Origin: Ramlibacter alkalitolerans
GTDB lineage: Bacteria; Pseudomonadota; Gammaproteobacteria; Burkholderiales; Burkholderiaceae_C
Length of the DNA: 64,000 nt
NCBI RefSeq assembly: GCF_016722765.1
Contig: NZ_JAEQND010000012.1
Coordinates: forward strand, 1-64,000
Reading direction: 5' to 3'
The notes below the pieces were generated by a model that worked only from the letters and a program-made list of their open reading frames with translations, ran no database searches and had not been told where the DNA came from. This document shows positions 1-64,000 of the stretch, in pieces (positions within the stretch are counted from its first letter, which is position 1; the number at the start of each line of letters is the position of its first letter). Made by a program: the position numbers and the translations under genes.

Positions 1-121
1 CCAATATGCCGATCCGCGACTGGCTCCAATACGGCGATCACGCAGTGGCTCCATTACGCCGGTCGGCAACTGGCTCCTACATGCCGATCACGAAGTGGCT
101 CCTATACGGCGGTCGGTGACA
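1..121. repeat. Terminal repeat array of an IS21-like element (partial)
   Basis: Four full copies and one partial copy of an imperfect 25-bp unit start at 1, 26, 51, 76 and 101; full copies end in TGGCT. Odd and even copies differ consistently (even ones end in AGTGGCT, odd ones in ACTGGCT), giving a 50-bp higher-order period. The array stops at GTGACA (116-121), an inverted TGTCAC tip. Repeated sites inside the ends and TG/CA tips are known for the IS21 family. I infer that the body of such an element lies to the left, outside the window. No transposase is visible, so the family is not proven. Confidence 0.5.
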
Positions 122-385
122 ACTGGAAGAAAGCGCTGCGTCCATGGCATGCTCCGGCTCGAATACACATCAGGCCTCACCCTGCGGCTGCAGGGGCCGC
201 TTCATCCCGCGAGGTTCTGCTCGATTATCGTGGCATGCGCCGCGCCAGTTCGTGCGGGGGGCCGGCGGGTGATCCAGCGCACGTCGTCCGAGGGCATCGT
301 CTGGGCCGGCTCGGCGGCATCAGTCGCTGAAACCCGAGCTTTCACCCCGAGCCGCCCGCGAAGCTGCAGGATAGCGCCGAGGTCG

Positions 386-994
386 TCAGGCCACCAGCCC
401 AAGATACTCCTGCCGCGTCTGCGGCAACACGGCCCCTACAAGTTGCTCGTAGGACGTGCGATGGCGGGCCAGCATACGGGCCGACGCCACCGACTTCGAC
501 CGACAATACCAGTGGCAGGTGTGCTGCATCAGGAGCATCTCGGCCAGGATGGCGAAGGCGCGGTCCTTCGGGGCGGCGACCTGTTCTTCGACGGCACGGC
601 AGATGCCGCGGGCATGTATGCGCAGCGCCTCACGCATGTCGAAGGACCTGTCTAACGCCGGCGAGCGGGGCAGCCAGATCGGGAACTTGCTCACGCGCGT
701 GGCCGTAGGCTGGACGCCTGCAAAGTCCTCCGCGAGCTTGCGGACCTGCCGGCACAGCACTTCCTCCGTGCCGCGCAGCACGCCCCAGACCTGCTCGCTG
801 CGGGCGGGGTCCGATTCGCCCAGGGCGCGCGAGTAGCCTTGCGAGAGCGTCTCGATGTGCTTTTCGATGTCATGGCCGGACAGGTAGCGCGCCAGGATAG
901 CGATGCGCCTTTGCTGCTGCCGCGCCCTGGCTATCCACAAGGCGACGAGCGCCAGGGGCAGGAGAAGAAGGAAATCCACCGGCCGATGGTACAC
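386..994 (-). CDS. Hypothetical protein with one N-terminal membrane segment
   Basis: This 202-residue protein starts with GTG at 994; a second in-frame GTG five codons on is possible and no ATG fits. Residues 7-23 form one hydrophobic helix, followed by an Arg/Gln-rich stretch and a soluble domain rich in Arg, Glu and His. It therefore looks like a bitopic inner-membrane protein with a cytoplasmic domain. I do not recognise the family. It stands alone between the IS21-like end and the lipoprotein pair, and codon use looks coding. Function unknown. Confidence 0.6.
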   Translation of the reverse strand: MYHRPVDFLLLLPLALVALWIARARQQQRRIAILARYLSGHDIEKHIETLSQGYSRALGESDPARSEQVWGVLRGTEEVLCRQVRKLAEDFAGVQPTATRVSKFPIWLPRSPALDRSFDMREALRIHARGICRAVEEQVAAPKDRAFAILAEMLLMQHTCHWYCRSKSVASARMLARHRTSYEQLVGAVLPQTRQEYLGLVA

Positions 995-1332
995 AGGCCA
1001 TCACTGGATGGCTTGGGCGCAAGGCCGTGGAGCGTGCTCGCGTCCTGGGCTGCCCTCAGCGAAGTAGCCTTAGTCGTAGCGTTGCACAAAGCGATCGTCG
1101 CCGCTGCGCAGCACGCCCCGCGGTGCTCGACTGATGGACGGGGAGGGATGGGCGGCTTCCGGCCACATAAAGCAGCCGGTGCCTTCGCGCAAGTCTGTGC
1201 GAGGTTCGCCGCGAAGCCGTCCTCCGATCGCGGGAGATGCACGATGTGCAGCCGTGGGGAATGCGTCGGCCGCTTCCTAGAATGAGCCCGGCCTTGAACG
1301 CCCGAACAGCAGTCCAACTTCAGGAGAAGCCG
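995..1332. other. Intergenic region between divergent genes
   Basis: About 340 bases separate the start of the leftward membrane-protein gene and the rightward lipoprotein gene. It must hold promoters for both. A Shine-Dalgarno AGGAGA (1322-1327) serves the lipoprotein gene at 1333. I see no RNA gene, strong hairpin or convincing ORF here. Confidence 0.4.
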
Positions 1333-2334
1333 ATGTCCATCATGCGCCGTGCCTTGCTTGCGGCCTGCATTCCCCTGGTCCTCGCCGGATGTGCCGGTGC
1401 TCCCACGACGCGTGGGATGAGCCCCAGCGTAGCCTCCGCCATCGTGCCGGTCGAACTGCATGTCGGCATCAAGCAGCCCGAGCTGTATGCCGAATTCGAA
1501 CACTCCAACATGGTCGCCGGTGCCGCGGCATGCGGAGCCATTCCGGGCCTGGGGATTCTGCTCGCTGCTGCTTGCGGCGGCGCGATGGGCGCCATGGATG
1601 CGAACATCAACGCCGAGCGCGCCAAGGCTGCCGACGAGACGGTTCGGCCTCTCAAGGATGCGATCGTCGACGTCAAGCTGGATCAGCTGTTCAACGAATC
1701 GATCACCAACTCGCTGCGCGCCGTTCCCACCCTGAAATTCTCGGGGATGAAGTTCACGAAGACGGTGGACGGCAAGGCCTACGAGGAAGTGTTCCGCGCC
1801 TCCACCTCGGCCGCCGTCATGTTCGTCAATGTCGATTACCACGTGGCGAAGGACTTCGCGAGCGTGGAGGTGTCGGCGCGCGGCACCGTCTACCCCCGCA
1901 GCGTCGGAGCCCGCAAAGCGGCGGGCAAGTCGCCGGAGCTGCCGGAGCAGGGCAAGGGCGCGCCGCTGCACGCCAATGAAAGGGCCTACCAGGTCGACAT
2001 CGTCTATCGCGGCGCCCTGCCCAAGCCCGGCACGGCTGGCTCCAACATCGATGAATGGAAATCCGGCAACGCGCGCCTGCTGCGTGCCGCGCTCGAGGAT
2101 GGCGCACAGCAAGTGTCGCGGCTGCTGGCTGAAGACCTGCAGCGCGCGCCCGATCAGGAGCGGCCGGTGCTCGGCAAGGTCGATGCGGCCGCCGGGGTCA
2201 TGGGCGACCTGCTCGCGAGGGAAAACGGCTCCGAGCTGATCCGCATGCCCACGGGCGCGCTTCTGTACAAGACCACGCTTGCACCGGCGCCGGCGCAGGC
2301 AAGTTCCGCGGGCGGCGCGGCGATGCTGCAGTGA
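1333..2334 (+). CDS. Lipoprotein of unknown function with a glycine-rich hydrophobic segment
   Basis: ATG at 1333 has AGGAGA six bases upstream; the longer reading frame starting at 1237 lacks such a site. The 333-residue protein has a lipoprotein signal with lipobox LAGC, lipidated Cys20. Residues about 61-88 are Gly/Ala-rich and hydrophobic, resembling a glycine-zipper hairpin that could sit in a membrane. The rest is soluble. The stop overlaps the start of the next lipoprotein gene by four bases (GTGA), so the two are translationally coupled and probably act together at the envelope. Family not recognised. Confidence 0.75.
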   Translation: MSIMRRALLAACIPLVLAGCAGAPTTRGMSPSVASAIVPVELHVGIKQPELYAEFEHSNMVAGAAACGAIPGLGILLAAACGGAMGAMDANINAERAKAADETVRPLKDAIVDVKLDQLFNESITNSLRAVPTLKFSGMKFTKTVDGKAYEEVFRASTSAAVMFVNVDYHVAKDFASVEVSARGTVYPRSVGARKAAGKSPELPEQGKGAPLHANERAYQVDIVYRGALPKPGTAGSNIDEWKSGNARLLRAALEDGAQQVSRLLAEDLQRAPDQERPVLGKVDAAAGVMGDLLARENGSELIRMPTGALLYKTTLAPAPAQASSAGGAAMLQ

Positions 2335-2870
2335 TCACGTCGGGCGCCTCCGTGCTCGCGCTCGCAACGGCCGTCGCGCTGGCTGGTTGCGCCGATCGCG
2401 TTGTCGGCATCCGCCCCGAAGCAATCGCCCTCGGCCCTGCCGCGGCATCGGCTGCCAGCACGCCGGCGCCTTGCCGCTTCCACGTGGACGCGATCGAGGA
2501 TCGGCGCGAAGGCCAGGACCTCGGAATCATGGGCCCCACCCGGGTGAGCGGGGAAGGCTTCGCGGCGTGGTTCCGCAGGGGTATTGCAGCGGCGCCGGGC
2601 CACAGCGTGGAGCCTGCGCCGGTGCGGGTTCGCATCGCGATCGTGAAGGCCTACATCCAGGCGCTGAGCACGCTGAAGTCGGCCAACATCGTCGTGAAGG
2701 TCCATCTGACGGATGCGCAGGGCGCCTTCACCGAGAAGCTGTACCGAGGGGTGGAGAACAGCACGAACTGGTGGAACACGGAGGCCGAGATGCAGGATGC
2801 GTTTGATGCCGCTCTGGCGGACCTTCGGAGGCAGCTGGGCGCCGATCTCGCTGCTTCCTGTCGCAACTGA
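2331..2870 (+). CDS. Second lipoprotein of the pair, unknown function
   Basis: It starts with GTG at 2331, overlapping the previous stop. The 179-residue product has a lipoprotein signal with lipobox LAGC and Cys20. The mature part shows alternating beta-type segments and ends with a charged helix. Fold and function are not recognised; its size resembles small outer-membrane lipoproteins such as YajG, but no diagnostic motif was seen. The gene ends about 50 bases before the left end of the IS1182 element, so the insertion lies just downstream of this operon. Confidence 0.7.
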   Translation: MITSGASVLALATAVALAGCADRVVGIRPEAIALGPAAASAASTPAPCRFHVDAIEDRREGQDLGIMGPTRVSGEGFAAWFRRGIAAAPGHSVEPAPVRVRIAIVKAYIQALSTLKSANIVVKVHLTDAQGAFTEKLYRGVENSTNWWNTEAEMQDAFDAALADLRRQLGADLAASCRN

Positions 2871-2918
2871 CACGACGTTTCGTTCGCACGCTGGAGACAA
2901 GTCTGCGTTGGGTCGGAA

Positions 2919-4594
2919 CTGTGTGGAAACCCGCGCTGACCGAGCGGCGGCTTGCGCTTCTATTCGTGGGGCCACTGATTCGCGATTTTCGATCACGCGG
3001 TCGCGCCTAAAACCCGCCAGAAGACGCCTCGGCCTGCTGGTGAGGCAGTACGAGCGAAATCGAAGCCGATAAGGGCTCACGCCCCCACGTTTTCGAATGC
3101 CGCCATCATCTTCGCGAAGCCGAGGATGCTTAGGACGCTCTTCAGGTTGTACGCCAGCACCGTCAGGTTCATTTCCGTGCTCACGTTCGGCAGCCTGCGA
3201 GTTAGGAAGTGGGTGTGCCCGAACCAGGCTTTGAATGTCCCGAATACATGTTCCACCGTTCGACGCCTGACCATCATCGCGTCTGGCATGCGATCCAGGC
3301 GGCGCTGCGCAGCTTCTAGAACAGCTTCGTGCTCCCAACGTGTGATGCGTCGATTCTGGCTAGGCGTGCATTGCGCCTTCAACGGGCATTGTGGGCAAGC
3401 GCTGCTCCAGTAACGGCGCACCTGCAGTCCGTCTTGTTCGCCGGTGAACCGGTAGATTGCGCGCTCACCGGCGGGGCATTGGTATTCATCGTCGCGCGCG
3501 ATGTAGATGAAGTCTGATCGGTCGAAGCGGCCCTCCGCCTTTGCGTTCGACGTCGTGGGCTTCGGCAGGATCGCAGCGACACCGTGGTCAGCACAGTCCT
3601 TGATCTGCATTGCGCTGTAGTAGCCCCGGTCCGCAACGGCTTGCAGCCGCTTCTTCCCCATTGCCTCGCGAGCGGCTTGTGCGATGGGTGACAGGGATGT
3701 CCTGTCGTGTCCGACGTTCGTTACCTCGTGCGCCACGATCAGGTGATGCTTGGCATCGACGGCAACTTGGACGTTGTAACCCACGATTCCGGAGCCGCGG
3801 CCACTCGTGGCCATCGAGCGTGCGTCGGGATCCGTCATTGACAGCTGTCCGTCTGGCTGCGAAGCGAGCTGTTCCTTGACCTTGTCGAGCACGCGCATTT
3901 GCTTTCGCAACTGCTCGATCTTCTCCGAGAGACGACTGGTCTTCGCCTCGAGCTCCGCTGGTTGCGTGCGGTCCGCGGTGTCCAGCGCCGCCAAATAGCG
4001 CTGGATGCTCTCTTCGATCTGCTGCTGCCGCTTCTGGATCTTGGCCGCGGTGAAGTTCTTGTCCCGGGTGTTCACCGCCTTGAACTTGCTGCCGTCCACG
4101 GCCACCAGTGTTTGGCTGAAAAGCTTCAGATCGCGGCACAGGGCAACGAAGCGCCGGCAGACATTGCCGATGCCGGCTCCGTTGTTCCGCCGAAAGTCAG
4201 CGATCGTCTTGAAGTCCGGTGCTAGCCGGCCGGTGAGCCACATCAGCTCCACGTTCCGCTGGCACTCGCGTTCGAGGCGACGGCTGGATTGCACCCTATT
4301 CAGGTAGCCGTAGATGTACAGCCTCAGGAGAATGCCCGGATGGTACGAGGGACGTCCCGTGGCCGCTGGCGCGGCGCCCTCGAAGCCCAGGCTGGCCAGG
4401 TCCAGCTCGCCAACAAACGCATCGATCACCCGTACCGCGTTATCGTCAGCGATGAAGTCGTCGAGGCATTCAGGCATCAGTGTGATCTGCTGCCGCTCCT
4501 GTCCTTCGATGAATCGGGTCATGTCGACTCCCGAGATCGCGTTTGCGCGACTCTACCGAGAGTCCCTCACAGGGATCAGAGGGTTTTCACACAG
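2919..4594 (-). mobile_element. IS1182-family insertion sequence, apparently complete
   Basis: The element contains one intact transposase gene bounded by imperfect terminal inverted repeats: CTGTGTGGAAACCC at 2919-2932 and GGGTTTTCACACAG at 4581-4594 (one mismatch in 14). An identical octamer GGTCGGAA abuts the left repeat (2911-2918) and recurs at 4599-4606, four bases beyond the right repeat. It may be a target duplication if the true right end is at 4598. Length of about 1.68 kb fits the family. The intact ORF and near-matching ends suggest a recent, possibly active copy. Confidence 0.8.
3077..4522 (-). CDS. IS1182 family transposase
   Basis: This 481-residue DDE transposase has the IS1182 architecture: an N-terminal DUF772-type domain (about 1-110), a first acidic residue in VAVDGSKF, a long charged linker with coiled-coil character (about 165-225), a second Asp in VQVAVDAKHH, and the terminal Glu in RRTVEHVFGTFK. 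Full length and no internal stop suggest it is functional. It cuts and joins the element ends. The gene fills most of the element and reads leftward. Confidence 0.93.
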   Translation of the reverse strand: MTRFIEGQERQQITLMPECLDDFIADDNAVRVIDAFVGELDLASLGFEGAAPAATGRPSYHPGILLRLYIYGYLNRVQSSRRLERECQRNVELMWLTGRLAPDFKTIADFRRNNGAGIGNVCRRFVALCRDLKLFSQTLVAVDGSKFKAVNTRDKNFTAAKIQKRQQQIEESIQRYLAALDTADRTQPAELEAKTSRLSEKIEQLRKQMRVLDKVKEQLASQPDGQLSMTDPDARSMATSGRGSGIVGYNVQVAVDAKHHLIVAHEVTNVGHDRTSLSPIAQAAREAMGKKRLQAVADRGYYSAMQIKDCADHGVAAILPKPTTSNAKAEGRFDRSDFIYIARDDEYQCPAGERAIYRFTGEQDGLQVRRYWSSACPQCPLKAQCTPSQNRRITRWEHEAVLEAAQRRLDRMPDAMMVRRRTVEHVFGTFKAWFGHTHFLTRRLPNVSTEMNLTVLAYNLKSVLSILGFAKMMAAFENVGA

Positions 4595-5005
4595 CCGCGG
4601 TCGGAAGCGGTCATCACGCTGCTAATGCGCTGGTAGATCCTTTCAGGCCAGATGCAGCGTCGGTGAATGACCGCTTCAGACTGAGGGCGGTCGGTCGGGT
4701 TTGGCCGCCCGATGACCGCTGTCGCCGGTACCTGACCCGCGGCAATGAACCTCGATTGGCCGCAAGCAGACATCGAGTCCCAGCAAAACCCGCAGACAGA
4801 ATGTTGCCTGCCGCCATGCGTTGTCCTCAGCAAGCTAGGTCAAGTAATGGCAGCCAGGCGGCCGCCAAACGGAAGGGATTGTTGCTCTCTGAACCGACGG
4901 TGATTTCGCTTCTGAGGCCGCACAACGCGCCCAAGATCGTGCGGGACCGCGAAGCCACCGATTCGTGAGCGACAATCTCAGGCAGACGTTTACTCGACGG
5001 ATGGA
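4595..5005. other. Intergenic region between IS1182 and the defence-like island
   Basis: About 410 bases without a convincing gene. It contains several short inverted and direct repeats of the type GCGGTCGG / GACCGC (for example around 4596-4615, 4660-4700 and 4710-4725), commonly seen in degraded intergenic DNA. It must hold the promoter for the gene at 5006. No RNA gene recognised. Confidence 0.3.
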
Positions 5006-5649
5006 ATGAGCAAGGTCGATTTACTGCAGTTGTACGCGAACCGTATGGGTGAAATGAAAACGCGGATGGTCCGCATCGAGGGGCTCGTCGCAGATTTTCC
5101 GGGACTGGCAGACAGCACGATCGCTAATGAAGACGGACCAGCACTAGAGGAGTTCGCCCTCCAGTTTCGCAAGGTTCTGGAACTGATCGCGTTTAGCGGC
5201 ATGATCGCGAACAAGGCGATCTACGAGGTTGCGCACAATGATTTCGTTCGCCACGCGTACCCGTCCAAAAAAGTGGCTGGGAGACTTAGCAAGCTGCATC
5301 CAAGATGGTTCCCAGAGCATATTGAGCTGGTCCACGATTCCCGGCAGCCGCAGCTAGCATACGCGCAGCAATCCGCTTCCTTGTTGACGCCGCAGTATTG
5401 GCAGAAGCCCTATGACGCGATGGGGACCCTCTTGCACATCGGGAATCCGTTTGCAGGCCGCGTTCAAGTCGCCTCGATCGCCCGATCCCGGCGGTGTACA
5501 ACGTGGTCAAACGGCACATGCAGTCGCACAGAGTAGTGGTCCTGAAGGGGCCGCAGATCATGTGCCTACTTGTTGGCCTGACGGTCCCTGCAGCGTGCAT
5601 GAGGGAATTCCCGTTGACGTGGCGTGAGCGAGATATGGAACGCGCGTAA
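5006..5649 (+). pseudogene. Unknown gene split by a single frameshift
   Basis: The first frame runs from ATG 5006 as a soluble helical protein and then degenerates into an Arg/Ser/Thr-rich tail ending at 5536. From about 5470 another frame carries natural-looking protein (beginning IPAVYNVVKRHMQ at 5485) that runs to a TAA at 5647-5649, eight bases before the next ATG. Loss of one base (or gain of two) between about 5461 and 5484 explains this. The repaired product would be about 213 residues with a hydrophobic segment (LLVGLTVPAAC) near its end. Family not recognised. Tight spacing to the nuclease-like gene suggests a two-gene unit. A sequencing error is possible. Confidence 0.6.
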
Positions 5650-5657
5650 GTGTTGAA

Positions 5658-6707
5658 ATGACTGTCGAAAAGGTTAGGGAACTCTACGAAGAACTGTCGA
5701 ACCTGCCGGCCGATGCCGACGGTTCTGACAAGCGCCGTCGAGGCTTCGCATTTGAACGGCTGTTGGACACGCTCTTCTCCGTCGACGGACTTGAGCCTCG
5801 GGCGAGCTACAGGCCTGCAGGAGAGCAAATCGATGGTTCGATCTACTTGGAAGGACGCACGTATCTGATCGAAGCGAAGTGGCAGGCGGAACCGTTGCCC
5901 GCATCCACCCTTTACCAGTTCAAGGGGAAAGTGGATGGCAAGCTATCTGGAACGGTGGGAATCTTTATCTCCATGTCAGGCTACGCCAAGGATGCCGTCG
6001 ATGCACTCATGCTCGGGAAGAACCTGAACGTCATCTTGGTAGACAGGCGCGACATGGATGCTGCGATTCTCCGCGCGCGTGGTTTTAAAGAAGTGCTGAA
6101 GCTGAAACTCAGAAAAGCATCCGAGGAAGGAGCAATCTACTTTCCTGCCGAGGCCGAACTTGTCACGGCTGCCAACGCTCTGCCCATCGGAAGCGAGCAT
6201 GGTCGGTTCAACGTCTCCGGGGGGGGTGTACAGACGCCGTCATCCCAGGCGACTGTGGGGGACTTGTTAATTGTTTGTGAGGCAGAGTCGGATCGCAGGG
6301 TCATCGCTACTTTGACCGAAAGAATCCTCGCGGGTGCCCGTTCGCGCCGTTCGATCAAGATTGTGACGGCAATGGGCAAACTAACGATTCCCCGCGTTGC
6401 AAACTCACTATGGAACGCCTTCCATTCCGTAGCCGGGATGCCCAAGGTGCTCATCGTCGCCGACGCCGACGGCGATCCCACGGGAACGGCGACCATGCTG
6501 TCCAAGGGCCTGGAGTTCGACGAGTGGGTTGCGTCGCTCCCGAATCCATCAATCGAAAGCTGGCTCGAGCTTAATTTTCTTTACCGCGGACAGGGGAACC
6601 ATCGGTTGGAAGCGATGCAGCAAGCGGCGGAGCAACTCGACATTGCCGCACTGAGGTTGAAGGACGAGCAGTTCCGTCGATTTCACGACGTTGTTCTTGC
6701 TGCCTGA
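5658..6707 (+). CDS. PD-(D/E)XK nuclease domain fused to a TOPRIM-like domain
   Basis: The 349-residue protein has two parts. Residues about 25-130 look like an Mrr/restriction-endonuclease fold: a helix with Glu33, then Asp59 (QIDG) and Glu72-Ala-Lys74, the D...ExK metal site. Residues about 200-275 match a TOPRIM-like layout: hydrophobic strand plus acidic residue (LLIVCEAESD, Glu208 or Glu210) and a later strand with DADGD (Asp269, Asp271, Asp273). TOPRIM domains occur in OLD-type nucleases and topoisomerases. A role in attacking foreign DNA is inferred from domains and the neighbouring SIR2/ParA genes. It follows the frameshifted gene by eight bases. Confidence 0.7.
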   Translation: MTVEKVRELYEELSNLPADADGSDKRRRGFAFERLLDTLFSVDGLEPRASYRPAGEQIDGSIYLEGRTYLIEAKWQAEPLPASTLYQFKGKVDGKLSGTVGIFISMSGYAKDAVDALMLGKNLNVILVDRRDMDAAILRARGFKEVLKLKLRKASEEGAIYFPAEAELVTAANALPIGSEHGRFNVSGGGVQTPSSQATVGDLLIVCEAESDRRVIATLTERILAGARSRRSIKIVTAMGKLTIPRVANSLWNAFHSVAGMPKVLIVADADGDPTGTATMLSKGLEFDEWVASLPNPSIESWLELNFLYRGQGNHRLEAMQQAAEQLDIAALRLKDEQFRRFHDVVLAA

Positions 6708-6927
6708 CCGACCTCGCCCCAGCCGAGACGGCTGCCTGCGACCCCCGCCGCGGTCCACCAACGACCGACCCCAACCGCTCCGAAGCGGCCCGGCTCTGTG
6801 CGACTGCTCGAGACTGAACTGAGACATTCGATCATGGCGCTCGGATGTCGGCGAACGCCGTGAGCACTTCAGGATCTTGGGCGCGCCGCCCCTGACTACC
6901 AGCATCCTCTGACGCCGCGCAACAACT

Positions 6928-7803
6928 CTACGCTGCAGCCAAAATGCGAGCTGCTAGTATTTCGCGCTTTTTAGATTTCGCAGCATTCGCCATCGCAGCA
7001 ATCATTACCGGCAGCTCTTCGTGATTGTTAACAGGATCGTATTCGATCATCGAAAGCTTTCTCAACCGTTTATTTATCTCAGCAATATTGCTGCCACCGC
7101 CCTGCGGCGCCATGATGTAGTGCGGTCGTGCACCAGGATAATTGAATGCGTATAGCTCCATTAGGGCCGATATTGCGGGATCTTCCATCGAAAATCCAAT
7201 GAACAGTATCGTATAGTTCAGGAGCAGTGCGTCGATAAAATTGGAGTAGCGGGTATTTGCAAAGGCTAGTTTGATGTATTCTGACCTCGAAAAAACCATG
7301 CTGGAGGTGTCATCGACCGAGCCATGTATCTTGATGAGGTATGGCGTATCGTAGTCCTTTAGACACCTAAAGACGCCTTCTTCTACTGCAGAAATAACCT
7401 TGAAGCTTCTTGCTCCAGCGGATATGGAATTCGCCCAAGCCGTTTCCAGTAGCTTGTCAAAGTTGGTAGTCACCACCAGTCGTTGCTTTAGCGATATTGT
7501 CGAGTCATGAAGCCGCGAAGGCTGAGCGACCTTCCCATACTCGGCTGTGATAAGCTCTTGCCATTCGTGCTCATAGCTATCCTGCAGCAACTGACATGCA
7601 AGCAAGTAGTCTTTGGCACCGATAAGTCGTTTAACCTGATCTCGCAACGCGCTCTCCCGCGACTCGGCTGCCCCGGCGAGAAATTCCGGCCACCCCTTGA
7701 AGGCAGGCCGGTCGTCTATGAGCGAACTCGCCGACACCCCGGCACCCAAGAATAAAACGACCTTGTCCTCCGCCAGATCGCGCAGAAGATCGTTATTAAT
7801 CAT
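6928..7803 (-). CDS. SIR2-domain protein, probable NAD-consuming defence effector
   Basis: The 291-residue protein carries SIR2 signatures: FLGAGVS (residues 18-24) for NAD binding, TTNFDKLLE (112-120), the catalytic-type His150 in KIHGSVDD, and IGFSMEDP further on. It lacks the Cys4 zinc motif of protein deacetylases. That composition is typical of SIR2_2-type domains in anti-phage systems, which hydrolyse NAD+. Its start overlaps the ParA-like gene stop by four bases (ATGA), so the two are co-translated. Base composition is visibly more AT-rich than the metabolic genes, a sign of transfer. NADase activity is inferred. Confidence 0.85.
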   Translation of the reverse strand: MINNDLLRDLAEDKVVLFLGAGVSASSLIDDRPAFKGWPEFLAGAAESRESALRDQVKRLIGAKDYLLACQLLQDSYEHEWQELITAEYGKVAQPSRLHDSTISLKQRLVVTTNFDKLLETAWANSISAGARSFKVISAVEEGVFRCLKDYDTPYLIKIHGSVDDTSSMVFSRSEYIKLAFANTRYSNFIDALLLNYTILFIGFSMEDPAISALMELYAFNYPGARPHYIMAPQGGGSNIAEINKRLRKLSMIEYDPVNNHEELPVMIAAMANAAKSKKREILAARILAAA

Positions 7804-8900
7804 GACTTATTAGAGTCCAGGTTCTGGAGGTATTTTTCCGCGATGCCTCTGTAGAGTTCGCGAGCTTGCTTGCGAAGCTTGGTATAGCTTCCCGTACCTT
7901 TGACAGAGATCATGGGCACGTGCTGGCTTTGCGACATTGGCGCTAAGCTACCCAAATGTCGTATGTCACCGAGATGTGATTCCATCTGAGGATTGGCAAA
8001 CATGGTGCCAAGGCTCTCATTGACCTTCTGGGGGAAGGTGGCCCCTATGCTTTCGTACGCTCGCACTCTACGTTTGATCTTGACCGGTTCGCCGGTGTCG
8101 TCGGATACCTCTTCGTCGTATCCAGTCCGCTCCTTGTGTTGCTGGGTCACGTAGCCAAGGAACGCTATTCTTCCTTTCGGCGATAGTTCGAGTATTTCGC
8201 TGGGATCTTCCGCCAGTCGGCAGCCAGTCTCGAGCTCTTTTTGCCAAACCGTGACCGTGACACCAATATTTCGGATGGCCCATAGTGAGAACACGTCGAT
8301 CGACATGGGGACCACGAAAAAATCCATTGCCAGCAGAACTGCGCGATTAATCGCACCCAGGGAGGGGCCCATGTCAAAGAACACGAAGTCATACTTGAGC
8401 TCTTTAGCTCTTTTGACCAACTCCGCGAAGACGAACGTGGTTCTAATGCCCCGCATTCCACCACCTTTTGCGTCCCTCCAGTCGCCAGCCAAAAGGTCTT
8501 CCTGCAGTGCCAAGCGCGGATCACCGATGATGATATCAAATCCGAATTCTGGCGAAGCTATTATCGGCAATTCACTTTCGTAACCTTTACCTAATGACAA
8601 AGGTCGAATCACGCTAAAGATTGAGTTTGGATTTTCGGATGAATAGATTTCGTCGGTTAGCTCCTCCGCCAACACATACTGGGTTAGGTTGCATTGCGGG
8701 TCTGCGTCGACAACCAACACCTTCGCTTTGAAGCTCAGAGCCAGTTCGGCAGCCAAGTTCGCCACTAAAGTGGTCTTCCCGACGCCACCCTTGTTATTGA
8801 AGAAGCAAGTAGTTTTTGTCCCTTGCTTTTTCACGCTGTCGAATAGCGCAATCTGTGCTTTAGTCGGTTTTGTGTTGGGGGCTGCAGGCCGCGTTACCAT
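7800..8900 (-). CDS. ParA/MinD-type AAA ATPase paired with SIR2
   Basis: This 366-residue protein has the deviant Walker A motif KGGVGKTT (37-44), the switch strand VLVVDADPQ (61-69) and a later hydrophobic strand VFFDMGPSLG, all typical of the ParA family. ParA proteins dimerise on ATP and bind DNA nonspecifically. No ParB-like gene or obvious parS repeats lie next to it; the partner is instead the SIR2 protein, overlapping by four bases. That makes plasmid partition unlikely and a sensor or activator role for the effector more likely, which is inference. The C-terminal third (about 255-366) is not recognisable. Confidence 0.85.
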   Translation of the reverse strand: MVTRPAAPNTKPTKAQIALFDSVKKQGTKTTCFFNNKGGVGKTTLVANLAAELALSFKAKVLVVDADPQCNLTQYVLAEELTDEIYSSENPNSIFSVIRPLSLGKGYESELPIIASPEFGFDIIIGDPRLALQEDLLAGDWRDAKGGGMRGIRTTFVFAELVKRAKELKYDFVFFDMGPSLGAINRAVLLAMDFFVVPMSIDVFSLWAIRNIGVTVTVWQKELETGCRLAEDPSEILELSPKGRIAFLGYVTQQHKERTGYDEEVSDDTGEPVKIKRRVRAYESIGATFPQKVNESLGTMFANPQMESHLGDIRHLGSLAPMSQSQHVPMISVKGTGSYTKLRKQARELYRGIAEKYLQNLDSNKS

Positions 8901-9077
8901 ATCAATCCATTAAAGTTAGCGTGATAGCTGAAGAGAGATTCTAGTGACGTTGACAGAGAAATTAAGGAGAGCCGAATCCCGACTTGCCAGCAAGCGGCGT
9001 TGTCGTTATGGCGCGCCCACCAAAAGAAGTGCTTAAACCGCGGCCTCTACTGCCATGCACCTGAGTCGCGCTCGGGA
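8901..9077. promoter_or_regulatory. Upstream region of the ParA-SIR2 operon
   Basis: This AT-richer stretch must contain the leftward promoter of the two-gene operon. I see no gene and no clear operator. Beyond it the sequence returns to high GC and runs into the recombinase fragment. Confidence 0.25.
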
Positions 9078-9401
9078 TTATCGAGTCAGTTTGCATTGCC
9101 CTTTGGGGGCGACAGCGAACCCCGAGCTAAACGGTGCTGGGATAGTTCGACATGCTGACGTCTCATGCTTCGGTGTCGCAATGCCGCGACATACGAAGTG
9201 TGTTCGAGAACCAAGTTCGCAGGCCGCCAAGAACGGTCGCGAAACACTGCGCGGCGCGGCCTGGGCGGTGTGCGAAAACGCGGCGAGCCTGCGCACGGCG
9301 CGGATGTAGTGGATCTGCGTCTTGCCGTTGAACTTGCGCATGCGCATGTCCTCGATCATGCGTTGGCGCAGTGGAGACACGTTGGGCGTCAATGAGCTCA
9401 T
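9078..9401 (-). pseudogene. N-terminal fragment of a tyrosine recombinase/integrase
   Basis: From ATG 9401 the first 44 or so residues (RQRMIEDMRMRKFN, then HYIRAVRRLAAF) match the N-terminal SAM-like DNA-binding domain of phage-type integrases, especially those accompanying IS91-like elements. After about 9270 the reading frame continues with unrelated low-complexity protein to 9078, and no catalytic R...HxxR...Y part exists. The gene is therefore a stump cut by a deletion or insertion junction near 9265-9270. It marks the right edge of the accessory region. Confidence 0.6.
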
Positions 9402-9772
9402 GGTCCTGCTCCCGTCGGAGGCGAGGCGGATTGCCTCGCCGTCAACGGTGCCAGCAACTCGGAATGAGGCACCCGGCCTGGCGCGGAGCGCCTACCGCGC
9501 GAGCGGTTTAGTCCCACGCTGCAAAGCAGTCGTTCTTGCCGGGCGTTAGGAATGGTAGCCGGAGGCCGTTGCTGCCCCAGTGGCAACCGACCGGAAGTCA
9601 GCTCCCGCCCAGAACCCCCCCTAGTGATCCCCGTTGCGTTCGCGCACGAGAAGAAGCTCGCGGTTGACGTGTATCAACGGATCCGGCTCACCTGCACTTA
9701 AGGTGAATGCCAGCTGCAGCCGACGGATTGGCCTCGGCGCATCGCATGGGGTCACCCCCGGGAGTACGTGAC
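9402..9772. other. Intergenic remnant upstream of the recombinase stump
   Basis: About 370 bases without a convincing gene. The first 150 bases contain short palindromic segments (GGCGAGGCGGATTGCCTCGCC near 9419-9440) that probably belonged to the leader of the lost integrase element. The rest shows no feature I can name. Confidence 0.3.
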
Positions 9773-9919
9773 ATGCAAACCATCATGGAAACTCTGAGCC
9801 ACCCTGGCATCGTCTTGGGGATCATTGCAGGCTTGGCCGCCCTCGTGTTCGCTTGCTATCGCCGCCACGGCGACAAGTACCTGGCCGCGGCAACCGGCAT
9901 CAGCACGACTGGGACTTGA
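9773..9919 (+). CDS. Possible small membrane protein
   Basis: A 48-residue reading frame from ATG 9773 contains one strong transmembrane helix (PGIVLGIIAGLAALVFACY) followed by an Arg/Lys/His cluster, the usual signature of a small single-pass protein. The ribosome-binding site is weak and the last residues look unspecific, so it may be chance coding. It precedes the thioesterase gene by about 100 bases. Confidence 0.3.
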   Translation: MQTIMETLSHPGIVLGIIAGLAALVFACYRRHGDKYLAAATGISTTGT

Positions 9920-10025
9920 GGGACCTCGCGGCGCACCAGGCAGCTCCGTCCGGGCGCCGGGCGCGGCCAGGAGCGGCGAAGCAAAGGTATCCTTCGCTTC
10001 CGGGTTCACAGTACCTGTCCTTCCC

Positions 10026-10502
10026 ATGGCCCATGTCCCCGCCCACGAGGAGCATTTCGCCGTCCGGTGGTCGGACCTGGACGCCAATCGGCACGTCAGG
10101 AACACCGTCTTCAGCGAGTTCGCCACGCACACCAGGTTTCGGCTGCTGGCGTCTCATGGCTTCGACCAGGCGAGTTTCGAGCGGCTGCGGTTCGGGCCGG
10201 TCATGCTGCGCGAAGAGATCCGGTACCGCCGGGAGCTTGCTTTTGGCGACCAGGTCGTGGTGAACGTGGCAATTGCGGGGCTCTCCGATGACGGCTCGCA
10301 ATGGCGGGTGCAGCAGGAGGTGGCGCGCTCAGGCAAGCAGGCCGCGGTGCTCACGATCGACGGGGCCTGGATCCACCTGGACGACCGCAAACTGATCCCG
10401 CCCCCGAAAGGCCTTCTCCTGATCCTTCGCTCCCTGCCGCGGATCGACAGCTTCGAGGTGCTTCGCTCGATGCTTCGCAACCCACCCGCACAAACCGGAT
10501 GA
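10026..10502 (+). CDS. Acyl-CoA thioesterase, hot-dog fold (4HBT family)
   Basis: The 158-residue protein from ATG 10026 matches 4-hydroxybenzoyl-CoA thioesterase-like enzymes: RWSDLDANRHVRNTVF carries the Asp and His-x-x-Asn element of the active site, followed by the long hot-dog helix and strands. Such proteins hydrolyse acyl-CoA or acyl-ACP thioesters in the cytoplasm. The frame continues upstream to 9825, but length and family alignment favour 10026. It stands alone before nadE; substrate unknown. Confidence 0.8.
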   Translation: MAHVPAHEEHFAVRWSDLDANRHVRNTVFSEFATHTRFRLLASHGFDQASFERLRFGPVMLREEIRYRRELAFGDQVVVNVAIAGLSDDGSQWRVQQEVARSGKQAAVLTIDGAWIHLDDRKLIPPPKGLLLILRSLPRIDSFEVLRSMLRNPPAQTG

Positions 10503-10743
10503 CGCTGGCGTACGCGCTGCACGACGCCACCGTCCGTCACGACCTCACCGCTTGTGCCGCCATCGGCCACCTCCAGCCGTCCGGCCGGGCCTTCAGCGTT
10601 CGACAACGTACTGACTGCGGCGACCATTCTCCGCATGGCACAAGGCAAGCGCATTTCGGTGGACATCGACGGTACAGCGCTCCAGGCAATCAATGAGATG
10701 GGGATGGCGGCGAAGGTGGCGAAGATCCGGCACACTCGAGCCG

Positions 10744-11565
10744 ATGAACGAAATCTTCTCCGCTTCGCAAGTCGCTGCCGAGTTGCTGGTGGCGCCGACC
10801 TTCGATGCCCCTGCGGAGGCCGAGCGCCGCATTGCCTTCATTGCCGACTACCTGACGCAATCCGGGATGGAGAGTCTCGTGCTGGGGATCAGCGGCGGCG
10901 TCGATTCCACGACGGCCGGCCGCTTGTGCCAGCTCGCCGTCGAGCGGATGCGCGCCGCTGGCCGCCCGGCCCGTTTCGTCGCCATGCGCTTGCCCCATGG
11001 CAAGCAGCGCGATGAGGTAGATGCGCAGGCCGCCTTGCAGTTCATCCAGCCCGACGAGACGCTGACCGTGGACATCCGCCCCGCCGCCGAGGGGATGCTG
11101 GCGTGCGTGGAGAGCGGGATGGCCTTCGCCAACCCGGCGCAGCGCGACTTCGTGTTCGGCAACATCAAGGCGCGCCAGCGCATGATCGCGCAGTACGCCG
11201 TGGCCGGCGCGCGGCGCGGCATGGTGGTGGGCACCGACCACGCTGCCGAGGCGGTGATGGGCTTCTTCACCAAGTTTGGCGATGGCGCCTGCGACCTTGC
11301 TCCGCTGACGGGGCTGGTGAAGCGGCGGGTCCGGGCGATCGCCACCCACCTGGGTGCGCCGCAATCCCTCGTGCAGAAGGTGCCGACGGCCGATCTCGAG
11401 GAATTGCGCCCGCAATTGCCCGACGAGGCGGCCTACGGCGTGACCTACGAGCAGATCGACGACTTCCTGGAAGGCAAGCCGGTCGCGCCCGAGGCCGTGG
11501 CGGTGATTCGGCGCTTCTACACCGCGAGCATGCACAAGCGCAGGATGCCGGCGCACCCGGCGTAA
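10744..11565 (+). CDS. nadE: NH3-dependent NAD+ synthetase
   Basis: The 273-residue protein matches the short ammonia-dependent NadE (E. coli enzyme about 275 residues). It has the PP-loop ATP-pyrophosphatase motif LGISGGVDSTTAGR, the KARQRM helix and GTDHAAEAVMGFFTKFGDG. It converts deamido-NAD, ATP and ammonia to NAD+ in the cytoplasm. No glutaminase domain is present. The start at 10744 gives the family length. A NAD-consuming SIR2 gene lies 3 kb away, but there is no sign that they are linked. Confidence 0.95.
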   Translation: MNEIFSASQVAAELLVAPTFDAPAEAERRIAFIADYLTQSGMESLVLGISGGVDSTTAGRLCQLAVERMRAAGRPARFVAMRLPHGKQRDEVDAQAALQFIQPDETLTVDIRPAAEGMLACVESGMAFANPAQRDFVFGNIKARQRMIAQYAVAGARRGMVVGTDHAAEAVMGFFTKFGDGACDLAPLTGLVKRRVRAIATHLGAPQSLVQKVPTADLEELRPQLPDEAAYGVTYEQIDDFLEGKPVAPEAVAVIRRFYTASMHKRRMPAHPA

Positions 11566-11584
11566 GGATCCGCGCCGCGTCCGC

Positions 11585-11968
11585 TCAGGCGCGGAAGGGC
11601 TCGAACCGGGCGCGGATCACCTCGTCCTGGGACCACTCGTAGACGGGCGTGGTGGGCGGCCCCAGAGGCGCCTGATTCAGGTCCACCCCCGTGAGCTCCT
11701 GCACGCGCTGCTTGAACCAGGCTTCGAAGCCACTGGTGCGCTCGGCAAAACGCTGCGCGTTCTGCTGGACTTCGGTCCCCTCGTTGATGGCGATCACCCA
11801 GGGGCCAGCCTGCGTTTCCTGCAGGTACCAGGATTCGTGGCGGATGCCGTGGTCGGCATGCCAGCGCGAGACCTCGTCGCTGCGGGCCTCCAGTTCCTTG
11901 ATGAAGGCTTCCAGGTCGGAGCGCGACGTGTTCCTTCCGAGCGGGAAGGCGCGGACGATCAGGGCCAT
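11585..11968 (-). CDS. Conserved hypothetical protein, 127 residues
   Basis: ATG 11968 is preceded by a strong AAGGAGG, so it is preferred over the longer frame from 12025. The product begins with a beta strand (ALIVRAFPLG) and has alternating helices and strands resembling a small alpha/beta-barrel (Dabb or DUF6176-like) protein. Convergent with nadE, with 19 bases between them. Function unknown. Confidence 0.65.
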   Translation of the reverse strand: MALIVRAFPLGRNTSRSDLEAFIKELEARSDEVSRWHADHGIRHESWYLQETQAGPWVIAINEGTEVQQNAQRFAERTSGFEAWFKQRVQELTGVDLNQAPLGPPTTPVYEWSQDEVIRARFEPFRA

Positions 11969-12104
11969 GGCATCCTCCTTCGCAGTGGCGGGCGGAGTAT
12001 CGACGCAGCACAGGTCGGTCCGCATCGCCCGCGCGGAGGATGGCGCGTCGCCACGACCACGAGAACGTCCTCCTCGGCAAGGGCCTGGCGACGGCTGCCG
12101 ACTT

Positions 12105-13007
12105 TCAATCCTCGGCGGCAGCTTCGAGCCGCTCCAGGATGCGCCTCCTCAGGTCGACCAGGGTCGGCGCGAGTTCCCGCACGGCGACCTCGAAGGCTTC
12201 CGCCGATGAGAGGCTCACGTTCAGCGCGTAGTACGCGCCCTGGAACACCAGCGGCGTGGCCACTGCGGCGACCTCGGGTTGCCAGGACGCGGCGCAGTAG
12301 CCGTTCTGCGCCACGCTCTCGATCGCGGCCGTGATCTCCGCCCCCACGCGCCGCCACTGGGCGCCGCGGGCTTGCCGGAAGTGCGCGAGCAGTGCGCTGC
12401 GCTTGCCTTGCGGCGCACTCGCGAGGTACGCGCGGCCCAGCGACGTCAACTCCATCGGAACGCGCTGGCCCGACACGACCGTCCGCAGCGAAGGCCGGCG
12501 GTTGTAGCGGATCGATTCCAGGTAGACCATCTCGTCGCGGTCCGGCGCGGCGAGTCCGACGTTGATCTTGCTGCCTTCGGCCACCTGCCGCATGAGCGGA
12601 GCGGCCGTCGCAAGCACCGTCGAGCCGGTGCGCATCGCGTGCGCCAGGCTCAACACTGCCGGTGCAAGCCGGAACGCGCGGGACCTCGGATCGACCTGCA
12701 GCAGCCCGCTGCCCACGAGGGTCTGGGTGAGCCGGCTCACGGTCGATCGCGACAAGCCGGTGCGTTCCGCGAGTTCCGCGTTGCCCAGCAACTCCGACCC
12801 GGGGCGGAAGGAGCGAAGCAGCTCGATGCCCCGCTCCAGGGAGCGGTTCGCCGGCGACACGCCGGGCTTTTGCTCGCGCAAGGTCGGCACGTCGCGGCGC
12901 GCTTCGGGCTCGGAAGGCTTCTTCACGGCAGAGGCATTCTCGCCGATTCCACTGCTTGGAATTCGCGGGGTGCCATCCGGGGCTGTCTTGCCTAAGCTTC
13001 CCGGCAA
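12105..13007 (-). CDS. IclR family transcriptional regulator
   Basis: After a polar N-terminal leader, a winged helix-turn-helix (about residues 55-115, with [20 protein letters not shown]) is followed by the IclR effector-binding domain. A GTG at 12926 would give a more typical 273 residues and a longer gap to the divergent gene; from 13007 only 41 bases remain. IclR proteins sense small carbon acids. Being divergent from the receptor and beta-oxidation genes, it is the obvious local regulator. Confidence 0.85.
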
Positions 13008-13048
13008 GTGCAGTGCGTTCCGTGCTGCCGGATCCAGGAGACAAACCG

Positions 13049-14023
13049 ATGACCTTCCGCTCCCTCCTCGCGCGCTTCGGTGCGCTCGCAGCTATCGCCG
13101 CCATGGCGGCCTCCACCGCGATGGCCGCCGGCTTTCCCGACAAGCCCGTGAAGCTGGTCGTGCCCTTCGCACCGGGCGGCGGCACGGATGCGATCGCCCG
13201 CGCGCTGGGCGTGGGCATGGGCGAGGCGCTGGGCCAGCCGGTGATCGTGGACAACAAGCCGGGCGCCGGCACGATCATCGGCAGCGATTACGTGGCCAAG
13301 AGCGCGCCGGACGGCTACACACTGGTGGTGGCGACGTTCGCGCATGCGGTGAATCCCAGCCTCATGCAGAAGCTGCCGTTCGACACGCAGAAGGCGTTTG
13401 CCCCGGTGATGCTGCTCGCACGCGGTCCGAACGTGCTGGTCGTGCGCGCGGACAGCCCTTACAAGAGCGTGGCCGACGTCGTCGCCGCGGCGCGTGCCAA
13501 GCCGGGCAAGCTGACCTACGCCTCGCAGGGCAATGGCACCTCCGCCCACCTCGCCGGCGAGATGTTCACCAACCTCGCGAAGGTCCAGATGACGCACGTC
13601 CCTTATCGCGGCGCGGGCCCCGCGATGACGGACCTGCTCGGCGGCCAGGTGGACATGATGTTCGCGACCGCCGCGGCCGCGTCGCCCCACATCGCGGGCG
13701 GCAAGCTTCGCGCGCTGGCCGTCACGACTCCGCAGCGTGCCGCCGCGATGAAGAACCTGCCCGCGATCGCCGAGACCGTTCCCGGCTACGCGGTGGAGAG
13801 CTGGTACGGCCTGTTCGCGCCGGCCGGCACCCCGCCCGACGTGCTCGCCAAGCTGCACGACGCCGCCCGCAAGGCGACCGGCACCCCTGCATTCCGCAAG
13901 ATGATCGAACCCGAAGGCCTCGCGGTCAGCGCCGGCGCTCCCGCCGAACTCGATGCCTACGTCCGCTCCGAGACGACGCGCTGGGCGCGCATCGTCAAGG
14001 AAAACAACGTCAAGGTCGACTGA
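13049..14023 (+). CDS. Bug/TctC-type periplasmic solute receptor
   Basis: ATG 13049 follows AGGAG (13036-13040). The 324-residue product has a Sec signal peptide (cleavage near AMA-AG, residue 26) and the Bug family fold with the N-terminal [18 protein letters not shown] loop and the later conserved [15 protein letters not shown]. Bug proteins bind carboxylates in the periplasm. No TctA/TctB permease is present here, so it may share a permease encoded elsewhere or act as a sensor receptor. It is first in the catabolic cluster, suggesting that it delivers the substrate. Confidence 0.9.
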
Positions 14024-14045
14024 ACCGGGCCGAGGAACACACGCC

Positions 14046-14840
14046 ATGGACGACTCCCTGATCCAACTGCAGGTCGAGGGCGGCATCGCCACCCTGACGC
14101 TCAACCGCCCGGACAAGCGCAACGCGATGAGCGATGCCATGCGCTCCGAATTCATCCACGCGCTGGAGCGCGTCGCGGCCGACAAGGCGATCCGCGCGCT
14201 GGTGCTCACCGGCGCCGGCAAGGGCTTCTGCGCCGGCGGCGACATCGCCGGCATGGAAAGGAGGATGAGCGCTCCCACGGGGGAGATCGCCTTCAACGGC
14301 TGGCACCGCCAGCAGCGGGTGCACTACACCCAGACCCTGCTGCACACCATGCCCAAGCCCGTGATCGCTGCCGTGAACGGCGCTGCCTCGGGGCTCGGCG
14401 CGGACACGGCGCTCGCCTGCGACTTCATCATTGCCAGCGAATGGGCCAGCTTCACCTGGTCCTACATCCACCGGGGGATCGTCCCCGATGGTGGCGGCAT
14501 GTACTTCCTGCCGCGGCGCGTCGGCCTGCCGCGTGCCAAGGAGCTGATCTTCAGCGGCCGCAAGGTGGACATCGACGAAGCGACCGCCCTGGGCATCGTC
14601 GACCGCAAGACCACGGCCGACCGCCTGCTGGCCGACGCGCAAGCCTGGGCCAAGGAGCTGAGCCAAGGCTCGGCGACTGCGCTGGCGCTGACCAAGACCA
14701 TCCTCGACCAGAGTTTCGAGCTCCCGGCGCAGCAGGTGTTCGCGCAGGGCAGCCAGGCGCAGGGCATCTGCTACACGAGCACCGAGCACCGCGAATCCGT
14801 CATGGCCTTCCTGGCCAAGGCCACTTCTTCGAAGCAGTAA
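14046..14840 (+). CDS. Enoyl-CoA hydratase/isomerase family protein
   Basis: The 264-residue crotonase-fold protein has the two oxyanion-hole regions GKGFCAGGDI and NGAASGLGADTALACDF and the PDGGGMYFLPRRVG segment of PaaG/PaaF-like members. The usual second catalytic Glu region reads VPDGGG, so Asp may replace it, as in several isomerases. It likely hydrates or rearranges an unsaturated CoA ester. It lies 22 bases after the Bug gene and 4 before the ligase gene. Confidence 0.88.
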   Translation: MDDSLIQLQVEGGIATLTLNRPDKRNAMSDAMRSEFIHALERVAADKAIRALVLTGAGKGFCAGGDIAGMERRMSAPTGEIAFNGWHRQQRVHYTQTLLHTMPKPVIAAVNGAASGLGADTALACDFIIASEWASFTWSYIHRGIVPDGGGMYFLPRRVGLPRAKELIFSGRKVDIDEATALGIVDRKTTADRLLADAQAWAKELSQGSATALALTKTILDQSFELPAQQVFAQGSQAQGICYTSTEHRESVMAFLAKATSSKQ

Positions 14841-14844
14841 GCGC

Positions 14845-16926
14845 ATGAACGCGATCAACCGACTCCTCCAGCCGCGCAGCGTCGCCGTCATCGGTGCTTC
14901 CGCGGACCCCTCCAAGACCGCCGGCCGGCCGGTTTCCTACCTGTCGAAGCACGGCTTCGGCGGGGCGATCTATCCCGTGAACCCGAAGGCGACCGAAATC
15001 GGCGGCCTCAAGTGCTACCCCGACATCGCCTCGCTGCCGGAAACGCCTGACGTGGGCATCGTGCTGCTGGGCGCCGAACGTGCACACGTCGCCGTGCGTG
15101 AGCTCGCAGCGCGCGGCTGCGCCGCCGCCATCGTGCTGGCCAGCGGCTACACGGAGACCGGCGAGCAGGGTGCCCGCCGGCAGCAGCAACTGGTCGAAGC
15201 GGCGGGGGCCATGCGCATCCTCGGCCCCAACACGATCGGCCTCGTCAACCTCACCGACAACATCGTCCTCTCGGCCAGCGGTGCGCTGGAGATGGACCAC
15301 TTCCCGGCCGGCTCCATCGGCGTCGTGTCGCAAAGCGGCGGCATCCTCGGCTCGCTGCTGTCGCGCGCGGCGGCGCGCGGCATCGGCCTGTCCAAGCTGG
15401 TCTCCACCAGCAACGAAGTGGACCTCGAACTCGCCGACTTCATCGATGCGCTGGTCGACGACGAAGCGACCAAGGTGATCGCGCTGTATGTCGAGGCCGT
15501 GCGGCATCCGGAGAAGTTCCGCGCCGCCGCCCTGCGCGCCGCCCGCGCCGGCAAGCCTGTCGTTGCATTCAAGATCGGCCGCTCCGAAGCCGGGGCCAAG
15601 GCTGCCGTCTCGCACACCGGCGCGCTGGCGGGCGCGGATCGCATGTACGACGCGCTCTTCCGCCAGGCCGGCGTGATCCGCGCCCAGAGCTTCGCCGACC
15701 TGCTGGACATCCCCGCTGCACTGGCGACGGGGCGCAAGCTGCGCGGCCGGCGCGTCGCGATCCTGACTTCCACCGGCGGTGCCGGCACGCTGGTGTCCGA
15801 CAGCCTCGGTGTTGCGGGCTTCGACACGCCCGCCCCGGACGCGGACACGGCCGCGGCGCTGCGCGCGCTGCAGGACGGCGACCATGCCGCCCTGGACCGC
15901 AATCCGATCGACGTGACGCTGGCCGGCCTGCAGCCGGAATTGCTGCGCGCCGCGATCAAGGCCCTGCTGGCCAGCCCCTCCTACGACGCACTCGCGATCG
16001 TCGTCGGCGCCTCGGCACTGGCCATGCCGGAGCTGATGGCCAACGCGATCCGCGACTGCCTGCCGCTGTCGGACAAGCCGGTGGTGGCGTACGTCAGCCC
16101 CCACGCACCCGAGGTGCAGGCGCTGCTGACCCAGCGCGGCGTGCCGGCCTTTTCGGCGGCGGAAAGCTGCACGGCGGCGTTCGCGGGCATGCTGCAGGCG
16201 ACGCAGTGGAAGGAGCCTGCGCCAGACGCTGCCGCCCCCGCCGTCGACCTTGCAGACCTGCCGGCCGGCTCCCTCGACGAAGCGCAGGCCAAGCAGCTCT
16301 TCGCCCGCTTCGGCGTGCCCTGTGCCCGCGAGACCGTGGTGCAGACGCCGGCCGAGGCGGAGCGCGCGGCGCGCGAGCTCGGCGGCCGCGTGGTGCTGAA
16401 GATCCTCTCGCGCGACATCACCCACAAGAGCGACGTGGGCGGCGTGGCCGTCAACGTGACGCCGGACCAGATCGCGGCGCGGCTTGCGTCCATGGCCGAC
16501 GAAGTGGAGGGCAAGGCGCGCGTGCGCCCGACGCGCTTCATCGTACAGGAGATGGTCACGGGCGGGACGGAGCTGATCCTGGGCATGCACCGCGATCCCC
16601 TCGGTACCGCGATCCTCCTCGGCATGGGGGGCGTCACGGCGGAACTGTTCAAGGACACCACCCTGCGGATGCTGCCTTCGCAAGGCGGCCTGGGCCGGGA
16701 GGAAGCCTTGTCGATGGCGAAGGAACTCAGGACCTGGCCGCTGCTGGATGGATTCCGTGGTTGCCCGAAAGCGGACGTCGATGCGCTCGTCGATGCGATC
16801 GTCGCCTTCTCCCGCATGGCCGCGCAGCTGGGCGACCGGCTGGTGGAGGCGGAGATCAACCCCGTGTTCGTGCTGCCGCAAGGCCGGGGCGTGCGCGCCG
16901 CCGACGGCGTGGTCGTCCTGCGCTGA
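14845..16926 (+). CDS. Acyl-CoA synthetase, NDP-forming (fused alpha-beta)
   Basis: The 693-residue protein fuses the CoA-binding Rossmann domain (SVAVIGASADPSKTAG), the succinyl-CoA-synthetase-like domain with phosphorylated His257 in AVSHTGALAG, and a C-terminal ATP-grasp domain (from about residue 475; KILSRDITHKSDVGGV). This is the ADP-forming acetate-CoA ligase architecture. It would activate the imported acid to its CoA ester using ATP without pyrophosphate release. Start is four bases after the hydratase stop. Confidence 0.9.
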   Translation: MNAINRLLQPRSVAVIGASADPSKTAGRPVSYLSKHGFGGAIYPVNPKATEIGGLKCYPDIASLPETPDVGIVLLGAERAHVAVRELAARGCAAAIVLASGYTETGEQGARRQQQLVEAAGAMRILGPNTIGLVNLTDNIVLSASGALEMDHFPAGSIGVVSQSGGILGSLLSRAAARGIGLSKLVSTSNEVDLELADFIDALVDDEATKVIALYVEAVRHPEKFRAAALRAARAGKPVVAFKIGRSEAGAKAAVSHTGALAGADRMYDALFRQAGVIRAQSFADLLDIPAALATGRKLRGRRVAILTSTGGAGTLVSDSLGVAGFDTPAPDADTAAALRALQDGDHAALDRNPIDVTLAGLQPELLRAAIKALLASPSYDALAIVVGASALAMPELMANAIRDCLPLSDKPVVAYVSPHAPEVQALLTQRGVPAFSAAESCTAAFAGMLQATQWKEPAPDAAAPAVDLADLPAGSLDEAQAKQLFARFGVPCARETVVQTPAEAERAARELGGRVVLKILSRDITHKSDVGGVAVNVTPDQIAARLASMADEVEGKARVRPTRFIVQEMVTGGTELILGMHRDPLGTAILLGMGGVTAELFKDTTLRMLPSQGGLGREEALSMAKELRTWPLLDGFRGCPKADVDALVDAIVAFSRMAAQLGDRLVEAEINPVFVLPQGRGVRAADGVVVLR

Positions 16927-16931
16927 GTGCC

Positions 16932-18226
16932 ATGGACAAGGTCGAGAACTACCTGGCGGCTGCCGAGCGCGAGGCCGCCACGCTGCCGGAACTGGATGGG
17001 ATCGCGCCGGGGCAGGTCCGGCACATCGCGGTGATCGGCGCCGGGACCATGGGGTCCGGGATCGCCATCGCATGCCTCGAAGCGGGGTCGGCGGTGACCC
17101 TGCTGGAGCAGGACGCCGGCGCCCTGCAGCGTGGCGCGGCGCGCATCGGCGAGCACTTTGCGCGCCGGGTGGCGGGCGGCAAGCTGGATGCGCAGCGGGC
17201 GGCCGACTGTGCGTCGCGGCTGCGGGCAACGACGGAATGGTCCTGCCTCTGCGAGGCCGACCTCGTGATCGAGGCCGTCTTCGAGGACCTGGGCGTCAAG
17301 CGCGAGGTGTTCGCGCGCATCGACCAGCTCGCGCGCTCCGGCGCACTGCTCGCCACGAATACCTCCTACCTCGACATCGACGCGATCGCCGCGGCCACCT
17401 CGCGGCCGCAGGACGTCATTGGCCTGCACTTCTTCAGCCCCGCGAACGTCATGCGGCTGCTGGAGGTGGTGCGGGGTCGCGCGACCTCGCGCGAGGCCCT
17501 GGCGACCAGCCTCGAGCTGGCCAAGCGTTTGCGCAAGCAGCCGGTCGTGACCGGCAACGCTTTCGGCTTCGTCGGCAACCGCGTCTTCTCCGCCTACCGG
17601 CGGCAGTGCGAATTCATGCTCGAGGAGGGCGCCTTGCCGGAACAGGTCGATGCCGCACTGGAGGCGTTCGGCTTCGCCATGGGCCCGTTCGCCGTGGCCG
17701 ATCTCTCCGGACTGGACATCGCCTGGCGCATGCGCCAGAGCCAGGCCGCCACGCGCGATCCGGCACACCGCTATGTCCGGATTCCGGACCTGCTCTGCGA
17801 GGTGGGGCGCCTGGGTCGAAAGACCGGGGCCGGCTACTACCGGTATCCGGAGGCGGGCAGCAAGTCGCGCGGAACGCCCGACGCGCAGGTGCAGGAACTG
17901 ATCGAGGCCGAGAGTGCGCGCAAGGGCATCTCGCGCAGGACGCTGGATCCCGACGAGATCCAGCGCCGGGCCGTGCTCGCCATGGTCAACGAAGCCTGCC
18001 TGCTGCTGGCCGAAGGCGTGGCTGCGCGCCCCAGCGACGTGGACGTCGCCCTGGTCAACGGCTACGGATTTCCCCGCCATCGCGGCGGCCCCGTGTTCTG
18101 GGCCCGCGAACGTGGCGCCGACGCACTGGCAACCGATCTTCGCTGGCTCGCGCAAGTGAGCGGACCGGGCTTCCGCCCCGGAGACCCGGCTCGCGTTCTC
18201 CTCACTCCGGCAAGCAAGGAACCTGC

Positions 18227-18230
<4 letters not shown>
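16932..18230 (+). CDS. 3-hydroxyacyl-CoA dehydrogenase
   Basis: The 432-residue protein carries the NAD-binding Rossmann motif VIGAGTMGSGIA (about residues 35-46), the signature GLHFFSPANVMRLLEVV, the conserved NAFGFVGNRV, and two C-terminal 3HCDH helical domains. It is a FadB-like dehydrogenase without the crotonase half; that role falls to the separate gene at 14046. A 30-residue N-terminal extension precedes the Rossmann fold. It oxidises the 3-hydroxyacyl-CoA to the 3-oxo form with NAD+. Its stop overlaps the thiolase start (ATGA). Confidence 0.92.
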
Positions 18231-19432
<1,202 letters not shown>

Positions 19433-19506
19433 ACGTTCGCCGGTAACGCCACGGAGCGCGTCTGCCGAACTGGCTGGACCAGGTCGGCGCGCGGCTCCGC
19501 GGGGAT

Positions 19507-20490
19507 TCACTCGCTGGAAATCTTGCGCTCGCGGATCACGCGAGCCCAGGTCGCCGACTCGCGTTCCATCGTCCTGGCGAGCTCCTCGCGCGAGCCGGGC
19601 TGCGGCGGCAGGCCGTGCGCTTCCAGCGCGGCGACGATCTCGGGCGTCTTCAGCACCTTCACGAGTTCGGTGTTGTAGCGGTCCAGGATCGCCTTCGGCA
19701 CCCTGGAGGACGCCACGAAGGCATACCAGTTGGTCGCGCTGTAGCCGGGGTAGCCGGACTCCGCGACGGTCGGCACCTTGGGAAGCGTGGCCAGGCGGGT
19801 CGGGCCGGTCACGGCGAGCGGGATGAGCTTGCCCGACGCGATGTGGGGCTGCGCGGTGGCGAAGGTGGAGTAGTAGGAAGCCACGCGGCCACCCAGCAGG
19901 TCCTGCAGCGCCGGCGCGCCACCCTTGTAGGGGATGTGCACGGTCTGGATCTTTGCCATGTCGTTCAGCAGTTCGCCCGCCAGGTGCGAGGCCGAGCCGG
20001 GGCCGGTGGAGGCGAAGTCGAGCTTGCCGGGGTTGGACTTCGCGTAGGCAACGAACTCGGGGAAGGTCCTGATCGGGAGGCCCGAATGCACGACCAGCAC
20101 GTTCGGGAAGTTCACGCCCATGGTGATCGGCGCGAAATCCTTCACCGGGTCGTAGGGCAGCTTCATCAGGTGCGGGGCGATCGTCAGCGGGCCGACCGAG
20201 CCGAACAGGATCACGCTGCCGTCCGAGGGCGCCGTCTTGGCCACGTACTGGTGGGCGATGTTGCCACCGGCGCCGGGCTTGTTGTCGATGATGACGGGTA
20301 CGCCCAGGTTGTCGCCGAGCCTCTTGCCGATCAGGCGGGCCGCGACGTCGGCCGCGCCCCCGGCGGCAAAGCCCACGACGATGGTGATGGTGCGCGGCGG
20401 GAAGCTCGCGTCCTGTGCCTGTGCGCACGCGAGCGGCAGCAAGGGGGCGGCGGCGAGCGCGCAGAGGCGCAGTACCTCACGCTTGTTCAT
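19507..20490 (-). CDS. Bug/TctC-type solute receptor next to tcuBA
   Basis: The 327-residue protein has a Sec signal peptide (cleavage near AQAQ, residue 26) and Bug family features (TITIVVGFAAGGAADVAAR, and PYKGGAPALQDLLGG). It is the last gene of a leftward run, 21 bases after tcuB. In Burkholderiales tcuAB are often accompanied by a Bug receptor in place of the MFS importer TcuC of Salmonella. A tricarballylate or citrate-like ligand is therefore inferred. Convergent with the thiolase gene. Confidence 0.88.
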   Translation of the reverse strand: MNKREVLRLCALAAAPLLPLACAQAQDASFPPRTITIVVGFAAGGAADVAARLIGKRLGDNLGVPVIIDNKPGAGGNIAHQYVAKTAPSDGSVILFGSVGPLTIAPHLMKLPYDPVKDFAPITMGVNFPNVLVVHSGLPIRTFPEFVAYAKSNPGKLDFASTGPGSASHLAGELLNDMAKIQTVHIPYKGGAPALQDLLGGRVASYYSTFATAQPHIASGKLIPLAVTGPTRLATLPKVPTVAESGYPGYSATNWYAFVASSRVPKAILDRYNTELVKVLKTPEIVAALEAHGLPPQPGSREELARTMERESATWARVIRERKISSE

Positions 20491-20511
20491 TTCGGTCTCC
20501 TGGTGGGGGAT

Positions 20512-21684
20512 TCAGTCCGCGCCGAGGCCGATCGGATTCGGCTGGCGCTTCTCGACGTTGTGGCGCAGCAGCGCTGCGCCGCGGAACACGGCGTGGGCGA
20601 ACTTGCCGTAGGGCAGGGTGGCGAACAAGGCCATCACCGCGCCCAGGTGCAGGCACAAAGTCAGGGGCAACGCCGGGGTGGCGCGTGCCAGCCACAGCGC
20701 GAGCCCGCTGACGCTGGTGAGGAACAGCAGCGCGATGAAGCCGAGATCCATCGGCTTCTGCGCCGCGTCGCCTTGCAGGACATGCCGGCGGCGGTTCAGG
20801 CGCCACAGGCCCGCCGTTCCGATGGCCAGGCTCACGCCGCCGGCTGCGCCCAGCAGCTTCGGCAGCGACGGCAGATCGTAGGGCGCCACCCAGCCGAACG
20901 CATAGTGATAGAACGTGGCCAGCGAGGTGGCGGCGAAGCAGAGCAGGAAACCGTAGAAGGTCAGGTGGTGCGCGCGCCGGCGCGCCAGGGTGAAGGCGTC
21001 GTTCGACTCGTTGCAGCCTTCTCCATGGCCGCCGTCCAGGTACTTCAGGCGCAGCACGTCGCCGGTCGCTTCCGCCGCGGCGGGCGCGCTCACCGGCTGC
21101 CCGCTGGTGGCGGGCTTCACCTCGCGCCAGAACTTCGCCACCCCCATGCCGAGCGCCAGCACGACGAACAGGAAGACCGGAGCGAACAGGGCGACCAGCA
21201 GGTTGTGCGGAAAGATGGCGTAGAAGTTGCCCGCGGCCACCGCGCCCCACAGGCTGCCCTGGACCGCGACACCCAGCGCCAGGAAAAAGGCGAGCCCCAG
21301 GGCCAGCGCGACGGCGAGCGTGGCGCCGTTGCGCTGGTACAAGGCGCCCAGCGCCGGCGGCCACGCGTAGTCGGCATAGGTCTGCCCGCGCACCTTGGCC
21401 ATGGCCTGCGGCACGTTGACTGCGAACTCGTGGGGCGGCGCGTACTGGCAGGCGTGCAGGCAGGCGCCGCAGTTGTGGCACAGGTTCGCCAGGAAATGGA
21501 TGTCGGCCTTGCCGAACTCCAGGCGGCGTGTCATGGCCGGAAACACCGCGCAGAAGCCTTCGCAGTAGCGGCAGGCATTGCAGATCTGCATCTGCCGGGC
21601 CACTTCGCTTTCGGGTGCGGTCAGCACGACCTCGCCCTTGGCCAGGGCGACGGCGTCGCGGGTCAGGACCTCAAGCGCTTGCAT
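20512..21684 (-). CDS. tcuB: Tricarballylate utilisation protein B, Fe-S membrane electron carrier
   Basis: ATG 21684 has GAAGGAG upstream and lies 14 bases inside the tcuA end. The 390-residue protein has two four-cysteine clusters near the N-terminus (Cys35, 38, 41, 45 and Cys69, 72, 75, 79) for two 4Fe-4S centres, then several transmembrane helices from about residue 115. TcuB is known to reoxidise the FADH2 of TcuA and pass electrons to the quinone pool. A Cys-free polar insert separates two membrane blocks. Confidence 0.92.
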
Positions 21685-23086
21685 GTTCTTTCGCTCCTTC
21701 GTCCAGCGCGGCCCGCGCCGCATGGGTTCCGGCGATGCGGCCGAAGGCCGTGCCGATCGACATGCCCACGCCGGCGGTGTAGCCCTTGCCCAGCACGTTG
21801 CCGGCCATCATTTCCCCCGCGACGAACAGGTTCTGGCTGGGAACGTCCTGGAAGCGGACTGCGGCCGTCTCGTCGGTGCGCAGTCCCAGGTAGGTGAAGG
21901 TCACGCCGGGGCGCACGGCATAGGCGTAGAACGGCGCCGTGTCGATGGGGCGCGCCCAGTGTGTCTTGGGCGGGACCACGCCTTGCGTGTGGCAGTCGTC
22001 CAGCGCCGTGTGGTCGAAGGTGCCGACGCGGCAGGCGGCGTTGTAGGCCTGCAGGGTGTGCATGAATCTCTCCACCGGCAGTCCCACCTTGACGGCCAGT
22101 TCCGGCAGCGTGTTCGCCACCACGCCGGGGAACACCGGCGGCATGAAGCGCCCGACCGCCTTCGCGTCGATGATGGAATGGGCGACCTGTCCCGGCTGCT
22201 GCGCGACCAGCCGGCCCCAGATCGCATAGCGCTTGGGCCAGAAGTCCTCGCCCTCGTCGTAGAAGCGTTCGCCGTCCCGATTGACCACCACGCCGAGGGA
22301 CACGCAGTCGATGCGCGTGCAGATGCCGCCGTCGTACAGCGGCGCGCGCGCGTCGATGGCCACCATGTGGGCCTGGGTCGGATCGCCGATGCGATCCGCG
22401 CCGTGGTCGTCCAGCAGGTGCTTGAGCAGGACGCCGCGGTTGTACCGGGTGCCGCGGATGAGGAAGTTGTCGGCCGGCCATTCGCCCCGCTCGTTGCGGC
22501 CCCAGGCTTCGCGCAGCCATTCGCGGTTCGACTCGAAGCCGCCGGCGGCCAGCACGCAGGCCCGGGCGGCGATGCGCTCGCCCTTCACCCAGGCCGCGAC
22601 GAAGCGCCCGTCCTCGATCTCCACCCGATCCACCGGTGCGTCGTACCGGATGCGCACGCCGAGCCGCTCCGCGCTGCGGTAGTAGGCGTTGACCAGGGCC
22701 TTGCCGCCGCCCATGAAGAAGGCATTGGTCCGCGCCACGTGCAGGGCGCCCGACAGCGGCGGCTGGAAGCGCACGCCGTGCTTGCGCATCCAGTCGCGGC
22801 AGGACGAGGACGCGCGGATGGTGAGGCGCGCGAGGCGCTCGTTCGTCACGCCGCCGGTGACCTTCAGCAGGTCCTGCCAGAACTCCTCTTCGGGGTAGGC
22901 GTCGACCAGCACGTCCTGCGGGGCATCGTGCATGCAGCGCAGGTTGCGCGTGTGCATGGAGTTGCCGCCGCGCCATTCGCGGGGGGCGGCTTCCAGCAGC
23001 AGCACGCTGGCGCCCGCCTCGGCAGCCATGAGGGCCGCGCACAGTGCGGCGTTGCCGCCGCCGATGACAAGCACGTCGGTGCTCAT
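21671..23086 (-). CDS. tcuA: FAD-dependent tricarballylate dehydrogenase
   Basis: The 471-residue flavoprotein starts with an FAD-binding dinucleotide fold ([17 protein letters not shown], residues 7-23) and ends with the second FAD segment ([20 protein letters not shown]), as in the fumarate reductase/succinate dehydrogenase flavoprotein family. TcuA oxidises tricarballylate to cis-aconitate, relieving aconitase inhibition. It overlaps tcuB by 14 bases, which supports co-translation. Confidence 0.92.
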
Positions 23087-23182
23087 GTCCGCTCCAGGAA
23101 GTGTGGGCGGATTGTGCGAGTCGGCGATGCGGCTGTGAAATGAAAAGAAGGTCGCGATTGTTGCGGTTACCGCAACAGCGCC

Positions 23183-24076
23183 TCAGACCTTCACGGGCGT
23201 GCTGCGCACCAGCTCGTAGAACGCTTCGGCCGCCGGGGACAGGCTGCCGCGGCGCGAGCGCAGCAGGACCACCCGCCGTTTCACCACCGGCCCCGTCAGC
23301 GGAATCTTGCGGATGCCGGGGCGGTCGCCTTCCCGGATGGTGGAGGCCGGCAGGATCGCTGCACCGACGCCTGCCGCCACGAGGTTGACCGCCGTCGCGT
23401 GGTGGTCCACCTCGTACTTGGCATCCAGCCGGACGTTGTGCCTCGCCAGCTGGTAGTCCATGACCACGCGCGTGGCGACCAGGCCGCTCACGCGCACCAG
23501 CTCGATGCCGCGCATGTCGTTCCACGACAGGGTCTTGCGCTCCTGCAACGGGTGCGGCGTTCGGCACACGAAGACCAGCGGGTCCGAAAACAAGGCGGTT
23601 TCGATCAGCTCCGGCTGGCTTTCGCCCGCCAGCGCGATCCCCAGCTCCGCCTTGCCGTGGAGGACGGCGGTGCGCACCTGGTCGGAAGTGCCATCCAGCA
23701 GGCGGACCTGGTTGCGCGGATGGCGCCTGGCGTATTCACGGATGATCCCGGGCAGCACGTGGGAGGCCATGGTGGGGATGCACGCCACCGTGAGGTTGCC
23801 GCGCCCGTGCTGCGACATGTCCTTGAGGCGCTCCACGGCCGATGTCATCTCCTGCACGATCGAGCGCGCCTGCGGAAGGAAATCGCGGCCCACCACGGTG
23901 AGTTCGACGGCCCGCGTGGTGCGATCCAGCAGCCTCACGCCCAGATAGGCCTCGAGCTTCTGGATGCGCCGCGTGAGCGCGGTCTGCGTGATGTGCAGCT
24001 CGCGCGCGGCCTTGTTGAATCCGCCCAGTTCAGCGATCGCAACGAAGGCCTGGACACCGTCGAAATCGATCTTCAT
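23183..24076 (-). CDS. LysR family regulator, probable tcuR-like
   Basis: The 297-residue protein has a LysR helix-turn-helix (residues about 1-60; ELHITQTALTRRIQKLE) and a type-2 periplasmic-binding-like effector domain. It sits between the ABC permease genes and tcuA, all leftward. In Salmonella a LysR protein, TcuR, controls tcuABC, so this may be its counterpart. Eight bases separate it from the permease stop, so it may also be read through from the transporter operon. Confidence 0.85.
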   Translation of the reverse strand: MKIDFDGVQAFVAIAELGGFNKAARELHITQTALTRRIQKLEAYLGVRLLDRTTRAVELTVVGRDFLPQARSIVQEMTSAVERLKDMSQHGRGNLTVACIPTMASHVLPGIIREYARRHPRNQVRLLDGTSDQVRTAVLHGKAELGIALAGESQPELIETALFSDPLVFVCRTPHPLQERKTLSWNDMRGIELVRVSGLVATRVVMDYQLARHNVRLDAKYEVDHHATAVNLVAAGVGAAILPASTIREGDRPGIRKIPLTGPVVKRRVVLLRSRRGSLSPAAEAFYELVRSTPVKV

Positions 24077-24083
24077 GGCGTGT

Positions 24084-24884
24084 TCAATGCATCGGCCGGC
24101 CGAGCCGGCGGCTTGCCCTCGAAAGACCGTAGTTCACCAGGCAGTACAGCACCGCGACCGCAAGGTACACGGGCACGAGCGAGCGGTAGTTGGCGATCAG
24201 CACCCTGGCGTTCTGCATCAGTTCGCCGTAGGTGACCACGTAGCCGAAGGTGGTGTCCTTGACGACGATCACCAGCTGCGCGACCAGCGCCGGGACGATG
24301 TAGCGCAGCGCCTGGGGAAAGACGACGTGGGCGAAGACCCGTGCCTCGTTCAGGCCCAGCGCGCGAGCCGCATGCGTCTGGCCGCGGGGAACGGCGAGCA
24401 CGCCTGCGCGGTACACCTCCGCCACGACGGCAGCCGTACTGAGCCCCACGGGCAGGGTCAGCATCCAGTAGGCACTCAGCTTGATCCCGACGGAGGGAAG
24501 GACCAGGAAGTACACGTAGATGAGCAGCAGGGTCGGCACACCGCGCAGGAATTCGATGACCGCGACGGCCGGCCAGCGCACGAGCCGCAGCCGCGAGAGG
24601 CGGCCGACCAGCAGCACGAGGCCGAGCACCAGCGCGATGACGGCGGCCGCCGCCGCCGAGGCCAGCGTGCCGAGCAGTCCCTTGCCCAGGAAGGCCCAGG
24701 TCGTCTTCCAGGCGAAGAATTCCCAGAGCCGCCCTTCGAACTGGCCCGCGGCATGGAACCGGACCACGATGCCTGCGGCCAGCACGAGCAGCGTCGCCGC
24801 GACGAGCACGCTCAGCGCGCGGGTGACGGCCCGCGCCTTGTAGCCCAGGTCGCCGAAGAGGGCGTCTTCCAGCGCCCGGCTCAT
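24084..24884 (-). CDS. Amino-acid-type ABC transporter permease 2
   Basis: Start at 24884 overlaps the upstream permease stop by four bases. The 266-residue protein has about five or six transmembrane helices and the HisM/GlnP family EAA loop (ARALGLNEARVFAHVVFPQALR). An extra 60-residue N-terminal segment with one helix precedes the core. With the partner at 24881-25543 it forms the membrane pore of a polar amino-acid importer. No ATP-binding subunit is encoded nearby. Confidence 0.88.
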   Translation of the reverse strand: MSRALEDALFGDLGYKARAVTRALSVLVAATLLVLAAGIVVRFHAAGQFEGRLWEFFAWKTTWAFLGKGLLGTLASAAAAAVIALVLGLVLLVGRLSRLRLVRWPAVAVIEFLRGVPTLLLIYVYFLVLPSVGIKLSAYWMLTLPVGLSTAAVVAEVYRAGVLAVPRGQTHAARALGLNEARVFAHVVFPQALRYIVPALVAQLVIVVKDTTFGYVVTYGELMQNARVLIANYRSLVPVYLAVAVLYCLVNYGLSRASRRLGRPMH

Positions 24885-25543
24885 CGCAGGATCCGCATCT
24901 TCCTGTCCAGGGTGGCGCCCGCCCACGCGATGAGCAGGCCCGACACCAGGTACGCCGCGGCAGCGACTGCGAACGCAGGGATCCCGGCGGCGGAGTCGTT
25001 GGCGATCTTCGCCACGAGCGCCGTGAGTTCCCGACCCGGGAGGGGCACCTGTGACGCCAGGGAGGTCGACAGCATCAGCGCGATGAGCAGCGAGGTCATC
25101 GGTTGCACGACCGAGCGCAGCGCCTGCGGCAACACAATGGACGTGATGATGACCAGGGGACGCATGCCCAGGCTGCGTGCGGCCTCCACCTGGCCGCCGG
25201 CGACGGTGTTGATGCCCGTGCGCAGGTAGTCGGCCGTGAACGCGGAGCACACCAGGGCCAGGGTCAGGATCACGCTGGGCTCATAGTCGATCACCACCTG
25301 GAGATCGGGCAGCGCGAACACGATGAAGATCAGCAGCGCAACGGCCGGGATGTTGCGGAAGACCTCGACATAGGCGGTCAGCACGAAGCGCAGCGGCCGC
25401 AGCGGCAGGAGCCGCGCCACCGTCACGACGATGCCCAGCACGAAGCCGGCCCCGAACGACAGGGCCGTGAGTTTCCAGGTGAGCAAAAGGGCCTGCCCGA
25501 AGGCAGGCCCGTGGTCGGCCAGGAGCCGGAAGACACTGCCCAT
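24881..25543 (-). CDS. Amino-acid-type ABC transporter permease 1
   Basis: The 220-residue permease has the family loop AARSLGMRPLVIITSIVLPQALR, four to five membrane segments and the typical N-terminal GLxxTL-like region (FGQALLLTWKLTALS). It starts three bases after the receptor gene stop, and its stop overlaps the next permease start. It forms the channel with permease 2. Confidence 0.9.
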   Translation of the reverse strand: MGSVFRLLADHGPAFGQALLLTWKLTALSFGAGFVLGIVVTVARLLPLRPLRFVLTAYVEVFRNIPAVALLIFIVFALPDLQVVIDYEPSVILTLALVCSAFTADYLRTGINTVAGGQVEAARSLGMRPLVIITSIVLPQALRSVVQPMTSLLIALMLSTSLASQVPLPGRELTALVAKIANDSAAGIPAFAVAAAAYLVSGLLIAWAGATLDRKMRILR

Positions 25544-25546
25544 CGG

Positions 25547-26449
25547 TCAGGGTAGCGCAGGCGGCGTCGGGACGTTCGTGCTCCCGGTGCGCTGCCCGAT
25601 GGCCAGCGTCCACAGCTTGGACCAGGTGCCATCGGCCTCGATCTTCTTCAGGAAGGCATTGACGAAGGCCACGCCGTCCGAGCCCTTGGGCAGGCCGATG
25701 CCATAGGGGTCCTGCGGACCGAAGGGGGCGCCGGCCAGCTTCGCGTCGCCGGCGCCGAGGCTCAGGACATTGAGCAGCAGCGTGTAGTCGGTCACGTAGG
25801 CGTCCACGCGCCCCTGGCGCAGGGCGTCGACGGCCTCCTGGTGGGTCTGGAACTCCTGCACCGTGGCCTTGGGCGCGAATTGCGCCAGGATCGCGGGGCC
25901 CGTCGATCCCGCCTGGGTGGCGGTCTTCCTGCCGGCGAGGTCGTTGTACGACTGGATCGCCTTGTTGGTCGACTTGACCAGCACCCCCGCCTGCGAGGTG
26001 TAGTAAGGCCCGGCGAAGGAGATCTTCTCCGCGCGGGCCGGCGTGATCGAATAGGTGGCCAGCACCATGTCCACCTGGTCGTTGACGAGGACCTGTTCGC
26101 GGGTGGACGACGTGACCTGCGTGAACTGGTACTTGGAGCCGTCGCCCAGGATGTAGCGCGTCAGGAGCTGGGCCAGGCCCGCATCGAATCCGCGGATCTT
26201 GCCGTCCTTCTCGTTGAGCAGCGAGAAGAGGTTGGAGGTCTGGGTGCCGCCGAGGCGCAGCGTGCCGGCCTGCTTGATCTTGCTGGCCCATTTGCTGGAC
26301 GAGATGGTCGCGGCGTCGGCCACGGGCCCCTGGGCGACCAGCGCGTCGAAGGCTGCCGCATTGATGGGGGTGCCTTGGGCGAAAAGCGGCGCACCGGTCG
26401 CAACGGCCAGTGCCACCACGGTGGCTTTCAGGGCGGATGAGATCGACAT
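25547..26449 (-). CDS. Periplasmic receptor of the amino-acid ABC system
   Basis: ATG 26449 is chosen because it begins a Sec signal peptide (cleavage near LFAQG, residue 25) and follows GAGAG. The 300-residue product is an SBP_bac_3 protein: LRLGGTQTSN..., GFDAGLAQLLT, DMVLATYSITPARAEKISFAGPYY and DAYVTDYTLLL. It binds a polar amino acid or related acid in the periplasm. It heads the leftward run receptor-permease-permease-LysR-tcuA-tcuB-Bug. Confidence 0.9.
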   Translation of the reverse strand: MSISSALKATVVALAVATGAPLFAQGTPINAAAFDALVAQGPVADAATISSSKWASKIKQAGTLRLGGTQTSNLFSLLNEKDGKIRGFDAGLAQLLTRYILGDGSKYQFTQVTSSTREQVLVNDQVDMVLATYSITPARAEKISFAGPYYTSQAGVLVKSTNKAIQSYNDLAGRKTATQAGSTGPAILAQFAPKATVQEFQTHQEAVDALRQGRVDAYVTDYTLLLNVLSLGAGDAKLAGAPFGPQDPYGIGLPKGSDGVAFVNAFLKKIEADGTWSKLWTLAIGQRTGSTNVPTPPALP

Positions 26450-26570
26450 GGGTTCTCTCGGTGGATGTGGACTGCCGCCGAATGTATAGCAGTCCTGCGC
26501 CCGTCGGATCGGGTAAGGTGGCGAGACGCCCGCCCCATGCTGCGTGGCGCCCAGCTTCGAGGAGACGCGC

Positions 26571-27272
26571 ATGACGCAACGGGTCGCTTTGATCACCGCC
26601 GGCGGCAGCGGCATGGGCGCGGCCGCCGCGCGCCGGCTTGCGGCGGATGGCTTCCTGGTCGGCGTGCTGTCGTCATCCGGCAAGGGCGAGGCGCTGGCAC
26701 GTGAACTCGGGGGCGTGGGCGTCACCGGATCCAACCAGTCGACGCAGGCCCTCGGCCAACTCGTCGGGCTCGCCATGGCACGCTGGGGCCGGATCGACGT
26801 CCTCGTCAACAGCGCCGGCCATGGTCCGCGGGCGCCGATCCTCGACATCTCCGACGAGGATTGGCACAAGGGCATGGACACCTACCTGCTGAACGTGGTG
26901 CGGGCCACGCGGCTGGTCGCGCCGATGATGAAGGCGCAGCAGGGAGGCGCGATCATCAACATCTCCTCCGCCTGGACCTTCGAGCCCACCGAGCAGTTTC
27001 CGACCTCCGCCGTGTTCCGGGCCGGCCTGGCCGCCTTCACCAAGATCTTCAGCGACACGCACGCGCCGTTCAATGTCCGGATGAACAATGTTCTTCCCGG
27101 CTGGATCGACAGCCTTCCCGCCACCGAAGCGCGGCGCCAGACCGTCCCGATGCAGCGCTACGGAAGAAGCGAGGAGATCGCCGCGACGATCTCGTTCCTG
27201 GCTTCCGACGGCGCGGCCTACATCACGGGACAGAACCTGCGCGTGGACGGCGGCCTCACGCGATCCGTCTGA
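26571..27272 (+). CDS. Short-chain dehydrogenase-like protein lacking YxxxK
   Basis: ATG 26571 follows GAGGAGA. The 233-residue protein has the SDR cofactor motif ITAGGSGMGAA, NSAGHGPRAPI in place of NNAG, and the C-terminal ITGQNLRVDGGL. Where classical members have Tyr-x3-Lys the sequence reads SAVFRAGLAAFTK, so both catalytic residues are absent, although the Ser (NISS) is kept. It may be a non-canonical reductase or a binding protein. Monocistronic, divergent from the ABC operon. Confidence 0.8.
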   Translation: MTQRVALITAGGSGMGAAAARRLAADGFLVGVLSSSGKGEALARELGGVGVTGSNQSTQALGQLVGLAMARWGRIDVLVNSAGHGPRAPILDISDEDWHKGMDTYLLNVVRATRLVAPMMKAQQGGAIINISSAWTFEPTEQFPTSAVFRAGLAAFTKIFSDTHAPFNVRMNNVLPGWIDSLPATEARRQTVPMQRYGRSEEIAATISFLASDGAAYITGQNLRVDGGLTRSV

Positions 27273-27274
27273 GC

Positions 27275-27294
27275 ACGCACTGGCCGCCGTGCGT
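27275..27294 (+). terminator. Short terminator-like hairpin after the SDR gene
   Basis: ACGCAC and GTGCGT pair around an eight-base loop right after the stop codon, followed by a pyrimidine run TCTCCTT. The stem is only six base pairs, so a weak intrinsic terminator between convergent genes is the most I can claim. Confidence 0.35.
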
Positions 27295-27299
27295 CTCCT

Positions 27300-27650
27300 T
27301 CAGGTTCCGGGCGCGCTCCTGGCTTGCGCGTCGCGGAATGCGCGCTCCAGGGTCTCGGCGCTTGCAAGCTCTTTCTGGATGCGTGCGACGGCCTCGGGAG
27401 CGCGGTCTGCGGGATCCTCGATCGCGAGTTCGATCAGCGTCAATGCATAGGTCAGGCGCTCTCCGTGGAGGGCGCCCAGCGCATGCATCAGGTGAACGGA
27501 CTCCCACGCATCGGGCTCCCGCCCCTCGTTGCGGATTTCCTTGAGCACCTCGAGCGCAAAGGCGGCGACGACCTGTTTCTTCTGGTCGCCGCTCATCTCC
27601 CGGAATGCGCGATCGGTGGGGGCAAGGCTGTAGAGCTGGTCTCGGTTCAT
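27300..27650 (-). CDS. Hypothetical helical protein, 116 residues
   Basis: The product is almost wholly alpha-helical and acidic, without Cys, signal peptide or membrane helix. A short conserved-looking block reads ESVHLMHALGALHGERLTYALTL split by His and Arg residues. Family not recognised. It is convergent with the SDR gene and separated by 69 bases from the next leftward gene. Confidence 0.55.
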   Translation of the reverse strand: MNRDQLYSLAPTDRAFREMSGDQKKQVVAAFALEVLKEIRNEGREPDAWESVHLMHALGALHGERLTYALTLIELAIEDPADRAPEAVARIQKELASAETLERAFRDAQARSAPGT

Positions 27651-27719
27651 GGGCCGCAGATTACCCGAGTGCAGGATACCCGGACAACGGGACGCGACGC
27701 GCAGGCATCCGTGCGCCTG

Positions 27720-28085
27720 CTACTGGGGAGACGCGTAGTGCACGTACGACTCGCGGACCATGCCGTCGCGGTCGAAGAACAGCACCTCGACGACATGCGT
27801 CCCCGTGATGCCCTTGTAGTGGATCGCAATGCTGTCGACCCCGCGCAGCACGTCCAGGACGGTGAATTCGATGTGATCGAACACCTCGAAGCCCTTCGCC
27901 ACGTAGGCGCGCAGCCCCCCCTTGCCACGCACGGTGCCGCTCGGGTCATGACTCAGCCGCGCAACGAGCGGGGAATGGAAGATCACGTCGTCGGTGTAGA
28001 ACGCCAGCACACGATCCAGGTCCTTCGACTCGAACGCGGCGACCCAGCGCTTAACGTAGTCAGCCGTCTTCTCCATCGTCAGCAT
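27720..28085 (-). CDS. SnoaL/NTF2-like protein
   Basis: Start 28085 lies six bases after GAGGAG; a start at 28091 would leave no spacing. The 121-residue product has the cone-shaped NTF2-like pattern: N-terminal helix (TADYVKRWVAAFESKDLDRV), YTDDVIFHSP and C-terminal sheet strands. Such proteins are isomerases, ester cyclases or binding proteins; no catalytic set is clear enough to choose. It follows the LysR gene at 28176-29075 in the same direction. Confidence 0.7.
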   Translation of the reverse strand: MLTMEKTADYVKRWVAAFESKDLDRVLAFYTDDVIFHSPLVARLSHDPSGTVRGKGGLRAYVAKGFEVFDHIEFTVLDVLRGVDSIAIHYKGITGTHVVEVLFFDRDGMVRESYVHYASPQ

Positions 28086-28175
28086 CGGCATCTCCTCTGA
28101 GGCGGATTGCGGGCGGCCCGATCCAGGCCGAGCGTGCGTCAAGTGTGCCACGGGCGACCATCCGCTGACCACGCG

Positions 28176-29075
28176 TCAACCCGCCCACGGCTGGATGCGG
28201 AACGTCTCCAGCAGGAAATCGATCAGCACGCGCACCTTGGGCGTGAGGTGCTTGCGGCTCGGATACACGGCGTAGATTCCCAGCTCGCGCGAGCGGTACT
28301 GCGGCAGCAGTTCCACCAGTTCGCCCGCGCGCAGGTGCGGGCCCACCATGAACGAAGGCTGCAGCACGATGCCCCGGTGCTGCAAAGCGGCGGCAATGCA
28401 GGTGTCGCCGCTGTTGGTGCGCATCCGCGGCGTGACCTTCACCGTGACCGATCCCTCCGGCCCCTCGAACACCCACTGCTCGCCGGTGGCCAGCAGCGTA
28501 TAGGCGACGACGCTGTGGGCGGAAACCTCGGACGGGTGCGCCGGCGTTCCGTGCCGCCGCAGGTATCCGGGCGAGGCGCACAGCATCATCCGGGTCGAAG
28601 CGAGCTTGCGGCTGACCAGCGACGACGTCGGCAGCTGCGCGATGCGCACCGCGAGGTCGTAGCCCTCGTCGACCAGGTCGACGATGCGGTCCGACAGGGT
28701 CACGTCCAGCACCACGCGCGGATGCTGCTCCAGGAATGCAGGCCACAAGGGCGCCAGCTGCAGCAGGCCGAAGCTGACCGGCACGTTGACCCTCAGCAGT
28801 CCGACCGCCTCGTCGGCGCGTGCGGTGACTTCCGCCTCCGCTTCCTGCAACTCGGCGAGCAGCTCCCGGCAGCGGGCATGGAACACCTCGCCTTCGACCG
28901 AGAGTGACAGCTTGCGCGTCGTGCGATGGAGCAGCCGCACGCCCAGCCTCGCCTCCAGGTCGCCGACCAGCCGCGAGACGGCCGTCTTCGACACGTTCAG
29001 GGCCTCGGCGGCCCGCACGAAGCTGCCGGCATCCACGACGGCCGCGAAGGCGCGCATTTCCTCGAAGCGGTCCAT
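28176..29075 (-). CDS. LysR family regulator
   Basis: The 299-residue protein has a LysR helix-turn-helix (EALNVSKTAVSRLVGDLE, residues about 23-40) and an effector domain. The overall style (MDRFEEMRAF... LLHRTTRKLSL) is that of the CrgA/AaeR-like group that usually represses a divergent oxidoreductase. Its divergent neighbour is the F420-dependent-type oxidoreductase at 29196, with a palindrome between them. Confidence 0.88.
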   Translation of the reverse strand: MDRFEEMRAFAAVVDAGSFVRAAEALNVSKTAVSRLVGDLEARLGVRLLHRTTRKLSLSVEGEVFHARCRELLAELQEAEAEVTARADEAVGLLRVNVPVSFGLLQLAPLWPAFLEQHPRVVLDVTLSDRIVDLVDEGYDLAVRIAQLPTSSLVSRKLASTRMMLCASPGYLRRHGTPAHPSEVSAHSVVAYTLLATGEQWVFEGPEGSVTVKVTPRMRTNSGDTCIAAALQHRGIVLQPSFMVGPHLRAGELVELLPQYRSRELGIYAVYPSRKHLTPKVRVLIDFLLETFRIQPWAG

Positions 29076-29139
29076 TCCCCATTGTCCCGGAATACGGGAC
29101 TCAGAAACCGTTTCGAGGCGGTTTATCTATTCGAAGTGA

Positions 29140-29151
29140 AACTTTAAAGTT
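29140..29151. promoter_or_regulatory. Perfect palindrome in the LysR/oxidoreductase gap
   Basis: AACTTTAAAGTT is a perfect 12-bp palindrome in the 120-base gap between the divergent LysR gene and the gene at 29196. It is AT-rich in GC-rich surroundings. The position suits an operator or promoter site for the LysR protein; this is inference. Confidence 0.45.
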
Positions 29152-29195
29152 CTCTTCATCGCAGCACGCGCTGCTCCACCCACCAGGAGAACCTC

Positions 29196-29828
29196 ATGAA
29201 GATCACTGTCATCGGCACCGGCAGCATGGGCTCGGCCTTCGTCCGCCAACTGACCGGCGCGGGCCACCAGGTCAGCGTCACCGCCCGCGATCCGTCCAAG
29301 GCGCAGCAGCTTGCCGCGGCGCATCCCGGTGCCCGTGCGGTTCCTGCCGCGGGCGCAGCCGAAGGCGCCGACGCCGTCGTGCTGGCCACCGGCTACGGCG
29401 ATGCGGCGTCCGGACTGCGTGCTGCGGGTGCCGGCGCCGGCACGGTCGTCATCGACATCACCAATCCGCTGACCGCCGACTACATGGGCCTGACCATCGG
29501 CCACGGCACGTCCGCGGCGGAGGAGATCGCCAAGGCGGTGCCCGGCGCGGAAGTCGTGAAGGCCTTCAACACCGTGTTCGCCCAGGTCCTCGCGGAAGGC
29601 CCGGACTTCGGTCAGGGCCGCCAGGTCGATGTCTTCGTCGCCAGCGACAGCGAACGCGCCAAGCAGACCGCAAGAGCGATCGCCGAGAGCCTCGGCTTCA
29701 ACGTGGTCGACGCCGGGCCGCTGAAGAACGCGCGCTATCTCGAGCCGGTGGCCGGCCTGAACATCTACCTCGGCTACGGCGCGGGGCAGGGCACGGCCAT
29801 CGCCCCGGTCTGGATCCGCAAGAACTGA
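29196..29828 (+). CDS. NADPH-dependent F420 reductase-like oxidoreductase
   Basis: ATG 29196 follows AGGAGA. The 210-residue protein has an N-terminal Rossmann motif (ITVIGTGSMGSAFVRQL) and the family pattern VVIDITNPLT... and VVKAFNTVFAQVL found in the F420-dependent NADP oxidoreductase (pfam03807) group. In bacteria that lack F420 such proteins are thought to use NAD(P)H and flavin or quinone-like partners. It is followed by a DoxX gene after 27 bases, and both are probably controlled by the divergent LysR protein. Confidence 0.82.
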   Translation: MKITVIGTGSMGSAFVRQLTGAGHQVSVTARDPSKAQQLAAAHPGARAVPAAGAAEGADAVVLATGYGDAASGLRAAGAGAGTVVIDITNPLTADYMGLTIGHGTSAAEEIAKAVPGAEVVKAFNTVFAQVLAEGPDFGQGRQVDVFVASDSERAKQTARAIAESLGFNVVDAGPLKNARYLEPVAGLNIYLGYGAGQGTAIAPVWIRKN

Positions 29829-29855
29829 ATCCCCGCAACATCCCAGGAGCATTCC

Positions 29856-30302
29856 ATGAACTCGTCCTTCTTCCAACGCGTGCTGTCCACCACGGCCGGC
29901 CCGGGCGCACTGGCCCTGCGCATCCCCGTGGGCATCATCTTCGCTGCGCACGGTGCGCAAAAGCTGTTCGGCTGGTTCGGCGGCTACGGCCTCGAAGGCA
30001 CCGGCCAGTTCTTCGGTTCGGTGGGCCTGACGCCCGGCTACCTGATGGCACTGCTGGCCGGCCTGGTCGAATTCCTCGGCGGCCTGGCCCTGGTGTTCGG
30101 CCTGCTGGTGCGCCCGGCCGCCGCGGCGCTCGCCGGCGCCATGCTGATCGCGATCTTCAGCGTCCACATCGGCAAGGGCTTCTTCGCCGACAAGGGTGGC
30201 TACGAATACGCACTCGCCCTGTTCGCCGCCTCGGTCGCCCTGCTGTTCAGCGGTGCCGGCCGCTACTCGGTGGATCGGGCGCTCGCGCCCCAAGCCGCCT
30301 GA
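29856..30302 (+). CDS. DoxX family membrane protein
   Basis: The 148-residue protein has four transmembrane helices and the DoxX signature RIPVGIIFAAHGAQKLFGWF plus GLTPGYLMALLAGLVEFLGG. DoxX proteins are inner-membrane subunits linked to redox and thiol stress. It lies behind the F420-type oxidoreductase, a common pairing. Confidence 0.88.
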   Translation: MNSSFFQRVLSTTAGPGALALRIPVGIIFAAHGAQKLFGWFGGYGLEGTGQFFGSVGLTPGYLMALLAGLVEFLGGLALVFGLLVRPAAAALAGAMLIAIFSVHIGKGFFADKGGYEYALALFAASVALLFSGAGRYSVDRALAPQAA

Positions 30303-30310
30303 GGCTCGCA

Positions 30311-30332
30311 CGCGCGGCTCCCGAGCCGCGCG
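30311..30332. terminator. Strong hairpin between convergent DoxX and WrbA genes
   Basis: CGCGCGGCT and AGCCGCGCG form a perfect nine-pair stem with loop CCCG, located eight bases after the DoxX stop and just before the leftward WrbA stop. There is no T-run on the plus strand, so it may act as a bidirectional barrier rather than a classical intrinsic terminator. Confidence 0.5.
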
Positions 30333-30337
30333 GAGCC

Positions 30338-30940
30338 CTACCCGAAAAGCCGGCTCGCGATATTCGCGACGTGCCTGCCCTGGTAGCGCGCCATGCCCAG
30401 TTCCTGCAAGCTGGGCATGCGCTCGCCCTGGCCACCGGCGATCGTCGATGCGCCGTACGGGCTGCCTCCCTTGACTTCGTCGACGCCCACTTGCGTCTGG
30501 TCCGAATACGGCAGGCCCACGACGACCATGCCGTGGTGCAGAAGGGTGGGGATGAAGGTGAGGATGGTGCTTTCCTGCCCGCCGTGCTGGGTGGCGCTGG
30601 AACAGAACACCGAGCCCACCTTGCCGACGAGCGCGCCGGACATCCACAGCGCGCCGGTCTGGTCCAGGAAGTTGCGCATCTGGCCGCTCATGTTGCCGAA
30701 GCGTGTCGGCGTGCCGAAGATGATCGCATCGTAGTCGGCCAGTTCAGCGGGTTGCGCCACCGGCGCGGCCTGGTGCGCCTTGCCGCCGGCCTGCCGGAAG
30801 ACATCGTCCGGCACCGTCTCCGGGACGCGCTTGATCTCCACCTGCGCACCGCGGACCTGGCCCGCTCCTTCGGCGACGGCCTTCGCCATCGCCTCGATGT
30901 GGCCGTAGAAGCTGTGATAGAGCACGAGGATTCTTGACAT
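30338..30940 (-). CDS. wrbA: NAD(P)H:quinone oxidoreductase WrbA
   Basis: From ATG 30940 the 200-residue protein has the flavodoxin FMN loop ([20 protein letters not shown], residues 5-24), the WrbA segments [21 protein letters not shown] split by Gly residues, and [15 protein letters not shown]. WrbA reduces quinones by two electrons and protects from redox cycling. It stands with DoxX and the F420-type reductase in a small redox-defence group. Confidence 0.93.
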
Positions 30941-31064
30941 GGGTTCTCCGCGTCGAGGCCCGCCGCATCGAGAGGTTGGCGGCGGAGGGCGGAAGTCTAG
31001 AAGGGAAGGCCCGCAGGTGGCAGGCGTCTCCAGCTGATTCAGCGCGCATTCCCGCCCCCGCTTC

Positions 31065-31149
31065 GTAGGCTGGCGGTGGAGCGCAGCGAAACCCCAGCGC
31101 TGCGCTGCGCTCGCGGACCGCTGGGGTTCCTTCGTCACCAACAGCCTAC
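31065..31149. repeat. Imperfect intergenic palindrome (REP-like)
   Basis: GTAGGCTGG at 31065 is matched by CAGCCTAC at the right end (31142-31149), and inner arms AAACCCCAGCG and CGCTGGGGTT pair as well. The whole can fold into a long hairpin. The segment GAGCGCAGCGAAACCC resembles a short palindromic repeat often scattered in betaproteobacterial genomes, so it is probably one copy of a dispersed family. Confidence 0.5.
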
Positions 31150-31208
31150 GCGCTTCCCGGCAGCGCCTGCGACCACCACTTCGATCTACCACGCCGCGTC
31201 CGCCATGA

Positions 31209-31337
31209 GCGCCTGCTCCGTCGTGCCGCGGTGGCGTGTGGCCGGGCGGGATCCAGGCGTCCCGGGCGCAGTCGAACAGCTACGTCGTGATGGAGGAGAT
31301 CAAGGAGAGCTTCGTGATCAAGGTGAAGCAGCGCTGA
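31209..31337 (+). pseudogene. Possible 3' remnant of a lost gene
   Basis: A short open frame without start codon ends at TGA 31335-31337 and reads like a natural C-terminus ([20 protein letters not shown]). Upstream in the same frame is a stop at 31206 and unspecific sequence. It may be the tail of a gene removed near the REP-like repeat. The parent family is not identified. Confidence 0.25.
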
Positions 31338-31385
31338 CCGGCGCGCGGGCGCCCGCGCGCCCGGCCGACCAGGCCGCGAGGTGCC

Positions 31386-31610
31386 TCACTCGTCGCGCTT
31401 GCGGCCGTTGCCATCCAATCCCTGCAGGACCCCGGCCGCACCGTCGACGGCTTGCCGGGCGTCGCGGCAACGCTGCACGCTGGCCTGCCACGCGGCCCAC
31501 AAGGATCCGTCGTGCCCCGGCGTGCCCGGCAAGCTGTCTTTCACCCGGCTCCAGGCAGCGCGCTCGGCGGCGATGGCTGCGGTCAGTTCTTCGTGGGGAT
31601 CGGGTTGCAT
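31386..31610 (-). CDS. Small hypothetical protein
   Basis: A 74-residue soluble helical protein from ATG 31610, with TTG 31643 as an alternative start giving 85 residues. Neither has a good ribosome-binding site. It is Ala- and Arg-rich with three Trp residues. It lies 77 bases after the EF-G-like gene and may belong to that operon. Function unknown. Confidence 0.4.
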   Translation of the reverse strand: MQPDPHEELTAAIAAERAAWSRVKDSLPGTPGHDGSLWAAWQASVQRCRDARQAVDGAAGVLQGLDGNGRKRDE

Positions 31611-31687
31611 GGTCGCATCATCGTACCGCTGCGGTGCGTACAAGGGGGGCGTGCTGGTCCATCACATCACGGAGACGTGTTCCTGCG

Positions 31688-32266
31688 TCATCGCTGCGCT
31701 CCCTGCGGGCTGCTGCCCGGTCCCTGCCCGTAGCGGGCCAGCGAGCACAGGATGCGCGCCGCCCCGTTGCTGCGTTCCAGCACCTGGGGCTCCAGTCCGA
31801 TCAGGTGCTCCAGCGGCGACTCCGTGCGCACGATCGTGCGCTCGCCCTGGACGGCGACCTGGCGCGGTCCCGTCGCGCGGTCCGCGAGGATCTGCAGCAG
31901 TTCCTGCCGGAACGAGCGCGGCGCGTCGACCCGCAGGGACATGACGGGCACCAGCACCGCGCCGGTCGCAGGGTCGACCACGCGATGCACGGTGGGCGTC
32001 CCGAACTCGATCGATTGCCCATACGCCTGCCGCAGCAGGCGTTGTGCCTGCGCGAGTGCGAGGCCGTTGCGGGCCAGGATCTGCCCGCCGGTCCCGAGGC
32101 GCAGGATGCGAAAGCGCTCGGGCCGGGACAGCCCGTCGAGGAGGCCCTGGGCGCACCATCCCGCGCGGCTTGCCTCGGTGGCGTGGACCACCTGCCGCAG
32201 CGGCATCAGGTCCAGCGTGTCGAAGGCCTCCATGTCGTGCCGGGTCAAGGTGACGGGAAAGCTCAT
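31688..32266 (-). CDS. Orphan protein with an EF-G domain V-like C-terminus
   Basis: The 192-residue protein lacks any GTPase motif. Its C-terminal half, from about residue 107 (VPVMSLRVDAPRSF) through IVRTESPLEHLIGL to ARILCSLARYG, follows the order of elongation factor G domain V (EPIMKVEV..., a charged helix, the second beta-alpha unit ending near a Tyr). The N-terminal half may correspond to a domain IV-like piece (GTPTVHRVVDP). It is translationally coupled to the universal stress protein upstream (ATGA overlap, AGGAGG site). A ribosome-related stress role is speculative. Confidence 0.55.
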   Translation of the reverse strand: MSFPVTLTRHDMEAFDTLDLMPLRQVVHATEASRAGWCAQGLLDGLSRPERFRILRLGTGGQILARNGLALAQAQRLLRQAYGQSIEFGTPTVHRVVDPATGAVLVPVMSLRVDAPRSFRQELLQILADRATGPRQVAVQGERTIVRTESPLEHLIGLEPQVLERSNGAARILCSLARYGQGPGSSPQGAQR

Positions 32267-33192
32267 GACATCCTCCTGGCCGCCGCAGGCACGGGCAGCG
32301 CGGTGTTCTTGCCGACGGCGGACGCCAGGCGGCGTGCCGCATGAGGGGCCGTGGCCGACAGGCAGCCGTCGGGCACCACGAGCACGTCGCTCGTGCCCCA
32401 GCTCAGGACGCGATGCGCCACGCTGCCGCAGAAGAAGTCCTCCCAGGCCGTCGTGCGCTTCTTGCCCAGCACCACGAGGTCGGCGCCGGTGTGCTCCTGC
32501 TGGATCACGGTCTGCCGTCCCGGGTCGCCCCGGCCGATGGCCGTCAGGACGCGGTTCCTGCGGGTGTCGAAGGAGTCGGTGAGCGACACGATCCGCTCGC
32601 GCGCATGCTGCAGGCAGCGCTCGCGGTAGGCGCGCACTGCGTGCTCCGGCGCCTCGGCGGAGCGGAGCTTCGATTCGTCCAGCGTGCTGATGGCGTGGAA
32701 GATCTCGAGTTCCGCGCTGGTGGCCAGGCCAGCGGCGAGCTTGACGAGCGCTTCCGACGCGGCGGAAAAATCGACCGCGACGAGCACGCGCTCATAGCTG
32801 GCGCCGCGCGCCTGGCGCACGACCAGCACCGGCCGCTGCAGGCGTCGCAGCAGCCGCAGCACGGGCTGGCCGCGGAAGAATGCGGCGGTCGAGCGCTCGT
32901 GGCGGTGCGGCAGCACCACCAGGTCCGTGCCTTGCGCTTGCGAGACGAGGTCTTCCAGCTTTCCCGACTCGATGGGCGCGGTGCGGACGCGCAACTCCAT
33001 CGTTTCCTCGAGCTGGCGGGCCGCGTTGGCGAGGCGCGAAGCGGCTGCGGGCAGGGCCTTCTGGCCGTGCGGAGGCACGTACATCAGCCTGACCGACGCA
33101 CGATGCGTGTCCGCGAGCTGCCAGGCCCGCTGGACCGCGACGTTCTCGCGCGCGGAAAGATCGGTGACGACCAGGATCGACTTGATGTTCAT
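32263..33192 (-). CDS. Two-domain universal stress protein
   Basis: The 309-residue protein from ATG 33192 contains tandem Usp domains: the first starts ILVVTDLSARENVAVQ and ends VLRLLRRLQRPVLVVRQ, the second starts VLVAVDFSAASEALVKLA and ends VLSWGTSDVLVVPDG. The second has a G-rich ATP-binding-type loop (LGKKRTTAWEDFFCGSVAHR). Such UspE-like proteins help survival under stasis or low oxygen. It overlaps the EF-G-like gene by four bases. Confidence 0.9.
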   Translation of the reverse strand: MNIKSILVVTDLSARENVAVQRAWQLADTHRASVRLMYVPPHGQKALPAAASRLANAARQLEETMELRVRTAPIESGKLEDLVSQAQGTDLVVLPHRHERSTAAFFRGQPVLRLLRRLQRPVLVVRQARGASYERVLVAVDFSAASEALVKLAAGLATSAELEIFHAISTLDESKLRSAEAPEHAVRAYRERCLQHARERIVSLTDSFDTRRNRVLTAIGRGDPGRQTVIQQEHTGADLVVLGKKRTTAWEDFFCGSVAHRVLSWGTSDVLVVPDGCLSATAPHAARRLASAVGKNTALPVPAAARRMS

Positions 33193-33269
33193 CGTGGGAC
33201 TTCCAGGGTGGCGCGGGCGCGGCGTCACGGCCGGCCCCGCAGGTTCACAGGCAAGGTGGCGCGCGGCGA

Positions 33270-33671
33270 CTACGTGACGTAGTCGCCGGTGGCCTCCGGC
33301 TGGAACAGGATCCCTTCGATCTGCGCCACCGTTTCCTCGCCCGCGGGGCCCACCCAGCGGGCAACCGCGCCGACGGACAGACCGAGCAGGCCCAGGCCCG
33401 CCGGCGAGAGCACGGAGATGGCGCCGGTGGCGGGCTCCGCGTCGGCGGGATAGCACACGGCCATCATGTGGCGACGCTGCAGCTTCAGGTCGCGGATGAC
33501 GAAGCGCGCATTCATCGTCACGACATCGGGAGGGATGCAGCGGGACGGCAGCAGTTCCGCCTCGTTCAGGATGTCAGCCAGCTCGGGGAAGGTCCCGGGA
33601 GCGGTGAACTTCTTCAGGCGGATGTAATCGAGCTCGGTGAGCTTGCGCTCGCCGCAATTCGGGGCACGCAT
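33270..33671 (-). CDS. rnk: Rnk-like nucleoside diphosphate kinase regulator
   Basis: ATG 33671 lies eight bases after GGAG; a GTG three codons upstream is less likely. The 133-residue protein has a short N-terminal helical part with LTELDYIRLKKF and a C-terminal GreA/GreB-type FKBP-like domain (ISVLSPAGLGLLGLSVG). This is the Rnk arrangement; Rnk binds RNA polymerase in the same channel as Gre factors. The C-terminus is longer than E. coli Rnk style. It heads the leftward stress operon. Confidence 0.8.
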   Translation of the reverse strand: MRAPNCGERKLTELDYIRLKKFTAPGTFPELADILNEAELLPSRCIPPDVVTMNARFVIRDLKLQRRHMMAVCYPADAEPATGAISVLSPAGLGLLGLSVGAVARWVGPAGEETVAQIEGILFQPEATGDYVT

Positions 33672-34257
33672 GGGAGGCACTCCATTCCAGTGCGAGCCGT
33701 CGCTGCAGGAAGCGGGCTCGCAGGTGCGCCGGGGCGATGCCCGGCGGTCGATGGATGGCGCTGAAAGGGAAAGAGGCGACCGCCGGGCTCAGGAAGGTGC
33801 GGGCGTTTGCTGCCGGCCCGCCCTGGTGCACGCGCGCAGGGCCACGCGCCGCGCCGCGAGGCGAAGAGCGAGGGAGGCGAACGTGAGAGGACCGGCGGTG
33901 TGTGCCATGCAGCCAGTATAGGCCGCATCGCCACGATCGCGGCCCAATCTGGCAAGCCACCGAGGGGCATTGCGCGCGCACTTGGTTGCACGCGCGGGGC
34001 CGCATAGACTGCGCTCGTGATTCGCGTCCGTCCCACCCGTTCGATCCTGCGCCAACGCGGCTGCATGCTGCGGGCTGCGCGTGGATGCGTGCCGGGTAGC
34101 GGCATGGCTGCGGGCGTGCCCGCACGCACGCCGGCACTTTCCTGAGCCCGGCGATTCCCTCCCAGCCGCGCACACCGAATCGCCGGGCACTCCAAGCGCA
34201 AGACCCTTTCCGCATCCGCGAACGTTCGCGGCCGCGGAATCGCCATGGAGTGTTGAA
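33672..34257. other. Intergenic region between divergent stress genes
   Basis: About 590 bases between rnk and the rightward universal stress gene. On the minus strand an ORF of 39 residues (33908 to 33789, hydrophobic-amphipathic N-terminus, Arg-rich) has a TATACT hexamer at about 33915-33920 upstream, so a small protein is possible but unproven. I looked for an FNR-type TTGAT-N4-ATCAA site and found none. No RNA gene recognised. Confidence 0.3.
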
Positions 34258-35247
34258 ATGCAAGCCACCCACGTGCAGCGTCCGCCGGGGCGCATCGTCA
34301 CGCGATCCGATACCGTCCATCCCAAGCCCCTCGTCGTGAGCCTTTGCGCGGCGTCGCCGGCCAGCCGCAACGCGACCTGGCGCGCCGCGCTCGTCGCGCG
34401 GGACCTCGGCGCCAGGCTGCACATCCTGCATCCGGCGCCGCGGGCGAGCATGGTTTCGCGCGAGCAAGCCTCCCTGCACGAACTCGCAGAGGACATCCGG
34501 CAACGCACGCGCGTGGACGTGAGCATCGAAGCGGTCGAGGGCAACGTGCTGCGGCACGCCGTGGCGGCATCGCGCGAGGCAGCCCTGGTGGTGCTTCCGA
34601 GCCTGCGCGCCAATCCCTTGCGCGAGTGGATCATGGGCACGCAGGCGGAGCGGCTGATCCGCCTGTGCCGCTCGCCCGTGCTGGTGGTCAAGCGCCCGGC
34701 GCTGCTCGCGTACCGGCGCGTGCTGGTGCCGCTGGACCTCGAGGACCACGCCGTGCCCCTGATCACCGTCGCGGCCTCGCTCTCGCGCGGTTCGCGCCTG
34801 GAGGTGCTGCACGCGCTCGATGACGGCGACGAACAGGTGCTGCAGGGCATGGACGGCGCCGACGAGGCCGTGCGCGGCTTCCGGCAGCACCGTGCGCAAG
34901 GTGCGTTCCTCGCCCTGCACCGGCTGATCGCGGCGGCCGAGGCCGGCGACGCCGGCGCCGAAGCCGCCATCGAGTTCGGCGAGGCACCGGCGGTGGTGCT
35001 GGCCCGCGCCCGCGCCTGGGACGCGGAACTGATGGTGATCGGCAAGGCGCAACGCGGGCTGCTGGCGAACTACTTCCTCGGCGGACTCACGCAGCGCATG
35101 CTGGCGCAAGCGCCCTCCGATGTGCTCGTGCATCCGGAGCGCCTCCCGCGCGCGGCGTCCGAATCCATCCCGGTGCAGCGCCCGATGCCGCAGCCGCTGC
35201 AGCCCGGCCCATGGGGCACCCTGGTGCGCTCGCAGGAGCCCGGTTAG
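34258..35247 (+). CDS. Two-domain universal stress protein
   Basis: The 329-residue protein from ATG 34258 has two Usp-like halves: the first (LVVSLCAASPASRNATW ... SPVLVVKRPAL) and the second (VLVPLDLEDHAVPLI ... MVIGKAQRGLLANYFLGG, a G-x-x-G nucleotide-binding-type loop). It has a polar N-terminal leader and a Pro-rich tail. Divergent from the rnk/Usp/EF-G-like group and likely part of the same stress response. Confidence 0.85.
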   Translation: MQATHVQRPPGRIVTRSDTVHPKPLVVSLCAASPASRNATWRAALVARDLGARLHILHPAPRASMVSREQASLHELAEDIRQRTRVDVSIEAVEGNVLRHAVAASREAALVVLPSLRANPLREWIMGTQAERLIRLCRSPVLVVKRPALLAYRRVLVPLDLEDHAVPLITVAASLSRGSRLEVLHALDDGDEQVLQGMDGADEAVRGFRQHRAQGAFLALHRLIAAAEAGDAGAEAAIEFGEAPAVVLARARAWDAELMVIGKAQRGLLANYFLGGLTQRMLAQAPSDVLVHPERLPRAASESIPVQRPMPQPLQPGPWGTLVRSQEPG

Positions 35248-35387
35248 CGCGCAGTCTTCGGCGCATCGAACGATGCCTGGTGCGCGTGCGCCGATCGGGG
35301 GAAACCCTGATCCGGTGCGCGCGTCGCGCGAAAGTCCACTCCGCGCGTTCCCTACAATGGCCGCCACGTACAACAAGGCTGGATGTG

Positions 35388-36404
35388 ATGGCCACCGAGA
35401 CGGAGACTCTCCTGGCCCTGTACCGGACGATGGTCCGCATCAGGGCATTCGAAGACGCGGCGGAAGTCGCGAGCCAGGGCGGCGTCAGCGCCTACGGCAT
35501 GACGGCCGCGGGAACGGCCAGCGTGCGCGGTCCGCTGCACCTGTCCACCGGGCAGGAAGCCGTGCCCGCCGGCGTCTGCGCGCACCTGCACGCTGACGAT
35601 TACCTGACCTCCACGCACCGCGGCCACGGCCACACGCTGGCCAAGGGCGCCGACCCGGTGCGCATGATGTGCGAGCTGTTCGGCAAGGCCAGCGGCTACA
35701 ACGGCGGCAAGGGCGGCTCCATGCACATCGCGGACTTCTCGGTCGGCATGCTGGGCGCCAACGGCGTCGTGGCCGCCGGCCTGCCGATCGCGGTCGGCGC
35801 CGCCCATGCGCAGAAGCTGCGCAAGCGCCACGGCATCACGGCCTGCTTCTTCGGCGACGGCGCGATCAATCGCGGACCGTTCGTCGAGGCGCTGAACTGG
35901 GCGCGGGTGTACGAGCTTCCCGTGCTGTTCGTGTGCGAGGACAACCGCTGGAGCGCCACCACCCCGAGCGGCCCGATGACGGCGGGCGAGGGCGCTTCGG
36001 CGCGCGCCGCCAGCCTGGACATTCCGGCCCTGCAGGTGGACGGCAACGACGTGGTCGCGGTGCATCGCGCTGGCGCGCAGCTGGTGGCGCAGGTGCGCGC
36101 CGGCGAAGGGCCGCGCCTGCTGCACGCCATCACGTACCGCGTCAAGGGCCATGTCTCGGTGGACCCGGCCGCGTACCGCGATCCGAAGGAACTGGAAGAA
36201 GCGCTGCGGGGCGACCCGATCGCCCGCGCGCGCGCGGCGTATCTCGCGCTGCCCGGTGCCGAGGCCGCGCACCTGCAGGCGATCGAGCGCGGGGCCGCCG
36301 ACGAGGTGCAACGCGCCCTTGCCGCGGCCGAGGCCGCGCCTTGGCCCGACCCCGCCAGCGCCTTCACCGATGTGCAGACCACGGGAGCCGGCCAATGGCG
36401 ATGA
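35388..36404 (+). CDS. Thiamine-diphosphate dehydrogenase E1, alpha subunit
   Basis: The 338-residue protein matches acetoin/pyruvate dehydrogenase E1 alpha (AcoA/PdhA type): HRGHGHTLAKG, GGKGGSMHIAD, and the ThDP motif GDGAINRGPF...CEDNRWS, where the usual NN pair reads DN. It decarboxylates a 2-oxo acid or cleaves an acyloin, with the beta subunit. The beta gene overlaps its end by ten bases. No E2 or E3 gene follows, unlike usual aco or pdh operons, so the electron and acyl acceptor is unclear. Confidence 0.88.
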   Translation: MATETETLLALYRTMVRIRAFEDAAEVASQGGVSAYGMTAAGTASVRGPLHLSTGQEAVPAGVCAHLHADDYLTSTHRGHGHTLAKGADPVRMMCELFGKASGYNGGKGGSMHIADFSVGMLGANGVVAAGLPIAVGAAHAQKLRKRHGITACFFGDGAINRGPFVEALNWARVYELPVLFVCEDNRWSATTPSGPMTAGEGASARAASLDIPALQVDGNDVVAVHRAGAQLVAQVRAGEGPRLLHAITYRVKGHVSVDPAAYRDPKELEEALRGDPIARARAAYLALPGAEAAHLQAIERGAADEVQRALAAAEAAPWPDPASAFTDVQTTGAGQWR

Positions 36405-37360
36405 TGACGTACGCCCAGGCCGCGGTGCTGGCCCTGCAGCACGAGATGGAAGCGGATGCCAGCGTGGTGGTGCTCGGAGAAGACGTCGGCCGCGGCGGCA
36501 TCTTCGGCCAGTACCGCGGGCTGCAGGAGCGCTTCGGGGCCGAGCGCGTGATCGACACGCCGATCAGCGAAGCGGCCATCCTCGGCGCCGGCGTCGGCAT
36601 GGCGCTGGCTGGCTTGCGGCCGGTGGTGGAGATGCGCGTGGTGGACTTCGCCCTGTGCGCGATGGACGAGATCGCCAACCAGGGTGCCAAGAACCGCTTC
36701 ATGTTCGGCGGCCAGGGCCGCGTGCCGATGGTGGTGCGCATGCCGATCGGCATCTGGGATGCGTCGGCGGCGCAGCACTCGCAATCGCTCGAGAGCTGGT
36801 TCGCGCACCTGCCGGGGCTGGTCGTCGTCTGCCCGGCGACGCCGCAGGACAACTACTCGATGCTGCGCGCGGCGCTCGCCAGCGGCGACCCGGTCGTGTA
36901 CATGGAGCACAAGACGCTGTGGGGCATGCAGGGCGAGGTCGATGCCGGCCAGTCCGTGGAGCTGGGGCGCGCGCGCATCGTGCGGCCCGGGGCCGACCTC
37001 ACTATCGTGAGCTGGAGCCGACAGCTGCAGGCCTGCGCCGAAGCGTGCGAGACGCTCTCGGCCGAAGGCGTGCAGGCCGAACTGATCGACCTGCGCAGCA
37101 TCTGGCCCTGGGACCGCGAGGCGGTGCTCGCCTCGTGCGGCCGCACCGGCCGGCTGCTGGTGGTGCACGAGGCCGTGCAGGCCGCCGGCTTCGGCGCCGA
37201 GATCGCCGCCACCGCGGCCGAGGCCACCGGCTGCCGCGTGCGGCGGCTGGGCGCGCCGCGCATCCCGGTCGGCTATTCGCCCGTGCTGGAGGCGCAGTCG
37301 CGCGTCACCGCAGCCGACATCGCCGCGTCCGCGCGCGGCCTCCTTGGCACCAGACAATGA
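36395..37360 (+). CDS. Thiamine-diphosphate dehydrogenase E1, beta subunit
   Basis: The 321-residue partner contains VLGEDVGRGGIFGQY, the DTPISEAAILGAGVGMALAG region and the transketolase C-terminal domain (IVSWSRQLQAC, then LIDLRSIWPWD). It forms an alpha2beta2 E1 with the preceding gene. Its stop overlaps the start of dctQ by four bases, tying enzyme and transporter expression together. Confidence 0.9.
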   Translation: MAMMTYAQAAVLALQHEMEADASVVVLGEDVGRGGIFGQYRGLQERFGAERVIDTPISEAAILGAGVGMALAGLRPVVEMRVVDFALCAMDEIANQGAKNRFMFGGQGRVPMVVRMPIGIWDASAAQHSQSLESWFAHLPGLVVVCPATPQDNYSMLRAALASGDPVVYMEHKTLWGMQGEVDAGQSVELGRARIVRPGADLTIVSWSRQLQACAEACETLSAEGVQAELIDLRSIWPWDREAVLASCGRTGRLLVVHEAVQAAGFGAEIAATAAEATGCRVRRLGAPRIPVGYSPVLEAQSRVTAADIAASARGLLGTRQ

Positions 37361-37875
37361 CCCGACCTCCCGAGACCGGTGCCACCGAACCGGTGCCCGA
37401 AGCGACCGACGAAGCCACCCGCGTTCCCCTCGCGATCGAGGACTGGCTCACCGTCATCGTGATGGCGCTGCTGGCGCTGATCACTTTCGCCAACGTGCTG
37501 GTGCGCTACTTCACCGACCAGTCCTTCGCCTGGACCGAGGAGTTCTCGGTGTTCCTGATGATCGTGCTGTCGCTGGTGGCGGGTTCCGCCGCGGTGGCCC
37601 GCAACCAGCACATCCGCATCGAGTACTTCGCCGACAACGGGCCGGAGAAGCGGCAGAAGGCGCTGGCGCGCTTCGGCGCGGCGATGGTGTTCCTGCTGTT
37701 CGCGCTGATCGCGGTGCTCTCCGTGCGCGTGGTGTACGACGACATCCGCTTCGGCGAAACGTCGCCGGGCATCGGCATCCCGCAGTGGTGGTACACGGTC
37801 TGGCTGCCGATCCTGTCGACGGCGATCGCCGGCCGCGCGCTGGGCCTGTTCATGCGCCGGGGCCGCAGGTCATGA
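37357..37875 (+). CDS. dctQ: TRAP transporter small permease (DctQ)
   Basis: The 172-residue protein has a polar 25-residue N-terminus and four transmembrane helices, with the DctQ features ANVLVRYFTDQSFAWTEEFSVF and NQHIRIEYF split by polar residues. It is the small membrane subunit of a TRAP importer. Four-base overlaps on both sides (E1 beta and dctM). Confidence 0.9.
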   Translation: MTRPPETGATEPVPEATDEATRVPLAIEDWLTVIVMALLALITFANVLVRYFTDQSFAWTEEFSVFLMIVLSLVAGSAAVARNQHIRIEYFADNGPEKRQKALARFGAAMVFLLFALIAVLSVRVVYDDIRFGETSPGIGIPQWWYTVWLPILSTAIAGRALGLFMRRGRRS

Positions 37876-39170
37876 TCGCGACACTGCTGTTCATCGCGTT
37901 CCTCGCGATGCTGTTCCTGGGCGTGCCGATCGGCGCCGCCCTGGGACTGGCCGGCGCGGTCTGCATCGCGCTGGCCAACCAGGGCGCGCAGTGGTTCGGC
38001 CTGCTGGCGGTGCCGCAGAACTTCTATGCCGGCCTCGGCAAGTACCCGCTGCTGGCCATCCCCATGTTCGTGCTGGTGGGCTCGATCTTCGACCGCTCGG
38101 GCGTGGCGCTGCGGCTGGTGAACTTCGCCATCGCGATCGTGGGCCGCGGCTCCGGCATGCTGCCGCTGGTGGCGATCGCCGTGGCGATGTTCCTGGGCGG
38201 CATCTCGGGTTCCGGTCCGGCCAACGCCGCTGCGGTGGGTGCCGTGATGATCGCGGCGATGACGCGCGCGGGCTATCCGCCCTCGTATTCCGCCAGCGTG
38301 GTCGGCGCCGCCGCCGCCACCGACATCCTGATCCCGCCCTCGGTGGCCTTCATCGTGTATTCGGTGCTGGTGCCGGGTGCTTCCGTTCCGGCGCTGTTCG
38401 CCGCCGGCATGATCCCGGGCGTGCTCGCCGGCCTGGCGCTGATGATCCCGGCGGTGTGGATGGCGAAGAAGCACAAGATGGGCAAGGAGGAGGCGGCGCT
38501 GCCGCGGCCGCCGTTCTGGCGCAGCCTGCGGGACGCCCTCTGGGGCCTCGCCGCGCCGGTGCTGATCCTGGGCGGCATGCGCGCGGGCTGGTTCACGCCC
38601 ACCGAGGCGGCCGTCGTCGCCGTGTTCTACGGCCTGTTCGTCGGCATGGTGGTCCACCGCACGATCAAGGTGCGCGACCTGTTCGTGATCCTGCGCGAGT
38701 CGGGGGAGTTGTCGGCGGTGATCCTGCTGGTCGTCTCGCTGGCGGGGATCTTCGCGTATTCGCTGTCGACGCTGGGCGTGATCGACCCGGTCACGAATGC
38801 GATCGTCAACTCGGGCCTTGGCGAGTACGGCGTGCTGACCCTGCTGATCGTGATGCTGGTCACGGTGGGCATGTTCCTCGACGGCGTCTCGATCTTCCTG
38901 ATCTTCGTGCCGCTGCTGCTGCCGATCGTGCAGTACTACAAGTGGGACCCGGTGTGGTTCGGCGTGATCCTCACGCTGAAGGTGGCGCTGGGCCAGTTCA
39001 CGCCGCCGCTCGCCGTCAACCTGATGGTGTCCTGCCGCATCGCCAACGTGCCGATGGAGAGCACCGTGCGCTGGGTCGGCTGGATGCTGTTCTCGATGGC
39101 GCTGGTGATGGTGCTCGTCATCGCGTTCCCGCCGCTCGCGACCTGGATGCCGCGGGCGCTGGGCTACTGA
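37872..39170 (+). CDS. dctM: TRAP transporter large permease (DctM)
   Basis: The 432-residue protein has about 12 hydrophobic helices and the conserved FLGGISGSGPANAAAVG and ILIPPSVAFIVYSVL segments of DctM. It drives sodium- or proton-coupled uptake with DctQ and DctP. Start overlaps dctQ by four bases. Confidence 0.93.
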   Translation: MIATLLFIAFLAMLFLGVPIGAALGLAGAVCIALANQGAQWFGLLAVPQNFYAGLGKYPLLAIPMFVLVGSIFDRSGVALRLVNFAIAIVGRGSGMLPLVAIAVAMFLGGISGSGPANAAAVGAVMIAAMTRAGYPPSYSASVVGAAAATDILIPPSVAFIVYSVLVPGASVPALFAAGMIPGVLAGLALMIPAVWMAKKHKMGKEEAALPRPPFWRSLRDALWGLAAPVLILGGMRAGWFTPTEAAVVAVFYGLFVGMVVHRTIKVRDLFVILRESGELSAVILLVVSLAGIFAYSLSTLGVIDPVTNAIVNSGLGEYGVLTLLIVMLVTVGMFLDGVSIFLIFVPLLLPIVQYYKWDPVWFGVILTLKVALGQFTPPLAVNLMVSCRIANVPMESTVRWVGWMLFSMALVMVLVIAFPPLATWMPRALGY

Positions 39171-39190
39171 TCTCAACCAAGGAGTCGTTC

Positions 39191-40225
39191 ATGCATTTCC
39201 GCCGCACCCTTCTGGGCCTCGCCATGGCCGCGACGGCGCTCGCCTTCACGCAGGGCGCCATCGCGCAGTCCGCCTACAAGGCCGAATACAAGATGTCGCT
39301 GGTGCTCGGCCCGCCGACGCCCTGGGGCATGGCCGGCAAGGTCTGGGCCGACCTGGTGCGCGAGCGCACGCAGGGCCGCATCAACATCAAGCTGTATCCC
39401 GGCGTCTCGCTGATCCAGGGCGACCAGACGCGCGAGTTCAGCGCGCTGCGCCAGGGCGTGATCGACATGGCCGTGGGCTCCACGATCAACTGGTCGCCGC
39501 AGGTGAAGGAGCTGAACCTGTTCTCGCTGCCCTTCCTGATGCCCGACTACGCCGCGGTCGACGCGCTCACGCAGGGCGAGGTGGGCAAGCGCATCTTCGC
39601 CGCCGTCGACAAGGCCGGCGCCGTGCCGCTGGCCTGGGGCGAGAACGGCTTCCGCGAACTGACCAACAGCAAGAAGCCGATCAAGTCGCCGGACGACCTC
39701 AAGGGCATGAAGATCCGCGTGGTCGGCTCGCCGCTGTTCTCCGACACCTTCAATGCGCTCGGCGCGAATCCGACGCAAATGAGCTGGGCCGATGCACAGC
39801 CGGCGCTCTCCAGCGGTGCGGTGGACGGACAGGAGAACCCGATGTTCCTGTTCACCATCCTGAAGATGCACACGGTGGGCCAGAAGTACGTGACGACCTG
39901 GCACTACGTCGCCGATCCGCTGATCTTCGTGGTCAACAAGGACGTGTGGAACAGCTGGACGAAGGCCGACCAGGAGATCGTGCGCAAGGCGGCCCTGGAA
40001 GCCGGCCAGCAGGAGATCGTGCTGGCGCGCAAGGGCCTGGTGGAAGCGGACAAGCCGCTGATGAAGGAAGTGGCGGGCATGGGCGTGACGGTCACGGAGG
40101 TGAGCCCGGCCGAGCGGGAGGCGTTCGTGAAGGCGACGCGCCCCGTGTACAACAAGTGGAAGAACACGATAGGCGCCGACCTGGTGAACGCGGCGGAGAA
40201 GGCGATCGCCGCCCGCGGCAAGTAA
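39191..40225 (+). CDS. dctP: TRAP transporter periplasmic receptor (DctP)
   Basis: The 344-residue protein follows AAGGAGT and has a Sec signal peptide (cleavage near AIAQS, residue 26) and the DctP fold, including KGMKIRVVGSPLFSD with the ligand-binding Arg and DGQENPMFLF. The ligand is probably a small organic acid related to the E1 substrate; the exact compound cannot be read from sequence. Last gene of the E1-TRAP operon, followed by a strong terminator. Confidence 0.92.
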   Translation: MHFRRTLLGLAMAATALAFTQGAIAQSAYKAEYKMSLVLGPPTPWGMAGKVWADLVRERTQGRINIKLYPGVSLIQGDQTREFSALRQGVIDMAVGSTINWSPQVKELNLFSLPFLMPDYAAVDALTQGEVGKRIFAAVDKAGAVPLAWGENGFRELTNSKKPIKSPDDLKGMKIRVVGSPLFSDTFNALGANPTQMSWADAQPALSSGAVDGQENPMFLFTILKMHTVGQKYVTTWHYVADPLIFVVNKDVWNSWTKADQEIVRKAALEAGQQEIVLARKGLVEADKPLMKEVAGMGVTVTEVSPAEREAFVKATRPVYNKWKNTIGADLVNAAEKAIAARGK

Positions 40226-40246
40226 GAACCGCCGTGCGAGAACCGG

Positions 40247-40268
40247 AAGCCGCCCGCGGGCGGCTTTC
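40247..40268 (+). terminator. Intrinsic terminator after dctP
   Basis: AAGCCGCCCG and CGGGCGGCTT form a near-perfect stem beginning 22 bases after the dctP stop, followed by TTCCTTG. It ends the E1-TRAP operon. Confidence 0.75.
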
Positions 40269-40423
40269 CTTGTGCCTGGACCGGGCACGTGAGCAGGCGC
40301 GGCGCCTGATGCAGCGGCGCCGCGGCGATCTTCCGGCGCACTACCTGCACGGCCTGCCGATCGCGAAGCGCGTAGCAGGGCCGCAGTTCCGGCCGGCCGC
40401 GGGCCCGCGCGGAATGAACGTGG

Positions 40424-40479
40424 TGCATTCGGATGCTGCAAAACCGCCAGTTCCATTCACCGCACCCGCCAACCATGAT
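40424..40479 (+). promoter_or_regulatory. Composite promoter-like element, copy 1
   Basis: TGCA at 40424, TGCA at 40437, CAGTTCC at 40448-40454 and CATGAT at 40474-40479. All spacings (9, 7 and 19 bases) equal those of four other copies in the window. It ends 39 bases before the ATG of the 77-residue gene. Confidence 0.65.
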
Positions 40480-40518
40480 GGCTCCCGTGGACCCGTTCTT
40501 CACCTCAAGGAGCCCGTC

Positions 40519-40752
40519 ATGAACCGCACCATCGCCGCAGGCGCCGAAGCGCCGTTCGTCCTCCACTTCCGGTCCCTTTTCCACAGCGGCCGCGGATTCG
40601 AGTTCCCCTGCGATGCCGGGGGGCAGGTGGACCTCGACGCGATGAGCGAGCGGATCCGCAACAACTACCTCTACGCCCGCGCCATGATCGGCCGCGAAGT
40701 CGCCTGGCCGAGCGTGCGCAGGATCTCCGAAGCCTCCCTGCAGGGCGCCTGA
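40519..40752 (+). CDS. Small protein, 77 residues, unknown
   Basis: ATG 40519 follows AAGGAGC. The acidic-basic mixed soluble protein has no signal peptide; a central block reads PCDAGGQVDLDAMSERIRNN and the end is Trp-Pro-Ser rich. Family not recognised. It is directly controlled by composite element copy 1 and followed 13 bases later by the DedA-like gene, so the two may be co-transcribed. Confidence 0.6.
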   Translation: MNRTIAAGAEAPFVLHFRSLFHSGRGFEFPCDAGGQVDLDAMSERIRNNYLYARAMIGREVAWPSVRRISEASLQGA

Positions 40753-40765
40753 AGCGCGGCCCATC

Positions 40766-41434
40766 ATGCACGCGCTCACCGCCCTCTTCGAAGAGCATGG
40801 CCATCTCGCCGTGTTCCTCGGTGTGCTGTTCGAGCAGATGGGCGCACCCGTGCCGGCGCTGCCCTTCCTGCTGCTGGCCGGCGCGCGCAGTACCGGCGAT
40901 GTGGGCATCACCTTGCAGTTCCTGCTGCTGGCCTCGAGCGCGTCGGTGGTGGCCGACCTTGCCTGGTTCGCGGTCGGCCGCCGCCATGCCGAAACGGTGC
41001 TGGGGCGGCTCTGCCGGGGCAGCACCGCGCCGCATCGCTGCCGCGCCTGCGGGCAGACACGGTTCGCGCGCTGGGGCTCGGCCGCGGTGTTGCTGGCGAA
41101 GTTCGTTCCGGGGCTCACCACCGTCGCCCGTCCGCTGGCGGGGGCACTGGGCATGCCGGCGCGCACCTTCCTGGCGCTGGACCTGGTCGGCACCCTTGTC
41201 TGGGCGACGGGTGGCATCGGCAGCGGCATCCTGTTCGACCAGGAGATCGCGCAGGTGCTGCTGGGACTGGAGCGCGCGGAGGAGATGATCGTCCGCTGCA
41301 GCCTGCTGGCCGTCGCGCTGTACGGTGCCGGGCGGGCAGGGCGGGCGCTGCTGCGGCGCGCCCGCGTCGGCGCAGCAGAGCCGGGGCCGGGCCGGCATGC
41401 CGGCCCGCGTGCCCGGCGCCATCACTCGGCGTAG
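40766..41434 (+). CDS. DedA/VTT family membrane protein
   Basis: The 222-residue protein has the SNARE-associated (VTT) domain: FEQMGAPVPALPFLLLAGA near the N-terminus, the GRRHAETVLGRLC helix and KFVPGLTTVARPLAGALGM. DedA-family proteins move phospholipids or undecaprenyl phosphate across the inner membrane. An unusual Cys-rich loop (CRGSTAPHRCRACGQ) lies where other members have a short polar loop. It overlaps the convergent peptidase gene by 13 bases. Confidence 0.85.
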   Translation: MHALTALFEEHGHLAVFLGVLFEQMGAPVPALPFLLLAGARSTGDVGITLQFLLLASSASVVADLAWFAVGRRHAETVLGRLCRGSTAPHRCRACGQTRFARWGSAAVLLAKFVPGLTTVARPLAGALGMPARTFLALDLVGTLVWATGGIGSGILFDQEIAQVLLGLERAEEMIVRCSLLAVALYGAGRAGRALLRRARVGAAEPGPGRHAGPRARRHHSA

Positions 41435-42117
41435 TGGCGCTCCTCCAGCAGCATGTCCTCGAAGAAGGCGCCGAACCTGCCTTGCGGATCGCGCAGGTGG
41501 ATCTCCAGGATCCAGCGCATCGCCGACGGCCTGAAGTCGGCCGAAGCCAGCGAGCCCGTGTGGAGCGCCGCATGCGGGAAATCGGCCACGCGGTGGCCCG
41601 GCAGGTCGAGGTTCAGCTCCCAACCCATTTCCCGGGCTCGCTGCTGCGCGTATGCGTAGAGGCGCACGCCCGACCATCCGAACGCCGTCCACTGCCGCCG
41701 CACGTCGTGGAACAGTTCCTGGGCGTCGCGCGCGCACCTGGCCTGCAGCGGGTCGCTGCCGAACGTGAAGGTGGCGCCGCCGTCGCCTTCCCAGGCGGCA
41801 TGCCGCGGCGCGATGTCGATGAAGAAGATGTCCTCCTCCTGCAGCACCACGCCGGGTACGGAGGCCTGCCGCATCGCCTTGGTCGTGTTGCGGCCGAAGC
41901 GCACCCGCACCGGATGCCAGGTCGGCTGCAGGTCCATCCTGCGCAGCACTTCGCGCGCGCGTTCGACGGCGTCTTCTTCGACCATGCCGGGCTGGATGGC
42001 GCGGGCAATCTCGCGGATGGCGAGCCGGGTGAGATGGCGGGCGGCAAGCATGCCGTCGTCGGAAAAGGCGGGGCCGACCCGCTCTGCCTGCTGTCTGTCG
42101 CTGTGGAGAGTCGTCAT
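41422..42117 (-). CDS. M24 family metallopeptidase (creatinase/aminopeptidase fold)
   Basis: The 231-residue protein from ATG 42117 has the pita-bread metal set: Asp in FFIDIAPRH, Asp in EGDGGATF, His in PGHRVADFP, Glu in WILEIHLRD and Glu in FFEDMLLEE. It is shorter than methionine aminopeptidase, with a compact N-terminal region. It may process peptides or act as a C-N hydrolase; the substrate is unknown. Confidence 0.82.
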   Translation of the reverse strand: MTTLHSDRQQAERVGPAFSDDGMLAARHLTRLAIREIARAIQPGMVEEDAVERAREVLRRMDLQPTWHPVRVRFGRNTTKAMRQASVPGVVLQEEDIFFIDIAPRHAAWEGDGGATFTFGSDPLQARCARDAQELFHDVRRQWTAFGWSGVRLYAYAQQRAREMGWELNLDLPGHRVADFPHAALHTGSLASADFRPSAMRWILEIHLRDPQGRFGAFFEDMLLEERHYAE

Positions 42118-42285
42118 TGCGTTTGCTGGGGCTGGTGGATGTGCGCCGCCAGTGTGGGCCACGAGCTCCTTGGCGGTGGCAGCCGCACACGACCTTTCCT
42201 GCCAATCGCGCCGCAGCTGCCGCCATTCACGCCGGCAGGGCCTGGTGGCGACTACAGTTCCGGACCTCACAGAAGGAGAAAGCCT

Positions 42286-43026
42286 TTGTCGAAACAGGAC
42301 AGGAAGGTCGCGCTGGTCACGGGCTCGTCGCGCGGCATCGGTGCCGCCATCGTCACGCGGCTGGCCTCGGATGGCTTCACCGTGGTCGTGAATTACGCCG
42401 GCCGCGCGGCGGACGCCGAGGCACTGGCGGCGCGCCTCGCGCAGGCCGGCGCAAGCACGCTGGCGCTGCAGGCCGATGTCAGCGATCCGCGGGCCGTGAC
42501 GGCGATGTTCGATCGCGCGGAGGCGGCTTTCGGTGGCGTCGACGTGCTGGTGAACAACGCCGGCATCATGCGCCTGGCGACGATGGCCGCGTCGGACGAC
42601 ACGCTGATCGAGCGGCAGCTCGCGGTCAACCTCAAGGGCAGCATCCACACGATGCGGGAAGCGGCACGCCGGCTGCGCTCCGGCGGCCGCATCGTCAACC
42701 TGTCGTCGAGCGTCGTCGGCCTCTACCAGCCGACCTACGGGGTGTACGCGGCGACCAAGGCCGGCGTCGAAGCCATGACGCGGGTGCTGGCGAAGGAACT
42801 GCGCGGGCGCAACATCACGGTCAATGCAGTGGCGCCGGGGCCGACCGCCACCGAGCTGCTCCTGGACGGCAAACCGGAGGCCGTGGTGCAGCAACTCGCC
42901 ATGCTGGCGCCACTGGAGCGCCTGGGCCAGCCGCAAGACATCGCCAACGTGGTCGCCTTCCTCGCCGGGCCGGACGGCGCCTGGATCAACGGGCAGGTCC
43001 TGCGCGCCAACGGCGGGATCGTCTGA
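42286..43026 (+). CDS. SDR family oxidoreductase (FabG-like)
   Basis: TTG 42286 is chosen because AAGGAG lies eight bases upstream and the family start (KVALVTGSSRGIGAA) follows at once; no ATG fits. The 246-residue protein has NNAGIM, the Ser of NLSSSVVG and YAATK (Tyr-x3-Lys), a full catalytic set, and ends INGQVLRANGGIV. It reduces a carbonyl or oxidises an alcohol with NAD(P)H. Divergent from the peptidase gene. Confidence 0.9.
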   Translation: MSKQDRKVALVTGSSRGIGAAIVTRLASDGFTVVVNYAGRAADAEALAARLAQAGASTLALQADVSDPRAVTAMFDRAEAAFGGVDVLVNNAGIMRLATMAASDDTLIERQLAVNLKGSIHTMREAARRLRSGGRIVNLSSSVVGLYQPTYGVYAATKAGVEAMTRVLAKELRGRNITVNAVAPGPTATELLLDGKPEAVVQQLAMLAPLERLGQPQDIANVVAFLAGPDGAWINGQVLRANGGIV

Positions 43027-43032
43027 CCCGCG

Positions 43033-44007
43033 TCACTCCGCTTCCTCCGAGTTCCCGGCGGCGTTGCGCGCCGCCGCCGCGACCATGTCGCGCAGCCAGG
43101 CATGGGCCTCGTCGTGCTCGTTGCGCTGGTGCCAGACGGCTCGGGTGGTGGACGTTCCGGCGCGATAGGGCGGCTGGCGGATCAGCAGCTCGCTGCCGCG
43201 CGTGAGCGCCTTGGCCAGCGAGGCCGGCACGATCGACAGCATGTTGGAATCCAGCAGCATTGCCGGAATCGCCAGCGAGTGCGGCACGGTCACGCGCATC
43301 CGCGGCACCTGACCGGCCTCCGCCAGCGCCTCTTCGAGCGCGTGGCGCGCGAACATCTCCGACTGGCGCGCCAGCCCGCGCTCGAGGATGAAGCCGTCGA
43401 CGGCACCTTCCTCCTGGCCGCCGACCGAGATGGTGACGAGGGGGTACTTCGCCAGGTCCGCCAGCGTCAGCTTGCGGCGCGACGCGGGGTGGCCCTTGCG
43501 CATCAGGATCACCTCGCGCTGCGACATCAGGGTGCGGGCGCTCAGGCGCGGCGGTACCTGCGAGAAGATGCCGATCGCCAGGTCGATGCGGCCGATGTCG
43601 ATCTGCTCGGCGAGGTCCAGCCGGGTGGAAGGCCGGATCACCAGGTCCACGCCGGGCGCGGTGTCCTGCAGCTTGCGCGACAGCGGCGCCAGGATCACCA
43701 CCGTGATGTGGTCGTTGGCCGCGATCACGAAGCGCCGGTTCGACTTCTCCGGCGAGAAGCGCTCCACGCCCAGCGTCGCCTCGATGCGGCGCAGCGAGTC
43801 GCGCAGGCTCGGCGCCATGGCCGCCGCGCGGCCGGTGGGCACCATGCCCTTGCCCGTGCGCATGAACAGTTCGTCGCCGACCAGCTCGCGCAGGCGCGTC
43901 AGCGCGTGGCTCACGGCGGACTGCGTGAGGTTCAGGCGCCGCCCCGCGAGCACGAGGTTGCGGTCCTCGTACACGGCGTCGAACACCTTCAGCAGGTTCA
44001 GGTCCAT
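43033..44007 (-). CDS. LysR family regulator, PnbR/NahR-like
   Basis: ATG 44007 begins the typical MDLNLLKVFDAVY start; a TTG at 44022 is possible. The 324-residue protein has a LysR helix-turn-helix (LNLTQSAVSHALTRLRE) and the NahR/NodD-type effector domain. It is divergent from the hydroxylaminobenzoate lyase and nitroreductase genes, the arrangement of pnbR in nitrobenzoate degraders. Its operator would lie in the gap that also holds composite element copy 2. Confidence 0.85.
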   Translation of the reverse strand: MDLNLLKVFDAVYEDRNLVLAGRRLNLTQSAVSHALTRLRELVGDELFMRTGKGMVPTGRAAAMAPSLRDSLRRIEATLGVERFSPEKSNRRFVIAANDHITVVILAPLSRKLQDTAPGVDLVIRPSTRLDLAEQIDIGRIDLAIGIFSQVPPRLSARTLMSQREVILMRKGHPASRRKLTLADLAKYPLVTISVGGQEEGAVDGFILERGLARQSEMFARHALEEALAEAGQVPRMRVTVPHSLAIPAMLLDSNMLSIVPASLAKALTRGSELLIRQPPYRAGTSTTRAVWHQRNEHDEAHAWLRDMVAAAARNAAGNSEEAE

Positions 44008-44051
44008 CCGACCGATGCTCAAGACGGGCCTCCTTTCCGGGATGAATGACC

Positions 44052-44107
44052 TGCATTTTGCTCTTGCAATTACATCAGTTCCATTCAATTCACCCTTCGC
44101 CCATCAT
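44052..44107 (+). promoter_or_regulatory. Composite promoter-like element, copy 2
   Basis: TGCA at 44052, TGCA at 44065, CAGTTCC at 44076-44082 and CATCAT at 44102-44107, with the same internal spacing as the other copies. It lies in the LysR/pnbB gap, 38 bases before the pnbB ATG. Confidence 0.7.
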
Positions 44108-44145
44108 CGCTTCCAGCCGATCGGCCACCGAAGGACACCAGAACC

Positions 44146-44694
44146 ATGACCACCGCCACCGCGAACCAGGACCTCGAAGCCCTCATCGACCACTGTGTTC
44201 CCTTCCTCGAGGAAGTGAAGGACATGACGACCAGCACGGAAGTCGAACGCTGGCTCAACCGCAAGTACGGCCCCGGCAGCGAGCTGTACCAGACGCTCGC
44301 CCGCCTGGTGAAGAAGGGCGTGCAGGACGGCTGGGCCGCGAATGTGGAGATCGACGGCCCGGTGTACCGCCGCAGCCGCCTGGCAGAACCCTCGCAGCGC
44401 ACGCGCTTCTTCAGCATCACGGCGGTGTACATGGACAGCACCGGCAACCGGCTGGGCCTGCCCGACGACCGCTACCGCGGCCAGTATCACGGCCATCCCT
44501 ACGGCGAATTCAACATGGTCGTCCCGGTCACGCCGGGCGCCGCGCTGAACGGCCCCAACGGCTGGTGCGAAGGCGGCTGGACGGCGCCGGCGCCGGGCAG
44601 CCAGCACTATCCCGAGGCCAAGGGCGGCGCCGTGATCGCGCTGTTCTTCCTGCCGTCGGGGCGCATCTCGTACAACGCCGCGCCGCAGGAGTGA
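44146..44694 (+). CDS. pnbB: 4-hydroxylaminobenzoate lyase (DUF4863)
   Basis: The 182-residue protein belongs to the DUF4863 family: N-terminal helical part (LEALIDHCVPFLEEVKDM) and a cupin-like C-terminal part with GQYHGHPYGEFNMVVPV and GWCEGGWTAPAPGSQHYPE. PnbB turns 4-hydroxylaminobenzoate into protocatechuate and ammonia in the pnb pathway. The next gene, four bases on, is a nitroreductase, which matches pnbBA order. Substrate identity is inferred from this pairing. Confidence 0.85.
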   Translation: MTTATANQDLEALIDHCVPFLEEVKDMTTSTEVERWLNRKYGPGSELYQTLARLVKKGVQDGWAANVEIDGPVYRRSRLAEPSQRTRFFSITAVYMDSTGNRLGLPDDRYRGQYHGHPYGEFNMVVPVTPGAALNGPNGWCEGGWTAPAPGSQHYPEAKGGAVIALFFLPSGRISYNAAPQE

Positions 44695-44697
44695 AGC

Positions 44698-45444
44698 ATG
44701 GGAACGAGAGCGCTCGACTGGCCGCAGGCCGACATCGCCCGCTGCGTGGGCAACGTGCTGCGCGCCCGCAAGGCGGTGCGCGCGTTCCGACCCGACCCGC
44801 TGGGCAGGGAGCTGGTGCACGACATCCTCGCGGAGGCCTCCACGGCGCCGAGCGGCGCCAACATCCAGCCCTGGCGCGTGTACGTGCTGGCCGGTGCGCC
44901 GCTGAAGGAACTGGGCGACGCGCTGCTGGCCAGCGCGCGTTCCGGCAGTGCGCCACCTCCGGCGCACTTCCCGGACCCCTTGCCCGACGTGTTCCGCACC
45001 CGCCTGCAGGATTTCGGGGGCCGACTCTACGGATCGCTGGGCATCGAACGGCACGACGCGCCGGCGCGCGCGCGCCAGGCCGAGCGCAACCTGTTCTTCT
45101 TCGGCGCACCGGTCGGCCTGATCTTCAGCATCGACCGGCGGCTGAAGCCCCACAGCTGGATCGACCTCGGGCTGTTCGCGCAGAACCTGATGATCGCCGC
45201 GAAGTCGCGCGGCGTGGACACCTGCCCGCAGGTGTCCTTCGCTCCCTTCCACGACACCATCGCCGCGCAACTGCAGATGCCGCCGGAGGAGGTCACGGCC
45301 TTCGGCATGTCGATGGGCTATGGCGACCCCGCGGCGGCGGTGAACCAGGTGCGCATGCCGCGCGAGCGCGTCGAGGACTTCGCCCGGATGCTCGGGTTCC
45401 AGGGCCGCGCCGTCTCCAGCCAGGCATTGACGACGGCAGCATGA
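44698..45444 (+). CDS. pnbA: Nitroreductase, probable 4-nitrobenzoate reductase
   Basis: The 248-residue protein has the nitroreductase FMN pattern: RKAVRAFRPDPL, APSGANIQPWRVYVL, and the C-terminal MSMGYGDPAAAVNQVRMPRE. With NAD(P)H it would reduce an aromatic nitro group to hydroxylamine, the substrate of the preceding lyase. It is clearly paralogous to the gene at 48857. Confidence 0.85.
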   Translation: MGTRALDWPQADIARCVGNVLRARKAVRAFRPDPLGRELVHDILAEASTAPSGANIQPWRVYVLAGAPLKELGDALLASARSGSAPPPAHFPDPLPDVFRTRLQDFGGRLYGSLGIERHDAPARARQAERNLFFFGAPVGLIFSIDRRLKPHSWIDLGLFAQNLMIAAKSRGVDTCPQVSFAPFHDTIAAQLQMPPEEVTAFGMSMGYGDPAAAVNQVRMPRERVEDFARMLGFQGRAVSSQALTTAA

Positions 45445-45516
45445 ACGTGAACGTCCTCGCGAATGGCGGCAGCCTGCGCGAGCGCAGCGCATAGCGGCGT
45501 GCGCGGCGGGCTTGCG

Positions 45517-47742
45517 ATGGCAGCGACGGTCGAACCCATGCGCGAGGCGGGCCGGCGCGCCGGGGAGTTCCTGCGCGCCGCCCTGCGCACGGCCCTCAGT
45601 GCGCACGTCACCAATGGCCTGGTCGCGGCAGCCGCGCTGCTGCTCATTTCCTCGCTGGTGCACCTGCTGGCCGGCGGCGAGGCCGCTGCCGTCGCCATGG
45701 CCGGAGTGATCGTCGTGACGGCGCCGGACCATCCGGCGCCCCGTCGCGGCAAGTTCACGCACTTCCTGCCGGCCGTGCTGCTGGGCACGCCACTGTTCTT
45801 CGCGGTGGCGTCCCTGCGCGACACGGTGGCGGTGCTCGTCCCGCTGCTGATGGCCGCGACATTCCTTGCCTTCCTGTGCGCCGCCTGGGGCAAGCGGGGC
45901 CTGCCCATCGCCGCCTCGCTGGTCTTCGCCGCCCTGTTCGCGCTGGCTTCGCAGCCAGCCGCCGGGCCGGCCGCCGCGATGCGTCAAACGCTGGCATTCA
46001 GTGTCGGCGCGTGGCTGTACATCTTCTGGGCCACGGCAGCCAATGCGCTCCTGAACCACCGCTATCGCGTGCTGACGCTGGCCGACGCGCTGGCGGGGGT
46101 GGCTGCGCTGATGCGGGCGCAGGCCCTGCAGTTCACTGCGACGCCCCAGGTGCATCGGGCGACCGCGCTGGCGGACCGGCTGATCGGGCTGCAGGCGCGC
46201 CTGGCCGACGAACTGCAGGGGGCGCGCAACCTCCTGCTCGAGGATCCGACCGCGCCGCGGCGGCTGCAGCTCGCGGGCATGCTGCTGCACGCCATCGAAC
46301 TGCGCGATCACCTGGTCACCTCCGCACTGGATCTGGACGCGCTGTGTGACGCGCCCGGGCAGGACGAGCTGCTGCAGGTGCTCGGTCAGGAAATCCAGGC
46401 GCTCGCCGGCGACGTGGAGCAACTCGCGGACGCCTTGCGCCTCGGGCGCGTCCCGGCGCGCATCGGCCGCCGGCGGCCGCCGCTTGCCGCTGCGGCTGCC
46501 GCGGCGCCGGACCCTCGCGACGCCGACCTGCACGCGCCATCGCCCGGCCTGCTGGCACGCGCGCTGGCGCGCCGGGTTGGCCATGTGCACGACGAGGTGC
46601 TGCGGCTACTGGAGCTGGCCGCCCGGGGCGAGCGCGCGCCCGACGCGCGGGTGGTACGCACGGCGTGGCAGCTGTTCGTCAGTCCGACCGGCTGGTGCTG
46701 GGGCCCGTTGCCGGGCCTGTGGCGCCGGGATGCGCCGCCGCTGCGCCATGGCGTGCGGGCCGCGCTCGCCATCGGCACCGGCTATGTCGTGGGTGCCGCC
46801 ATCCCCTGGGGGTCGCACGCGACCTGGATCCTGATGACGATCGCGTTCGTGCTGCGCGCAACGCTGTCGCAGACCCTGGAACGTCGCGACAGCCGCGTGG
46901 CCGGCACGCTCCTGGGCTGCGTGGTGGCGGGCACGTTGCTCTATGCGCACGTGCCGCCCCCCGTGCTGCTGCTGGCCGTCGCGCTGGCCCATGGGATCGC
47001 CCATGCCTTCGTCCTGCGCCGCTACCTGGTGACGGCGGTGGCCGCCACGGTGCTGGCCCTGCTGCAGTCCCACCTCCTGAACGGCGCCAGCGCGCCGGTC
47101 TTCGACGTCGCCGAACGCCTGCTGGACACGCTGCTGGGCGTCGCCATCGCCTGGATCTTCAGCTACGTGCTGCCTTCGTGGGAGCGCGCCCAGGTCGCGG
47201 CGCTGCTCGCTCGCGCGCTGGCCGCACAGGCGCGCCACGCGCAGCTGGCGCTGCGGCTCGGCCAGCTGCAGGGCGTCAGCACCGCATCGGAACTGGCCTG
47301 GCGGCTGGCGCGCCGGGAGGCCTTCGACAGCCTGTCCGCCCTGGCGCAGGCCGTCCAGCGTTCGCTGGCCGAACCGCGCTCCGTGCGGCCGCCGGTGGCG
47401 GAACTCCAGCGCGTGCTCGCGCGCAGCTACCAGCTGCTGGCGCAGCTCACCGCCACCAAGACCATGCTGCTGCGCCGGCGCCACCTGGTGGACCTGGCGC
47501 CGCTGCAGGCGCCGCTCGCGCAGGCGGCGCGCACCATCGCGGCCGCGCTCGCGCCGGCAGCCGGCCAGCCGGCGCCGCCCGCCTTCCCTTCGCCGCAGCT
47601 GCACGCGGGGCTGGCCCCGTGGGTGCTGCGCCGCCTGCGCCTGGCGGTGGAGATCGCCGACGACCTGCGTGCCGATGCAGCCCGCCTCCCGCTGCCGCGC
47701 GCAGCCGTCGCGGCTGGCGCGGAAGACGGCGCCACGCACTGA
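45517..47742 (+). CDS. FUSC family membrane protein, probable aromatic acid exporter
   Basis: The 741-residue protein has two blocks of transmembrane helices (about residues 30-180 and 410-560) each followed by a soluble helical domain, the YccS/AaeB-like (FUSC) layout. The second block begins LRHGVRAALAIGTGYVVGAA. Such proteins extrude aromatic acids. Position between two nitroreductase genes suggests relief from toxic nitro- or hydroxylamino-benzoates. ATG 45517 is assumed; the ribosome-binding site is weak. Confidence 0.82.
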   Translation: MAATVEPMREAGRRAGEFLRAALRTALSAHVTNGLVAAAALLLISSLVHLLAGGEAAAVAMAGVIVVTAPDHPAPRRGKFTHFLPAVLLGTPLFFAVASLRDTVAVLVPLLMAATFLAFLCAAWGKRGLPIAASLVFAALFALASQPAAGPAAAMRQTLAFSVGAWLYIFWATAANALLNHRYRVLTLADALAGVAALMRAQALQFTATPQVHRATALADRLIGLQARLADELQGARNLLLEDPTAPRRLQLAGMLLHAIELRDHLVTSALDLDALCDAPGQDELLQVLGQEIQALAGDVEQLADALRLGRVPARIGRRRPPLAAAAAAAPDPRDADLHAPSPGLLARALARRVGHVHDEVLRLLELAARGERAPDARVVRTAWQLFVSPTGWCWGPLPGLWRRDAPPLRHGVRAALAIGTGYVVGAAIPWGSHATWILMTIAFVLRATLSQTLERRDSRVAGTLLGCVVAGTLLYAHVPPPVLLLAVALAHGIAHAFVLRRYLVTAVAATVLALLQSHLLNGASAPVFDVAERLLDTLLGVAIAWIFSYVLPSWERAQVAALLARALAAQARHAQLALRLGQLQGVSTASELAWRLARREAFDSLSALAQAVQRSLAEPRSVRPPVAELQRVLARSYQLLAQLTATKTMLLRRRHLVDLAPLQAPLAQAARTIAAALAPAAGQPAPPAFPSPQLHAGLAPWVLRRLRLAVEIADDLRADAARLPLPRAAVAAGAEDGATH

Positions 47743-47748
47743 ACGGCG

Positions 47749-47804
47749 TGCAACTCGCTCTTGCAAAGACATCAGTTCCGTTCAACACCGGCCGCGACCA
47801 TCAT
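47749..47804 (+). promoter_or_regulatory. Composite promoter-like element, copy 3
   Basis: TGCA at 47749, TGCA at 47762, CAGTTCC at 47773-47779 and CATCAT at 47799-47804. Spacing is identical to the other copies. It ends 38 bases before the Bug receptor ATG, the same distance as copy 2 to pnbB. Confidence 0.7.
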
Positions 47805-47842
47805 CACGCGCATCCCGAGCCATCGACCGAAACGAGGACCCC

Positions 47843-48820
47843 ATGCAGACACTTTCACGCCGCCGCTTCGCCCGCCTGGCCATCGCCGCCCCGGCCGCCG
47901 CCTGGCTGCTGCCCGCGCTGGCGCAGACCGGAAAATTGCTGGTCGGCTATCCGGCCGGGGGCACGCTGGACACCACCGCGCGCCAGCTCGCCGAGGCCTG
48001 GCGCAAGCAGGGGCGCCTGTACATCGTCGACAACCGGGCCGGCGCCGCCGGACGCATCGCCAACAGCCAGCTCAAGCGCGAACGCGCGGACGGCAACACG
48101 CTGCTGTGCACGCACACCTCGGCACTCACCATCTACCCGCACGTCTACAGCCGGCTGATGTACGACGCCGCCGCCGACTTCCTGCCGGTGTCGCCGCTGG
48201 TTTCCGCGACCTGTGCCTTCGCCGTCAGCAGCGCGGTGCCGGCCGACCGCGTGAAGACGCTGGACGACTACGTGCGCTGGCTGCGCGCGAATCCCGGCGC
48301 GGGGATCTATGCATCGCCGGCCGCCGGCTCGATGGCGCACTTCCTCGGCTACCAGTTCTCCGAAGCGCGCAAGCTGAAGCTGCAGCACGTCGGCTACCGC
48401 GGCTCCGCGCCGGCCATGCAGGACCTCCTGGGCGGCCAGATCCCGGCCTACTTCGGCTTCGTGGCCGACTTCCTGCCCTACCTGCAGCAGGGCAAGGCCA
48501 GGATCCTCGGCGTGACCGGCGACAAGCGTTCGCGCTTCCTGCCCGGCGTGCCCACCTTCGCGGAGCAGGGGCTTGCGGCCATCCGCGGCGTCGAGACGTA
48601 CGGTGTCTTCGCGCCGCCCGGAACGCCGCCGGCCACCGTCGCGGCCCTGCACGAGGCGCTGGTCGCCGCGAGCAAGGATGGCTCCCTGGTGGCGGCCTTC
48701 GAGCAGGTGGGGCTGGACACCTTCACGCTGGCTCCGCAGGATTACGCTGCGCTGGTGCGGCGGGAGCGCGAGGCCTGGGGCCCGGTGGTGCGCGCTTCCG
48801 GTTTCCGCTCCGAAGAGTGA
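47843..48820 (+). CDS. Bug/TctC-type receptor with a Tat-like signal
   Basis: The 325-residue Bug protein starts with SRRRFARLA followed by a hydrophobic stretch and AQTG, a twin-arginine (Tat) type signal rather than the Sec type of the other two Bug genes here. The mature part is family-typical (LVGYPAGGTLDTTARQLAE and GYRGSAPAMQDLLGG). It probably binds an aromatic or nitroaromatic carboxylate in view of its neighbours, which is inference. No TctAB permease nearby. Confidence 0.88.
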   Translation: MQTLSRRRFARLAIAAPAAAWLLPALAQTGKLLVGYPAGGTLDTTARQLAEAWRKQGRLYIVDNRAGAAGRIANSQLKRERADGNTLLCTHTSALTIYPHVYSRLMYDAAADFLPVSPLVSATCAFAVSSAVPADRVKTLDDYVRWLRANPGAGIYASPAAGSMAHFLGYQFSEARKLKLQHVGYRGSAPAMQDLLGGQIPAYFGFVADFLPYLQQGKARILGVTGDKRSRFLPGVPTFAEQGLAAIRGVETYGVFAPPGTPPATVAALHEALVAASKDGSLVAAFEQVGLDTFTLAPQDYAALVRREREAWGPVVRASGFRSEE

Positions 48821-48856
48821 TTCCTTCTTTGCCGAGATGCTGGACAAGGAGTGGAC

Positions 48857-49585
48857 ATGACTTCCCTGACGTGGTCCCAGGCCGACATCGGCCAATGCGT
48901 CGACCAGGTGCTGCGCTCGCGCAGGTCCGTGCGTGCCTACAAGCCGGAGCCGCTCGCGCGCGAACAGGTGCTGGAGATCCTGCAGGCGGCCGCCTCGGCG
49001 CCCAGCAACTCGAACACGCAGCCGTGGCGCGTCTACGTGGTGACGGGTGCGCCCATGCGACGCCTGGGCGACGCGCTCGTCACGGCCTTCCAGGACGGCA
49101 GCTTCCCGCCGCCGACGCACTTTCCCGACCCGCTGCCCGCCGTGTTCTGCGACCGCCAGGCCGACTTCGCCGCGCGCTACTACGGCACGCTGGGCATCGA
49201 CCGCAAGGACGCCGAGGCCCGGGCGCGGCAGAGCCTGCGCAACTTCACTTTCTTCGGCGCCCCGGTGGGGCTCATCTTCAGCATCGACGCCCGCCTGGGC
49301 CGCCATAGCTGGCTCGACCTCGGCCTGTACGTGCAGAACGTGATGATCGCGGCGCGCTCGCGCGGCATCGACACGTGCCCCCAGGTCTCGTTCGCGCGCT
49401 TCCACTCGCTGATCGCCGCCCACCTCGGGATGCCCGACGAGGAGGTGACGGCCTGCGGCATGTCGATGGGGTTCGGCGACACCAGCGCGGGCGTCAACCA
49501 GATGAACCTGCCGCGCCAGCACGTGAGCGAATTCGTGCGGCTCGCCGGCTTCGAAGCGCCGGCGGAATGGATCGGCCGGGGCTGA
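48857..49585 (+). CDS. Nitroreductase, second copy
   Basis: ATG 48857 lies six bases after AAGGAG. The 242-residue protein aligns with the gene at 44698 along its length (RRSVRAYKPEPL, APSNSNTQPWRVYVV, MSMGFGDTSAGVNQMNLPRQ). It most likely reduces a related nitroaromatic acid, or is a backup copy. It shares the transcription unit of the Tat-Bug gene under element copy 3. Confidence 0.87.
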   Translation: MTSLTWSQADIGQCVDQVLRSRRSVRAYKPEPLAREQVLEILQAAASAPSNSNTQPWRVYVVTGAPMRRLGDALVTAFQDGSFPPPTHFPDPLPAVFCDRQADFAARYYGTLGIDRKDAEARARQSLRNFTFFGAPVGLIFSIDARLGRHSWLDLGLYVQNVMIAARSRGIDTCPQVSFARFHSLIAAHLGMPDEEVTACGMSMGFGDTSAGVNQMNLPRQHVSEFVRLAGFEAPAEWIGRG

Positions 49586-50262
49586 AGCCGGTGAAGGACG
49601 AGACGGTCCGGGTTGCGCCTCGGGCCGCTCGCCTGCCATCGGCGGCGCCGCTGCTGGTCGGGGCCGTGCTGGCCGCGATCGCGGGCTGGGTCGACACGCT
49701 CGGCTTCCTCGGCCTGCAGGGGGTGTTCACGGCCCACGTGACCGGCAACTTCGTGCTCCTGGGCACTGGCCTGGCCGGCGATGCCGGCGCCGTGGCGGTC
49801 AAGCTGCTGGTGCTGCCCGCCTTCGTCGCGGGTGTTGCCTGTGCGGCCGGCACCCATGCGATCCGGCGCGGGACCGCGTCCCTCCTGCTGCTGTTCGAAG
49901 TGGCGGCGCTGGTGGGCTTCCTGCTGGCCGGCGTGCGCGCGTCCCCCTGGCTGGCCGCCTGCGCCGGCGCGTTCGCCATGGGCGTGCAGAACGCGCAGTC
50001 GCGCCTGTCCCTCAGCTCCGCGGGGGCGACGACGGCGATGACCGGCAACGTCACGCAGCTGGTGCTGGAGGGCATGGGGGCGGCAGGCCTGCTCGCCGCC
50101 GACCGCCGGCAGGCCCGCCAGCGCATGGCGAGCACCCTGGCGCCCGTGGCCGGCTTCGCAATGGGCTGCGCCGGCGGCGGGCTCGCCTGGCTCGCCTGCT
50201 CGTTCTGGGCGCTGCTCGTGCCGATCGCCGTGCTGTGCGCGCTGGCCTGCTGCGCGGACTGA
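49567..50262 (+). CDS. DUF1275 (YoaK-like) membrane protein
   Basis: The 231-residue protein has six hydrophobic helices and the DUF1275 motif GFLGLQGVFTAHVTGNFV and MGVQNAQSRLSL, with AMTGNVTQL. ATG 49567 overlaps the nitroreductase end by 19 bases; GTG 49591 is the alternative. The family is thought to include small-molecule transporters but no substrate is known. Confidence 0.82.
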   Translation: MDRPGLKPVKDETVRVAPRAARLPSAAPLLVGAVLAAIAGWVDTLGFLGLQGVFTAHVTGNFVLLGTGLAGDAGAVAVKLLVLPAFVAGVACAAGTHAIRRGTASLLLLFEVAALVGFLLAGVRASPWLAACAGAFAMGVQNAQSRLSLSSAGATTAMTGNVTQLVLEGMGAAGLLAADRRQARQRMASTLAPVAGFAMGCAGGGLAWLACSFWALLVPIAVLCALACCAD

Positions 50263-50334
50263 CTGCCGGCGGATTCCCTTCGTTCAGTCGCGCAGGCCGA
50301 TCGCCTAGCGTAGCGCTTCGGGGCTTGAAGCGCG

Positions 50335-50390
50335 TTCATGGCGGCCTTGCAGAACGATCAGTTCCACGCAAGGCCGTGCTGGACCATCAT
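50335..50390 (+). promoter_or_regulatory. Composite promoter-like element, copy 4
   Basis: TTCA at 50335 (one mismatch to TGCA), TGCA at 50348, CAGTTCC at 50359-50365 and CATCAT at 50385-50390; all spacings match the other copies. It sits in front of the SRPBCC-like gene. Confidence 0.6.
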
Positions 50391-50396
50391 CGCCGG

Positions 50397-50756
50397 GTGA
50401 TCGAACCCGGCCTCATCGCGTTGACGCGCCTGCTTTTGTTCACCCTCGACATGTACAGCCCCTGGGGCATGCAGGAGCTCCAGGTCCTGGCGGTAGAGCC
50501 TGGCCGGCTGCTTTCCTGTGCGTTCGCCCGCGGCACTCTCGATACGACGCTCACCTGGCGCATCCAGCCCGCGGGATCGGGCGCCCGGCTCGTGATGGAG
50601 CACACGGGCCTCGATCTCGCATCTGCCACCGGCCGCGCCGCCTTCGACGGCATGCGCAGCTATTGGCCCGAGGCCCTGGCGCGGATGCGCGCGGTGCTCG
50701 AGGCCGACCCGCCCGTCCGCTCGCGCAACGCGCGGCAGGCCGTCCTCGCGCGGTAG
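50397..50756 (+). CDS. SRPBCC/AHSA1-like protein, apparently N-terminally truncated
   Basis: From GTG 50397 the reading frame gives 119 residues; TTG 50421 and ATG 50451 are alternatives. The strands LQVLAVEPGRLLSCAF, TTLTWRIQPAGSGARLVMEHTGL and the final helix AFDGMRSYWPEALARM match the C-terminal two thirds of activator-of-Hsp90-like SRPBCC proteins. The N-terminal helix and first strands are missing, and composite element copy 4 lies where they should be. A remnant or a shortened protein is possible. Confidence 0.5.
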   Translation: MIEPGLIALTRLLLFTLDMYSPWGMQELQVLAVEPGRLLSCAFARGTLDTTLTWRIQPAGSGARLVMEHTGLDLASATGRAAFDGMRSYWPEALARMRAVLEADPPVRSRNARQAVLAR

Positions 50757-50776
50757 GGGGGCGGCGGGTCTCGCCC

Positions 50777-51766
50777 ATGCGCATCGGGATCCTCGCCTTC
50801 GAGCGCGTCCAGCTGCTCGACGTGGCCGGCCCGGCGGATGTCTTCGCCGAGGCGGCGCGGCAGCTTGCCGATCCGCAGGCCTACAGCGTGGAGGTGATCG
50901 GCACGCAAGCGGGCGTCCTGCGCAGCAGCTGCGGGCTGGGGCTCGCCGTCGATGCGACTTTCTCCACCCATCCCGGCGGCCTCGACACGCTGCTGGTGGC
51001 CGGCAGCCCGCGGATCGAGGCGGTCGAAGCGGACGCGCAACTGCACGACTGGTTGCGCGCGCAGGCCGGTTCCGTGCGCCGCATCGGCTCGGTGTGCAAC
51101 GGCGCGTTCGTGCTCGCCGGTGCCGGCTTGCTGGACGGCCGCCGCGCCGCCACGCACTGGAACGCCGTGGCGCGGCTCGCCGCCAGGCACCCGCGGGCCA
51201 ATGTCGAACCCGATGCGATCTACGTCAAGGACGGCAACCTCTACACGTCCGCAGGGGTCAGCGCCGGCATGGACCTCGCGCTCGCCATGGTGGAAGAGGA
51301 CCACGGGCGCGAGCTGGCGCTCGGGGTGGCGCGCGAGCTGGTGATGTTCCTCAAGCGCCCCGGCGGCCAGAGCCAGTTCAGCGCGTATCTCGCTGCCCAG
51401 ACCGCCGCCAGGTCGAACATCCGCCAGGTGCAGGACCATGTGCTCGCGCACCTGGATGCCGATCTGTCGGTTCCCAGGCTGGCCGCCCACGCAGGAATGA
51501 GCGAGCGCAACTTCGCCCGCGTGTTCCGTGCCGAAACCGGCATGACGCCGGCGGAGTTCGTGGAGCAGGCGCGCATCGACGAGGCCCGCCGGCTCATGCA
51601 AGGCAGTGCGCTGCCGCTGAAGCGCCTGGCGGCCAACATCGGCTACGCCAACACCGATGCATTTCGCCGCGCCTTCCTGCGTCGCCTCGGCGTCGGCCCG
51701 AGCGAGTACCGCACGCAGTGGGGCGAGGCCGCACGGCGGCCTCCTGCCGCCTCCTCGCCGGCGTAG
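50777..51766 (+). CDS. GlxA-type AraC family regulator
   Basis: The 329-residue protein combines a DJ-1/PfpI (class I amidotransferase-like) domain with the Cys-containing nucleophile elbow GSVCNGAFVLAGAG (about residues 110-123) and a C-terminal AraC double helix-turn-helix (VPRLAAHAGMSERNFARVFR, then LAANIGYANTDAFRRAF). GlxA-like regulators sense small metabolites. It starts 20 bases after the SRPBCC-like stop, so it may be expressed from element copy 4. Confidence 0.9.
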   Translation: MRIGILAFERVQLLDVAGPADVFAEAARQLADPQAYSVEVIGTQAGVLRSSCGLGLAVDATFSTHPGGLDTLLVAGSPRIEAVEADAQLHDWLRAQAGSVRRIGSVCNGAFVLAGAGLLDGRRAATHWNAVARLAARHPRANVEPDAIYVKDGNLYTSAGVSAGMDLALAMVEEDHGRELALGVARELVMFLKRPGGQSQFSAYLAAQTAARSNIRQVQDHVLAHLDADLSVPRLAAHAGMSERNFARVFRAETGMTPAEFVEQARIDEARRLMQGSALPLKRLAANIGYANTDAFRRAFLRRLGVGPSEYRTQWGEAARRPPAASSPA

Positions 51767-51879
51767 CGGCGCGGCGCGTCGGCGTGCGCGTGGCGATCGG
51801 CCGCGCGAGGCGCATGGGATGCGCTCAGTTGGGGAGAAGCCGGCGTCACTCTGGAGCAGCCGGCGTGAATTGAATGCAC

Positions 51880-51935
51880 TGCATGACTCCGGTGCAAAAC
51901 CGTCAGTTCCATTCAAGACGCACGTGACCCATGAT
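51880..51935 (+). promoter_or_regulatory. Composite promoter-like element, copy 5
   Basis: TGCA at 51880, TGCA at 51893, CAGTTCC at 51904-51910 and CATGAT at 51930-51935, spaced exactly as in the other copies. It ends 46 bases before the ATG of the DUF4148-like gene. Confidence 0.7.
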
Positions 51936-51981
51936 TTGCCCTGTGGACGCGGTGTCCACGCCACCAACCAAGGAAGCCGCC

Positions 51982-52344
51982 ATGCATCGCACCATCGCCG
52001 CCGCCGTCATCGCCCTCGTCGCCGCCTCGTCCGCTTCCTCCGTCCTGGCCGACGACATCACCGTCGAAACGACGCCCTTCGTCTCCACCTCGAGCCGCGC
52101 GCAGGTGAACGCGCAACTGCAGCAATTCCGGCAGGCCGGCGTGGATCCGTGGGCGCAGCACTACGACCAGCTCGCCGCCTTGCGCAGCAGCCGCACGCGC
52201 GCCCAGGTGCGCGCCGACTATCTGCAGTCGCGGCAGGAGACCGCCGCCCTGACCGCCGAAGACAGCGGCTCCGCCTGGCTGGCCGCCCGCGCGCATGGCG
52301 TCGCCGCTTCGCTGCTCGCCGGCACGCCGGCCAGCGGCCAGTAA
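51982..52344 (+). CDS. DUF4148-like secreted protein 1
   Basis: The 120-residue protein has a Sec signal peptide (cleavage near VLADD, residue 24) and a repeat-poor mature part with SRAQVNAQLQQFRQAGVDPWA and RTRAQVRADYLQSRQE, close to DUF4148 proteins of Burkholderiales. Function of the family is unknown; location is the periplasm or outside. First of three tandem genes behind element copy 5. Confidence 0.78.
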   Translation: MHRTIAAAVIALVAASSASSVLADDITVETTPFVSTSSRAQVNAQLQQFRQAGVDPWAQHYDQLAALRSSRTRAQVRADYLQSRQETAALTAEDSGSAWLAARAHGVAASLLAGTPASGQ

Positions 52345-52404
52345 GCGCCGACCCGTCGCTCCCGTTTCTCGTCCCCCGTACTTGTTCTCGCAAAGGAAAT
52401 CACC

Positions 52405-52770
52405 ATGAACCGCACCGCCCTCATCCTCGCCGCCGCCCTGTCGCTCGCCGGCCTCGCCGCCCGGGCTGAATCGCCGGACCCGGCAGGCCAGTTCGCCGCC
52501 CGCGCCGCATCCACCGTCAGCCGCGCGCAGGTGCAGGCCGAACTGCGCGCCTTCCGGCAACACGGTGTCGACCCCTGGGCCGACGAGTACGACCAGCTCG
52601 CGTCCTTCCGCAGCGGCCGCACGCGTGCCGAGGTGGTCGGCGAGTTCCTCGCGAACCGCGACGCAGCGGCCGCGATGAACGCCGAGGACAGCGGCTCCGG
52701 CTACCTGGCGGCCCACAAGCCGGCGCAGGCGCTGCCGTACCTGGCCGGCACGCCGCGCAACGCGCAATGA
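52405..52770 (+). CDS. DUF4148-like secreted protein 2
   Basis: The 121-residue protein is a paralogue of the preceding one, sharing SRAQVQAELRAFRQHGVDPWA, YDQLASFRSGRTRAEV and the AEDSGSGYLA end. A Sec signal peptide is present (cleavage near ARAES). It lies 60 bases after the first copy with its own AAAGGA site, which points to a local tandem duplication. Confidence 0.78.
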   Translation: MNRTALILAAALSLAGLAARAESPDPAGQFAARAASTVSRAQVQAELRAFRQHGVDPWADEYDQLASFRSGRTRAEVVGEFLANRDAAAAMNAEDSGSGYLAAHKPAQALPYLAGTPRNAQ

Positions 52771-52828
52771 AGCAGCGAGCCACGCCTGCGATCCCGCTCC
52801 CGTACCTGCCTACTGAAGGAACGACACG

Positions 52829-53344
52829 ATGAAACGCACACTTTCCATCGCGCTGCTCGCCCTGCTGGCGGCGACCTCCGTCGCGCAAGCCGAGGACGGC
52901 CCGACGCGCGCGCAGTCCATCGCCGAGGCCCGGCGCAATGGCGAGCTTCTCGCGCCGGGCGAGCCCGGGCTCACCGAGCGGCAGCTGCACCCGGAACGCT
53001 ATTCCGCAGCAGCGCCGGCGATCGGCAGGGCCCGCGCTGAAGTGCGGGCGGAACTGGAGCAGGCGCGCCGCAACGGCGACCTGCTGGCCGGCGGCGAGTC
53101 CGGGCTCAGCGCCCACCAGCTCCATCCGTCGGCTTACCCGGCGCGGGCTGTGGTGGCGGGCAAGACGCGCGAGCAGGTGCGCGCGGAAACGCTGCAGGCG
53201 ATCCAGGACGGCGACATCCTCGCTCCGGGCGAGGCTGGCGTGAGCTTGCGCCAGATGCACCCGCGCAGCTATCTCGCCCGCGGACGCGGCGACGCATCGC
53301 AGCGGACCGCAAAGGGCCTGGCGGCGGACGGGCAGCCGAATTGA
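52829..53344 (+). CDS. DUF4148 protein with three internal repeats
   Basis: After a Sec signal peptide (cleavage near AQAED, residue 22) the 171-residue protein holds three tandem units of about 38 residues with pattern R-x2-(V/S)-(R/I)-AE-x4-ARRNG-(D/E)-LL-A-x-GE-x-G-(L/V)-(S/T)-x3-(L/M)HP-x-(R/A)Y. Units start near residues 27, 67 and 110. The third ends LRQMHPRSYLARG. This repeated form of DUF4148 is longer than usual single-unit members. Follows AAGGAACG. Confidence 0.8.
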   Translation: MKRTLSIALLALLAATSVAQAEDGPTRAQSIAEARRNGELLAPGEPGLTERQLHPERYSAAAPAIGRARAEVRAELEQARRNGDLLAGGESGLSAHQLHPSAYPARAVVAGKTREQVRAETLQAIQDGDILAPGEAGVSLRQMHPRSYLARGRGDASQRTAKGLAADGQPN

Positions 53345-53366
53345 CGCTCTTCGCGCCGCGGCGCGC

Positions 53367-54029
53367 TCACTCGTGCGACCGGGTGTCCCGACCCGAGGGC
53401 AGTTCGTACCCGCTCAGCAGCGCCCCCACCCGGGTACCGGTCGCCGTTGCCGCCGCCAGCAGGAAAGCCGCGCCGGGCGACCAGGTGAACTGGACGCCCA
53501 GCACGTACACCCAGCCGCCGACGAAGGCGCACACGGCATAAGGCCGCCGGTCACGCAGCGCCGTGGGGATCTCGTTGCAGACCACGTCGCGCAGGATGCC
53601 GCCGAAGGTGGCGCTGACCACCCCCATGAGGACGGCCACGATCGCGGGCAGTTGCTGCGCCAGCGCGAGCTGCGTTCCGCTCGCCGCGAACAGGCCCAGT
53701 CCCAGGGCGTCCGGCCACTGGATCGCACGCTCGGTGAATTCGAAGTGGCTGGAGCGCAGCAGGAAGATCGCGGCGACGCCCGCGGCGATCAGGATCCACA
53801 GCCACACCGGGTGGTCGACCCAGAAGAACGGCCTGCGATCGAGCAGCACGTCGCGCAAGGTGCCGCCGCCGAACGCCGCCAGCCCCATGACCACGCACAG
53901 GCCCACGACGTCGAGCCGCTTGCGGATGCCCGCCAGCAGGCCCGAGAGCGCGAAAGCGACGTTGGCGGTGGCCTCCACGAGCGTGTGGAGCCATGACAGG
54001 AGGAGGTCCTGGTTCGGCATCGGAGGCAT
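53367..54029 (-). CDS. TRIC-family (UPF0126) cation channel
   Basis: ATG 54029 is chosen for length; ATG 54020 is an alternative. The 220-residue protein has about seven membrane helices and the two diagnostic repeats FGGGTLRDVLLDR and FGGILRDVVCNEIP. Bacterial TRIC channels conduct monovalent cations as trimers. Located near the Mrp antiporter operon, which fits an ion-homeostasis block. Confidence 0.9.
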   Translation of the reverse strand: MPPMPNQDLLLSWLHTLVEATANVAFALSGLLAGIRKRLDVVGLCVVMGLAAFGGGTLRDVLLDRRPFFWVDHPVWLWILIAAGVAAIFLLRSSHFEFTERAIQWPDALGLGLFAASGTQLALAQQLPAIVAVLMGVVSATFGGILRDVVCNEIPTALRDRRPYAVCAFVGGWVYVLGVQFTWSPGAAFLLAAATATGTRVGALLSGYELPSGRDTRSHE

Positions 54030-54070
54030 TGTCTTCGTTCGCCGGCAGTGCCGAAGCGAGGACGCTCGGC

Positions 54071-55318
54071 TCAGACCCCGCTCGAGGCAGGCTGCCGCGG
54101 CGAGGCCGGATCGATCCCGGTGCCGGGGCCGGCGCCGGTCGCCTGCGCCGCCTGCCGCGCGTGCGCATCGGCCAGCATTTCGCGCAGGGTCTGCCGTTCG
54201 TGGATCAGGGCGCGATACTCCTCGGGGAGCGCCCGCACGGCCTGTTCGGCGTCGGCCAGCTTCGCATAGGCGGCAGCGCGCTCCTCCGCCGCGGCGCCGG
54301 CGGCATCCAGGTCCTGCCAAGCGGCCAGGGTGTGCCGCAGCCGGCTCACCGCGCTCCTGGCCTTGCCCCTCGGACTGAGCAGCGAGAGCAGCACGGTCAC
54401 GGCGAGGATCGCCACGATCACCACCAGCGACTGCATCGGCGAGATCTCGATGACGTTGACCGGCGCGCCGTCGTTGATGAAGGGCACGTTGTTCTCGTGC
54501 AGCGCATGGAGCACCAGCTTCACGCCGATGAAGGCGAGGATCGTCGCCAAGCCGTAGGAGAGGTACAGCAGCCGCTCGAGCAGCCCCTCGACCAGGAAGA
54601 ACAGCTGCCGCAGGCCCAGGAGCGAGAAGGCGGTGGCGGTGAAGACGATGAAGACGTCGTCCGTAAGCCCGAAGATGGCAGGGATGGAGTCGAGCGCGAA
54701 CACGATGTCCGTGAGCCCCAGCGCCACGATGACGCTCACCATGGGCGTCATGCGCCGCTTGCCATCCTCCATGGTGAACAGCTTGTCGCCGTCGTAGCCG
54801 CCGGTGGTGGGCAGCAGGGTCCGGGCCAGGCGCAGCACGGTGCTGTCCTCGTCGTCCTCGTGGCGCTCGGGGGCCAGCATGTGGCCCGCGGTCAGCAGCA
54901 GGATCACGCCGAAGATGTAGAACACCCAGGCGAAGTGCTCGATCAGCGCGGCGCCGACGAAGATGAAGCCCGCGCGGGCCAGCAGCGAGATCACGATGCC
55001 GATCAGCAGCGCCTTCTGCTGGTCCTCGCGCGGCACCTTGAAGCTGGAGAGGATCACCAGGAACACGAAGACGTTGTCGATCGACAGCGCCTTTTCCGTC
55101 AGGTAGCCCGCGAAGTACTGGATGCCCAGCTCGGTGCCGCCGAAGGCGAACACCGCACCACCGAACAGGAGCGCGACCGCGACGTAGGCGGCGGACCAGC
55201 GCGCTGCCTCCGGCAGGGTGGGGACGTGCGCCTTGCGGATGTGGAAGAAGTAGTCGAAGAGCAGCATCGCGACGATCAGCGCGACGCTCAGCTCCCAGAC
55301 GAGGGGCGGATGGGTCAT
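54071..55318 (-). CDS. TerC family membrane protein with a C-terminal coiled-coil extension
   Basis: The 415-residue protein has the TerC core (about residues 1-320) with KALSIDNVFVFLVI and GLTDIVFALDSIPAIFG, acidic residues thought to bind metal ions in TerC/Alx proteins. Residues about 325-395 form a charged helical, coiled-coil-prone extension. Its ATG overlaps the mnhG stop by four bases, so it is translationally coupled to the antiporter operon, which is not usual. It may export Mn2+ or stabilise membrane ion balance. Confidence 0.88.
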   Translation of the reverse strand: MTHPPLVWELSVALIVAMLLFDYFFHIRKAHVPTLPEAARWSAAYVAVALLFGGAVFAFGGTELGIQYFAGYLTEKALSIDNVFVFLVILSSFKVPREDQQKALLIGIVISLLARAGFIFVGAALIEHFAWVFYIFGVILLLTAGHMLAPERHEDDEDSTVLRLARTLLPTTGGYDGDKLFTMEDGKRRMTPMVSVIVALGLTDIVFALDSIPAIFGLTDDVFIVFTATAFSLLGLRQLFFLVEGLLERLLYLSYGLATILAFIGVKLVLHALHENNVPFINDGAPVNVIEISPMQSLVVIVAILAVTVLLSLLSPRGKARSAVSRLRHTLAAWQDLDAAGAAAEERAAAYAKLADAEQAVRALPEEYRALIHERQTLREMLADAHARQAAQATGAGPGTGIDPASPRQPASSGV

Positions 55319-55638
55319 GGGGCGTCCTGGCGGCTGGCCAGCCGCTCGCCCGCGCGCTTGCGGAACAGCGCGGCGCGCGCGAGCAGCATGGTGGTGATCG
55401 GCGCGGTGATCGACAGCACGATGATGATCATCCAGTGATGCAGGGCCAGCCGCCCGCTGCTGGCCGTCAGGTGCAGCACCGAAGCCAGGGCGACCGCCCA
55501 GCTCCCCAGCGTGCTGGCCAGCGCCGGGGCGTGCATGCGCAGGAAGAAGTCGGGCAGGCGCCACAGGCCCACGGCGGCCGTCAGCACCAGCACGCCGCTG
55601 GCCAGCAGCAGCAAGGCGACGAGCAGGTCGACGATCAT
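55315..55638 (-). CDS. mnhG: Mrp-type Na+/H+ antiporter subunit G
   Basis: The 107-residue protein has three transmembrane helices and the MnhG/PhaG motif VGLWRLPDFFLRMHAPA. It overlaps mnhF and terC by four bases each. It is part of the seven-subunit (here six-gene) antiporter complex in the inner membrane. Confidence 0.92.
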   Translation of the reverse strand: MIVDLLVALLLLASGVLVLTAAVGLWRLPDFFLRMHAPALASTLGSWAVALASVLHLTASSGRLALHHWMIIIVLSITAPITTMLLARAALFRKRAGERLASRQDAP

Positions 55639-55910
55639 TCGATCACCTCGCCGCGCAGGAGGAACTTCGCCAGCGCCGTCGAACTGAGGAATCCGAACAG
55701 CGCCATCAGCAGCGCGGCCTCGAAGTAGCTGCTGCTGCGGTAGCGGATCGCCAGCACCAGCATGGCGAGCAGGGCGACGACGGAGATGAAGTCCAGCGCC
55801 ACCATCCGGTCCTGCGCGCGCGGGCCGCGCAACAGGCGCGCCAGCGCCATGCAGCTTGCGAGGCCGTACATCACGAGCGTCGCGGTGATCGCCAGGTCCA
55901 GCAGGTTCAT
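55635..55910 (-). CDS. mnhF: Mrp-type Na+/H+ antiporter subunit F
   Basis: The 91-residue protein has three helices and the subunit F element RLLRGPRAQDRMVALDFIS. ATG 55910 overlaps the mnhE stop by four bases. Confidence 0.92.
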   Translation of the reverse strand: MNLLDLAITATLVMYGLASCMALARLLRGPRAQDRMVALDFISVVALLAMLVLAIRYRSSSYFEAALLMALFGFLSSTALAKFLLRGEVIE

Positions 55911-56395
55911 TCGAAGATCTCCCGCAGCGGGTGTTCGTAGCGTGCCTTGTAGTGGGCGATGAAGGCCGCCTCGTCCTCGAGATCGAAGACGTGGAGCAGC
56001 AGTTCGCTGCGGTCGGCGGCGAGTTCGCACCAGACGGTTCCGGGAACGACGGTCGTGATCATCGCGAGCGCCGCCAGGCCGTGCGCGTCGTGCAGGGCGA
56101 GCGGCACCTTCACGAAGGCACCGCGTGGCGCCCGCCCGCCGGCCCGCAGGATCCGCGCGCCGACCTCCAGGGCCGACTGCACCACGTCCGCCCCCACGTG
56201 CGCGACCAGGCGCACCAGCACGCGCGGCCGGCGCACGCGCGGCCCGGGCGGCCGCAGCGCCAGCACCAGGCGCGGAACCAGCAGGGCGAGGGCGAGGCCG
56301 AGCAGGAGGTGGGCCGGTGCCAGCGAGTCGTTCAGCAGCAGCCACAGGGCCCACAAGCCGGCGAACAGCGGCAGCGACGGAATCCAGCGCCTCAC
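55907..56395 (-). CDS. mnhE: Mrp-type Na+/H+ antiporter subunit E
   Basis: The 162-residue protein starts with GTG at 56395, overlapping the mnhD stop. Two or three helices at the N-terminus and a soluble C-terminal domain (VKVPLALHDAHGLAALAMI, then TVVPGTVWCEL) match subunit E. Confidence 0.9.
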   Translation of the reverse strand: MRRWIPSLPLFAGLWALWLLLNDSLAPAHLLLGLALALLVPRLVLALRPPGPRVRRPRVLVRLVAHVGADVVQSALEVGARILRAGGRAPRGAFVKVPLALHDAHGLAALAMITTVVPGTVWCELAADRSELLLHVFDLEDEAAFIAHYKARYEHPLREIFE

Positions 56396-58047
56396 GGCCG
56401 CCCCCCCGTCGGCGCCGCAACCGGCTGCATCCGCAGGACGGCGTCGATGTACACCTGCGGCGTGTGCAGCATCGCGGCGGCCGCCGCCGTGAAGCGCAGG
56501 ACGTGCTCGCCGCGGGCGGCGAGGAGCACGCAGCCGGCGAGCAGCAGCGTGACGGGCAGCACCTCGATGGTCCGCAGCGCCGGCGTCGCGCGGCCTTGCA
56601 CCGCCCAGAAATGGGCGCTGAAGGCCCGCATCAGCGCGATGGAGGCCGCGAGGCTCGAGAGGATCAGCAGCACGAACAGCAGGCCCGCGGGCAGCGGGGC
56701 GCCGGCGCCGGGGGGTGCGGCCGCGATCGCCCGCAGCATGGCCAGCTTGCCGACGAAGCCGGAAAGCGGCGGCAGGCCCGCGATGACCAGGGTGCAGAGC
56801 AGGAAACTGGCCGCCAGGAAGGCGAGCGCACCGGGAATGGCGCGACCCACCAGCGGCAGTTGGCGGTCGTCCAGGTTCATGTCGGCCGGCGGCGCTTCGC
56901 CGAACAGCGGCAGGCGTTCGCCGAGGTCGGGCAGCGGCGGATCGACTTCGACCTGGCGGCTGCGCTCCACCAGTTCGGCCAGCAGGAACAGGGCGGCCGC
57001 CGCCAGCGTGGAACTGCCAAGGTAGAACAGGGCGCCCGCGGTGAGCGCCGGCAGGTCCAGCCCCGTCGCCGCGAGGACGGTGCCGGACGAAGCGATGATG
57101 CTGTAGCCCGCCAGCCGCCCGATCTGCTGCGAGCGCAGCATGCCCAGCGAACCGAAGGCCAGCGTCGCGAGGCCGCCCCAGACGAGCAGCGGGCCGCCGA
57201 ATTGCGCCGAAGGTCCCGCCGTCTCGGGGAAGCACAGCATCCATAGGCGCAGCACCGCGTACACGCCGACCTTGGTCAGCGCCGCGAACATCGCCGCTGA
57301 GGGCGCACTGGCGGCTGCATAGGCCGCCGGCAGCCAGAAGTTGAGGGGCCAGAAGGCCGCCTTGGCCAGGAAGGCGACGGCCAGGATGGCCGCCGCGGCG
57401 TGCAGCAGGCCCCGGTCTGCCGCGGGCACGAGGGGCAGCTTGCGCGCGATGTCCGCCATGCTCAGCGTGCCGGTCACGCCATAGAGCAGGGCCACGCCGA
57501 TCAGGAACAGGAAGGAGGCGAGCAGGTTCACGGCGATGTAGTGCAGCCCGGGCTGGACCCGGCTCGCGCCGCCGCCATGCAGCAGCAGGCCGTAGGAGGC
57601 GGCCAGCAGCACCTCGAAGAACACGAACAGGTTGAACAGGTCGCCGGTGAGGAAGGCGCCGTTGAGGCCCATCAGCTGCAGTTGCAGCAGCGAATGGAAA
57701 TGCACGCTGGCGCGATGCCAGCGGGCCAGCGAGAACAGCAGCGCGGCGAGGCCGCCACAGGCCGCCAGCAGCAGCATTCCCGCGGCCAGCGGGTCCAGCA
57801 CCAGCACGATGCCGAACGGGACCGGCCAGTTGCCCGGAAGGTAGACCGCCACGTTGCCGGTGCCCGCGGCGGTGCCGGCGAGCAGCCAGGCGGCCAGCAG
57901 CAGGCTCGCCGTCATCGACAGGGCATTGATCCCGGCCTTGGCGCGCCGCCAGCGGTCGCCCACCACCAGCAGCAGGGCCGCCGTCGCCAGCGGCAGCAGC
58001 ACGGGCGCGACCACGAGATGCGCGAGCGCCGGGAGGCCGCCGTTCAT
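56392..58047 (-). CDS. mnhD: Mrp-type Na+/H+ antiporter subunit D
   Basis: The 551-residue protein is homologous to complex I NuoL/M/N-type proton channels, with about 14 helices and the conserved Glu and Lys helices (LFNLFVFFEVLLAASYGL and the SLGMLRSQQIGRLAGYS segment). It carries proton or sodium movement with subunit A. Start overlaps the mnhC stop by four bases. Confidence 0.93.
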   Translation of the reverse strand: MNGGLPALAHLVVAPVLLPLATAALLLVVGDRWRRAKAGINALSMTASLLLAAWLLAGTAAGTGNVAVYLPGNWPVPFGIVLVLDPLAAGMLLLAACGGLAALLFSLARWHRASVHFHSLLQLQLMGLNGAFLTGDLFNLFVFFEVLLAASYGLLLHGGGASRVQPGLHYIAVNLLASFLFLIGVALLYGVTGTLSMADIARKLPLVPAADRGLLHAAAAILAVAFLAKAAFWPLNFWLPAAYAAASAPSAAMFAALTKVGVYAVLRLWMLCFPETAGPSAQFGGPLLVWGGLATLAFGSLGMLRSQQIGRLAGYSIIASSGTVLAATGLDLPALTAGALFYLGSSTLAAAALFLLAELVERSRQVEVDPPLPDLGERLPLFGEAPPADMNLDDRQLPLVGRAIPGALAFLAASFLLCTLVIAGLPPLSGFVGKLAMLRAIAAAPPGAGAPLPAGLLFVLLILSSLAASIALMRAFSAHFWAVQGRATPALRTIEVLPVTLLLAGCVLLAARGEHVLRFTAAAAAMLHTPQVYIDAVLRMQPVAAPTGGRP

Positions 58048-58388
58048 GGCGGCTCCTCCGCGCCGTCGACGTGGTCGCTGTCCGTCAGGCCGCGCAGTGC
58101 GAGCAGGACGACCAGGAACAGCGCCGTGGTTGCGAAGCCGATCACGATCGCGGTCAGCACCAGCGACTGCGGCAGCGGGTCCGAGTACTGCACCAGGTCG
58201 GGCGCCAGCCCCGGCTGGACGATCGGCTCGCTGGCCAGCGACAGGCTGCCGACGCTGAAGATGAACAGGTTGGTCGCATAGGACAGCAGCGACAGTCCGA
58301 CCAGGACCTGGAAGGTGCGCGGCCGCAGGACCAGCCAGGTGCCGGCGCTCGTCAGCACGCCGATGGCCAGGGCGATGACGATTTCCAT
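58044..58388 (-). CDS. mnhC: Mrp-type Na+/H+ antiporter subunit C
   Basis: The 114-residue, three-helix protein is NuoK-like, with LVLRPRTFQVLVGLSLLSYA and TAIVIGFATTALFLV. ATG 58388 shares one base with the fused A-B gene stop (TGATG). Confidence 0.93.
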   Translation of the reverse strand: MEIVIALAIGVLTSAGTWLVLRPRTFQVLVGLSLLSYATNLFIFSVGSLSLASEPIVQPGLAPDLVQYSDPLPQSLVLTAIVIGFATTALFLVVLLALRGLTDSDHVDGAEEPP

Positions 58389-61288
58389 CAGGCCGCCGTT
58401 CCCGGGCTGCGGCGGCGTGCCCGCAGGGTCTGGTGCGCCAGCGCGGTCAGCAGCAGCAAGGAGGAACCGAGCACGACCAGGAACACGCCGAGGTCGAAGA
58501 AAGCGGCGCTGGGGACGTGCACCTCGCCGATCACCGGCAGCGTGAAATGCGCCGTGTGCGTGGTGAGCAGCGGATAGCCCAGGCCCAGCGAGCCGAGGCC
58601 GGTGGCCAGCGCCCCCAGCAGGCCCAGGCCCGCCAGCAGGGGCAGGTGCAGGTTCACGCGGTCTTCCACCCACTGCGTGCCGCCGACGACGTACTGCGCG
58701 ACCAGCGCGATGGCGACGGTGAGGCCGGCCACGAAGCCGCCGCCCGGCAGGTTGTGCCCGCGCAGGAACAGGTGGAAAGCCACGACCAGGGAGATCGGGA
58801 GCATCAGCCGCACCAGCACCGCCGGCACCAGCAGGTAGCCCGTGGCGGGATCCCCTTGCGCCCCGGTGTCCTGCAGCCTCGCGAGGTCGATGCCGACGCC
58901 GGGGGGCGTGAGCCGCTGCTGCGGCGGCGGCACGGTCGTTTCGCGCGGGGGACGGAAGCGGCGCAGCAGCGCAAAGACGGTCAGGCCGACGGCGGCCAGC
59001 ACGGTGATCTCGCCCAGGGTGTCGAAGGCGCGGAAGTCCACCAGCATCACGTTCACCACGTTCGTGCCTCCGCCTTCGGGCAGCGCCTTTTCCAGGTAGA
59101 AGGGCGAGATGCTCTGGGCCCCGGTCCGCGTGAGCAGCGCGTACGAGACGGCGGCGAGCCCGGCGCCCGTGGCTCCGGCGAGCACCAGGTCGCGCCGCCG
59201 CCGCCAGCGGGCTCGCGCGGCGCCGCGCGGTTCGTCGTCCCGGGCCGGCTTGGGCAGCCAGCGCAATCCGAGCAGGAAGAACACCATCGTCACGGCTTCG
59301 ACGGCGATCTGCGTCAGCGCGAGGTCCGGTGCGGAGAACCAGGCGAAGGTGACGCAGACCACGATGCCGACCACCGCGAGCAGCATCAATGCGAACAGCC
59401 GCTGCACCTTCGCCTGCTGCGCGGCGCCGATCGCGGCGGCCCCGCCCACCAGCCAGAGCAGCGCGAAGTCCAGCGTGGCGGGCACGCGCGGCCGCGACCC
59501 CCATTCGAGCGGCACCACCAGCGCCGAGACCAGCGCCGTCGCGCCCGCGACCACCAGCATGCAGAGCACCTGCTGCTGCAGGTGGCGGCTGCTCGTGCGG
59601 CGCAGCACGCGGCGGGCGGTGTCCAGCGCGAGCACCAGCAGCGACTCGAACGCGCGCTTGCCGTTCAGGCGCCCGATCAAGGGCGCGGACTGCAGCCCGC
59701 CCAGCCGGCGCTGGCGCGCGAGCAGCAGGTACAGGCCGGCGCCGCCGGCGAGGGCGACCAGGCTCATCACGAAGGGGGCGTTGAAGCCGTGCCAGACCGA
59801 CAGGCTGTACTCCGGCAGCGTGCCGCCCGTGACCGGGCGCGCGGCGACTTCCAGGATGCCGCCGATGGAAAGCTCCGGCACGATGCCCACCACCAGGCAC
59901 GCGAGCACCAGCAGGGCGATCGGCAGGCGCATCCAGGCCACGGGCTCGTGCGGCGCGCGCGGGGTGGCGCGCGTCGGCTCGCCGAAGAACACGTGGTGGC
60001 CGATGCGCAGCGAATACACGACGGCGAACACGCTCGCGAGCGTGGCCGCGAACGGCAGCCCGAACTCCACCGCCGGCGTGAACTGCACCAGCACCGTTTC
60101 GGCGAAGAACATCTCCTTGGACAGGAAGCCGTTCAACAGCGGAACGCCGCCCATGGCGGCACACGCGATGATGGCCAGGGTGCCGGTGCGCGGCATGGCG
60201 GCGAACAGGCCGTGCAGGCGCCGCATGTCGCGGGTGCCGGTTTCGTGGTCGACCACGCCCACGGCCATGAACAGCGAGGCCTTGAAGGTGGCGTGGTTCA
60301 TGATGTGGAACACCGCCGCCACCGCGGCCAGCGGGCTGTCGAGGGCCAGCAGCAGCGTGATCAGCCCCAGGTGGCTGATGGTGGAATAGGCGAGCACGCC
60401 CTTCAGGTCGTTGTGGAACATCGCCAGGTAGGCGCCCAGCACCAGGGTGACCAGTCCGGCGCCGCCAACGAGGTAGAACCAGGGATCGGTGCCGGCCAGC
60501 ACCGGCCACAGGCGCGCCAGCAGGAACACCCCCATCTTCACCATCGTCGCCGAGTGCAGGTAGGCAGAGACCGGTGTCGGCGCCGCCATCGCGTGCGGCA
60601 GCCAGAAGTGGAAGGGGAATTGCGCGCTCTTGGTGAACGCGCCCAGCAGGACCAGCACGAGGACCGTGAGGTACAGCGGATCGTGCCGCACCTTCCCGCC
60701 CGCGGCCAGCACCACATCCAGCTCGTAGCTGCCCGCCACGTGTCCCAGGAGCAGCACCCCCGCGAGCAGGGCGAGCCCGCCGGTGGCCGTGACCGTGAAC
60801 GCGATGCGCGCGCCGCGCCGCGCATCCTTGCGATCGTGCCAGTACCCGATCAGGAGGAAGGAGAACAGGCTGGTGAGTTCCCAGAACACGACCAGCTGCA
60901 CCAGGTTGCCGGAGAGCACCACGCCCAGCATGGCGCCCATGAACCCGAGCAGCAGCGAGTAGAAGCGCGCCGCCGGGTCCTCCGCCGAGAGGTAGTAGCG
61001 CGCATAGAGCACGACCAGCGCGCCGATCACGCTCACCAGCATGCCGAACATCCAGGCGAAGCCGTCCACCCGCAGCAGCAGGTTCACGCCCAGGCTGGGC
61101 AGCCACGCAAGCTCCGAGCGCAGCACCTCGCCGGCCGCGATGCGCGGGTATTCCAGCCCCAGGCCGATCGCCACGGCGAGCATGACGGCGCCGGCGAGCA
61201 GCGATTCCTGGTTGCGCGCGCGCGTGGGCAGCAGCGCTGCGAGCACGCCGGCACCCAGGGGCAGGAGGATGAGCCACCACGGCGACAT
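58388..61288 (-). CDS. mnhA: Fused Mrp-type antiporter subunit A-B
   Basis: The 966-residue protein joins the NuoL-like subunit A (about residues 1-780, with VQLVVFWELTSLFSFLLIGY and FPFHFWLPHAMAAPTPVSAYL split by helices) and a MnhB-type C-terminal domain (from about residue 820; RGHNLPGGGFVAGLTVAIAL). Such fusions are typical of group 2 (PhaAB) Mrp systems in proteobacteria. It is the first gene of the leftward operon A/B-C-D-E-F-G-terC. The complex exchanges Na+ or K+ for H+. Confidence 0.95.
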   Translation of the reverse strand: MSPWWLILLPLGAGVLAALLPTRARNQESLLAGAVMLAVAIGLGLEYPRIAAGEVLRSELAWLPSLGVNLLLRVDGFAWMFGMLVSVIGALVVLYARYYLSAEDPAARFYSLLLGFMGAMLGVVLSGNLVQLVVFWELTSLFSFLLIGYWHDRKDARRGARIAFTVTATGGLALLAGVLLLGHVAGSYELDVVLAAGGKVRHDPLYLTVLVLVLLGAFTKSAQFPFHFWLPHAMAAPTPVSAYLHSATMVKMGVFLLARLWPVLAGTDPWFYLVGGAGLVTLVLGAYLAMFHNDLKGVLAYSTISHLGLITLLLALDSPLAAVAAVFHIMNHATFKASLFMAVGVVDHETGTRDMRRLHGLFAAMPRTGTLAIIACAAMGGVPLLNGFLSKEMFFAETVLVQFTPAVEFGLPFAATLASVFAVVYSLRIGHHVFFGEPTRATPRAPHEPVAWMRLPIALLVLACLVVGIVPELSIGGILEVAARPVTGGTLPEYSLSVWHGFNAPFVMSLVALAGGAGLYLLLARQRRLGGLQSAPLIGRLNGKRAFESLLVLALDTARRVLRRTSSRHLQQQVLCMLVVAGATALVSALVVPLEWGSRPRVPATLDFALLWLVGGAAAIGAAQQAKVQRLFALMLLAVVGIVVCVTFAWFSAPDLALTQIAVEAVTMVFFLLGLRWLPKPARDDEPRGAARARWRRRRDLVLAGATGAGLAAVSYALLTRTGAQSISPFYLEKALPEGGGTNVVNVMLVDFRAFDTLGEITVLAAVGLTVFALLRRFRPPRETTVPPPQQRLTPPGVGIDLARLQDTGAQGDPATGYLLVPAVLVRLMLPISLVVAFHLFLRGHNLPGGGFVAGLTVAIALVAQYVVGGTQWVEDRVNLHLPLLAGLGLLGALATGLGSLGLGYPLLTTHTAHFTLPVIGEVHVPSAAFFDLGVFLVVLGSSLLLLTALAHQTLRARRRSPGTAA

Positions 61289-61427
61289 CGGGCGAGTTTA
61301 GGGTGCGGCGCGGGCTGCGGGGTCTTCGCCAGCCCGGAGGGGGCGTGCTGCGCTGCCACGAATGGCTGGCAGCGTGGTCCAATGGCTGGCGCGGGCACGC
61401 CGCCCGTTGCACCAGAGGAGAAAAGGC
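61289..61427. promoter_or_regulatory. Divergent promoter region of the Mrp operon and a stress gene
   Basis: This 139-base gap holds promoters for both directions. GAGGAG at 61415-61420 serves the rightward gene. A short direct repeat AATGGCTGG occurs at about 61361 and 61381. No operator of a known type was found. Confidence 0.35.
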
Positions 61428-62339
61428 ATGGACGCCGATCGCAGCATCCTGGCTGTCACCGACTTCTCGTCCGCGAGCGTGCACGCGGCGCGGCGCGCGG
61501 CGCGCCTGGCGGCGGAACGCGGCAGCCGGATGATCCTGCTGCACGTGGTGGAGCCGGACGGGCTGGTGGCCCTGCGGGAGTGGTTCGACAAGGGGCGCGA
61601 CCTGCGCGCGGCCATCGCCGAGCAGGCCAGGATGCAACTCGATGCCCAGGCCGATCCGATCGAGCAGGAACTGGGAGTGCGCATCGAGCGGCTGGTCCGC
61701 CAGGGGCGCGCCCTGGACGAAGTGCACCAGGCGGGCGCCGCATCGGACCTGGTGGTGCTGGCCGGGCGCTGCGACGAAGCAGGACGCGAAGCGGCGCTGG
61801 CCACACTCGCGGATCGCCTGGTCCGCAGCGCGGACCGGCCGGTGCTGGTGGTCCGGCGTGCGCCGGACCAGGCTTACGCGCGCACGCTGGTCCTGACCGA
61901 TTTCTCCCCCGCGGCCCAGGCCGCGCTGCGGGCCGCGCTGGCGGTCGCCCCCGGCGCGGAGGTGCACTTGCTGCATGCCTTCGACATCCCCTTCGAAGGC
62001 AAGCTGCGGCTGGCCGGGGTGAGCGACGACGACATCGCCGCGTATCGGCGGGAGATCCGGACCCGCGCACTCGCGCAGATGCAGCAGGCGCTGGATGCGG
62101 TCGGTGCGCCGGAGGGGGCGCGCACGAGCCTGGTGCCGGGGGACGTGCGCGTGGAAGCCGTCCGGGCCATCGAGCACCTGCAGCCCGATCTGGTGGCGGT
62201 CGGCAAGCAGGGCGACTCGCTGCTGGAAGACATGCTGCTCGGAAGCACGACCAGCGCGATGCTGGAGCGGGCCGGCTGCGACATGCTGATCGTTCCGCGG
62301 CGGGCAGCCGGCGTCCAGGAGTCTGCGCCGTCCTCTTGA
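61428..62339 (+). CDS. Two-domain universal stress protein
   Basis: The 303-residue protein has two Usp halves: SILAVTDFSSASVHAARRA ... RPVLVVRRAP and LVLTDFSPAAQAALRAAL ... VGKQGDSLLEDMLLGSTTSAMLE split by loops; the latter is a full G-x2-G-x9-G(S/T)-type ATP-binding loop. The first half has lost this loop. Divergent from the Mrp operon. Confidence 0.9.
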   Translation: MDADRSILAVTDFSSASVHAARRAARLAAERGSRMILLHVVEPDGLVALREWFDKGRDLRAAIAEQARMQLDAQADPIEQELGVRIERLVRQGRALDEVHQAGAASDLVVLAGRCDEAGREAALATLADRLVRSADRPVLVVRRAPDQAYARTLVLTDFSPAAQAALRAALAVAPGAEVHLLHAFDIPFEGKLRLAGVSDDDIAAYRREIRTRALAQMQQALDAVGAPEGARTSLVPGDVRVEAVRAIEHLQPDLVAVGKQGDSLLEDMLLGSTTSAMLERAGCDMLIVPRRAAGVQESAPSS

Positions 62340-62382
62340 GACCCCCTCCCTCTCTGGGGGAAGGTCGGGGTGGGGGCGCTCG
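62340..62382. terminator. GC-rich imperfect inverted repeat between convergent genes
   Basis: The stretch GACCCCCTCC...GGGGGAAGGTC can pair imperfectly, flanked by a G-run. It resembles a dispersed C/G-rich intergenic repeat seen in many proteobacteria and could stop transcription from both sides, between the stress gene and the leftward gene at 62386. Confidence 0.35.
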
Positions 62383-62385
62383 CCC

Positions 62386-62721
62386 TCAGCGCCGCTTGCG
62401 CAGCAGGTGCACGAACTTCTCGCCCTCGGCCTCCTGCGACACCAGCTCGAAGCTCAGGTCGTACTTGGCGAGGGCCTGGAATTCGCCCAGCGAGCCCAGG
62501 TAGCCGGTGATCACGCGCAGCTCTTCGCCGGCCGGCAGCGTGCGCAGCGCGCGCAGGGCTTCGAGCAACGGCAGCGGCGCTGCGAGCCGCCGGGCATCGA
62601 TCTCGCGCAGCCCGGCGCCGCGCGGCGGCGGAACGGGGGCCGTGGTGGGCTGCGGCGGACGCGCCGACGGCTTGCCCGAGCCGGACACGAACTCCCGCTC
62701 GCCGTGGCTGAGTCTGGACAT
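62386..62721 (-). CDS. TusA/DUF2249-like small protein
   Basis: After a Pro- and Ser-rich N-terminus (about residues 1-40) the 111-residue protein has a two-layer alpha/beta domain (IDARRLAAPLPLLEALRAL, GEELRVITGYL, YDLSFELVSQ) like TusA or DUF2249 members. The catalytic Cys of TusA-type sulfur carriers is absent: Ala and Pro stand there. It is therefore not a sulfurtransferase by the usual mechanism. Function unknown. Confidence 0.6.
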   Translation of the reverse strand: MSRLSHGEREFVSGSGKPSARPPQPTTAPVPPPRGAGLREIDARRLAAPLPLLEALRALRTLPAGEELRVITGYLGSLGEFQALAKYDLSFELVSQEAEGEKFVHLLRKRR

Positions 62722-62892
62722 GCCTGCCTTCCTGATGCTCGACTCCCATCTTCGCCGAACGGCGTGTGTCGCGCGCAGCGCCGGCCTGCTTTATCGCGCC
62801 AGCCGCGGCGCCGCGCTCTTGTCCGACAGGTCCGCGTTTGCGCTGCATCAACAATCCTCCCGGGGTGTAACGCAATCTCTGGAGAAGACGAA

Positions 62893-63825
62893 ATGATGAA
62901 GAAATTGAAAGCCAACGTTCCCTGCGCCGCGGCCGCCGCGGTGTTCCTCCTGCTCGCGGCCACTGCGGCCCAGGCGCAGACCGCAGGTTCCACCAACACC
63001 GCGCCCACGGTGCGGGGCGACCGGCAGACCTCGATCACCACGCAGGTCCAGCGCAACGTTCCGCGCGCGCAGCGCAACGACCAGACCAGCCGCTTCCGGC
63101 CGGCGGATCCGGTCGGCGGGGCGGACCAGCCCGACGTGCTGCTGGACATTCCCAACCTCTCCGTCGACGAGATCAAGCTGGACGTGCAGAACCTGCAGGC
63201 GCACGTGTCGCTGGATGCGCGCGTCGCCAGCCTGGTGAAGATCAGCGCCGGGGTGGATGCGAGCATCGACAAGGTCAACCTCGACATCAAGGGCGTCAAG
63301 GCCAGCGTGCTGCTGATCGTGCGCCTCGAGAACGTGCGGGAGATCATCACCAAGACGCTCGACACGCTGGACAAGAACCCGCAGCTGGTCGAGCGGCTGC
63401 TGCAGACGGTGGACAACACCGTGGGCACGGTCGGCGGCGTGGCCAACACGGCGCTGCAACCCGGTGGCGTGGTCTCGCAGACGGTCAACACCCTGGGGCA
63501 GACCGTCACGCGCACGGTGGACACGGCCGGCAACCTGCTGGAGCGCACCGTCGACCAGGCGGGCAACGTGCTGTCGTCGCGCACCGTGGGTCGCGCACTC
63601 GACCTGCCGGTGCTGCGCGAGACCACCAACACCGCCGGCCAGGTGGTGCGGCAGGTCCGCGATGCCGGCGGCTCCGTGCTGGAGCTGACGCTCGATCGCG
63701 CCGGGCAGGTGGTGAATTCGCGCGTGCTGAGCCAGGCCGGTGCGGCGGCGGGCGCAACGCCCACGCAAGCGGGCACGGCCACGCCGGCGCGGCCGGGCAG
63801 CGTGGCGCCGGCGCCGACGCGCTAG
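62893..63825 (+). CDS. Secreted repeat-rich protein of unknown function
   Basis: ATG 62893 (or 62896) follows GGAGAAG. The 310-residue product has a Sec signal peptide (cleavage near AQAQT). A middle part (about 70-160) has amphipathic alternation (LSVDEIKLDVQNLQAHVSLD). From about residue 180 to 280 imperfect repeats of pattern V-x-(N/R)-T-x-(D/N)-x-(A/L)-G-x2-(V/L) recur (TVDTAGNLLERTVDQAGNVL), likely a beta-rich solenoid or linker. The end is Ala/Pro/Thr-rich. Family not recognised; an extracellular or periplasmic structural role is possible. Confidence 0.65.
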   Translation: MMKKLKANVPCAAAAAVFLLLAATAAQAQTAGSTNTAPTVRGDRQTSITTQVQRNVPRAQRNDQTSRFRPADPVGGADQPDVLLDIPNLSVDEIKLDVQNLQAHVSLDARVASLVKISAGVDASIDKVNLDIKGVKASVLLIVRLENVREIITKTLDTLDKNPQLVERLLQTVDNTVGTVGGVANTALQPGGVVSQTVNTLGQTVTRTVDTAGNLLERTVDQAGNVLSSRTVGRALDLPVLRETTNTAGQVVRQVRDAGGSVLELTLDRAGQVVNSRVLSQAGAAAGATPTQAGTATPARPGSVAPAPTR

Positions 63826-63849
63826 CGTTGCGTCCGTCCGCGCATCGCC

Positions 63850-64000
63850 CTACGCACGGGCCATGCGGGACTTGTCCTCGCGCCGGCCCTGCTGCGGGCC
63901 GGGCGCCGGGGTCTTGCGCTGCTTGCGCCCGTACTTGATGCGCATGACGAGCACCGGGATCGCCAGCAGCAGGGTGGTGCTGTTGGCGATCATCATGGGC
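63850..64000 (-). CDS. C-terminal part of a protein cut by the window edge
   Basis: An open frame runs from the right edge to the TAG at 63850-63852. The readable end has one hydrophobic helix (STTLLLAIPVLVMRIKYG) and a basic, Pro/Gln-rich tail ending KSRMARA. ATG codons at 63993 and 63996 could start a 47- or 48-residue protein, but a longer membrane protein starting outside the window is as likely. Confidence 0.45.
   Translation of the reverse strand, partial: PMMIANSTTLLLAIPVLVMRIKYGRKQRKTPAPGPQQGRREDKSRMARA

Follow-up and report, generated by a model that had tools for sequence, protein, structure and literature searches.

The window, a stretch of 64,000 nucleotides of the Ramlibacter alkalitolerans genome, carries a cluster of accessory genes in which a LysR gene is divergent from and adjoins its proposed target pnbB (Table 1). 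The 77-aa protein has relatives (62 and 66%) in two Variovorax loci, L052 and L053, where they also lie behind a copy of the element described below (4 mismatches). MnbA, encoded near a LysR gene on the Comamonas plasmid pBHB, was unlike all 17 of our query proteins at E 1e-3.

Table 1. Genes of the cluster and copies of the element in the window (E-values of the copies are from the profile trained without this genome, that of PnbB from Pfam)
Feature	Position (strand)	Domains or parts	Remarks
77-aa protein	40519..40752 (+)	no Pfam match	
LysR-type regulator, 324 aa	43033..44007 (-)	Pfam HTH_1, LysR_substrate	proposed activator
PnbB, 4-hydroxylaminobenzoate lyase family	44146..44694 (+)	Pfam PF16155	E 7.9e-62
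Nitroreductase NTR1	44698..45444 (+)	Pfam PF00881	
FUSC-type membrane protein	45463..47742 (+)	Pfam PF13515, PF12805	start codon not settled
TctC/Bug solute receptor	47843..48820 (+)	Pfam PF03401	script-chosen start
Nitroreductase NTR2	48851..49585 (+)	Pfam PF00881	64% identity to NTR1 over 231 residues
DUF1275 protein	49591..50262 (+)	Pfam PF06912	
AraC family regulator with DJ-1/PfpI domain	50777..51766 (+)	Pfam	
DUF4148 protein	51982..52344 (+)	Pfam PF13663	
Copy 1	40415..40479 (+)	IR1 40415-40427; IR2 40437-40449; -35 40451-40456; -10 40474-40479	before 77-aa ORF; E 3.9e-10
Copy 2	44043..44107 (+)	IR1 44043-44055; IR2 44065-44077; -35 44079-44084; -10 44102-44107	between divergent LysR gene and pnbB; E 1.7e-14
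Copy 3	47740..47804 (+)	IR1 47740-47752; IR2 47762-47774; -35 47776-47781; -10 47799-47804	before TctC/Bug gene; E 2.4e-14
Copy 4 (weakest)	50326..50390 (+)	IR1 50326-50338 (TGAA-N5-TTCA); IR2 50348-50360; -35 50362-50367; -10 50385-50390	before partial AHSA1-like ORF and AraC/DJ-1 regulator gene; E 3.5e-7
Copy 5	51870..51935 (+)	IR1 51871-51883; IR2 51893-51905; -35 51907-51912; -10 51930-51935	before DUF4148 gene; E 3.1e-9

The original prediction described five plus-strand copies of a spaced pattern, TGCA-N9-TGCA-N7-CAGTTCC-N19-CATSAT, ahead of these genes. Searching the window with up to three mismatches recovered the same five plus-strand matches, at 40424, 44052, 47749, 50335 and 51880, the fourth with a single mismatch (TTCA); 100 dinucleotide shuffles of the window gave none. 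The script-chosen ATGs follow copies 1 to 5 at 39, 38, 38, 60 and 46 bases, in agreement with the distances predicted for copies 1, 2, 3 and 5; the ATG behind copy 4 opens a short ORF in which the AHSA1 profile match is limited to positions 51-125. The further claim that the sequence between the boxes is mostly unrelated does not hold, as a further arm, TGAA, is conserved 5 bases upstream of the first box in 5/5 copies, offsets 12-36 are largely conserved in the 60-site profile introduced below, and the mean pairwise identity of the five copies is 0.90 in the last box and 0.67 at offsets -10 to 36, with 0.42 at the intervening offsets 37-49.

Alignment of 60 distinct sites from R. alkalitolerans and related bacteria (65 sites less 5 duplicates; two sites of genome G001, L007 and L024, were left out) reveals that the unit is a rigid 66-bp block, conserved from offset -10 to 55 with flanks mostly near background; because sites were picked at up to four mismatches to the original pattern, the conservation of the pattern's own boxes is partly a product of selection. 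Within the block, a first inverted repeat of the T-N11-A type (IR1, TGMA-N5-TKCA) is followed 22 bp downstream by a second, TG-N9-CA (IR2). Next come a weak -35 (TTCCAT) and, after a spacer of 17 bp, a -10 (CATSAT); the sequence separating the two repeats, ACATCAGTTCC, is strictly kept. Among 130 centres tested for TG-N9-CA, two stand out, centre -3 (59/60 sites) and centre 19 (53/60), the next best reaching 5/60. T-N11-A with imperfect dyad symmetry, as in LysR-type boxes, is present at centre -3 in 59/60 sites and the fuller TGMA-N5-TKCA in 51/60; a weak third repeat near -34 shows T-N11-A in 32/60.

On this alignment, the boxes of the original prediction are the right arm of IR1, the left arm of IR2, the right arm of IR2 fused to the -35, and the -10. 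The proposal of a dimer-pair site beside a promoter is supported, with TGCA-N9-TGCA itself better read as the IR1 right arm plus the IR2 left arm. By symmetry, TGCA-N9-TGCA could also form the main dyad (T-N15-A), a reading that we rejected because it yields no T-N11-A, unlike centres -3 and 19; the covariation test does not separate the two readings. In that test, which covered 60 pairs, no pair of the IR1 dyad rose above shuffles except -8/2 (p 0.015), and the commonest pair at -7/1 is A/G (44/60 sites), which is not complementary. The evidence for arm symmetry is therefore conservation; significant covariation, which LysR-type operators need not show, was not found.

Scanning the 5.71-Mb genome with the spaced pattern, as the original prediction had proposed, gave six matches, the sixth at C1:612536 (-), and a reversed control pattern gave none there. 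A profile built from 46 distinct sites of other species (loci L040-L072, none from the window's genome; one site, L052 2111, was aligned with a gap) returned exactly these six at E <= 1, with 150 of 1527 first-look candidates scored, so the one additional site is found by both methods and five of the six copies belong to one cluster. The orientation of the sites is similarly consistent: within 500 nt of 59 of the 60 distinct sites, the same strand encodes the N-terminal portion of a listed target protein, which holds for only 75 of 600 positions drawn at random from these loci. The outcome that would have refuted the original prediction, mostly genic or randomly oriented copies, did not appear. 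Part of the target list used in this test had itself been drawn up from these sites, and three of its proteins (PnbB, TctC and NTR1) supply 45/60. Some script-chosen starts look wrong (L045, L047 at 3406, L049 and its copy L084, L060 at 9903, L072 at 1905, and L010). Together these results support the predicted single regulon including pnbB, the Bug receptor gene and the DUF4148 gene, and its targets would be the PnbB lyase, the Bug/TctC receptor, the nitroreductases and an HD protein.

The fixed spacing had been taken to indicate contacts with both a protein and polymerase, which our analysis supports, and the promoter had been called non-housekeeping, which it does not. The last box is positioned like a -10 hexamer: in 31 of the 32 loci anchored on the upstream boxes alone, xAxxxT is present at the -10 place (A2 and T6 kept). 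The weak -35, at a spacing of 17 bp, starts with TT in 60/60 profiled sites, letters that belong to the selecting pattern, and TTCCAT shares just 2 of its 6 bases with TTGACA. A consensus sigma-70 scan found no plus-strand promoter at the boxes; the consensus promoter/terminator scan gave one promoter match (51958-51931), which runs over the end of copy 5 but on the minus strand, and one terminator match versus 3.4 expected. A start-like CA occurs at offsets 62-63 in 32/60 sites and in 2/6 in this genome.

The regulator of the element is likely the LysR encoded beside copy 2, to judge from how the two are distributed. The upstream boxes (up to three mismatches) lie ahead of the LysR gene in 32 of 33 LysR loci (L073, at 26% identity, is excluded from these counts), whereas 4 mismatches was the closest that any of 6600 shuffles came. 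In the genus, 7 of 60 genomes have a LysR ortholog and the same 7 have strong sites; across genus and family (453 distinct genomes, searched for strong sites with stricter filters that lose weak matches), strong sites occur in 12/15 genomes with the LysR and 0/438 without (Fisher p 3e-21, kinship ignored). Much of this co-occurrence is not independent, since adjacent sites are inherited together with the LysR gene. Five sites lie off the LysR contig (G000, G016 and G272), all in LysR-bearing genomes (3/15 versus 0/438, p 3e-5); being on separate contigs of draft assemblies, they may lie at any distance from LysR. Conservation of the block extends to Variovorax, Cupriavidus, Hydrogenophaga, Ramlibacter and other genera. 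With LysR homologs of 61-66% (G303, G310 and G370) there are weak matches only (E 1e-5 to 2e-4 in loci), and in G008, which lacks a LysR ortholog, a single partial match of low score turned up (E 9e-5). The Rhizobium locus L068 has the upstream boxes (3 mismatches) with the -10 missing at its place, the pattern fails in Pseudolabrys L070 (6 mismatches), and four loci gave no profile match at E <= 1: these two, Comamonas L098 and Caballeronia L099.

Other explanations of the block deserve consideration. It could mark the promoter class of an alternative sigma factor, the boxes being chiefly polymerase contacts, as the fixed spacing beside a -10-like box, the missing plus-strand sigma-70 consensus match and the reverse-strand GGAACTG, which resembles an ECF -35, would suggest. 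However, that word is on the strand opposite the target genes, the genome has six copies with five in a single cluster, the element's presence follows one LysR gene, and more distant LysR homologs (L079-L081) match the upstream part without the -10, making this explanation very improbable. We give an equally small chance to an operator of another TGCA-box regulator, whether BoxR/BzdR, the AraC/XylS-type BenR or the AraC protein encoded at 50777-51766. TGCA repeats are bound by BoxR/BzdR, and a pfam16155 (PnbB-like) gene may occur in BoxR/BzdR clusters, but the spacings reported for BoxR are 1, 6 or 15 nt versus 5, 9 and 18 here; BenR sites are described as repeated TGCA-N6-GGNTA, whereas the 60-site consensus has no GGNTA six bases after any TGCA arm; and the AraC protein, though its gene sits behind copy 4, has relatives in only 4/33 LysR loci, with the upstream boxes in 32/33. 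Least probable of all is recently copied mobile or repeat DNA with no regulatory role, for which five copies inside 12 kb and the sequence that copies 1 and 5 share at the following start codon might speak, since the flanks of the five copies share a mean pairwise identity of only 0.29 upstream and 0.29 downstream, the block is retained across genera, and nearly every site faces a target gene.

The anatomy, the predicted LysR-type layout and the LysR co-occurrence argue for a single LysR regulon, its promoters probably of the ordinary sigma-70 type, and not for a new promoter class. We consider it highly probable, from sequence comparison, that each copy is a LysR-type operator at a fixed distance from a weak sigma-70-type promoter and is read by the LysR at 43033-44007. 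Assuming a start about 8 bases after the -10, which is a guess, the predicted repeat positions are about -66, -44 and -34. These would fit the published LysR layout (T-N11-A around -65, activation site at -35), and E. coli IlvY-ilvC most of all, for which repeats TTGCA-N5-TGCAA are reported with centres at -65, -43 and -34 (PMC5002191), and where the regulator is likewise divergent from its target. The regulator, genes and inducer differ, and unlike ilvC the element here is repeated before several operons and has a weak third repeat. In arrangement, the system also resembles the nod boxes of rhizobia, where one LysR-type regulator, NodD, serves one conserved box before several operons, with six nod boxes on pSymA of S. 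meliloti (PMC5793154); inducer and genes are different.

The nearest solved relatives of this LysR by sequence are LysR-type regulators, including a PCP-degradation activator, and we take the top entries to be DntR; the relation is distant, the best stretch covering residues 1-214 of 324. DntR, NagR and NtdR are known for salicylate and nitroaromatic responses, including one to 4-nitrobenzoate (PMC3180648); in contrast to the genes here, the targets of DntR- and NtdR-type proteins are dioxygenase genes. For the pnbA-pnbB-pnbR genes, of which pnbA encodes a nitroreductase and pnbR a regulator, our searches of the literature on 4-nitrobenzoate and pnb genes yielded no operator description. The window, with its PnbB-family gene, nitroreductases and regulator, resembles in gene content the pnb genes of Ralstonia pickettii YH105 and Paraburkholderia terrae KU-15, which in the latter lie near one another on a chromosome (PMC9302171).

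In the mechanism we propose, a LysR tetramer would anchor at IR1 (TGMA-N5-TKCA, T-N11-A, about -66) and also contact IR2 (about -44) as well as the stretch that overlaps the -35 (about -34). Binding of an effector that is aromatic, and probably nitroaromatic, would move the second dimer and let polymerase use the poor -35 (TTCCAT) and -10 (CATSAT), so that the pnbB-nitroreductase, Bug-nitroreductase and satellite operons would come on together. With IR1 of copy 2 placed 36-48 bp upstream of its start codon, the LysR gene is probably also subject to autorepression.

The kind of control is ordinary and involves no new transcription principle, and no description of the element or regulon was found in the literature on LysR sites, nod boxes, NahR/NagR, 4-hydroxylaminobenzoate lyase, nitrobenzoate and pnb genes, in which mostly non-subscription papers were covered. 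More tentatively, and with the odds against the full proposal, this may be an undescribed Burkholderiales LysR regulon for nitroaromatic/hydroxylaminoarene compounds, built on a portable, nod-box-like unit of operator, -35 and -10, rigid over 66 bp and recruited by new genes, with ACATCAGTTCC marking an arrangement for activation whose contacts over the -35 are common to the regulator and the sigma factor. An uncharacterised LysR gains a sequence-defined candidate operator and a target list common to several genera, and the 46-site profile singles out the regulon in a genome with few other matches. With this operator and target list, the inducer and the roles of the PnbB-family lyases, paired nitroreductases, Bug receptors and HD-domain protein become testable as one system.

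The element is real and well kept, and its kind is known: it is almost certainly the operator-promoter of a single LysR regulon. The five occurrences of TGCA-N9-TGCA-N7-CAGTTCC-N19-CAT(C/G)AT that had been predicted for the window are all present, one with a single mismatch, and none was seen in 100 shuffles; a pattern search of the whole 5.71-Mb genome adds one copy on contig 1, upstream of an HD-domain gene. When a search profile was trained on 46 sites, all taken from species other than R. alkalitolerans, it recovered the six copies in this genome (E 1.7e-14 to 3.5e-7) and no seventh up to E = 1 among the 150 of 1527 first-look candidates that were scored.

A LysR-type regulator is encoded divergently from copy 2, and the presence of the element follows that of this gene. 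Within the genus, the ortholog (E <= 1e-90) is found in 7 of 60 genomes, and strong sites are found in the same 7; an eighth genome, G008, which lacks the ortholog, shows one weak partial match (E 9.2e-5), and an ORF near that match resembles a flavodoxin or quinone oxidoreductase by eye. In the family sample the gene is present in 9 of 399 genomes, 6 of which have strong sites. No family-sample genome without the gene has a strong site; the weak G008 match is the only one to turn up there. Combined, and with kinship uncorrected, strong sites occur in 12 of 15 genomes with LysR vs 0 of 438 without, in searches whose filters lose weak matches. Most sites adjoin the LysR gene and are passed on together with it, which gives more weight to the five on other contigs (G000 has one, G016 and G272 two each). 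These lie in 3 of 15 LysR-bearing genomes vs 0 of 438 others, although draft assemblies hide the true distances. In 32 of 33 named loci, upstream boxes with no more than 3 mismatches precede the LysR gene, the best shuffle having 4.

Sixty distinct sites from this genome and its relatives define the anatomy of the element. Counting from the start of box 1, information is high over offsets -10 to 55, except for 36-49, and mostly near background outside, with single positions (e.g. -52, -12 and 63) at 0.6-0.7 bits. A TGAA arm lies five bases ahead of box 1 in all five window copies. Among 130 centres searched, TG-N9-CA is centred at -3 in 59 of 60 sites and at 19 in 53, and at any other centre in at most 5; site picking relied on the boxes at 0, 13, 24 and 50, so these counts are partly a product of selection; the arm at -9 played no part in it. 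The two repeats (the first TGMA-N5-TKCA) are 22 bp apart, and hexamers TTCCAT (27-32) and CATSAT (50-55) are separated by 17 bp. With anchoring by the upstream boxes alone, 31 of 32 loci have xAxxxT at 50-55, the exception being Rhizobium L068, and C62 and A63 are common (25 and 24 of 32). Because of these two bases we guess that transcription starts at 63, which would put the first repeat at -66 and the second at -44; it is a guess since CA at 62-63 occurs in only 32 of 60 sites, and in 2 of 6 in R. alkalitolerans.

Published accounts describe LysR-type proteins as usually covering 50-60 bp, where T-N11-A near -65 serves for recognition and a second site, at the -35, for activation (PMC8407307), and as possibly moving between two activation sites when effector binds (PMC11739112); in the IlvY operator, TTGCA-N5-TGCAA occurs three times, at -65, -43 and -34 (PMC5002191). 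The IlvY layout nearly equals that of the element, whose positions depend on the guessed start, and the fixed spacing stressed in the original prediction is therefore what such a regulator imposes. Here several operons would stand under one LysR box, as they do in the nod box/NodD system (PMC5793154); TGCA words occur in the sites of BoxR/BzdR and BenR too, at other spacings (PMC6449761). Among the titles, openings of abstracts and passages retrieved, none describes the element.

Of four more distant LysR homologs, three (L079, L080 and L081; 60-62% identity) match the 66-position model over 1-51, 1-42 and 1-41 only, the match not reaching the -10. The fourth, L078 (66% identity), matches positions 1-64 weakly; TGCA-N5-TGCA arms are found in all four. 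This pattern suggests that operator and promoter can be separated. Two complete elements lie elsewhere in G272, the genome of L080, on contigs other than that of the homolog. A LysR relative (73%, residues 74-309 matched) is also found on the conjugative IncP plasmid pBHB of Comamonas sp. 7D-2, beside a gene annotated MnbA and near ligA, Bug-type receptor and reductive dehalogenase genes; a profile search of this locus returned no element.

Coordinates of the element copies, neighbouring genes and related features
Feature	Position	Strand
Copy 1	window 40424	+
Copy 2	window 44052	+
Copy 3	window 47749	+
Copy 4	window 50335	+
Copy 5	window 51880	+
LysR gene	window 43033-44007	-
PnbB	window 44146-44694	
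NTR1 nitroreductase	window 44698-45444	
TctC/Bug receptor	window 47843-48820	
ORF behind copy 4	window 50451-50756	
AraC/DJ-1 regulator	window 50777-51766	
Small protein	window 40519-40752	
Small protein, Variovorax	L052 2334-2618	
Small protein, Variovorax	L053 6014-6298	
Similar gene start, copy 1	window 40519-40545	
Similar gene start, copy 5	window 51982-52008	
Nitroreductase fragment, sixth site	L005 453-857 (contig C1)	
Weak match in G008	G008:C2:115137-115197 (L112)	

The ORF behind copy 4 matches the AHSA1 profile at positions 51-125 only, as though the beginning of the gene had gone missing, and the AraC/DJ-1 gene may be the real target of this copy. At the sixth site, the HD gene is followed by a piece of a nitroreductase gene that lacks its first part (78% identity to NTR1 over residues 157-234). 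The small protein behind copy 1 (77-90 aa in its three loci) has no Pfam match in its window version; in both Variovorax loci its neighbours are an M24 peptidase and AraC, plus an element copy. Copy 1 and copy 5 are followed by genes that open with about 20 similar bases, which suggests a partial duplication, the rest of gene 1 having perhaps changed later.

The N-terminal part of a listed target protein lies within 500 nt on the same strand in 59 of 60 sites, the figure for random places in the same loci being 75 of 600. The targets are TctC (22 sites), PnbB (20), HD (9, summing two related proteins), nitroreductase (3) and others (5). In the 33 LysR loci, genes for PnbB (30), nitroreductase (28), a TctC-like protein (23, four of them weak at 28-30% identity) and AraC (4) are found. 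Judged by family names only, these targets point to a nitroaromatic acid being taken up and reduced.
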